This document shows positions 1-36,040 of a stretch of 36,040 nt of DNA, piece by piece. Under the pieces are notes generated by a model that was not told the DNA's origin, made no database searches, and saw only the letters and a program-made list of their open reading frames with translations. Positions within the stretch are counted from its first letter, which is position 1, and each line of letters starts with the position of its first letter. The stretch is from Thermoflexales bacterium. Its GTDB lineage: Bacteria > Chloroflexota > Anaerolineae > B4-G1 > DUEL01. Position numbers and translations under genes: made by a program. The stretch lies in NCBI GenBank assembly GCA_014360895.1, contig JACIWQ010000023.1:1-36040 (forward strand), written 5' to 3'.

Positions 1-46
1 GGAGCCGTCGGCGGCCGCGCCCGCCGAACTGGCGCCGGCGCCGGCC

Positions 47-2182
47 GTGCCGCCGGCCCCGCCCGCGCGGCCCCGCGCCGCTGCGCCGGAGCGACGTCCC
101 CAGCCTGTCCCCACTCAGGAGCCCCCGGGCCTGAAGGCCCCCCTCACCGCCATCCGGGGCGTGGGGGCGAAACAGGCCGAGCGGCTGGCCCGGCTGGGCC
201 TGCGCACCATCCGGGACGTCCTTTACTTCTTCCCCCGCCGCTACGACGATTACTCCTGCCTGAAGCCCATCAACCGGCTGGAGTACGGCGAGGACGTCAC
301 CATCATCGCCCGGGTCTGGGAGGCGGGGACGCGGGAGAGCCGCAGCGGGATGCCCATCTTCAAGGCCATCCTGACCGACGGCACCGGCTTCATTGAGGCC
401 ACCTGGTTCAACCAGCCCTTCCTGAGCGAGCGCATCCGGCCCGGCCAGCAGATTGTGGTCAGCGGACGGGTGGAGGAGTATTTGGGCCACCTCTGCTTCA
501 CCTCCCCGGAGTGGGAGCCCCTCAAGCCGGAACTCCTCCACACCGGGCGGCTGGTCCCCGTCTACCCCCTCACCGAGGGCATCAGCGCCAAATGGCTGCG
601 GGATATGGTCCATCGGACGGTGGAGTACTGGGCGCCGCGCCTTCCGGACCACCTGCCGCCGTCCCTGCGGGAGGAGTACGGCCTGGTGGACCTGAGTACG
701 GCCCTCCAGCAGGCCCACTTCCCCGATGACCGGAAGGCGCTGGAGAAGGCCCGCTACCGGCTGGCCTTTGACGAACTCTTTATCTTCCAGTTGGGCGTCC
801 TCCGCCAGCGGTACCTCTGGCGCTCCGTCCCCGGACAACCACTGCCGGTGGACCGGGCTACCCTGGAGGCGCTCCTGCAGAGTCTCCCCTTCCCGCTGAC
901 TGGCGCTCAGCGGCGGGCGCTGGAGCACATTGTCTCCGACCTGGCCTCCTCCTACCCGATGAACCGTCTCCTCCAGGGCGACGTCGGTTCGGGCAAGACG
1001 GTGGTGGCGGCGGTCGCTATGGCCCTGGCGGTGGCCGCAGGTGCCCAGGCGGCCCTGATGGCTCCCACGGAGATTCTGGCCGAACAGCACTACCGGACCC
1101 TCTCTGTCCTCTTCGCCCGCTTTCCGGGCCGGCCCATCCATCTCCGTCTGCTCACCGGCAGCGTCACCGGCGCGGAGCGGGAGACGGTCTACTCCGGCCT
1201 GGCCGACGGCTCGGTGGACGTCGTCGTGGGCACCCACGCCCTCATCCAGGAGTCCGTCTCCTTCCGCAACCTGGCCCTGGTGGTCATTGACGAGCAGCAC
1301 CGCTTCGGGGTCCGCCAGCGGGCGGCGTTGCGGCAGAAGGGGTATAACCCCCACCTGCTGGTGATGACGGCCACCCCCATCCCCCGCTCCCTCCAGTTGA
1401 CCCTCTGGGGCCACCTGGACGTCTCGGTCATAGACGAGATGCCGCCGGGCCGCCAGCCGATCACCACGCGCGTCATCATGCCCCGGGAGCGGGAACGGGC
1501 CTACGCTTTCGTCCGCAGCCAGGTCGCCAAAGGGCGTCAGGCCTTCATCATCTGCCCGCTGGTGGAGGAATCGGAGAAGATAGAAGCGAAGGCCGCCGTG
1601 GAGGAGTACGAGCGCCTGAAGCGGGAGGTCTTCCCTGACCTGCGCCTGGGCCTCCTGCACGGGCGGATGAAGGGCGAGGAGAAGGACGCCGTCATGTCTG
1701 CCTTCGCCCGGGGGGAACTGGATATTCTGGTAGCGACGTCGGTGGTGGAGGTCGGCATAGACGTCCCCAACGCCACGGTGATGCTGGTGGAGGGGGCCGA
1801 ACGGTTCGGCCTGGCCCAACTCCACCAGTTCCGGGGCCGGGTTGGCCGGGGGGAGCACCCCTCTTACTGCCTGCTGGTGGCCGAATCCGCCTCCGCCGAA
1901 GCGGAGGAGCGGCTGCGGGCGGTGGAGGCCACCACCGACGGCTTCGTCCTGGCCCAGAAGGACCTGGAACTGCGGGGACCTGGGGAGTTTCTGGGCACCC
2001 GTCAATCCGGGCTCCCCGACCTGAAAATGGCCTCCATCGCCGACCTGCGGCTGCTGGAACGGGTGCGGGAGGCCGCCGCACGCTTCCTGGAGACTGACCC
2101 GTCATTGGAGAATCCAGAGCACCGTCTGCTGGCCCGCCGGGTGATGGACCTCTGGGCCTCCGGCGAAGGGGAGGTCAGTTGA
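47..2182 (+). CDS. recG: ATP-dependent DNA helicase RecG (5' end probably truncated by window start; frame is open to base 2)
   Basis: Helicase motifs LLQGDVGSGKTVVAA, DEQHRFGVRQR, MTATPIPRSL, FRGRVGRGEHPSYC; N-terminal helix-hairpin region LTAIRGVGAKQAERLARLGL. The in-frame GTG at 47 is only the first start codon in the window. Confidence 0.95.
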   Translation: MPPAPPARPRAAAPERRPQPVPTQEPPGLKAPLTAIRGVGAKQAERLARLGLRTIRDVLYFFPRRYDDYSCLKPINRLEYGEDVTIIARVWEAGTRESRSGMPIFKAILTDGTGFIEATWFNQPFLSERIRPGQQIVVSGRVEEYLGHLCFTSPEWEPLKPELLHTGRLVPVYPLTEGISAKWLRDMVHRTVEYWAPRLPDHLPPSLREEYGLVDLSTALQQAHFPDDRKALEKARYRLAFDELFIFQLGVLRQRYLWRSVPGQPLPVDRATLEALLQSLPFPLTGAQRRALEHIVSDLASSYPMNRLLQGDVGSGKTVVAAVAMALAVAAGAQAALMAPTEILAEQHYRTLSVLFARFPGRPIHLRLLTGSVTGAERETVYSGLADGSVDVVVGTHALIQESVSFRNLALVVIDEQHRFGVRQRAALRQKGYNPHLLVMTATPIPRSLQLTLWGHLDVSVIDEMPPGRQPITTRVIMPRERERAYAFVRSQVAKGRQAFIICPLVEESEKIEAKAAVEEYERLKREVFPDLRLGLLHGRMKGEEKDAVMSAFARGELDILVATSVVEVGIDVPNATVMLVEGAERFGLAQLHQFRGRVGRGEHPSYCLLVAESASAEAEERLRAVEATTDGFVLAQKDLELRGPGEFLGTRQSGLPDLKMASIADLRLLERVREAAARFLETDPSLENPEHRLLARRVMDLWASGEGEVS

Positions 2183-2301
2183 TTGCAGAGGACGGCGGCA
2201 CTCCGCTCCGTTCCGTGCTACACTACAAACTGGGAGCAGTGTTCTAAATGGGCGGACATATCTCTGCTGGTCTCTCAATCCACGAGCAAAGGAGACATTT
2301 C

Positions 2302-2826
2302 ATGTGTCGTGCGCTCTACCCCGGCACCTTTGACCCCATCCACCTCGGTCACATGGACATCGCCATCCGCGCCGCCGCCATCTTTGATGACCTGGTCGTG
2401 GGCGTTTACGACCGTCCGTCCAAAAACCTCCTCTTCTCGCTGGAAGAGCGGATAGAACTGGCCCGGGAGGCCCTGAAGGGGGTGCCGAACATTCAGGTCC
2501 TTCCGTACGGCGAACTAACGGCGGAATTTGCCCGCCGCGTCGGTGCTAAAGTCATCGTCCGGGGCCTGCGGGTGGTCAGCGACTTTGAGTGGGAGTATCA
2601 GATGTCCCTGACCAACCGGCAACTGGCCCCGGAGATAGAGTTTGTCTGCCTGATGACCCGGCAGGAGCATGCGTTTCTCAGTTCCAGCATTCTGAAGGAA
2701 GTGGCGCTGCTGGGCGGCGACGTGACCCAAATGGCGCCGCCCAATGTGGTCGCCGCGCTGGCCCAGAAGCGCGCCGAACTGGAGCGCCAGCGGGGCCCCG
2801 TCCCCCTGGTCTCGCTGCGGGATTAA
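2302..2826 (+). CDS. coaD: Phosphopantetheine adenylyltransferase
   Basis: MCRALYPGTFDPIHLGHMDIAIRAA nucleotidyltransferase motif and LSSSILKEVALLGGDV; AAAGGAGA upstream of ATG 2302. The ORF-track start at 2248 is probably too early. Confidence 0.93.
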   Translation: MCRALYPGTFDPIHLGHMDIAIRAAAIFDDLVVGVYDRPSKNLLFSLEERIELAREALKGVPNIQVLPYGELTAEFARRVGAKVIVRGLRVVSDFEWEYQMSLTNRQLAPEIEFVCLMTRQEHAFLSSSILKEVALLGGDVTQMAPPNVVAALAQKRAELERQRGPVPLVSLRD

Positions 2827-2828
2827 TG

Positions 2829-2974
2829 ACGACAGTCGGTAGTGGGTAGTGGGCAGTCGGTAGTGGGTAGTGGGCAGTCGGTAGTGGGTAGTGGGCAGTC
2901 GGTAGTCGGTAGTGGGCAGTCGGTAGTCGGTGGTGGGCAGTCGGTAGTGGGCAGTGGGTAGTGGGCAGTGGTCA
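2829..2974. repeat. Short-period (7-bp-based) tandem array of GTAGTGG / GCAGTCG variants
   Basis: Direct reading: cagtcggtagtgggtagtgggcagtcggtagtggg..., starting 2 bp after the coaD stop codon. Confidence 0.95.
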
Positions 2975-2994
2975 CAACAAACGCGAGGTGGGAT

Positions 2995-3456
2995 ATGGAC
3001 ATCCTGCACCTGGTAGATCGGCTGGAAGAGACGGTGAAGAACAGCCGCCGACTGTTCTTTTCCTCCATCCGTCTGGTGGATGAACGACGGATTATGGCCC
3101 TGGTGGAACAGATGCGCATCTCTATCCCCGAAGAGGTGCGCCGTGCCCAGCGGGTTAACCAGGAGCGGGAGCGCATCCTGGCCCAGGCGCGCGAGGAGGC
3201 AGAGCGACGGGTCCGGGAGGCCGAGCAGCGGGCTCAGGAACTGACCGCTGAGCACGCCGTCGTCCGCGCCGCTGAGGCCCGGGCCGCCGCCATCCGCGAA
3301 CAGGCCGAACGGGAGGCCGCCACCCTCCGCCGGGAGGCCGACGAGTACGTCTTCGGCGTCCTCTGTCAACTGGAAGAGGAACTCCATCGCACCCTGCGCG
3401 TCGTGGAGAACGGCCTGCGCAAATTGCAAAAGGACGAAGTACGGAGTATGGAGTAA
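2995..3456 (+). CDS. Coiled-coil protein, DivIVA / V-ATP-synthase subunit E/H-like
   Basis: Long Glu/Arg/Ala-rich coiled coil (ERERILAQAREEAERRVREAEQRAQELTAEHAVVRAAEARAAAIREQAEREAATLRREADEY); ATG 2995 preceded by GAGGTGGGA. Stop codon lies within the following repeat. Confidence 0.7.
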   Translation: MDILHLVDRLEETVKNSRRLFFSSIRLVDERRIMALVEQMRISIPEEVRRAQRVNQERERILAQAREEAERRVREAEQRAQELTAEHAVVRAAEARAAAIREQAEREAATLRREADEYVFGVLCQLEEELHRTLRVVENGLRKLQKDEVRSME

Positions 3457-3540
3457 GAAGTATGGAGTATGGAGTATGGAGTATGGAGTATGGAGTATGG
3501 AGTATGGAGTAAGAAGTACGGAATACGGAGTACGGAGTAA
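3436..3540. repeat. Heptanucleotide tandem array, 7 perfect TATGGAG units (3461-3509) flanked by AGTAAGA / AGTACGG variants
   Basis: Direct reading of gtatggagtatggagtatgg...; contains the upstream ORF stop (3454-3456) and abuts the sbcD ATG at 3541. Confidence 0.95.
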
Positions 3541-4785
3541 ATGGAAGCTATCCGTCTGCTCCACTTCGCCGACCTGCACATCGGCATAGAGAACTACGGT
3601 CGCCTGGACCCGACCACCGGCGTCAACAGCCGGGTGCGGGATTTTCTGGACCGGCTGGACGAGGTGGTGGAGTACGCCCTGAACCACGAGGCCGACCTGG
3701 TCCTCTTCGCCGGGGACGCCTACAAGACCCGCGACCCCAACCCTACCTACCAGCGGGCCTTCGCCCGGCGGGTCAAACGGCTGGCCGACGCCGGTATCCC
3801 CGTCGTCCTTCTGGTGGGCAACCACGACCTGCCGACCATGCCCCAGCGGGCCTCCAGCGTGGACATCTTCCACACCCTGGCCGTCCCCAATGTCTACGTG
3901 GGCCGGGAGGAGGACCTGCTTCGTATCCCCACCCGGCGCGGCCCCGTCCAGGTGGCCGTCGTCCCCTTCCCGGTGCGCCAGCGGCTCCTGGCCCACGAGG
4001 AGTTTCGCGGGCTCTCGCTGGAGCAACTGGACGAGGCGCTGCGGCGCATTGTGACCGAAAACATCCAGGCCCTGGCCCGGAAAGTGGACCCCGAAATCCC
4101 CGCCGTCCTGGCGGCCCACCTGAGCGTCTCCGGCGCGACCTACGGCTCCGAGCGCGGGGTGATGATCGGACGGGATACGGTCGTCCTCCTCTCCGCCCTG
4201 GCCGACCCCGTATGGGACTACGTCGCGCTGGGCCATATCCACAAGCACCAGAGCCTGAACGGGAGCGCGTACCCGCCGGTGGTCTACGCGGGCAGTCTGG
4301 AACGCATTGATTTCGGCGAGGAGCGGGAGCCAAAGGGCTTCTGCTGGGTCCAACTGCGGCGCGGGGAGACGACGTGGGAGTTCGTGGAGGTGGCCGCCCG
4401 CCGATTCGTCACCGTCCGGGCCGACCTGCGGGCGGAGACCGACCCGCTGGGGGCGCTCTCGCGGGCCGTCGCCGCCCACGACCTGCGGGACGCGGTGGTC
4501 CGCGTGGAGATGAAACTGCGCCCGGAGCAGGAGCGTCTGGTCCGGGATGCCGACGTCCGCCCCCTGCTGGCGGAGGCGGCCTTCGTCGGCAGCATCAGCC
4601 GGGATGTGGAGCGTCCGGCGCGCCTGCGTTTGGGCACCCTCCGCCCGGAGGAACTGACCCCGCCTCAACTCCTGGAGCGGTACTTGCAGGCCAAAGAGGT
4701 CCCCCCGGAGCGCCGCCGGGAACTGCTGGCGGCCGCCGCCGAGATTTTCGGAACTACGGAGTACGGAGTAGGGAGTACGGAGTAG
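3541..4785 (+). CDS. sbcD: SbcD/Mre11-type metallophosphoesterase (exonuclease SbcCD subunit D)
   Basis: LLHFADLHIGIENYGR, LFAGDAYKTRDPNPTYQRAFARR, LLVGNHDLP, AHLSVSGATYGSERGV, ALGHIHKHQ: calcineurin-like phosphoesterase motifs in SbcD order. Confidence 0.9.
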   Translation: MEAIRLLHFADLHIGIENYGRLDPTTGVNSRVRDFLDRLDEVVEYALNHEADLVLFAGDAYKTRDPNPTYQRAFARRVKRLADAGIPVVLLVGNHDLPTMPQRASSVDIFHTLAVPNVYVGREEDLLRIPTRRGPVQVAVVPFPVRQRLLAHEEFRGLSLEQLDEALRRIVTENIQALARKVDPEIPAVLAAHLSVSGATYGSERGVMIGRDTVVLLSALADPVWDYVALGHIHKHQSLNGSAYPPVVYAGSLERIDFGEEREPKGFCWVQLRRGETTWEFVEVAARRFVTVRADLRAETDPLGALSRAVAAHDLRDAVVRVEMKLRPEQERLVRDADVRPLLAEAAFVGSISRDVERPARLRLGTLRPEELTPPQLLERYLQAKEVPPERRRELLAAAAEIFGTTEYGVGSTE

Positions 4786-4812
4786 GGAGTAGGGAGTAGG
4801 GGGTAGGGAGTG
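4755..4812. repeat. Heptanucleotide array, AGTACGG / AGTAGGG variants
   Basis: tacggagtacggagtagggagtacggagtagggagtagggagtaggggg; encodes the last residues and stop of sbcD and runs into the next start codon. Confidence 0.93.
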
Positions 4813-5028
4813 ATGTACGCTGTCATCCTCGTCCCTTCCACCAGCCACGCTCTTCGGGCCGAGAAGATTCTGCGGTCGGCGGGCATAGAGTGTAAACTCA
4901 TCCCCGTCCCCCGCCATCTCAGTTCCGATTGCGGCGTCTGCGTCCGCATCCCGCGTCCGGCCCGGGAGGCCGCCTGCGCAGCCCTGGAACAGGCCCGTCT
5001 GGAGATTGAAAGCGTCCACGACCTGTGA
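4813..5028 (+). CDS. DUF3343 domain protein (putative Se/S carrier-like)
   Basis: MYAVILVPSTSHALRAEKILRSAGIECKLIPVPRHLSSDCGVCVRI matches my recollection of the DUF3343 family pattern. Confidence 0.75.
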   Translation: MYAVILVPSTSHALRAEKILRSAGIECKLIPVPRHLSSDCGVCVRIPRPAREAACAALEQARLEIESVHDL

Positions 5029-5066
5029 TTTGTGTCTTCGTGGTGAACAAAGAGCCCGGAGGCCCG

Positions 5067-8000
5067 ATGAACGATTTTCTGTTCCCTGAACCCCTGGACG
5101 AACTGGACCCGGCCGTTGCTCACCTGATTAACCTGGAGGAAGAGCGACAGGCCCGGAAACTGATTATGATCCCCTCCGAGAGTTACACCCCGCGCGCGGT
5201 CCGGCAGGCGCTGGGGTCCGTCTTCACCAACATCTACGCCGAGGGCTACCCCCTCCCCGAGACCCGCTGGATGACGGAGGAGCAGATTCTGGACTACGAG
5301 GCCCACATGGCCTTCTACCGGCGCTACGGCGACCTGCGCTACTATATGGGCGTGGAGTACGCCGACGTCGCCGAGGCGCTGGCCCGCCGGAGGTGCGCCG
5401 AGGCCTTCGCCACCGAGACCGTCCCCGCCGACCGCATCTACGTCAACGTCCAGCCCCTCTCCGGCGCGCCGGCCAACATCGCCGTCTACGAGGCGCTCCT
5501 CAAGCCCGGCGACGTCATTATGGGCATGAGCCTGACCCACGGCGGCCACCTCACCCACGGCGCGCCTGCCAACGTCTCCGGTCAGCGCTACCGGGCCGTC
5601 TTCTACGGCGTGGACCCCCGCACCGAACTGATAGACTACGACCAGGTGGAAGCGCTGGCCCTGGAACACCGTCCCCGTATCATCATCGCCGGGTATACCT
5701 CCTACCCGCGCGTCCCCGATTGGGCCAAGTTCCGGGAGATTGCGGACAAGGTCGGCGCCTACCTGCTGGCGGACATCGCGCACGTGGCCGGGATGGTGGC
5801 CGCAGGGGCCTACCCCAGCCCCCTGAGCTATGCCCACGTCGTCACCTTCACCACCCACAAGACTCTCTGCGGGCCGCGCGGCGCCTGCATCCTGACCACC
5901 GACCCGCTCCTGGCCCGCCGGATTGACCACGCCGTCTTCCCCGGCCTGCAGGGCGGGCCGCACGTCAACAAGTTCGTCGCGATGGCGGTGGCCTTCCGCC
6001 TGGCCCGGACGGAGAAGTTCCGCCGCCTGCAACACCAGATTGTCGCCAACGCGAAGGCGCTGGCCCGCGCGCTCACCGAGGAAGGGATGCGTGTCGCCTA
6101 CGGCGGCACCGACTCCCACCTGCTGGTCCTGGACTGCAAGACCGTCCGGGGGCCCTTCGGGGAACCCCTCCTGGGTGATACGGCGGCCCGCGTTCTGGAC
6201 CTGGTGGGCATCGTCTGCAACCGCAACACCCTGCCGGGCGACCCCTCACCGGCTCTCGCCAGCGGCATCCGGCTGGGGACGCCCTGGGTCACCCAGCGGG
6301 GGCTGGGGGAGCCGGAGATGGCCGAACTGGCCCACCTCATCGCCCAGACCCTCAAGTCCATCCGGCCCTACACTTATCCGGGCCGCCAGGGCCCCATCTA
6401 CCGGGGCAAGGTGGAGTTTGACGCGCTGGAGGAGGCCCGCCTGGCCGTCGCCGAACTGGCCGCGAAGGCGAACGTGGACTACGAGGTCCGCTGTACGGGG
6501 TACCCCCACCACTGCCTCATCACCGACACCCGGCCGCCGGAGGGAGAGTGGGGGCTGATAGAACTGGAGGGGAACGCCGTCCTGGCCTTCCTGAGCCACG
6601 TCCTGGTGGAGGAAATCGGCGACCTGCCGCCGGACACCTGGCGTCCGGCGACGCTCCTGGAGGCCGACGGGCGTGTGATGGCCCGGAGCTACGTCTCCCG
6701 GCCCACCTTCGGCCATCAGCGGTACCGGCTGGCCGTGCCGTCGGCGGCCTTCCAGCGGGTACTGGCCTGGCTGCGGGCCCTCTCCGACGGCTACGTCCTC
6801 TTTGACCCCCAGGACCTGCAGGCCAAACTCCCCGGCCCGGTCATCGTCCGCAACCTGGGGCCGACGTCTGCGCCCGACGGCCCGCCCCCGGAGGGCCCCT
6901 TCGTCCCACCCCTCTCTCCCAAACCCTACTACGTGGGCCTCTCCGCGCACCGCTCCGCGGAGCCCCGCGGGGAGCCGCTCCCGCGCTTGGAGTGGGAGCC
7001 CCCGGAGGAACCCCTGCGACGGACGGTCCTCTACGAGGCCCACAAGAAACTGGGCGCGCACTTCGTCCCCTTCGCCGGGTGGGAGATGCCCCTGCGCTAC
7101 GGTCCCGTCCTGGACGAACACCGCGCCGTCCGGGGCGCGGCCGGGCTCTTTGACGTGGGCCATATGGGCATCTTTGAGGTCTCCGGCCCCCACGCCGCGG
7201 CCTTCCTGGACCTGGTCAGCACCAACGACGTCAACCGGCTCCGGCCGGGGCAATCCCACTACGGCTTCCTGCTGGACCCGGAGGGGCACGTCATAGACGA
7301 CATTATGGTCTATATGCGCGCGCCGGGGCGGTACATGCTGGTGGTCAACGCGGCCAATACAGCGAAGGACTGGGCCTGGCTGAACGCGGTCAACGAGGGC
7401 CGGGTCCAGATAGACCCGGACCGGCCCTGGGCCCGGTCGCCGTTCCGGGCGGAACTGGTGGACCTGCGCGCGCCGGGCTATGAGCACCTGGCGCGGGTGA
7501 ACCTCGCGCTGCAGGGGCCCCGCTCGCGGGACATCCTGCTGGCCTGGCTGGATGCCAGCCCCAAGGGCCCTGCGGCCGACGAAATCCGCGGCAAACTCCT
7601 GAGCATGCAGCGCACCGAACTGATAGAGGTCCGCTGGCCCTGGCCCGATGCCCCCGGCGGCGTCTTTGACCTCATCATCGCCCGCACCGGCTACACTGGC
7701 GAGGCGATGGGGTTTGAACTCTTCGTCCACCCGGACTGGGCCCCGCTGCTCTGGGACCTCTTGCTCCGCTACGGCGCGCCGAAGGGGCTGCGGCCGGCGG
7801 GGTTGGCGGCGCGGGACTCTCTCCGCATTGAGGCCGGCCTTCCCCTCTACGGCCACGAACTGGCGGGCCCCCTGGACATCCGGCCCGACGAGGCGGGGCT
7901 GGAGGGCTACGTCAAACTCTACAAGCCCTTCTTCATCGGGCGGGAGGCCTTCCGGCGCCACGCCGCGCAGCGGAAGATGACCCTCATCCGCTTCCGACTG

Positions 8001-8276
8001 ACCGAGAAGGGCGTACCCGTCCCCGAGCAGGGGGACCGGGTGGTGGACCGGCGGGGGCGAGTGATCGGGCAGGTTACCTCCTGTGCGATGGATACGGAGG
8101 GATACCTGGTGGGGATGGCCTACGTGGACCGTCGGTTCTCAGAGCCGGGGGAGGACATCTTCGTTTTCGCCGTCTCCCGGGCCCCTTCGGAGAAGTCGCT
8201 GGAGGAACTGGAGATCGGGGACCGGGTGGCGATGGCGACGCCGGGGAAGGTGCTGGACCGTTTCCCCCGGCGGTAA
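5067..8276 (+). CDS. Fusion protein: serine hydroxymethyltransferase (N-terminal) plus glycine cleavage T-protein/aminomethyltransferase (C-terminal)
   Basis: SHMT motifs ([49 protein letters not shown]) followed in the same frame by GcvT motifs ([59 protein letters not shown]). GGAGG at 5058-5062 precedes ATG 5067. Confidence 0.93.
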
Positions 8277-8317
8277 GTCGGATGCAGGGGGCGGGGACGA
8301 GATAAGGAGGTGTGAAA

Positions 8318-9172
8318 ATGGCCCGTTTGCTCCGCCCCCTGCTGATCGTTGCAGTCTCTCTGCTGGTGATTGCGGCCGGGAGGGCGGCGGGGACGGCGAT
8401 CGCGGAGTATCCCACCCCGCCTGCCATCTCCTCCGCAGACCAGGACTATTTCGTCTACCTGCCCCTGGTCCATAAAGCTCCGAACGCCTGCGAGGCCATC
8501 CCGGGGGTGAGTTACACGCATCTGGGGGTGGTCGTGGGCTACGAGCCGGGCAAGCCGCCGCCGGAGAACAATCCGGACTACAGTCTGCTCCTGCTGGGCT
8601 ACGACTGGGTAGATGAATACAAGGGGTTGGTTCTCTACGGGGGTGATACAGACCAAAAAGCCCCTCAGTTCTACACGATGTTCACGGACGAGCGCACGCC
8701 TGCCTTTGTCAACACCTACCGCGCCCACGGCTGGGATTGGGAGAACCATCGGCCGCTGCCCCCGCCGTCGGACAATCCGTGGCCGGTGACCGTGCTGGGC
8801 GTTGGCGTTCAGCCGAAGGAGATTATCCTCACGCCCGATAGCGGTTATGATATCCAATACGGCAACGACGCGATGGTCATCTACGCTTCCGAGCGGGAGA
8901 TCGCCCTGAAATATACCCGCGACGACAGAATATCTTACCCGGACCAGAGTGCCGGCTACACCATTTACATCACCGGCATCTGCGTGGAACCTTCGCTCCG
9001 GGACCTCTATAACCAGTTGAATGCGGCCGGGCGGCAGGAACTGCCCGTACTGCGGGGCAGGCAACCCCTGGGGCGGGCATGGAGTTACGAAGTGGGCATC
9101 GCCATTCGCGATAATGGAATGTTTGGGGACCCCCGCTCCTGCAAGGACCACTGGCAGGGGCGGTGCCCGTAG
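8318..9172 (+). CDS. Secreted hypothetical protein
   Basis: Signal-peptide-like N-terminus MARLLRPLLIVAVSLLVIAAGRAAG and a YFVYLPLVHK motif; AAGGAGG at 8304-8310. Confidence 0.75.
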   Translation: MARLLRPLLIVAVSLLVIAAGRAAGTAIAEYPTPPAISSADQDYFVYLPLVHKAPNACEAIPGVSYTHLGVVVGYEPGKPPPENNPDYSLLLLGYDWVDEYKGLVLYGGDTDQKAPQFYTMFTDERTPAFVNTYRAHGWDWENHRPLPPPSDNPWPVTVLGVGVQPKEIILTPDSGYDIQYGNDAMVIYASEREIALKYTRDDRISYPDQSAGYTIYITGICVEPSLRDLYNQLNAAGRQELPVLRGRQPLGRAWSYEVGIAIRDNGMFGDPRSCKDHWQGRCP

Positions 9173-9193
9173 CTGTCAGTCTCGCCATGAAAT

Positions 9194-9628
9194 ATGCCCA
9201 ACCGTTTATCCGTCGTAGACGTTGACCGCTGTGTCGGCTGCCAATCCTGCATGTTCGCCTGCGCGCGGCGGCTGGGGGAGGGCGGCCTGGCGGGCGCCTG
9301 CATCGGCGTCCGTTCCGCCGGGGGCATCCGGCGCGGCTTCGTCGTCGTGGTCTGCCGGGCATGCCCCGACCCGCCCTGCGCGCGGGTCTGCCCCACCGAT
9401 GCCCTGGTCCTCCGGCCCCCCGGTGGGGTCCGCCTGCGGGCCGAACTCTGCATCGGCTGCGGCAACTGTGTCCAGGCCTGCCCCTTCGGCGCCGTCTTCT
9501 GGGACGCGTCCCAGAACAAGCCCCAGATTTGCGTCTACTGCGGCTACTGTGCCCGCTACTGCCCCTACGACGTCCTGGCGCTGGAGGATGTAGCGTCGGG
9601 AGTGCAAAGTCCGGCTGGCGCGGGCTGA
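9194..9628 (+). CDS. 4Fe-4S dicluster ferredoxin-type protein, likely AOR electron-transfer partner
   Basis: Multiple cysteine clusters: CVGCQSCMFAC, CPDPPCARVCP, CIGCGNCVQACP, CVYCGYCARYCP; directly upstream of AOR. Confidence 0.88.
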   Translation: MPNRLSVVDVDRCVGCQSCMFACARRLGEGGLAGACIGVRSAGGIRRGFVVVVCRACPDPPCARVCPTDALVLRPPGGVRLRAELCIGCGNCVQACPFGAVFWDASQNKPQICVYCGYCARYCPYDVLALEDVASGVQSPAGAG

Positions 9629-9637
9629 ATCTGGGAA

Positions 9638-9745
9638 CCGCAAAGGACGCAAAGAGCGCAAAGATTTAGATTTTTTCTCTGCGTTCTCTGCGCCCTCTGC
9701 GGTTTTAGAAATCTGCGTTTATCCGTGTTCATCCGCGTCCCATTC
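9638..9745. repeat. Interspersed repeat: CGCAAAGA-type short repeat with imperfect inverted copy, followed by an ATCTGCGTTTATCCGTGTTCATCCGCGTCC segment
   Basis: ccgcaaaggacgcaaagagcgcaaag ... ctctgcgttctctgcgccctctgcgg ... atctgcgtttatccgtgttcatccgcgtccc read directly. Confidence 0.88.
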
Positions 9746-9756
9746 AAGGGAGTTTT

Positions 9757-11520
9757 ATGCTACCCGATGACCCCCTCCGCCGGATTCTCTACGTAGACCT
9801 CTCCCGCCGCCGCTTCTGGGTGGCGGACCGCCCCGACCTCTTTGAGGACGGCCTGGGCGGCGCGGGTGTTGCCATCCGTCTCCTGGAGGAGGAATGCCCG
9901 CCCGGTGCCGACCCCCTGGGGCCCGAGAACCCCGTCATCCTCGCCGTCGGGCCCCTGGTCGGCCTTTTCCCCATGGCCTCCAAGACGGTGGCGATGTTCA
10001 AATCCCCCCACACCGGTAACCTGGGGGAGAGCCACGCCGGGGGCCGCTCCGCCGTCGCCATCCGTATGGCCGGGTACGGCGCGGTTGTCCTACGGGGTGC
10101 CAGTCCCACCCCCGTCTACGTCGTCGTGGAGGGCGAGAACGTCTATTTCCGGGACGCTTCGGCCCTCTGGGGACTGCGTTCCAGCGCGACCGTCGGGCGG
10201 GTGATCCGGGAGCGGGAGCGCGGGGCGGGGGTCCGCACCATCATGCGCATCGGGCGGGCCGGAGAACGGGGCGTTACCTACGCCTGCGTCATTACCGAGA
10301 CCTACCGCCACTTTGGACGGCTGGGCCTGGGCGCCGTCTTTGGGAGCAAGAAACTGAAGGCCCTGGTCGTCTCCGGGCGGCGGGCCCTCCCCGTCGCCGA
10401 CCGCAGGGCCTACCGGGAGGCCTACGACGCGGTCTTCGGGGCCGCGACGGAGTCCCCCCTGATGCAGAAGTACCACGAACTGGGGACTGCGATGAACGTC
10501 CTCCCGCTGGATAGCATCGGCGCGCTCCCCACCCGCAACCTCCGGTCGGGCCGGTTTGAGGGGGCGGAGGCCATCTCCGGGGAGAACCTGGCCCGGGGCT
10601 ACCTGGGCCGCCGGGTCGCCTGTGCCCATTGCCCCGTCGCCTGCATCCACCTGGCCGCGCTGCGCATCCCCTATCCCAACGACCCCTACTTCTACAAGAC
10701 GGTCATGGTCGGCTACGACCACGAGCCCATCTACGCCGTCGGCTCCATGCTGGGGGTCGGCGACGTCGCCGGGATGCTGCGGATTATAGACGAGACGGAC
10801 GCGGCGGGGCTGGACGTGATGAGCACGGGCGTTGTCCTGGCCTGGGCGACGGAGGCGCTGGAGCGGGGGCTGATTTCTCTGCAGGAGACGGACGGCCTGC
10901 CTCTGGCCTGGGGGGATTGGGAGACGTACATCCGGGCGGTCGGGCGCATCGCGGACCCGCCCAACGACTTCTACCGGGCCCTGGGGCGGGGGGTGGAATA
11001 CGCGGCGTCGGTCTACGGCGGCGCCGACTTCGCGCTGGCCTTCGGCGGCAACGAGATGCCCGGCTACCACACCGGCCCCGGATGCCACCTGACCTACCTG
11101 ACGGGCGCGCGGCACAGCCACCTGGATAGCGCTGGCTACAGCCTGGACCAGCGCGCGGCGGCAAAGAAGGGGGAAACGCTGACGCCGGAGGGCGTGGCGG
11201 ATGCGCTGTGGGAGGAGGAAGCGTGGCGGCAGGTCCTGGCGAGCTTGGTCGTCTGCTTCTTCGCGCGCGGAGTCTACACCCCGGAGGTCGTCCAGCGGGC
11301 CCTGGCCGCTGCGGGGATGCCCCGCTCCGCCGACGACCTGGCCCGTCTGGGCGCGGAGACGCTGGCCCGCAAGCATGCCTTCAAGGTCCAGGAGGGGTTT
11401 GACCCGGCCGGGCTGCGCATCCCCCGCCGCATCCTGGAGACCCCCTCGCCCCTGGGCGTGCTGGAGGAGGAGTTCCTGCGGCGGGCCATCGCGCGGTTTT
11501 TTGAGAGAGGACGCGGATAA
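9757..11520 (+). CDS. aor: Aldehyde:ferredoxin oxidoreductase (tungsten/pterin family)
   Basis: RRILYVDLSRRRFWV, GPLVGLFPMASKTVAMFKSPHTGNLGESHAGG, GRAGERGVTYACVI, FGSKKLKALVVSG, CAHCPVACIH, GNEMPGYHTGPG. Confidence 0.92.
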   Translation: MLPDDPLRRILYVDLSRRRFWVADRPDLFEDGLGGAGVAIRLLEEECPPGADPLGPENPVILAVGPLVGLFPMASKTVAMFKSPHTGNLGESHAGGRSAVAIRMAGYGAVVLRGASPTPVYVVVEGENVYFRDASALWGLRSSATVGRVIRERERGAGVRTIMRIGRAGERGVTYACVITETYRHFGRLGLGAVFGSKKLKALVVSGRRALPVADRRAYREAYDAVFGAATESPLMQKYHELGTAMNVLPLDSIGALPTRNLRSGRFEGAEAISGENLARGYLGRRVACAHCPVACIHLAALRIPYPNDPYFYKTVMVGYDHEPIYAVGSMLGVGDVAGMLRIIDETDAAGLDVMSTGVVLAWATEALERGLISLQETDGLPLAWGDWETYIRAVGRIADPPNDFYRALGRGVEYAASVYGGADFALAFGGNEMPGYHTGPGCHLTYLTGARHSHLDSAGYSLDQRAAAKKGETLTPEGVADALWEEEAWRQVLASLVVCFFARGVYTPEVVQRALAAAGMPRSADDLARLGAETLARKHAFKVQEGFDPAGLRIPRRILETPSPLGVLEEEFLRRAIARFFERGRG

Positions 11521-11545
11521 ACGCGGACGAGCGCGGATTTATCCT
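11505..11545. repeat. Copy of the ATCCGCGTTTATCCGC-type interspersed repeat in reverse orientation
   Basis: gaggacgcggataaacgcggacgagcgcggattt; the AOR stop codon TAA (11518-11520) lies inside it. Confidence 0.8.
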
Positions 11546-11597
11546 AACCTGGGATTCTTCTTGCTCTTCTCCCTCTCTGTGCGGATGCAGGGGTTCG

Positions 11598-11606
11598 TGG
11601 TATAAT
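11598..11606 (+). promoter_or_regulatory. Candidate extended -10 element (TGGTATAAT)
   Basis: TGGTATAAT 5' of the lipoprotein gene at 11648; no convincing -35 at 17-bp spacing. Confidence 0.45.
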
Positions 11607-11647
11607 CTGGCAGTTTTGCCGCCACTTCATTGCCGGTGGAGGGAACT

Positions 11648-12286
11648 ATGACACCCAGCAACCCGCGCCCGCTTCTGCTGGTGCTGGCCCTGATCCTGCT
11701 GACGGCCTGTCGGGGGACATCGTCGGGCGTCCTCTTCTACGACCGCTTCGGCAACCCCGACAGCGGCTGGGGAAGCGAAAGCCGGGAATCCTACGACCGG
11801 GGCTACCAGGAAGGGGAGTACTTCATTGAAGTCTACGACCCCGACTGGTTCGTCTGGGCCGGGCCGGGGAAGCGGTTCGGCGATGTGGTGGTGGCTGTGG
11901 ATGCCCGTCGGGTCTCCGGGACGGGGGGCCACTTCGGCCTCATCTGCCGCTACCGGACGCCCGCCAACTTCTACTACTTCGCCATCACCGATGACGGCTA
12001 CTACGCCATCATACGGGTTCGGGATAGCCACCCCAAGATTCTCTCCGGCGCGGGCTTTCTGCCCTCCCCCGACATCCCGACCGGCGCGGCCGTCTACCAC
12101 CTCCGCGCCGTCTGCCAGGGGGAGCGCCTCCAACTCTTCGTCAACGACCGGCCGATTGCCTCCGTCACCGATCCGACCTTCCGCCAGGGCGACGTGGGCC
12201 TGGGGGTCGGCTCCGGACCGGAAGGCTCCGTCCGTGTCCACTTTGACAATTTCCGGGTGACCGCGCCCGAGGAGGAAGAACCATGA
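11648..12286 (+). CDS. Lipoprotein with a LamG/concanavalin-like (DUF1080-like) beta-sandwich
   Basis: Lipobox LILLTAC; DRFGNPDSGWG...YFYYFAITDDGYY...LRAVCQGERLQLFVNDRPIASV...GDVGLGVGSGPEGSVRVHFDNFRV pattern; upstream GGAGGGA. Confidence 0.75.
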   Translation: MTPSNPRPLLLVLALILLTACRGTSSGVLFYDRFGNPDSGWGSESRESYDRGYQEGEYFIEVYDPDWFVWAGPGKRFGDVVVAVDARRVSGTGGHFGLICRYRTPANFYYFAITDDGYYAIIRVRDSHPKILSGAGFLPSPDIPTGAAVYHLRAVCQGERLQLFVNDRPIASVTDPTFRQGDVGLGVGSGPEGSVRVHFDNFRVTAPEEEEP

Positions 12287-12900
12287 AACACCCGGGGTAT
12301 GGAATTCTCTGCCTCCTCTGCGCCTCCCTTCTCCTGAGCGCGTGCGGCCCGAAGGGCGACCTCCCCTGGGAGGAGGATTTCTCCGCTCCCGGTACCTGGA
12401 AACTGGAATCGGACGCGGCCGCCCGGGTCACCGTGGAGGGGGGCGTACTCCGGATTTCCATCGCGGCCTCCAACCAACTGGCCTGGGCCTCGGCCGGGAA
12501 GGACCTGCGGGACTTTCGTCTCACCGTGGAGGCCTCTCAGGTCGCCGGGCCCGATGATAACGAGTACGGCGTCCTGGTCCGGATGCAGGACCCCCGCAAT
12601 TTCTACGCCTTCTCCATCAGCGGCGACGGCTATTTCCTGGTGAGCCGGTTCGTGGACGGCGTCCGTCAGCCCCTGGGGGCCGACTGGGCTCCCTCCGACG
12701 CCGTCCATCCGGGAATCGGCACCAACACCCTGGAGGTCGTGGCCCAGGGGAATCGGTTAACCTTCGTCGTCAACGGCCAGCAACTGGCCCAGGTGGAGGA
12801 CGACCGGTTCTCTCACGGTGATATTGGTCTCTATGCAGGCAGTTTCTACGAAGGAGGAGTGGAGGTCCAGTTTGACAACCTTCGGGTCACCGCGCCGTAG
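12283..12900 (+). CDS. Lipoprotein paralogous to the preceding gene
   Basis: Lipobox SLLLSAC; NFYAFSISGDGYF...LEVVAQGNRLTFVVNGQQLAQVED...GDIGLYAGSFYEGGVEVQFDNLRVTAP aligns with the upstream ORF; ATGA overlap at 12283-12286. Confidence 0.75.
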   Translation: MKHPGYGILCLLCASLLLSACGPKGDLPWEEDFSAPGTWKLESDAAARVTVEGGVLRISIAASNQLAWASAGKDLRDFRLTVEASQVAGPDDNEYGVLVRMQDPRNFYAFSISGDGYFLVSRFVDGVRQPLGADWAPSDAVHPGIGTNTLEVVAQGNRLTFVVNGQQLAQVEDDRFSHGDIGLYAGSFYEGGVEVQFDNLRVTAP

Positions 12901-14692
12901 GCCAGACGAAGGGGACGAGGCCGCTGGTAACCTGGAATGGCTGGCGCTGCTGTTGACCGCTTTGCTGGCCTTTCTGGGCGCTTTCGGGCTGACTATGGCC
13001 TACGAGGCATGGTGCGCCGACCGCATCTACCCCGGCGTGTGGGTGGGGGACGTTCCGGTCGGCGGGCTGCGGCCGGAGGAGGCGGCCCGCCATCTCCAGG
13101 AGCGACTGGCCATTCCCCCCGTCCATCTGGTGGGCCCAGACCGGGCGTGGGATGCCCCCGCCGCCGACGTCGGCCTGCAACTGCTGGCGGATGCCACCGC
13201 CCGTGCCGCCTTCCGGGTGGGGCGGGGGCCGGAGGACGGCCCGCTCACCCACCTGTTGCTCCTTTTAGGCGGCTATTCCGTTGCCCCCATTCTCTCGTTT
13301 GACGAATCGGCGGCCCGCCTGTATCTGCAGGCGCTGGCGAAGGGGATAGATGTCCCGCCGGAGGATGCCACCCTCACCCTCCAGGGGCTGACGCCGGTCT
13401 CTACTCCGGCCCGCCCGGGCCGCGCGCTGGATGTGGAAGGGGCGCTCTTGGCTCTCCGCCAGTCTCTCCAGGACCCCCGGGGCGCCCGGGTGGAACTGGT
13501 CGTTCGGGAAGTCCCGCCGCAAATCACCGATGCCGAAGCTGCCCGTGCTCATGCGGAGGCCCTCCTCTCCGCGCCGTTCATCCTGCTCCTCCCGAATCCC
13601 CGCCAGGGCGACCCCGGCCCCTGGCCTCTGGCGCCAGAGGAACTGGCCCGGATGCTCACCACCACCGTCCAGGGCGGCTACCTCGCCGTCACCCTGGACC
13701 GGGAGGCGCTGCGGGGAGTGCTGGAGGACATTGCCCCTTCTCTGGCAATAGAGCCGGTGGATGCCCGTTTTCACTTTGACCCGAGGACGGGCCAACTGGT
13801 GCCCATTTCTCCGTCGTCGCCCGGGCGGGCGCTGGACGTGGAGGCCAGCATAGAGAACATCCTGGCCGCCGCGGCGGCCGGTCAGCACACCGCGCCGCTG
13901 ACCCTGCGCACCGTCCCTCCCCGCTATCCCGATACGGCTACGGCGGAGGAACTGGGCATTCGGGAACAGGTCGCCGAAGGGGATTCGTACTTCATCGGCT
14001 CCCCCTCCGGCCGGGACCACAACATCCGCCTGGCCGCCAGCAAATTTGACGGACTGGTCATCGCCCCGGGCGAGACCTTCTCCTTTAACCGCTACCTGGG
14101 GGAAGTGAGCGCGGAGGCAGGGTACGACGAGGCCTACGTCACAATGGGGGAGCAGTTGGCCATAGAGGTCGGCGGGGGTATCTGCCAGGTCTCTACCACG
14201 GCGTTCCGGGCCGCGCTGCGCGGGGGGTATCCCATCGTGGAGCGCTGGGCCCATTACCACCGGGTCGGCTACTACGAATTGCGCGGCCACGGGCCGGGCC
14301 TGGATGCCACCGTCTATGCGCCCCTGGTGGACTTCAAATTCGTCAACGACCGCCCGACGGCGCTGCTGATAGAGACGGAGATAGAGGAAGCCAACCACCG
14401 GCTGATTTTCCGCTTCTACTCCACCGACGACGGGCGGCGGGTGGAGATCAAAGGGCCCGTCATCACCGACGAGACGGAGCCGGGCCCGCCCATTTATCAA
14501 CTGGACGAGAAACTCCCGCCGGGGACGGTGGTGGAATGGCAGACGGCGCAGAAAGGGCTGACGGCGACGGTGGAGCGGTGGGTGTATGATGCGGCGGGGA
14601 ATCTGCTCTACCACAACGTGTTCGTCAGCAAGTACGCGCCGCGCCGGGCGGCCTACCACTACGGCCCCGGCTATCAACCGCCGGAGGAATGA
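12872..14692 (+). CDS. VanW family protein with peptidoglycan-binding-like repeats (YoaR-like), N-terminal TM segment
   Basis: VanW motifs FSFNRYLGEVSAEAGYDEAYV, GGGICQVSTTAFRAAL, YYELRGHGPGLDATVYAPLVDFKFVNDRP; two repeated binding-like regions; TM LALLLTALLAFLGAFGL. TTG 12872 preceded by GGAGG (12861-12865) is the favoured start; the ORF track uses 12818. Confidence 0.85.
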   Translation: MTTFGSPRRRPDEGDEAAGNLEWLALLLTALLAFLGAFGLTMAYEAWCADRIYPGVWVGDVPVGGLRPEEAARHLQERLAIPPVHLVGPDRAWDAPAADVGLQLLADATARAAFRVGRGPEDGPLTHLLLLLGGYSVAPILSFDESAARLYLQALAKGIDVPPEDATLTLQGLTPVSTPARPGRALDVEGALLALRQSLQDPRGARVELVVREVPPQITDAEAARAHAEALLSAPFILLLPNPRQGDPGPWPLAPEELARMLTTTVQGGYLAVTLDREALRGVLEDIAPSLAIEPVDARFHFDPRTGQLVPISPSSPGRALDVEASIENILAAAAAGQHTAPLTLRTVPPRYPDTATAEELGIREQVAEGDSYFIGSPSGRDHNIRLAASKFDGLVIAPGETFSFNRYLGEVSAEAGYDEAYVTMGEQLAIEVGGGICQVSTTAFRAALRGGYPIVERWAHYHRVGYYELRGHGPGLDATVYAPLVDFKFVNDRPTALLIETEIEEANHRLIFRFYSTDDGRRVEIKGPVITDETEPGPPIYQLDEKLPPGTVVEWQTAQKGLTATVERWVYDAAGNLLYHNVFVSKYAPRRAAYHYGPGYQPPEE

Positions 14693-15300
14693 CCATGACC
14701 GACATGCCGTCTCCCATCCCTGTGGGGCGTATTCTGCAGGCCTCCAACCGGGGGTTCGTTGTGGGATGCCGGGCCATGCAGCGGGAGATTCCCGTCTTTG
14801 GCTCGTTCGTCCGGGCCGACATTCGCTCCTCCGATGCCGCCGTCTACGGCCTGATTTACAACGTCGCCCTCCGGGACGACCAGTTCGTCCGCCACATTGT
14901 GGTCGCCGAGCCGACGGAGGAGGTCGTCCGCGACCAGCAGGAGAACCGACAGGTGCCCATTGAGGTGAGCGTTCTGGCGGTAGGTTGTCGGATGGGGGAC
15001 CGCATCCTCCATTGTATCCCTCCCCAGCCGCCGGTGACAATGGACTTCCTTTATCAGTGCGCGCCCGGAGAGGTGCGGGAGTTTACCCGACGGCTGGACT
15101 ACTTCCGGCTCGTCCTGAGCGCGCGCGATGTTCCGGCGGACGAACTGCTGGTGGCCAGCCTGCGGTTTGCTGTGGCGGCCCGGCCGCCCGAAGAGCGGGA
15201 ACCGTTCCTGCTGGAAGCGGGGCGGGAACTGGCCCGGCTGCTGGGCAGCGACCTGCTGCGGCTGGAAGGGCTGCTGCGCCAGATAGCCTGGGGGCGATAG
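14689..15300 (+). CDS. HAS-barrel domain protein (HerA-associated-barrel-like)
   Basis: PIPVGRILQASNRGFVVGCR...PVFGSFVRADIRSSDAAVYGLIYNVALRDDQFVRHI...EVSVLAVGCRMGDRILHCIPPQPP resembles the HAS-barrel pattern; overlaps the VanW stop codon. Confidence 0.6.
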   Translation: MTMTDMPSPIPVGRILQASNRGFVVGCRAMQREIPVFGSFVRADIRSSDAAVYGLIYNVALRDDQFVRHIVVAEPTEEVVRDQQENRQVPIEVSVLAVGCRMGDRILHCIPPQPPVTMDFLYQCAPGEVREFTRRLDYFRLVLSARDVPADELLVASLRFAVAARPPEEREPFLLEAGRELARLLGSDLLRLEGLLRQIAWGR

Positions 15301-15307
15301 CGTTCAA

Positions 15308-15470
15308 TTGACAGGATTAACAGGATTGACAAGATTTTTGTTAAATTTCAGTTGACAGGATTAACAGGATTGACAAGATTTTTGTTAAATTTCAGTTGAC
15401 AGGATTAACAGGATTGACAAGATTTTTGTTAAATCCTGTCAATCCTGTCAATCCTGTCAATCCTATAATC
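15308..15470. repeat. Three tandem copies of a ~44-bp unit followed by an inverted 9-bp (CCTGTCAAT)n array
   Basis: ttgacaggattaacaggattgacaagatttttgttaaatttcag at 15308-15351 and 15352-15395, third copy partial from 15396, then cctgtcaat x3 capable of pairing with the acaggattgacagg arms. Confidence 0.93.
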
Positions 15471-15478
15471 CTGCGCAT

Positions 15479-15507
15479 TTGCTTCTCCCTTGCTCCTGGG
15501 GTATAAT
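15479..15507 (+). promoter_or_regulatory. Candidate sigma70-type promoter for rtcA: TTGCTT - 17 bp - TATAAT
   Basis: TTGCTT 15479-15484, TATAAT 15502-15507, 17-bp spacer; downstream leader carries a perfect hairpin. Confidence 0.5.
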
Positions 15508-15529
15508 CCCCTGCGTTCGGGGAGAGGGG

Positions 15530-15564
15530 GGATTTTGCGGCGGCCGAAGGCCGCCGCAAAATCC
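15530..15564 (+). promoter_or_regulatory. Perfect 16-bp inverted repeat (GGATTTTGCGGCGGCC-GAA-GGCCGCCGCAAAATCC) in the rtcA leader
   Basis: Arms 15530-15545 and 15549-15564 are exact reverse complements with a 3-nt spacer. Confidence 0.85.
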
Positions 15565-15589
15565 ATGCCCATCTGCGCGAGGAGGTTGG

Positions 15590-16648
15590 GTGGTCTCCAT
15601 AGACGGCTCCATCGGAGAGGGTGGGGGGCAGGTCCTGCGCACGGCGCTGACGCTCTCCGCGCTCACCGGCCAGCCGGTGGAAATGGTGAACATCCGCGCC
15701 GGGCGGCCCAATCCGGGCCTGCAACCCCAGCATTTAACGGCGGTGCAGGCCGCCGCCGCCATCTGCCGGGCCCGCGTGGAGGGGGCCGAACTGGGCAGCC
15801 AGACGCTGCGGTTTTTGCCCCAGAGTCCACCCATTCCGGGCACCTATGCCTTTGACGTGGCGGAAATCGCCGGGCGGGGGAGCGCGGGCGCCGTCGGCCT
15901 GGTCTTCCAGACGGTCTTTCTGCCGCTGGCGCTGGCCCCGGGCGAGAGCCGACTGACCTTGCGCGGCGGCACCCATGTCCCCTGGGCCCCGTCGGTGGAC
16001 TATCTCCGGGAGGTCTTTCTGCCCACGGTGGCCCGGATGGGCCTGGAGGCGGAGATAGACCTGGTCTCCTGGGGCTTCTACCCGGCGGGCGGCGGGGAGG
16101 TTCGGGTGCGGATTCGGGGGCACTCGGGCCCGCTATCTCCCATCGCCATGACCGACCGGGGGGCGGTCCGGCGGGTCTGGGGACGGGGAGTCGTCTCCAA
16201 CCTGCCGGCCCATATTCCTCAGCGGATGGTGGACCGGGCGCGCAACCTGCTGGCCCGCGCCGGCCTCAAGGCCGACCTGCAGCCGCTGGTGGTGCGGGGA
16301 GCTGGACCCGGGGCGGGTATCTTCCTGTTCGTCCAGTACGAACATGCCCTGGCTGGCTTCACCGCCTACGGGCGCAAGGGCTTGCCCGCCGACCAGGTCG
16401 CCCAGATGGCCTGCCAGGACCTGCTGGCCCATCATGAGGCTGGCGCGCCGGTGGACCCCCATCTGGCGGACCAACTTCTCCTCCCGATGGCGCTGGCCGG
16501 GGGCACTTCCCGGATCGCCACATCCGCTATCACGGGGCATTTGCTGACCAATCTGACCGTCCTTCAGGCCTTCCTCCCGATCCGGGCGACGGTGGAAGGT
16601 GAGGTAGGGAAGCCCGGAGTCGTGATTCTGGAGGCTACATCCGGATGA
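15590..16648 (+). CDS. rtcA: RNA 3'-terminal phosphate cyclase
   Basis: IDGSIGEGGGQVLRTALTLSALTGQPVEMVNIRAGRPNPGLQPQHLTAVQAAA and FYPAGGGEVRVRI. GTG 15590 follows GGAGG (15581-15585); the ORF-track start at 15479 overlaps the candidate promoter. Confidence 0.92.
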   Translation: MVSIDGSIGEGGGQVLRTALTLSALTGQPVEMVNIRAGRPNPGLQPQHLTAVQAAAAICRARVEGAELGSQTLRFLPQSPPIPGTYAFDVAEIAGRGSAGAVGLVFQTVFLPLALAPGESRLTLRGGTHVPWAPSVDYLREVFLPTVARMGLEAEIDLVSWGFYPAGGGEVRVRIRGHSGPLSPIAMTDRGAVRRVWGRGVVSNLPAHIPQRMVDRARNLLARAGLKADLQPLVVRGAGPGAGIFLFVQYEHALAGFTAYGRKGLPADQVAQMACQDLLAHHEAGAPVDPHLADQLLLPMALAGGTSRIATSAITGHLLTNLTVLQAFLPIRATVEGEVGKPGVVILEATSG

Positions 16649-17565
16649 TAGAACTGGTCTTTCTGGGCACGTCCGCATCGGCGCCCTCCATCCATCGGAA
16701 TCTCCCGTCCCAGATGGTGCTGTATCAGGACCATCGGTTTCTGATAGACTGCGGCGAGGGCACCCAGCGGCAGATTCTCCAGAGTGGGCTGGGGTTCAAG
16801 CGACTGAACCGTATCCTGCTGACCCACAGTCACCTGGACCACATCCTGGGCCTGGGTGGACTGATCTCCACCTTTGCCCGCTGGGAGACGATAGAGTATC
16901 TGGAAATTTACGGTGGACGGGCCACGCTGGAACGGGTCCGCGACCTCATCTTCGGTGTGGTCCTGCGGGGTGCCCAGCCGCCGATGGAACTGATTTTTGT
17001 GGAAGTGACCCCGGGGAAGATTCTGGAGGCCGATGACCTGGAGGTCTTCGCCTTCCCGGTCCAGCATCGGGGGTCGGGGTGCTTCGGCTATCTCTTCCGG
17101 GAGCGACCGCGCCGTCCCTTCCTGGTGGAGAAGGCGGAGGCGCTGGGGGTGCCCGCCGGGCCGGAGCGGCGGCGGTTGGTGGCCGGAGAGTCTGTCACCC
17201 TGCCCGATGGCCGGGTCGTCCACCCCGACCAGGTCCTGGGGCCTGCCCGGCCCGGGGCCTGCCTGGCCCACGTCGGCGACGCGGCTCGCACCGATGGTCT
17301 GGTGGAGTTTGTGCGGGAGGCCGACATGCTGGTCATTGAGGCCACGTATCTGGAAGCGGAAGCGGAGATGGCCCGGGAATTCGGCCATCTGACGGCCCGT
17401 CAGGCGGCCCTTCTGGCCCGGGAGGCCAACGTCCGCCAACTGGTGCTGACCCACATCTCCCGCCGCTACCGGGATTGGGAGGTGCTGGAGGAGGCGCAGG
17501 CTGTCTTTCCGGAGACCGTCATCGCCCGGGATTTTGACCGCTTCCAGATTGTGCGACAGCGATAG
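16645..17565 (+). CDS. rnz: Ribonuclease Z
   Basis: MIELVFLGTSASAPSIHRNLPSQMV, LIDCGEGTQRQI, ILLTHSHLDHILGLGGLI, FPVQHRGSGCFGYLFRE, LVLTHISRRY; ATGA overlap with the rtcA stop. Confidence 0.93.
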   Translation: MIELVFLGTSASAPSIHRNLPSQMVLYQDHRFLIDCGEGTQRQILQSGLGFKRLNRILLTHSHLDHILGLGGLISTFARWETIEYLEIYGGRATLERVRDLIFGVVLRGAQPPMELIFVEVTPGKILEADDLEVFAFPVQHRGSGCFGYLFRERPRRPFLVEKAEALGVPAGPERRRLVAGESVTLPDGRVVHPDQVLGPARPGACLAHVGDAARTDGLVEFVREADMLVIEATYLEAEAEMAREFGHLTARQAALLAREANVRQLVLTHISRRYRDWEVLEEAQAVFPETVIARDFDRFQIVRQR

Positions 17566-17670
17566 GAGGCCCCCCTGCGACCGGACATCCGGCACTGGCG
17601 AAAATCAAGATTTGTGGCATAATATCCGTTTGGTGTCCCTCACCCGCGCATTCTTCTCATAGGAGGAACG

Positions 17671-18246
17671 ATGAGCAAAGAGATGATAGAAATCCGCTGG
17701 CATGGCCGGGGAGGGCAGGGCGTGGTCACCGCCGGGAAACTCCTGGCCGAAACGGCCATGGGCGCCGGCCAGTACTTCCAGGCCTTCCCCGACTTCGGAC
17801 CGGAGCGGATGGGCGCTCCGATCCGCTCCTTCACCCGACTCAGTTCCAAGCCCATCACCATTCACTCCCAGATTGAGAACCCCGACGTGGTCCTGGTCCT
17901 GGATCCCACCCTCCTGGGCGCGGTCCCGGTGACGGAAGGACTGAAAGAGGACGGTATTCTCATCGTTAACACCTCTATGAGCCCCGAAGAGGTGCGCCGG
18001 ATAACCGGCTTCCGCACCGGCAAAGTCTTCACCGTGGACGCCAGCCACATCGCCATTGAGGAGATGGGCCGGGAAATCACCAACACCCCGATGCTGGGAG
18101 CGTTTGCCCGGGCCACTGGCCTCTTTGACCTGGACGCGCTGGAGAAGCAGGTCCGGGAGTGGTTCGGTGAGAAAGTCTCCCCCTCTGTTGTGGAGGCGAA
18201 CGTGCGCGTCCTGCGGCGCGCGGCTCAGGAACTGCGGGAAGGGTAA
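17671..18246 (+). CDS. porG: 2-oxoacid:ferredoxin oxidoreductase gamma subunit (PorG/KorC-like)
   Basis: IRWHGRGGQGVVTAGKLLAETAMGAGQYFQAFPDFGPERMGAPIRSFTRLS; AGGAGGAACG ATG. Confidence 0.92.
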   Translation: MSKEMIEIRWHGRGGQGVVTAGKLLAETAMGAGQYFQAFPDFGPERMGAPIRSFTRLSSKPITIHSQIENPDVVLVLDPTLLGAVPVTEGLKEDGILIVNTSMSPEEVRRITGFRTGKVFTVDASHIAIEEMGREITNTPMLGAFARATGLFDLDALEKQVREWFGEKVSPSVVEANVRVLRRAAQELREG

Positions 18247-18280
18247 CGGAATACGCAATACGCAGTACTCCGTATTCCGT
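18246..18280. repeat. Hairpin of the ACGGAATACG repeat family (10-bp perfect arms)
   Basis: acggaatacg (18246-18255) and cgtattccgt (18271-18280) are exact reverse complements; overlaps last base of the porG stop. Confidence 0.8.
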
Positions 18281-18315
18281 GCTCCGTTTGGTCAATTCCA
18301 CAGAGGAGTTCTGTC

Positions 18316-18666
18316 ATGGCACAGTTGAAAGGTTGGCGCGAGATTCCCATCGGCGGCGTCATCGTGGAGGCCGGGAACGCGGTAGAGTACAAGACAGGCG
18401 GCTGGCGGGCCTTCCGGCCGGTCTTCGGCCAGGCCCAGTGCATCCACTGTTTTCAGTGCTGGCTCTTCTGCCCCGATTCCAGCATCCTGGTGGACGCCGA
18501 GAACGAGAAGATGGTCGGCTTTGACCTGGACCACTGCAAGGGCTGCGGCATCTGCGCCTCGGTGTGCCCAGTCAACGCCAAAGTGATCCGTCAGGCGGGA
18601 GAGAAGGTGAACCGGGACGACCCCCGCCTGTGTATCCGGATGGTGGAAGAAGGCAAAGCGGAGTAG
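18316..18666 (+). CDS. porD: 2-oxoacid:ferredoxin oxidoreductase delta subunit (2x[4Fe-4S] ferredoxin)
   Basis: CIHCFQCWLFCPDSSI and CKGCGICASVCPVNA. Confidence 0.92.
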   Translation: MAQLKGWREIPIGGVIVEAGNAVEYKTGGWRAFRPVFGQAQCIHCFQCWLFCPDSSILVDAENEKMVGFDLDHCKGCGICASVCPVNAKVIRQAGEKVNRDDPRLCIRMVEEGKAE

Positions 18667-18687
18667 TGCAGGATTGATCCTGCTACT
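18662..18687. repeat. Palindromic element AGTAGTGCAGGATTGATCCTGCTACT overlapping the porD stop codon
   Basis: Arms pair with a 2-nt bulge; left arm includes TAG 18664-18666. Confidence 0.7.
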
Positions 18688-18699
18688 GGAGGAACAAGG

Positions 18700-19887
18700 A
18701 TGAGCAAATACGAAGCACTGACCGGAGACCAGGCGGTCGCTACGGCGATGCGCCAGATTAACCCCGATGTGGTCGCCGCCTACCCCATCACCCCCCAGAC
18801 GGAGACGGTGGAGTTCTTCGCAGAGTACGTAGCGAACGGGGAGGTGACGACCGACTTCATCTGTGTGGAAAGCGAGCATTCGGCGATGAGCGCCTGTGTG
18901 GGCGCGTCCGCGGCGGGCGCTCGGGTGATGACCGCGACCTCCTCTCAGGGCCTGGCCCTGATGTGGGAGGTCGTCTACATCGCCGCCTCCTACCGCTGCC
19001 CCATCGTGATGAGCCTGGTGAACCGGGCCCTCTCCGGCCCCATCAACATCCACTGCGACCACTCCGACGTGATGGGTGTGCGGGATAGCGGTTGGATCAT
19101 CCTTTTCTCTGAAAACAACCAGGAAGCCTACGACAACGTCATCCAGGCCGTCCGCATCGCCGAACACCCCGATGTCCTGCTCCCTGTGATGGTCTGCCAG
19201 GATGGATTCATCACCAGCCACGCGATGGAGCGGGTGGAGGTCTACGACGACGCCGACGTCAAGGCCTTCGTCGGCACCTACCGACCGAAGCAATCTCTCC
19301 TGGATGTGGACAACCCCATGACCTACGGCGCTCTTCACTTCTACGACTACTACTACGAGAGCAAGCGCCAGCAGGCAGAGGCGATGGAGAGGGCCCGGCG
19401 GGTCGTCTTGGAGGTCGCCGACGAGTTTAACCGGAAATTCCAGCGCAACTACGGCCTCTTTGAGGCCTACCGGCTGGACGACGCCGAAGTCGCTGTCGTC
19501 GTTGCCAACTCCACCGCCGGGACGGCGAAGGTAGTGGTGGACAACTTGCGGGCGCAGGGGCTAAAGGTGGGCCTGTTGAAGCCGCGCGTCTTCCGGCCCT
19601 TCCCGGCGAAGGAACTGGCCGGGGCGCTCTCCCACCTGAAGGCCCTGGCGGTGATGGACCGCTCCATCGCCTTCGGTTACCTGGATAACGCCGGTCCCCT
19701 CTTCGTGGACCTGGCGGCGGCGCTGGCCTTGAACGGTATCCACATCCCGATGGCCGACTACATCTTCGGCCTGGGGGGCCGGGACATCAAGCCGTCGGAG
19801 ATAGAGTCCGTCTACCGGGACCTGCTCCGGGTCGCCGAGACCGGGAAGGTGGAGCGGCTGGTGACGTATCTGAGCGTGCGGGAGTAG
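18700..19887 (+). CDS. porA: 2-oxoacid:ferredoxin oxidoreductase alpha subunit
   Basis: LTGDQAVATAMRQINPDVVAAYPITPQTETVE, ESEHSAMSACVGASAAGARVMTATSSQGLALMWEVVYIAA. Confidence 0.93.
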   Translation: MSKYEALTGDQAVATAMRQINPDVVAAYPITPQTETVEFFAEYVANGEVTTDFICVESEHSAMSACVGASAAGARVMTATSSQGLALMWEVVYIAASYRCPIVMSLVNRALSGPINIHCDHSDVMGVRDSGWIILFSENNQEAYDNVIQAVRIAEHPDVLLPVMVCQDGFITSHAMERVEVYDDADVKAFVGTYRPKQSLLDVDNPMTYGALHFYDYYYESKRQQAEAMERARRVVLEVADEFNRKFQRNYGLFEAYRLDDAEVAVVVANSTAGTAKVVVDNLRAQGLKVGLLKPRVFRPFPAKELAGALSHLKALAVMDRSIAFGYLDNAGPLFVDLAAALALNGIHIPMADYIFGLGGRDIKPSEIESVYRDLLRVAETGKVERLVTYLSVRE

Positions 19888-19894
19888 AAGCCCG

Positions 19895-20176
19895 ATGCCG
19901 ACGGGATGGGCCCGGAGCCCGGACACGACCCCCGAAGCCGCCGGGGTCCAGATAGAGATGCTGCGGCGGGCGACCGTCGCCCAGCGCTTCCATCTGGTCC
20001 GCTCCCTGAGCCAGATGGCGATGGAACTGGCCCGCCGGGCCCTGCGGCGCCGGATGCCCGGCGCCAGCGAGACCGAGGTCAACCTGGCCTTCGTGGCCCT
20101 CTGGTACGGGAAAGACCTGGCGGAGGAGGTGCGCCGGTATCTGGCCCAGCGGGAGGAAAAATGTCGGACGTCCTGA
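19895..20176 (+). CDS. Small helical protein, antitoxin-like partner of the downstream nucleotidyltransferase
   Basis: MLRRATVAQRFHLVRSLSQMAMELARRALRRRMPGASETEVNLAFVALWYGKDLAEEVRRYL; overlaps the nucleotidyltransferase start by 16 nt. Confidence 0.6.
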   Translation: MPTGWARSPDTTPEAAGVQIEMLRRATVAQRFHLVRSLSQMAMELARRALRRRMPGASETEVNLAFVALWYGKDLAEEVRRYLAQREEKCRTS

Positions 20177-20754
20177 AGGCCCTGGTCCCCATCGTGGAGG
20201 CTCTGGAGCAACTGGGCGTAGCCTATCAGATCGGAGGCTCTGTGGCCAGTTCCGTCTACGGCGTGCCCCGAACCACGGTGGATATAGACCTGGTGGCTGA
20301 CCTGCAGCCCGAGCACGTTGAGCCGCTGGTGGCTCTCCTGCAGGACCAGTACTACATCAGCCCGGAGGCCGTTTACGAAGCTCTTCGTCGTCGTTCGTCG
20401 TTCAACCTGATCCATCTGGAGACGATGGTGAAGGTGGACGTGTTCGTCCTCCGGCCCGACCCCTATGAGCAGGAGGCCTTCCGACGGTTCCGCCGGGACA
20501 CGCTGTCATCGGCACGAGAATTCTCCCTGAGTTCACCGGAGGACATCATCCTGCACAAACTGGCCTGGTTCCGAATGGGCGGCGAAGTGTCCCAGCGCCA
20601 ATGGGACGACGTAGTGGGCGTGATTCGGGTGCAGACAAGCGCACTGGATTTCGCCTACCTGAGACAATGGGCGGCAACCCTGGGTCTTGCCGACCTGCTG
20701 GAACGGGCCATCCGTGAGGCTCTTGAAGGAGAGGAGACATGGCAACCAAATTGA
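20161..20754 (+). CDS. Nucleotidyltransferase-fold protein (AbiEii/DUF6036-like)
   Basis: YQIGGSVASSVYGVPRTTVDIDLVADL (GG-S...DxD pattern) and EDIILHKLAWFRMGGEVSQRQWDDV. The ORF-track start at 19906 is too early. Confidence 0.78.
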   Translation: MSDVLKALVPIVEALEQLGVAYQIGGSVASSVYGVPRTTVDIDLVADLQPEHVEPLVALLQDQYYISPEAVYEALRRRSSFNLIHLETMVKVDVFVLRPDPYEQEAFRRFRRDTLSSAREFSLSSPEDIILHKLAWFRMGGEVSQRQWDDVVGVIRVQTSALDFAYLRQWAATLGLADLLERAIREALEGEETWQPN

Positions 20755-21674
20755 TCCCTAAAGAATTGGCGAAGAAACCCGACCGGCTCTCGCCGGGACA
20801 CCGGCTCTGTGCCGGATGTGCGGCTCCTATCATCGTCCGGCAGATGCTGGCGGCCATTGACGACCCCGTCGTCGTGGCGAACGCCACCGGCTGCCTAGAA
20901 GTCGCCACCACCATCTACCCGTATACGGCCTGGCGGGTGCCGTGGATTCACAACGCCTTTGAGAACGCCGCGTCCACCATCGCGGGCGTGGAGACGGCCT
21001 ACCGTAGCCTGGTCCGGCAGGGCAAAATCCCCGAGCGTAATGTCAAATTTATCGCCTTCGGCGGCGACGGCGGCACCTACGACATCGGCTTTCAGGCCCT
21101 CTCCGGCGCGCTGGAGCGCGGCCACCAGTTCCTCTACGTCTGCTACAACAACGAGGCCTACATGAACACTGGCATCCAGCGCTCCGGCGCCACCCCGCTG
21201 GGCGCCCATACCACCACCTCCCCGGCGGGCACCGTCATCCCTGGCAAACAGCAGATGCGCAAGGACCTGACGGCCATCATCGCCGCCCACGACATCCCCT
21301 ATGTGGCCCAGGCGGCCCCGACCCAGTGGAAGGACCTGATGGAGAAGACCCGCAAAGCGGTGAACTGCGGTGGGCCGGCTTTCATCAACGTCCTCTCCTC
21401 CTGCAACCGGGGCTGGCGGCATGAGACCTACGAGACGCTGGAGATCACCCAACTGGCGGTGGACACCTGCTACTGGCCCCTCTACGAGGTGGAGAACGGC
21501 GTCTGGCGGCTGACCTACAAGCCGAAGGAAAAACTGCCGGTGGAGGAGTGGCTCAAGCGGCAGGGCCGCTTCCGCCACCTCTTCCGCCCGGAGAACCGCC
21601 ACCTGATAGACGAACTCCAGGCCGAGGTGGACCGCCGCTGGGAGCGGCTGCTCTTCCTCTGCGGGGAGAAATAA
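20739..21674 (+). CDS. porB: 2-oxoacid:ferredoxin oxidoreductase beta subunit (TPP-binding)
   Basis: LSPGHRLCAGCAAPIIVRQML, ANATGCLEVATTIYPYTAWRVPWIHNAFENAASTIAGVE, FGGDGGTYDIGFQALSGALERG. Confidence 0.93.
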   Translation: MATKLIPKELAKKPDRLSPGHRLCAGCAAPIIVRQMLAAIDDPVVVANATGCLEVATTIYPYTAWRVPWIHNAFENAASTIAGVETAYRSLVRQGKIPERNVKFIAFGGDGGTYDIGFQALSGALERGHQFLYVCYNNEAYMNTGIQRSGATPLGAHTTTSPAGTVIPGKQQMRKDLTAIIAAHDIPYVAQAAPTQWKDLMEKTRKAVNCGGPAFINVLSSCNRGWRHETYETLEITQLAVDTCYWPLYEVENGVWRLTYKPKEKLPVEEWLKRQGRFRHLFRPENRHLIDELQAEVDRRWERLLFLCGEK

Positions 21675-21681
21675 CCGATCC

Positions 21682-21722
21682 GGTGACCGTCACCTTCAGG
21701 GTGACGGTCACCTCTTGTTTTT
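21682..21722 (+). terminator. Intrinsic terminator after porB
   Basis: Perfect 13-bp stem GGTGACCGTCACC (21682-21694) / GGTGACGGTCACC (21700-21712), 5-nt loop, followed by TCTTGTTTTT. Confidence 0.85.
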
Positions 21723-21734
21723 GGGGGAGGAGAG

Positions 21735-22616
21735 ATGGCCGAAGAACTTTCCCCCCATGACGACGCCCGGCATCCCCTGCAGCCCGGCCAGCATGAGGCT
21801 TTCTATTTCGCCTTCACCGCGTCCGATGGCACCGGATTCGGCCTTCTGCGCACTCTCTTCGGGCATGACTCCGTTCTGGAAATGCTCGTCCTGTATGTGG
21901 ACGGGAGGACATGGGTTCACCAATCTGCCGCTGGGCTGCGAGGGAGTGTCTCCGACCTGGACGCGTCCGGTTCTGTGCTCCAGATGTACTGCAGGCAACC
22001 CTGGGAGACGTGGGAGTGCTCTTTCAGCGGTCCGGTTCGGAACGAATCGGGCCGGGAGGTTGCTTTGCTCCTGCAACTGGAGTTCACGGCGACGACGCCG
22101 CCGGGTCGGTACACCTTCGGCCCCTACATCCAAACTCAGCAGGACGGGCGGTTACGTGGCCGTATTCGGATCGGCGAGGGGGACCAGAGCGGAGAATGGC
22201 TCTGTTACCGGGACCACAGTTGGGGAGTGCGACCGATGGGAGTCGCTCTGGGATGGACGGTTGCCTGGGTTCCGGAGCGCCTCTACGCCGTCCGGGTGGA
22301 GACCCCTCAGGGCCCGGCGGGCTTTGGCCGCTTTTTTGCGGGGAACGGGGTCTTTCGCCCTCTGCACCTGCCAGAAGTGACGGCCGTTTCCGACGGCTGG
22401 CAGGTGGAAGAACGGGACGCTGGCCTGGAACCCTGGATGTTCGCCCGAATTGCCAGGCCCCTGGTCGGGTACCTGGGACCGGCGGGTCACGAGGCTTTCC
22501 GTCCCGCACCCCAGCCGGGTGACCTCCTGCGGGACGAACTCGGCCCCGCTTGCTTCACCTCGCCTGAAGGAAAACGGCATATTGGATTTCTGGAGCAGGC
22601 ACGGAGGATCCCATGA
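21735..22616 (+). CDS. CrtC-like / DUF7064-type lipocalin-like hydratase-fold protein
   Basis: FYFAFTASDGTGFGLLRTLFGH...GEWLCYRDHSWGVRPMGVALGWTVAWVPE: the YRDHSWG signature as I recall it for carotenoid 1,2-hydratase-like/DUF7064 proteins. Confidence 0.65.
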   Translation: MAEELSPHDDARHPLQPGQHEAFYFAFTASDGTGFGLLRTLFGHDSVLEMLVLYVDGRTWVHQSAAGLRGSVSDLDASGSVLQMYCRQPWETWECSFSGPVRNESGREVALLLQLEFTATTPPGRYTFGPYIQTQQDGRLRGRIRIGEGDQSGEWLCYRDHSWGVRPMGVALGWTVAWVPERLYAVRVETPQGPAGFGRFFAGNGVFRPLHLPEVTAVSDGWQVEERDAGLEPWMFARIARPLVGYLGPAGHEAFRPAPQPGDLLRDELGPACFTSPEGKRHIGFLEQARRIP

Positions 22617-24256
22617 CCGAATGGTTACTCAGCGGACATAACACTCAGGAAACGACCAGTCTGGCGCGACCGGTGACGGTGACAATGACGGAGGCCGGCC
22701 TGGATGCCCAGATTTCCTGGTTTCTGGGTGCTCTGGCCGGAGACACATCGGACTTTGACCCTACCGTCAAGCCGACCCAGGTTGTCCAGGGATGGCTGTA
22801 CCTCAACATTCACTACTATGCTCGGAATATGGCGCGCGTCCTTCCCTTTGATCCGACGTCGGTTGGTGCGCCAGCCGGATTGATTCAGGAAACCGTTCAC
22901 GTTCCCCGTCGCCGGATGCTCGCGCTGCCCTGGCGTTTCGGCCGCGTCTATCGCTGGGCCACCCGTTTCTATCGTCGTCAACTCCCCCTGATAGATAACC
23001 GGTTGCGGGAGATCTTCTGGCAGCTCCGGGAGGGCATGGACGACCTGATGCCACTGACCGACGCGCTTTTTGACCCCGATTTCTACACCCAATGCCGGGA
23101 AACCGACCGGGCGCACATCGTTGTCTCGCTGACGATCACCGCGCTGGATGGAATGCTTCGCCAACGGGCTCCGGAACTCTTGCCCCTTTTCGCGGGCGAG
23201 GCGACGGCGACCTCCCTGCTGGGCCAGCGCATCTGGGAACTCCGCGACTTGGCCGCGCAGTCCGCGCCTCGGATTCGCCGCATGCTGGAGGATGGCATCG
23301 CCGACCTGGAAGCGTATCAGGCCCTCCCGGAAGCCACTCCGCTCGTGGAAGGCGTCCGGGCTTTCCTTCGCCAGTACGGTCATCGGGGATTCCGCTTTGA
23401 GGCCGATTTTGAAACGGAGCGGTTGGCCGACCGCCCGGAGCACATCCTCCTGGCCGTCGCGGCTCAACTGCGAGAGGACCAGTCTCCCCAGGTGCGGGCT
23501 GATGCCGCCCGCCAGCGCGCTCAGGAGACCCTGCAGCGTATGTCCCCCTTGCAGCGTGCCTTCTGGCAGCGCATCCTTCGCTGGGGCCGCCAATTGATCT
23601 CCTGGCGGGAAGATTCCAAGAGCAACATTGCCCTCCGGCAGGCCACCTATGGTCTGATAGCTCGCCTCCTGGCCCGCCATTTCTACCCCAACCAGCCCGA
23701 TGATATTCTGATGTTCTACACCCTGGACGAGTTTCTGGCCTTTGCCCGCAGCCACGGTGAACAACGGGTCCCCCTGGACATCCTGGAGCGTCGGCGGGCG
23801 GAGTACGACCTGCACCGGAACCAGCCTCCGCCCCCAGAGTTGATCTGGTACAACCCGGAGACCGGATACTGGCGTCCGGCTGGGGAGGCGGGTGAGGCCG
23901 CTTCGGCGGAGCCTGTCACCCATTTCCAGGGCATCCCGGCCAGTCCAGGGGAGGGGCCGGTGGAGGGCATCGCGCTGGTCACCAACGACCCGCTGGAGGC
24001 CGGACGGCGATTGCTGAAAATGGAGGGGCCGGTCATTCTGGTCACCCGGCTGACGGACCCGGCGTGGTCCGGGCTCTTCCGGCGGCTGAGCGGGGTGGTG
24101 ACAGAACTGGGCGGCGTGATTTCCCATGCCGCGATTGTGGCCCGAGAAAACGGCCTTCCGGCCGTGGTGGGGGTCGCCGACATAACCCGCCACGTCCGGG
24201 ACGGCCAGCGGCTGCGGCTGGATGGCCGCACGGGCGTCGTGGAGGTGCTGGGATGA
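22613..24256 (+). CDS. Split rifampin phosphotransferase/PEP synthase-like protein: substrate-binding-like middle region plus C-terminal phosphohistidine swivel domain
   Basis: FLRQYGHRGFRFEADFETERLADRPEHIL and RQATYGLIARLLARHFYPNQPDDILMFYTLDEFL resemble the RPH substrate-binding region; ELGGVISHAAIVARENGLPAVVGVADITRHVRDGQRLRLDGRTGVVEVL is a PEP-utilizer mobile domain with the conserved His. Confidence 0.82.
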   Translation: MTEWLLSGHNTQETTSLARPVTVTMTEAGLDAQISWFLGALAGDTSDFDPTVKPTQVVQGWLYLNIHYYARNMARVLPFDPTSVGAPAGLIQETVHVPRRRMLALPWRFGRVYRWATRFYRRQLPLIDNRLREIFWQLREGMDDLMPLTDALFDPDFYTQCRETDRAHIVVSLTITALDGMLRQRAPELLPLFAGEATATSLLGQRIWELRDLAAQSAPRIRRMLEDGIADLEAYQALPEATPLVEGVRAFLRQYGHRGFRFEADFETERLADRPEHILLAVAAQLREDQSPQVRADAARQRAQETLQRMSPLQRAFWQRILRWGRQLISWREDSKSNIALRQATYGLIARLLARHFYPNQPDDILMFYTLDEFLAFARSHGEQRVPLDILERRRAEYDLHRNQPPPPELIWYNPETGYWRPAGEAGEAASAEPVTHFQGIPASPGEGPVEGIALVTNDPLEAGRRLLKMEGPVILVTRLTDPAWSGLFRRLSGVVTELGGVISHAAIVARENGLPAVVGVADITRHVRDGQRLRLDGRTGVVEVLG

Positions 24257-25209
24257 CGGAGTTGCTTGTTGCCCCGTGGGAGCCGGAAACCGAACGACCG
24301 CTGCCACCCGTAGATATGGTGGGCGGGAAAGGGTATGGCCTCTACTGGCTGGCGGCCCACGGCTTTCCCACCCCGCCCACCTGGGTGCTGACCACCGCCG
24401 CGTTTGACCTGACGATTCAGCGAATGGAATTGGGGGAGGAAATTGCTCGGCTCGCCCAAATTATGGCGGACGTCGGCGACAACTGGACCCAATTGCAACA
24501 GGCGCTGGACGACATAAAACCGCGTCGTCAGGAAATCGTAGACCGGGTCACCCAGGCTATCCTCCTGGACCCCATCGGGCGGGTGTTGGAGAAACTGGTC
24601 CTGATGCCCACCCAGTGGGCCGTCCGCTCCTCCGCAACGGTGGAGGACCGCCCCGGCCAGAGTTTCGCGGGTCAGTTCCTTTCCCTCTTATCGGTGCCCC
24701 CGGGACGCCCGCTCTGGGACGCGATCCGGCAGGTCTGGGCCTCCGCGCTCCGCCAGGAAGTGCTCGCTTACTGTGCCCAGAGAGGCCTTCCTTTCCCCCG
24801 TATGGCCGTGATCCTGCAGCCGATGGAACCGATCACCGCTCGGGACCGCTCCGGCGTCGCGTTCAGCCAATCCCCTGTGCCATCTATGCCCGGGCTGCTC
24901 ATTCAGGCTGCCTGTGGCGCCGGAGAGACCGTCGTCAAGGGATACGGCGGAGACCTGTACAGCGTGGAGGGGGATACCGTATATATCCGGCGTATGCCCC
25001 CTCCGGAGATTCGGGTCACCGGGCCGAAGGGGTATCTGGAACCCGCACCGCCGCCGGATGTTCTGCCCCTGACCGAGGATGAAGCCCGCCGCCTGGCCGC
25101 GCTGGTAGAACGGGTGGCCTGGGACTGGGAAGGTCCGGTCAACGTGGAATTTATCTGGCGGGCTGGACAGGAGCCGCAGTTCGTGCAGGTGCGCGCCGCG
25201 GCGACGTAG
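24253..25209 (+). CDS. PEP/pyruvate-binding (PPDK N-terminal, ATP-grasp) domain protein, separate ATP-binding subunit
   Basis: DMVGGKGYGLYWLAAHGFPTPPTWVLTTAAFD, WAVRSSATVEDRPGQSFAGQFLSLLSV, MAVILQPMEPITARDRSGVAFSQSP, NVEFIWRAGQEPQFVQVRA. ATG 24253 overlaps the upstream TGA. Confidence 0.85.
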   Translation: MTELLVAPWEPETERPLPPVDMVGGKGYGLYWLAAHGFPTPPTWVLTTAAFDLTIQRMELGEEIARLAQIMADVGDNWTQLQQALDDIKPRRQEIVDRVTQAILLDPIGRVLEKLVLMPTQWAVRSSATVEDRPGQSFAGQFLSLLSVPPGRPLWDAIRQVWASALRQEVLAYCAQRGLPFPRMAVILQPMEPITARDRSGVAFSQSPVPSMPGLLIQAACGAGETVVKGYGGDLYSVEGDTVYIRRMPPPEIRVTGPKGYLEPAPPPDVLPLTEDEARRLAALVERVAWDWEGPVNVEFIWRAGQEPQFVQVRAAAT

Positions 25210-25229
25210 CGCTCCCAGGAGGAAACTGA

Positions 25230-26669
25230 ATGCAGAAGGGGTACCGTTGGGCCCAGATTCTCCTTCTCCTGTGCTACGCCGCTCTCGGTACCCTCTATGC
25301 CGTCTATACCCCTCCCTGGCAGGCACCGGACGAACCGGCCCACTACAACTACATCCGGGCCCTGGCCGAGGAGCGGGCGCTGCCGGTCATAGAAGAAGGG
25401 GATTACGACCAGGAGTACCTCGGCCTCCTGACGGCCCGGAAATTCCCTCCCCAACTCTCTGTCGCCCCTCTGCGGTACGAGGACCATCAGCCACCGCTCT
25501 ATTACCTCCTGGCCGTCCCGGTTTACCTCCTCTCCGGCGGCGCTCTGGTTCCCCTGCGCCTTTTCTCGGTGGCGCTGGGGCTTCTGTTGTTGACGGTCGC
25601 CCATCGCCTGGTGCGTGACCTGTTCCCCGACCGCCCCTTTCTGGCGCCGGCGGCGATGGCCCTCATCGCGTTTCTGCCCCAGCACGTCGCCATGACCGCT
25701 GCCGTCAACAACGACGCGCTGGCGGAACTGGTCCTGGCGACGGCGCTCTGGCTGGCCGTCCGCCCGAATCCCCGTCCCTGGCGGCTGGGAGCCGTGGTGG
25801 GGCTGGCCCTGCTGACCAAGACCACCGCCTATGTCGTGCTGCCGGTGGCCCTGCTGGCCCTCTGGTGGAGTGGGGCGCGGATGAACACAGATGAACGGCG
25901 TCCTGCATCCTATGTGGCCGCCCAGACCGGGCGGTTGCTCCTGGCCGCGCTCCTGCTGGCGGGGCCCTGGCTGGTCCGCAACGCGACGGTCTACGGCTGG
26001 ACCGACCCATTGGGCCTGGCCCGGCACAACGCCGTCGTCCAGGGGCAACCCCGGACCGCCGAATGGCTGGCGCAGTACGGCCCCGGCGGCCTGGCTATGC
26101 GGTTTGTCCGTACCACTTTCCAGAGTTTCTGGGGCCAGTTCGGATGGATGGGCGTCCCGATGCACCCGCCCGTCTACCGGGCCCTGGCCGTTCTCTCCGC
26201 GTTGCTGGGGGTGGGCTTCCTGGCCGGGTGGCTGGACCGCCGTCGCCCCCGCCTGACCTCCGGGCAGCGGCGAGGAGTTCTCCTCCTGGCCCTTTCCGCT
26301 ACCCTGACAGCTCTTTCTTACCTTTGGTACAACCTGACCTTCGTTCAGCACCAGGGCCGCTATCTTTTCCCGGCGCTGGTCCCGCTGGCGCTGGCCGGCG
26401 CGTGGGGGCTGGAATGGTGGACGGAGCGGAGGGTGGGCGTTCTGTTGCTGGGGCTGGGGCTGATGGGGCTTCCGCTGGCTCTTGTATGGGCGCTGCGGCG
26501 GACGGCCCTGTTGCTCTGGGGGGCGCTAGGGGTTCTCCTTCCTGCCCTCTGGCTGCCGGCCCTTCTTTTCCCCCGACCTCGCCGTTCCCTGACGCTGGCG
26601 GCCTGGGTCCTGGGGATGGTCGGGCTGAACCTGTACGCAATCTTCTGGGGGATTATCCCCAACCTGTAG
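25230..26669 (+). CDS. DUF2142-like / GT39-like polytopic membrane glycosyltransferase
   Basis: AVYTPPWQAPDEPAHYNYIRALAEERALPVIEEGDY near the N-terminus plus many TM segments; LWYNLTFVQHQGRYLFPALVPLALAGAWGLEWW. Confidence 0.78.
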   Translation: MQKGYRWAQILLLLCYAALGTLYAVYTPPWQAPDEPAHYNYIRALAEERALPVIEEGDYDQEYLGLLTARKFPPQLSVAPLRYEDHQPPLYYLLAVPVYLLSGGALVPLRLFSVALGLLLLTVAHRLVRDLFPDRPFLAPAAMALIAFLPQHVAMTAAVNNDALAELVLATALWLAVRPNPRPWRLGAVVGLALLTKTTAYVVLPVALLALWWSGARMNTDERRPASYVAAQTGRLLLAALLLAGPWLVRNATVYGWTDPLGLARHNAVVQGQPRTAEWLAQYGPGGLAMRFVRTTFQSFWGQFGWMGVPMHPPVYRALAVLSALLGVGFLAGWLDRRRPRLTSGQRRGVLLLALSATLTALSYLWYNLTFVQHQGRYLFPALVPLALAGAWGLEWWTERRVGVLLLGLGLMGLPLALVWALRRTALLLWGALGVLLPALWLPALLFPRPRRSLTLAAWVLGMVGLNLYAIFWGIIPNL

Positions 26670-26684
26670 GGGAGAACGACGCCC

Positions 26685-27107
26685 TTGTCGGAGGGAGACA
26701 TGTCCGAAGACCTGCTGGCCACCCCCTGTGTGGGGGAATCCGAACAGGTGGTGACCGAAGAGTGGAGCGCCCTCTCTATGGGGAGTGGTACGGTGCCGGT
26801 TCTGGCGACTCCGGCGCTGGTCGCTCTGATGGAGCAGGCCGCCGTCCGCGCACTGGAGGGCCGCCTCCCTGCCGGTCAGACCTCCGTCGGGGTCCGCATA
26901 GACGTCCGCCATCTGGCCGCTACCCCCATCGGGATGGGCGTGCGCGCCCGTGCCACACTGGTCGCCGCTGAAGGTCGCCGTCTGACTTTCCAAATAGAGG
27001 CGTGGGACGACGCGGAGAAGGTCGGAGAGGCCGTCCATGAGCGGGTGCTGGTGGACGTGGGGCGCTTTCTGGAGCGGGTGCAGGGCAAACTCGGACCGCA
27101 AAAATGA
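26685..27107 (+). CDS. Hotdog-fold thioesterase, FlK (fluoroacetyl-CoA thioesterase)-like
   Basis: ATPALVALMEQAAVRALEGRLPAGQTSVGVRIDVRHLAATPIGMGVRARATLVAAEGRRLTFQIEAWDDAEKVGEAVHERVLVD. Confidence 0.85.
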   Translation: MSEGDMSEDLLATPCVGESEQVVTEEWSALSMGSGTVPVLATPALVALMEQAAVRALEGRLPAGQTSVGVRIDVRHLAATPIGMGVRARATLVAAEGRRLTFQIEAWDDAEKVGEAVHERVLVDVGRFLERVQGKLGPQK

Positions 27108-27133
27108 CCGCTCCCTGAAATCGGCTTGGCGCT

Positions 27134-27847
27134 ATGCCCGTTTTCCCTCTGGAAAGACAGGAAGCCTACCGTCGCCGGTACGCAGGGGAACATCCCGGCT
27201 GGCAGCCGGCCTCACATGTGTATCGGGACCGGGTGGCGGCCCATCTCGGCCCGTCGGTCCGGGTGCTGGACCTGGGTTGTGGGCGGGGTGGGGTGGTGGA
27301 GGAGTTGTCCGGACGGGCCGGCCAGGTTGTCGGCGTGGATGTGGACTGGTGTTCGCTCACCGAGCACCGCCTGGCCGATTTGCCCCGCGCGGCGGCCCGG
27401 GCGGAGGCGCTCCCTTTCCCGCCCGGTTCGTTTGACCTGGTTTGCTGCTCGTGGGTGCTGGAGCACCTGCCCGACCCGGAGCGGGCGCTCCGGGAGGTGG
27501 CCCGGGTGCTGGCCCCCGGGGGCCGTTTCGTCTTCCTGACCCCTAACGTTCGCCACCCGCTGCTGGCCCTGAACCGCTGGTTGCGCTGGACGCGCGGCCG
27601 GGCAGTGCAGTGGCTTTACGGGCGGGCGGAGGCGGATACCTTCCCGGCCCTCTACCGGGCCAACACCATTCCCGGCCTGACCGCTCTTCTCCAGACCGCC
27701 GGTCTGGAACCGGTCGCCGTCATCCCTGTGGGCGACCCGACCTACCTGGCCTTCAACGAGGCCCTGTACCGCCTTTCCGTCTGGGCCGAACGGTGGGTTC
27801 CGCCATCCGCGCGGGTCCATCTGGTGGGTGAGGCAATGAAGACGTAG
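27134..27847 (+). CDS. Class I SAM-dependent methyltransferase
   Basis: VRVLDLGCGRGGVVEELSGRAGQVVGVDVD...FDLVCCSWVLEHLPDPERALREVARVLAPGGRFVFLTPN. Confidence 0.9.
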   Translation: MPVFPLERQEAYRRRYAGEHPGWQPASHVYRDRVAAHLGPSVRVLDLGCGRGGVVEELSGRAGQVVGVDVDWCSLTEHRLADLPRAAARAEALPFPPGSFDLVCCSWVLEHLPDPERALREVARVLAPGGRFVFLTPNVRHPLLALNRWLRWTRGRAVQWLYGRAEADTFPALYRANTIPGLTALLQTAGLEPVAVIPVGDPTYLAFNEALYRLSVWAERWVPPSARVHLVGEAMKT

Positions 27848-27892
27848 TACAGGCTGTGAGCCTGCAAAATGCAAGCTAGCGGCCTGCACTAC
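27844..27892. repeat. Palindromic element GTAGTACAGGC...GCCTGCACTAC overlapping the methyltransferase stop codon
   Basis: Outer arms complementary with one mismatch/wobble; inner AGCCTGCA/TGCAAGCT arms also pair. Shares the GTAGTRCAGG start with the element at 18662. Confidence 0.75.
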
Positions 27893-28009
27893 ACTGAACA
27901 GGCCATAGACTTTATCGGGAATAGCGCCAAGTGGCGCAGCACTATCTTCCACATAGCGAAAGTCTGCGCTCGTCCGCGTTCATCCGCGTCCTATTTCCGA
28001 TGAAGTTTC

Positions 28010-29047
28010 ATGCCGCCCGATGATTCGTCTCCTTCTGTCCGTCCTGCTTTGTTGCAGGAGCCTATCGGCGACCCCGTGGCCGGGCGGGTGCGCTGCCGGA
28101 CCTGTGAGCGGTGTTGCGTGCTCCGGCCCGGCGAGACGGGTTGGTGCCGTACGCGCCGGAACCGGGACGGCATCCTGGTCACCCTCATCTACGGCGTCGT
28201 CTCCTCCCTTTCGGCCAATCCAATAGAGAAAAAGCCCCTCTACCATTTCTACCCCGGCACGGTGGCGCTGACCTCCGGCTCCTGGTCCTGCAATTTCGCC
28301 TGTCCCTGGTGCCAGAACTGGGAAATCTCCAAACGTCCGCCGGATGGAGGGGAATTCTATTCGCCGGAGGCCTTCGTGGCGGAGGCGGTCCGGCATCGTT
28401 GTCGGGGGACCTCTATCAGTTTCAACGAACCGACTCTCAGCCTGGAGTGGGCGCTGGACGTGTTCCGATTGGCCCGCCGGTCCGGACTCTACAACACCTT
28501 CGTCACCAACGGGTACATGACCGAAGAGGCGCTGGTGCTTCTGGTGGAGGCGGGGCTGGACGGGATGAACGTGGACGTCAAAGGGGACGCCCGCGCGGTG
28601 CAGACGTACTGCCGGGCGGATGTGGAGGTGGTCTGGCGCAACCTGCGGCGGGCGCGGGAAATGGGGGTCTGGGTGGAGGTGACGACGCTGGTCATCCCCG
28701 GTGTCAACGATGAGCGCGGGGTTCTGGCGGAAATTGCCGCCCGTATTGCCGGAGACCTGGGTCCCGATACCCCCTGGCACCTGACCCGGTACTATCCGGC
28801 ATATCGCTTCACCGCTCCGCCGACTCCGGTGGAGGTGCTGGAACAGGCGCACCGCGATGCGCTGGCCGCCGGGCTGCGCTACGTCTATATCGGCAACGTC
28901 CCCGGCCATCCGGCCGAGAACACGTATTGCCCGTCCTGTGGGGAGGCAGTGATTCGCCGCTGGGGATTGTGGCGGGTTGAAGACCGGTTACGGGAAGGGC
29001 GCTGCCCGGCCTGCGGCGCGCCGGTGGCGGGCCGGTGGGACGACTGA
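28010..29047 (+). CDS. AmmeMemoRadiSam-type radical SAM protein
   Basis: WSCNFACPWCQNWEISK (CxxxCxxC), ISFNEPTLSLEWALDVFRLAR, YNTFVTNGYMTEEAL, GMNVDVKGD, PWHLTRYYPAYRFT, YCPSCGEAVIRR. Confidence 0.9.
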   Translation: MPPDDSSPSVRPALLQEPIGDPVAGRVRCRTCERCCVLRPGETGWCRTRRNRDGILVTLIYGVVSSLSANPIEKKPLYHFYPGTVALTSGSWSCNFACPWCQNWEISKRPPDGGEFYSPEAFVAEAVRHRCRGTSISFNEPTLSLEWALDVFRLARRSGLYNTFVTNGYMTEEALVLLVEAGLDGMNVDVKGDARAVQTYCRADVEVVWRNLRRAREMGVWVEVTTLVIPGVNDERGVLAEIAARIAGDLGPDTPWHLTRYYPAYRFTAPPTPVEVLEQAHRDALAAGLRYVYIGNVPGHPAENTYCPSCGEAVIRRWGLWRVEDRLREGRCPACGAPVAGRWDD

Positions 29048-29539
29048 TTATCCGATAACTGCCAGTACCTCTCCCTGGCCGACCTCCCGGCCAGGCACGG
29101 CGCAGAGGGATTGGACGACGCCGTCTCGCGGTGCCCGCAGTTCCATATGCATCTTCATAGACTCCAGCACTGCCACGACGTCTCCCGCCCGCACCGGTTG
29201 GCCCTCTGCGACGCACAGTTCCACCAGGAGCCCCGGCAGGGGGGCCCGGACCTCGCAGGAGCCCGCCGGCGCCGGGCAGGCCCCTGTCTCCGCCGGAGTC
29301 GCCCTGGGTGCCTCCACCGCGGTCCGGTAGGCCCGTCCGGCGACGGTGACCCGGTAGGCTTCTCCTGTCTCCCCCTCCACCGCCGCCTCGTAGGAGCGCC
29401 CGTCCAGCAACAGGGAGAGGAAAGGCCCCTCCAACCCCTCCAGGTCCGCCGAAACCGGCCGGCCGTCCACCCAGACCGTCCCGTCGGGCCGGACCTCAAT
29501 CTCAAAGCGACGACCTTCTACTTCAACCCGGTATTTCAT
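29048..29539 (-). CDS. Biotin/lipoyl attachment (biotin carboxyl carrier-like) protein
   Basis: Translation from ATG at 29539: MKYRVEVEGRRFEIEVRPDGTVWVDGRPV...PLPGLLVELCVAEGQPVRAGDVVAVLESMKMHMELRAPRDGVV. The ORF-track start (29608) reads through repeat DNA. Confidence 0.9.
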   Translation of the reverse strand: MKYRVEVEGRRFEIEVRPDGTVWVDGRPVSADLEGLEGPFLSLLLDGRSYEAAVEGETGEAYRVTVAGRAYRTAVEAPRATPAETGACPAPAGSCEVRAPLPGLLVELCVAEGQPVRAGDVVAVLESMKMHMELRAPRDGVVQSLCAVPGREVGQGEVLAVIG

Positions 29540-29544
29540 GACAG

Positions 29545-29668
29545 CGTGAAACGTGAGGCGTGAGGCGTGAAACGTGAAACGTGAAACGTGAAACGTGAAG
29601 CATAGCATTCACGTTTCACTTTTTACGTTTCACTTTTCACTTTTCACTTTTCACTTTTCACTCTTCAC
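29545..29668. repeat. Heptad repeat with inverted arms: GTGAAAC / GTGAGGC units then TTTTCAC units
   Basis: gtgaaacgtgaggcgtgaggcgtgaaacgtgaaac...ttcacgtttcactttttacgtttcacttttcacttttcac; contains the accC stop codon (complement of TCA 29665-29667). Confidence 0.93.
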
Positions 29669-31146
29669 GTGACCATTTGCTCCCACCGCCCCAGGAGCCG
29701 CCAGCGGCTGGGAGTTTCCTCCCGACAGCTCCCGGCCCGACGGCGCCAGTCGGCCAGGACGGCGGTCAGCGCGGCCGCCAGGACTTCGTCGTCCTCCGGG
29801 GGGGGTGGGGTGATGGGCTCCTCCTCCAGAAAGCGGGTGTGGACCTGGCCCCCGAAGAAGCGGGGACTGTCCAGAAGCGCCCGGTGCAGGTCCAGGTTGG
29901 TCGTCACACCCACAATCTGGTACTCGTCCAGCGCCCGGCGCATCCGGACAATGGCCACCCCGCGCGTCTCGCCCCAGGCGATCAGTTTCGCCAGCAGCGA
30001 GTCGTAGTAGGGGGTGACGGTCATCCCCTCACAGATGCCGCTATCCACCCGCACCCCCGGCCCGCCCGGCTCCCGCAGCCGGAGGATACGCCCGGTGGAC
30101 GGGGCGAAATCCCGCGCCGGGTCCTCGGCCAGGATGCGGCACTCTATGGCCCAGCCGCGCGGCTGGATGTCCCACTGGCGGTAGCGGAGTTCCCGTCCAG
30201 CGGCGATGCGCAGTTGCTCCTTGACGATGTCCACTCCGGTGACGGCCTCGGTGACGGTGTGCTCTACCTGCAGGCGGGGGTTGACCTCAATGAAGTAGAA
30301 CCGGCCGTCCGGGGCCAGGAGAAACTCCACCGTTCCGGCGCCCACGTAGCGGACGGCCCGCATCAGGAGGACGGCGGCCCGGCAGAGCCGCTTGCGCAGG
30401 TCCGGCGTCAGGGCGCGGGAGGGGGCCTCCTCCACCAGTTTCTGATGGCGCCGCTGGATGGAGCATTCCCGTTCCCCCAGGTGGACCACGTGGCCTCGGC
30501 CGTCGGCGAGAATCTGGACCTCAATATGGCGGGCCTGCTCCACCTGCCGCTCCAGGTAGAGGGCGTCGTCGCCGAAAGCGGACTTCGCCTCCTGGCGGGC
30601 CAGGGGGATCGCGGCCTCCAGTTCCTCCCGTGACCGGGCAACCCGGATCCCCTTCCCGCCCCCTCCGGCGGCGGCTTTGAGCATCACCGGATACCCGATG
30701 CGGTCTGCTGCCAGAAGGAGTGCCCGGTCGTCCAGTGCCTGCTCCGTCCCCGGCAGGACGGGGATGCCCAGCCGCCGGGCGACCCGCCGTGCGGCGACCT
30801 TATCCCCCATCAGTTCCAGCGTCTCCGGCCGGGGGCCGACGAAGACCAAGCCGGCCTCCGCGCAAGCGCGGGCAAAGGCCGCCGATTCGGCCAGAAAACC
30901 ATAGCCGGGGTGGACGGCCTGCGCGCCGGCCTCCTGTGCCGCCTCTATGATGCGGTCGGCGCGCAGATAACTCTCCCGCGCCGGCGGCGGGCCGATGCAG
31001 TAGGCCTCGTCGGCGTAGCGGACGTGCAGGGAATCCCGGTCCGCCTCGGAGTAGACGGCGACCGTCTCCAGCCCCAGTTCCCGGCACGTCCGCAGCACCC
31101 GGACGGCAATTTCTCCCCGATTGGCGACAAGGACTTTGCGGATCAT
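29665..31146 (-). CDS. accC: Biotin carboxylase (acetyl/propionyl-CoA or pyruvate carboxylase subunit A)
   Basis: MIRKVLVANRGEIAVRVLRTCRELGLETVAVYSEADRDSLHVRYADEA, MLKAAAGGGGKGIRV, ERECSIQRRHQKLVEEAPS, EVNPRLQVEHTVTEAVTGVDIV. Confidence 0.94.
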   Translation of the reverse strand: MIRKVLVANRGEIAVRVLRTCRELGLETVAVYSEADRDSLHVRYADEAYCIGPPPARESYLRADRIIEAAQEAGAQAVHPGYGFLAESAAFARACAEAGLVFVGPRPETLELMGDKVAARRVARRLGIPVLPGTEQALDDRALLLAADRIGYPVMLKAAAGGGGKGIRVARSREELEAAIPLARQEAKSAFGDDALYLERQVEQARHIEVQILADGRGHVVHLGERECSIQRRHQKLVEEAPSRALTPDLRKRLCRAAVLLMRAVRYVGAGTVEFLLAPDGRFYFIEVNPRLQVEHTVTEAVTGVDIVKEQLRIAAGRELRYRQWDIQPRGWAIECRILAEDPARDFAPSTGRILRLREPGGPGVRVDSGICEGMTVTPYYDSLLAKLIAWGETRGVAIVRMRRALDEYQIVGVTTNLDLHRALLDSPRFFGGQVHTRFLEEEPITPPPPEDDEVLAAALTAVLADWRRRAGSCREETPSRWRLLGRWEQMVT

Positions 31147-31502
31147 GCCTTATTGTGTGTTCCGTATGAGGGTAGAATTTTCATCCCGGCTCTTACACAA
31201 GAAGTAACACCGGAGAACGAGGAACGGTTCGCTGGACTTTGTCTCAGCGTTGCAACAACCGCTGGGGGCTCTAACCTCATTTTTGTCCAGCCGTTCCAGG
31301 CTGGGGCCGGGCGCTGGACGCCGGTAACCGTATCATTCCGGGGACACAGGGGGTAGGCAAAAAGGGGGTTGAAGCTCCGTAAAAGGGGGATAAAAGCGGC
31401 CATCGTCTGCCCATAATGAATTTGAGCCAACCAGCGGAAAGCATTATGTGGCCCCTCCAGGTGGCCGATATCCCTAACTCGTGACGGTCCCGGCACCGAG
31501 AT

Positions 31503-31531
31503 TTGACGGAAGGGGTGTTTAATGGTATAAT
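31503..31531 (+). promoter_or_regulatory. Strong sigma70-type promoter: TTGACG - 17 bp - TATAAT with extended -10 (TGG)
   Basis: TTGACG 31503-31508, spacer 31509-31525 (17 bp), TATAAT 31526-31531 preceded by TGG; 60 bp upstream of the RHS ATG with GAAGGAGG between. Confidence 0.8.
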
Positions 31532-31591
31532 TATAAATGCAAGCCAATTATGCTCACGTTCACTTGTCATTGTGAGGAAGGAGGTCTTGTG

Positions 31592-34500
31592 ATGTCTGAA
31601 GTCTCCCCCCGCCGCGCATGGCTTCTTTACTCCGGTGTGATTGCTCTTCTCTGGCTGATTCTTCTTCTGACTTTGCTGACCGATGGCCATTCTGTGTCAG
31701 CGCGCGTGGCCTCTGTTCCTTCCATTTCCTCAGTTACCTCTTGTGCATATCGCTTTGATAACTGGTTGTTTGGCTCATCTTATGGCTGCATGAGATATGG
31801 TACTTGCCCGCCAACAGTTGAATTTGGCGGCCCGGCTCCCCTCTCGTCAACCACTTATCTTTCAGCGGGTACCCCTATTTCCGTGTCCGTCTATCTGGCA
31901 GCGCCCTCCGGCTATGTAAGGGTTGCCCATTACAGTCTGGACTCTTACTATAGGTTCTCCCAGGACTGGTTTTCGGACCCTGCTGTGACCGTCACTGTCA
32001 TCGCTTATTATACTTTGACTTCGTATTGTAATACCTCAAATAACTGTGGGGACACGCTATTAGAGGTGAAAGGTTGGTCTAGCGCCTTTAACGTTGCCTG
32101 GAAAGTTTCCTGGTTAGCCCGCCAAGGAGGAACCACCTCTGGTACTTTTATCACGACGACGGCCAATCTTCACAGCCTGAGTTTCCGCTGGACCGCAGGT
32201 TCCGGTTGCAATTTGGGAGGTCTCGGCGAGAGATGTGGTGGATTTGAATCTTCCGTTCGCATCTTTGTGATCCCTGCCTGTATTCCCTCTCCCCCCTCAG
32301 TCCCTACGCCGACTCCGAGTCCTACTCCGACGCCGGGCCCCCCAATTACCAGTATACTTCCTTCCGATCAGGTCTTTGCCCCCTGTGAGTGCCCATTTGG
32401 CTGTGCCACGGCGAACCAGAACTGGGCTGGCGGTCCCATCAACACCCGCACCGGCAACTACCACTACAGCCGCCAGGATTTCTCCATCCCTGCGCTGGGG
32501 CAACCTCTGCGCTTTGAACGCAGTTACAATGCTCAGGCCACCGGTCTGTACACGATGCCCTTGGGGCCGGGGTGGACCCATAATTACGATATGGATCTGA
32601 CATTTCCCGGTGACCCCGGTGGCGAGCCGGGCACCATCATCGTCAAGGGCTGCCACGGCTCACGCTTCCGCTTCCGGGACAATGGGGATGGGACGTACAC
32701 GGCCTGGCCGGGCGTGTGGGCGACACTCACGCGCACGCTGACCGCGCCGTACACCTACACACTCACCGGCGTGGATCAGTCCACTTACGTCTTCGACGAC
32801 GCGGGACGCCTGACCGAGGTCCGCAGCCCGCAGGGGCCGGCGCTCACCCTCTCGTATGACGAGGGACGCCTAGTACGCGTCGCCGACGCGACGGGCCTGC
32901 GCTACCTCGACTTTTCCTACGACGCGCAAGGCCGCCTCGTGGAGGTACGCGATCCCATCGCGCGCACCGTGCAATATGGCTACGACGCCAACGGCGACCT
33001 GACGGTGGTGACTGACACACGCGGCCTGGCCTGGACATATACCTACACCGGCACGCATCTTCTGTACGATGTGCACGACCCGCTGGGGAACGTTGTGGAA
33101 CGTACTGACTATGATGCCCAGGGCCGTGCGGTGCGCCAGTGGCAGGGCGACCTCTCGACGCCGCCGCTACAGATCGAGTACGGCCCAACGGGCATTGTGA
33201 CCATTACCGATCCAGCGGGAAACGTAACGGTGGACGGTTACAGCAGTCATGGTGTGCTTGCCACCCAGAGTGATGCTGTCGGCACCTCCTCGCGTACCTA
33301 CGACGCCCACTTCAACTGGACTTCGACGACCGATGCGCTGGGCCGCACGACCGGCTACACGTTCAACGCGATGGGCCAACCGGAACAGGTCACCGATGCG
33401 CTGGGAAACACCACCCGTATGGCCTACGACAGTCTCAATCACCTGACGGTCGTGACCGACGCACTGGGGCGCACGACCCACTATGAGTACGACGGCAACC
33501 TCCTGATCGCCACCACCGATGCTCTGGGTGGGAGGGTGGTCAACACCTACGACGATCGCGGTCTCCTTGTCCAAGTGGTGGACCACGGTGTCACGACGAC
33601 CTATGGCTACGATGCCTGGGGCCAGCGGGTTGTCGTCACCGACGCGCTGGGAAACGTCACCCGCTACGGCTACGATGCGGTGGGGCGGCTTATTACTACC
33701 ACCGATGCCCTGGGACAGGTCACCCTCAACGAGTATGACGCCGCCGACCACCTCGTCCGCACGGTCCGCAACTATCTGCCCAGCTACCCGCAGAACTATC
33801 TGGAGACGTACAACCTGGTCACCGAGTACGAATACGACGCGGCCGGGCGGCAGGTGGCGATGACCGACACCCTGGGTTTCGTTACCCGCTCCGAGTATGA
33901 CGGGGCCGGTCGCCTCATCCGCACCATCCGCAACTATCTGCCCGGCTACCCGCAGAATTACCTCAACACCTACAACCTGATCACCGAATACGGCTACGAC
34001 GAGGCCGGTCGCCAGGTCGTGGTGACCGACACGCTGGGGAACGCCACCTACACCGAGTACGACGAACTGGGCCGGGTGAAGCGGGTCTGGCAGAACTATC
34101 TCCCGGGCTACCCCCAGAACTACCTGGATACCTATAACCGGGTCACCGAGTACGGCTATGACGCCGTGGACAACCAGATTCTGGTCACCGATACCCTGGG
34201 GAACGTCACCTACACCGAATACGATGAACTGAATCGCGTCCAGCGGGTTTGGCAGAACTATTTGCCTGGATACCCGCGGAACTATCTGAACGAGTACAAC
34301 CTGGTCACCGAATATGAGTACGACGCCGTCGGCAACCAGATCCGGGTTACGGATCCCGCCTCCCGGGTCACGTTCTACGAATACGACGCGCTCCATCGCC
34401 CGGTCACCGTCACCACCAACTATGTGGACGGCGTCTACGATCCGGCGAGGCCCGATGAGGACCTGATCCGGGTGACGACTTACGACGCCGCCGGCCGGGT

Positions 34501-36040
34501 GCAACGGGTTACGGATTCCGCATCACGGATCACGGATTACGTATACGATGCGCTGGGCCGCCAGGTGGCCGTCATCCAGAACTATGAGGACGGGGTCTAT
34601 GAGCCCGACGAGCCCGACCGGGACCTGCGGACGGAGACGGAGTACGACGCGCTGGGACGGGTGAGCAGGAAGCGGGATGCCGGGGGTAACGTCACGACGT
34701 ACGAATACGATGCGGCGGGACGGCTGATTACCACGACGGATGCCCTCTCGGGGACGACCGTGACCCGTTACGACGCGCTGGGGCGGCGGGTGGCCCAGAC
34801 CGACCCGCTGGGTCACACCACCGTCTACACGTATGATGCCGCCGGGCGGTTGATTGCCCAGGCCGACCCGCTGGGGAACGTCACGCAATATGCCTACGAC
34901 GCGCTGGGGCGGCGGACGGTGGTGACCGACGCCGACGGCGTGGCGGTCCACTTTTCCTATGACGCATTGGGCCGCCTGGTGGCGACCTGCGACGGGCTGG
35001 GGAACTGCACGCGGTACGGCTACGACGTGCTGGGCAACCGCACGGTGATGACGGACGCCAACGGCGTTGTCACGAAGTACGAGTACGACCGGATGGGGCG
35101 GCTGGTGGCGGTGGTGGAGAACTGGCGGCCTGGTGAGCTTGCCGACTACCAGACCAACGTCCGCACCGAATACGGCTACGATGCGCTGGGGAACCTGGTC
35201 GTCATCACCGATGCGCTGGGGCACACGACGGTCTACACGTATGACCTGGCGGGGCGGCGGGTGGCGGAGGCGGACCCGCTGGGGAACGTCACCCGCTACG
35301 TCTACGATGCGCTGGGGCGGCGGGTGGGCGAGGTCTACCCGGACGAGTCCGGCCCGATTACCGTGACGACGGTCTACAATGCGCTGGGCTGGCCGACGCG
35401 GATGGAGTACCCGGCGGTGGGGGAGGTGCCCGGGTTCACCGTGGAGATTGCCTACGATGGGCTGGGTCACCGGACGGCGGTGACGGATGCGGTGGGGACG
35501 ACGACGTACCATTACGATGCGCTGTACCAGCCGTTGGGGATCGCGGTGCCCACGGGCCAGGCGCAGTATCGGTACGATGCGGCGGGGCGGCGGACGCACC
35601 TGGTCTATCCGAGCGGGGAGGTGGTCACCTACACTCACGATGCGGCGGGACGGCTGGTGCGGGTGGAGGACTGGACGGGCGGCACGACGGTCTACACCTA
35701 TACGGCGGCGGGGCGGCTGAGCGGGGTTCGGCTGCCCAACGGGGTCACCACGCGGTACGGGTATGATGGGGCGGGGCGGCTGGTGTGGATAGAGCATCGG
35801 GATGGCGGGGGTGCGTTGCTGGCGCGGTACGAATACGAGTTGGACGGGGTGGGGAACCGGGTGCGGGTGACGGAGATGCTGCGGCTGCCGGCGACGCCGA
35901 CACCCACGCCGACGCCAACGAATACACCGACGCCGACGGCCACGCCCACCCTGACGCCGACGCCGACGGCAACGCCGACGCACACGCACACCCCGACGCC
36001 GACCCCGACACCCACGCCGACGCCGACGCCGACACCGACG
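31592..36040 (+). CDS. Secreted RHS/YD-repeat protein with DUF6531-like domain (3' truncated by window end)
   Basis: One uninterrupted frame of 1483 codons: signal-like WLLYSGVIALLWLILLLTLL, TP-rich linker, NWAGGPINTRTGNYHYSRQDFSIPALGQPLRFERSYNAQ, then many xxYxYDaxGRlxxvtDalGn repeats and a terminal (TP)n tract. GAAGGAGG at 31577-31584. Confidence 0.93.
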   Translation, partial: MSEVSPRRAWLLYSGVIALLWLILLLTLLTDGHSVSARVASVPSISSVTSCAYRFDNWLFGSSYGCMRYGTCPPTVEFGGPAPLSSTTYLSAGTPISVSVYLAAPSGYVRVAHYSLDSYYRFSQDWFSDPAVTVTVIAYYTLTSYCNTSNNCGDTLLEVKGWSSAFNVAWKVSWLARQGGTTSGTFITTTANLHSLSFRWTAGSGCNLGGLGERCGGFESSVRIFVIPACIPSPPSVPTPTPSPTPTPGPPITSILPSDQVFAPCECPFGCATANQNWAGGPINTRTGNYHYSRQDFSIPALGQPLRFERSYNAQATGLYTMPLGPGWTHNYDMDLTFPGDPGGEPGTIIVKGCHGSRFRFRDNGDGTYTAWPGVWATLTRTLTAPYTYTLTGVDQSTYVFDDAGRLTEVRSPQGPALTLSYDEGRLVRVADATGLRYLDFSYDAQGRLVEVRDPIARTVQYGYDANGDLTVVTDTRGLAWTYTYTGTHLLYDVHDPLGNVVERTDYDAQGRAVRQWQGDLSTPPLQIEYGPTGIVTITDPAGNVTVDGYSSHGVLATQSDAVGTSSRTYDAHFNWTSTTDALGRTTGYTFNAMGQPEQVTDALGNTTRMAYDSLNHLTVVTDALGRTTHYEYDGNLLIATTDALGGRVVNTYDDRGLLVQVVDHGVTTTYGYDAWGQRVVVTDALGNVTRYGYDAVGRLITTTDALGQVTLNEYDAADHLVRTVRNYLPSYPQNYLETYNLVTEYEYDAAGRQVAMTDTLGFVTRSEYDGAGRLIRTIRNYLPGYPQNYLNTYNLITEYGYDEAGRQVVVTDTLGNATYTEYDELGRVKRVWQNYLPGYPQNYLDTYNRVTEYGYDAVDNQILVTDTLGNVTYTEYDELNRVQRVWQNYLPGYPRNYLNEYNLVTEYEYDAVGNQIRVTDPASRVTFYEYDALHRPVTVTTNYVDGVYDPARPDEDLIRVTTYDAAGRVQRVTDSASRITDYVYDALGRQVAVIQNYEDGVYEPDEPDRDLRTETEYDALGRVSRKRDAGGNVTTYEYDAAGRLITTTDALSGTTVTRYDALGRRVAQTDPLGHTTVYTYDAAGRLIAQADPLGNVTQYAYDALGRRTVVTDADGVAVHFSYDALGRLVATCDGLGNCTRYGYDVLGNRTVMTDANGVVTKYEYDRMGRLVAVVENWRPGELADYQTNVRTEYGYDALGNLVVITDALGHTTVYTYDLAGRRVAEADPLGNVTRYVYDALGRRVGEVYPDESGPITVTTVYNALGWPTRMEYPAVGEVPGFTVEIAYDGLGHRTAVTDAVGTTTYHYDALYQPLGIAVPTGQAQYRYDAAGRRTHLVYPSGEVVTYTHDAAGRLVRVEDWTGGTTVYTYTAAGRLSGVRLPNGVTTRYGYDGAGRLVWIEHRDGGGALLARYEYELDGVGNRVRVTEMLRLPATPTPTPTPTNTPTPTATPTLTPTPTATPTHTHTPTPTPTPTPTPTPTPT

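Follow-up and report, generated by a model that had tools for sequence, protein, structure and literature searches.

Three overlapping genes in the stretch of DNA analysed here (the window, 36,040 nucleotides) probably encode an ATP-dependent alcohol dehydration module, in which a dikinase (P2 and P3) would phosphorylate an alcohol and P1 would eliminate the phosphate to give an alkene. The split dikinase architecture is already known, and the new part of the triad is P1. The features on which this proposal is based are listed in Table 1.

Table 1. Genes, junctions and putative functional residues of the P1-P2-P3 triad (window coordinates).
Feature	Position	Strand	Description
Terminator-like hairpin	21682..21712	+	Strong; between the por operon and P1
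P1	21735..22616	+	293 aa; CrtC/AttH superfamily; predicted phosphate-eliminating C-O lyase
P1 His13	21771..21773	+	Invariant in P1 orthologues; in 19/19 DUF7064/65 proteins; His22 of 25-PSL
P1 R159-D-H-S-W-G-V-R166	22209..22232	+	R-D-x-S-W-G-x-R motif of 25-PSL
P1/P2 ATGA overlap	22613..22616	+	Read from sequence
P2	22613..24256	+	547 aa; predicted RIF-binding-like substrate and swivel phosphohistidine subunit of a two-component dikinase
P2 W331-R332-E333-D-S-K336	23603..23620	+	R332/E333/K336 equivalent to RPH Arg666/Glu667/Lys670
P2 GGVISH505	24110..24127	+	Predicted phosphoacceptor His, equivalent to RPH His825
P2/P3 ATGA overlap	24253..24256	+	Read from sequence
P3	24253..25209	+	318 aa; predicted stand-alone PPDK/PEPS/RPH-type ATP-grasp subunit
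P3 Lys26	24328..24330	+	Equivalent to RPH Lys22 (phosphate contact)
P3 Arg125	24625-24627	+	Equivalent to RPH Arg117
P3 Ser144			Ser or Thr in orthologues; equivalent to RPH Thr136
P3 Glu299	25147-25149	+	Equivalent to RPH Glu297

The three genes overlap on the plus strand with ATGA at both junctions, where P3 is started at an internal ATG of an open frame that begins at 24064. The por genes are found upstream of the triad. In the Pfam search of the triad proteins, PF00391 is found in P2 only (residues 472-541, E=1.1e-22, with GGVISHAAIVAREN) and PF01326 in P3 only (residues 21-315, E=1.9e-37), the His domain being absent from P3. P3 is a separate ATP-grasp subunit without a swivel domain that adjoins the H subunit, as in two-component dikinases. 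P2 matches the RPH-type family NF004881 over the RIF-binding and swivel parts (1e-38) and the RPH structure 5fbs from P2 residue 200 onwards (1.4e-20), while its profile aligns with split and single-chain relatives over columns 55-549; these matches and the R-E-x-x-K motif identify an RPH-type substrate-binding domain in P2. The structure predicted for P2 as a whole, built from a 10-row alignment, is poor (pLDDT 61.9). The P2 sequence T497-E-L-G-G-V-I-S-H505 fits the pattern T/SxxGGxxxH and is conserved in every sequence covering the site. The tested RPH residues K22, R117, E297, R666, E667, K670 and H825 (PMC4844700) are all conserved in P2/P3 among those checked, with T136 as Ser or Thr. By homology and by all of these catalytic residues, P2 and P3 almost certainly constitute a dikinase-type phosphotransferase. 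The original prediction of three overlapping genes encoding such a two-component enzyme, with a substrate-binding region followed by a swivel His domain in P2 and a separate PPDK-type ATP-grasp in P3, is thus upheld. The inverted domain order that it emphasised is real when single-chain RPH is the reference, but known two-component dikinases normally have their genes in this order, and a split or inverted dikinase is not a novelty (PMC12167813, PMC7500099).

In the PDB fold search, the best matches of the AlphaFold model of P1 (pLDDT 92.7) are the 25-phosphosteroid lyase (25-PSL) entries 9fzn, 9g2i and 9g4c (E 5e-11 to 3e-10, TMq 0.66-0.69), after which rank AttH 2ich, the Diels-Alderases Phm7/Fsa2 and kievitone hydratase. 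The overall fold is common to P1 and this CrtC/AttH/fungal Diels-Alderase/kievitone hydratase superfamily, in agreement with the lipocalin/CrtC-superfamily fold proposed earlier. No Pfam match was obtained for P1, and PF07143 (CrtC) is matched by none of seven P1 orthologues in the Pfam search. All seven match Rv3169_fam (NF053593) around R-D-H-S-W-G, the best at a sub-cut-off E=2.5e-9, and the score of 26.7 against a cut-off of 150 bits does not reach the curated family threshold. A relationship of P1 to DUF7064/7065 had been named beforehand as a test, and P1 is indeed related to the DUF7064/65 profile (hhalign 99.4%, aligned columns 14-227 only), compared with 7% for the CrtC-type protein L080. 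The DUF7064/65 profile in turn matches 25-PSL at E=7e-23, whereas the profile of P1 itself does so only at E=0.47, i.e., remotely, and P1 is shorter than 25-PSL, which is about 360 aa long.

The sequence kinship of P1 to 25-PSL is most apparent in its motif. The R159-R166 motif and H13 are found in all full-length P1 proteins, and the motif of P1 in genome G051, RDRSWGVRP, is as in 25-PSL. P1 D160 corresponds to a 25-PSL Asp in whose place 9g4c, the product-complex entry, has Asn. Q136, R159, D160, S162 and R166 are common to P1, 25-PSL and 16 to 19 of the 19 DUF7064/65 members, whereas L080 deviates at Q136, R159, S162 and R166; R159 and R166 are hence shared by P1 and 25-PSL, but not by L080. 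The Asp-x-x-Trp-Gly core is also present in at least L080, the one CrtC-type protein compared. Judged by profile and motif, P1 is a remote member of the DUF7064/DUF7065/Rv3169 family, yet below every curated cut-off, and P1 is likely a phosphate-eliminating lyase.

The triad is a conserved operon. It recurs, with a patchy distribution, in at least six Anaerolineae genomes, where the loci found are a lower bound because the genome contigs were scanned with two short peptide patterns. The P1-P2-P3 association is more than chance, since the gene order is maintained in other genera and the P1/P2 junction is ATGA or a gap of a few bases in all eight junctions read; at one locus (G040:C320), P2-P3 occurs without an adjoining P1. 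In the tree, the P2 orthologues fall into a single starred clade (100/100), so the arrangement is not a recent split in a single genome. G005 and G006, genomes of the same genus, offered no clean empty site, as their por genes and DUF2142 either lie on separate contigs or have another arrangement, and no conserved pathway genes were found around the triad in the loci inspected.

Because tblastn of P1 against plasmids gave no match, a DUF7064/65 relative served as the query for the linkage survey. At six of eight Chloroflexota DUF7064/65 loci, PF00391 or PF01636 is found within 2 kb (P about 3e-9), the neighbour being a single-chain dikinase at L042 and a split dikinase at L043; the other two loci are without a kinase nearby. 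On plasmids, DUF7064 genes lie 2-4 bases before those for PEP-utilising enzymes (L062, L066) or adjoin APH kinase genes (L064, L065, L074, L076, L079), and the kinase neighbours of DUF7064/65 thus belong to two unrelated folds. A literature search found no paper on DUF7064/7065. We tentatively suggest, with slightly less than even confidence, that DUF7064/DUF7065/Rv3169 proteins are widespread phosphate-eliminating lyases that have kinase partners of two or more unrelated types (APH-like enzymes as well as dikinases, either split or on one chain) and dehydrate otherwise unreactive alcohols at the cost of ATP, and that the Anaerolineae triad is the translationally coupled dikinase form, in which several substrate subunits may share one ATP-grasp subunit.

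For the triad, we propose that ATP is bound by P3 and that His505 of the P2 swivel domain attacks its beta-phosphate, ATP being converted to AMP and Pi. The swivel domain would then move to the P2 substrate pocket, where R332/E333/K336 would help to transfer the phosphate to a small-molecule hydroxyl group. P1 would act on the product of P2/P3 and remove the phosphate from the resulting ester to form an alkene; D160 would serve as the catalytic acid/base, and R159/R166 are candidates for binding the phosphate. The substrate would be an aliphatic alcohol, probably hydrophobic or tertiary, because phenyl phosphate is incapable of such an elimination. The very high transfer potential of tertiary phosphate esters (PMC8449060) would explain the use of a dikinase.

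The original prediction regarded P1 as a hydratase-fold partner that binds or makes the substrate of the kinase. More broadly, P1 may be a CrtC/AttH-type hydratase, isomerase, cyclase or binder that makes or presents an alcohol, the product then being phosphorylated by P2/P3. The same fold is found in hydratases and Diels-Alderases of the CrtC superfamily, among them those that rank next after 25-PSL, and in genome G053 a split H subunit overlaps the CrtC-type gene of L080, whose motif is HDHNWG. However, RDHSWGVR of P1 is the 25-PSL/DUF7064 version of the motif, and the profile comparison likewise favours DUF7064/65 over L080. This role of P1 is unlikely, and P1 is better read as a lyase acting after the kinase.

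The remaining alternatives concern P2/P3. In HpeHI of Rhodococcus (PMC12167813), CreHI and the phenylphosphate synthase PpsAB, H carries the substrate part and swivel His and I the ATP-grasp, the H gene comes first and ATP is converted to AMP and Pi, as is predicted for P2/P3; HpeHI requires both subunits as well as the His of its H subunit (PMC12167813). Despite this identical architecture and gene order (PMC12167813; L102), it is improbable that P2/P3 is a phenol kinase heading an aromatic catabolic route with P1 as an accessory: P2 is in a clade of its own, outside the separate starred clade (95/92) of the Hpe-type L102, its substrate domain is only remotely similar, and P2/P3 is coupled to the lyase-like P1, which as a phosphate lyase would be useless on phenyl phosphate. 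The triad loci show none of the carboxylase, HAD or lyase genes that belong to the Hpe/Pps routes. Inactivation of an antibiotic, as by RPH with rifamycins, is very improbable. RPH-type families are nearest to P2, and RPH (PMC4844700) has all three domains in common with P2/P3, although on one chain rather than two; but the scores against the rifamycin phosphotransferase model NF041857 (121.9 for P2 and 79.4 for P3, against a cut-off of 999 bits) are, like all such matches, far below the cut-offs, P1 would have no role, and single-chain RPH-like paralogues are present separately in these genomes. Rifampicin, named earlier as a compound to be tried, is unsupported as a substrate. We give hardly any credence to P2/P3 as an enzyme of central metabolism (a PEP synthase or pyruvate phosphate dikinase in split form), for which PEP synthase as the best family match of P3 and the upstream por genes could be cited, as the swivel domain ends P2, an RPH-type substrate domain takes the place of the C-terminal PEP/pyruvate-binding domain, which the Pfam search found in neither P2 nor P3, and long-frame dikinase-like genes are found elsewhere in genome G000 (C195, C229).

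The proposed dehydration by P2/P3 and P1 has a published precedent in the 25-hydroxysteroid kinase of Sterolibacterium, which together with a separate lyase accomplishes ATP-dependent dehydration (PMC8449060, PMC11061730), and 25-PSL is similar to P1 in fold, motif and family. The Sterolibacterium kinase is an ADP-forming phosphotransferase with no lyase candidate nearby, whereas the triad kinase is a predicted dikinase whose gene is coupled to that of P1. Among the papers available to the literature search, none names the 25-PSL gene, and 25-PSL is represented solely by PDB entries from 2026. A single anaerobic sterol pathway is known to dehydrate tertiary alcohols in an ATP-dependent manner, and a dikinase as the driving enzyme is chemically attractive because the equilibrium of the ordinary 25-hydroxysteroid kinase with tertiary alcohols is below one (PMC8449060). 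If our proposal is true, the triad would be the first such dehydration module driven by a two-component dikinase. If the DUF7064/65 proteins constitute the family of this lyase, a concrete, testable reaction would be assigned to a large and so far uncharacterised group, of which Rv3169 of M. tuberculosis is a member, and the kinases found beside its members would gain a purpose.

The window is the entire contig C146 of a 3.57-Mb genome (G000), and the original prediction of three coupled plus-strand genes is confirmed by ATGA overlaps at both the P1/P2 and P2/P3 junctions and by the domain matches of P2 and P3. The hairpin ahead of the triad has a 14-bp stem followed by a T tail and ends just 22 bases upstream of the start codon of P1, whereas the hairpin at the equivalent place in genome G002 is a different one without a T tail. 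Because this hairpin separates the two, the por operon is not counted as part of the triad. The nucleotidyltransferase-like gene among the por genes is matched only over its first ~80 residues at that place in G005 and G006 of the same genus, and G002 gives no match. The downstream FlK gene and the DUF2142 and methyltransferase genes that accompany it are kept within the genus, even in G006, where no triad was found.

Features of the triad and of other parts of the window
Feature	Position	Strand	Description
P1	21735-22616	+	CrtC/AttH-superfamily protein; no Pfam match
P2	22613-24256	+	substrate-binding and swivel His subunit; PF00391 only, at C-terminus
P3	24253-25209	+	ATP-grasp subunit; PF01326 only
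Terminator-like hairpin, strong	21682-21712		between por genes (upstream) and triad
Nucleotidyltransferase-like gene	19906-20754		between porA and porB, overlapping porB; weak AbiEii/aminoglycoside-nucleotidyltransferase match
Two-domain frame, 1083 aa	5025-8276		serine hydroxymethyltransferase domain (101-439) and glycine-cleavage T protein domain (669-960)
FlK gene	26685-27107		downstream of triad; fluoroacetyl-CoA-specific thioesterase family

Judged by sequence, P2 and P3 together are a two-component dikinase. Over the RIF-binding and swivel domains, P2 matches families of the rifampin phosphotransferase (RPH) type (NF004881, 1e-38; RIF_Ptrans_rph, 2.8e-35) and the RPH structure 5fbs (1.4e-20). 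The match of the P2 profile to split and single-chain relatives spans columns 55 to 549, and therefore most of the N-terminal half of P2 is homologous too. Comparison of the printed alignments with RPH mutagenesis data (PMC4844700) equates R332, E333, K336 and H505 of P2 with Arg666, Glu667, Lys670 and His825 of RPH, and K26, R125, S144 and E299 of P3 with Lys22, Arg117, Thr136 and Glu297. All are invariant in the orthologues covering them, except S144, which is S or T.

Within the order, 9 of 48 genomes have P2 orthologues (51-87% identity), and so does one other member of the class. The named records carrying triad genes belong to Anaerolineae MAGs, among them Thermoflexales bacterium S014_19 and Anaerolineales bacterium SZUA-1492. 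The order P1-P2-P3 is intact in G000, G002, G012 and G014, and is also present in G008, where a contig end cuts P1, and in G022, across a contig join. G051 and one G040 contig have P1-P2 with P3 not in view, another G040 contig has P2-P3 without P1, and G003 and G004 have P2-P3 at contig ends. Around the loci of the P2 orthologues, no conserved flanking genes were found beyond genus level. The two G022 contigs, C17 and C138, overlap with exact identity over about 46 bases, and C17 ends in CTGTCTCTTATACAC, which resembles a sequencing adapter (Nextera remnant). Joined on this inferred basis, they appear to read P1-P2a-P2b-P2c-P3, with three tandem substrate subunits and one ATP-grasp. A fused counterpart of the tandem arrangement is a single 1399-aa chain of G045 (L092, contig C99, 3963-8159) with one ATP-grasp and two consecutive substrate-plus-swivel modules; similar frames of 1400 aa occur in G042 and G047.

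The split architecture, which the original prediction had flagged, is already known: a published account presents HpeHI as a two-component homologue of RPH in which HpeI is the ATP-grasp and HpeH the substrate and swivel part, and CreHI and PpsAB are relatives (PMC12167813). Phenylphosphate synthase has its alpha (His) and beta (ATP-grasp) subunits at neighbouring locus tags in that order (PMC7500099), an order seen again in a Rhizobium operon of Hpe-like appearance (L102) and in a second split family in the order of the window's own organism (L083-L089). In the tree of the substrate-plus-His (H) parts, the triad P2s form one clade of their own (100/100), and the Hpe-type L102 falls in a different, starred clade (95/92). 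This suggests, short of proof, that the P2/P3 split arose independently, and it speaks against a recent split confined to a single genome. What had been observed stands, and its interpretation does so in part.

A phosphate-lyase role for P1 was proposed from gene neighbourhoods and the 25-hydroxysteroid kinase paper before the fold search was made. In a search of 350,542 PDB chains with the confident AlphaFold model of P1 (pLDDT 92.7), the best matches are 25-phosphosteroid lyase (9fzn, 9g2i and 9g4c), followed by AttH (2ich), the Diels-Alderases Phm7 and Fsa2 and kievitone hydratase. The 9g2i structure contains phosphate, while 9g4c contains phosphate and desmost-1,4-diene-3-one and has Asn in place of the motif Asp, from which we infer a trapped-complex mutant. 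An alignment of 19 DUF7064/65 members matches the lyase at E=7e-23 and P1 at 99.4% probability, the latter being a pairwise value that is not database-calibrated. H13, Q136, R159, D160, S162, W163, G164 and R166 of the P1 orthologues are common to the lyase and nearly all DUF7064/65 proteins, whereas a CrtC-type relative (L080) has other residues at the positions of Q136, R159, S162 and R166. At that locus (G053, contig C192) the CrtC/Diels-Alderase-type gene (motif GYHDHNWG) and a split H subunit have overlapping frames (3499-4632 and 4620-6341).

Few Chloroflexota genomes (7 of 301) have DUF7065. Among eight loci in six of those genomes, a ninth, weak match in G184 being left out, six have a PEP-utilisers or APH (kinase fold) domain within 2 kb of the DUF7064/65 gene: a single-chain dikinase (G070, C571), a split H subunit adjoining an enoyl-CoA hydratase (G070, C542), a swivel-domain gene at each of two G287 loci and an adjoining APH kinase in G347 and G282. 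From the measured domain density, the probability of such linkage by chance is about 3e-9; when the radius is widened to 5 kb, it is 3e-7. The statistic covers only this Chloroflexota set, found by the DUF model alone; plasmid loci were kept out because some had been chosen for also having P2 matches. Plasmids show the same kinase linkage: on those of Mycobacterium avium and Rhodococcus (L062 and L066), DUF7064 genes lie 2 and 4 bases ahead of PEP-utilising/dikinase genes, and on those of Pseudonocardia, M. branderi, Novosphingobium, M. paragordonae and Sphingopyxis the DUF7064 gene adjoins an APH 'phosphotransferase family' gene. The M. avium plasmid pP7a has two DUF7064-like genes, each directly ahead of a PEP-utilising H-type gene (3136-5912 and 11977-14707); the P3 profile recognised no ATP-grasp partner for these within that stretch. 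On plasmids of Methylibium petroleiphilum (L075) and Rhodococcus oxybenzonivorans (L068), the DUF7064/65 gene is part of a bacterial microcompartment locus, with genes for a HAD hydrolase and for a 'pyruvate, phosphate dikinase' in its vicinity, possibly for tertiary-alcohol metabolism.

In Sterolibacterium, tertiary 25-hydroxysteroids are dehydrated in two steps: they are phosphorylated at the expense of ATP, and a separate C-O lyase then eliminates the phosphate. The equilibrium of the kinase reaction is <1 because tertiary phosphate esters are very energy-rich (PMC8449060). By homology, phosphate would pass from ATP through phospho-His to the substrate on P2/P3, and the gene coupling, the fold and motif of P1 and the kinase linkage seen across its family suggest that P1 would act on the product. 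The substrate would be an aliphatic alcohol, since elimination requires one, and by analogy it is likely hydrophobic or tertiary. To our knowledge, the literature searched holds no description of a two-component dikinase paired with a 25-phosphosteroid lyase-like protein. The two activities predicted for the triad are those of the Sterolibacterium system, but a dikinase replaces the kinase. Dikinase stoichiometry is established, and by our own energetic argument a dikinase in place of a kinase would give more driving force.
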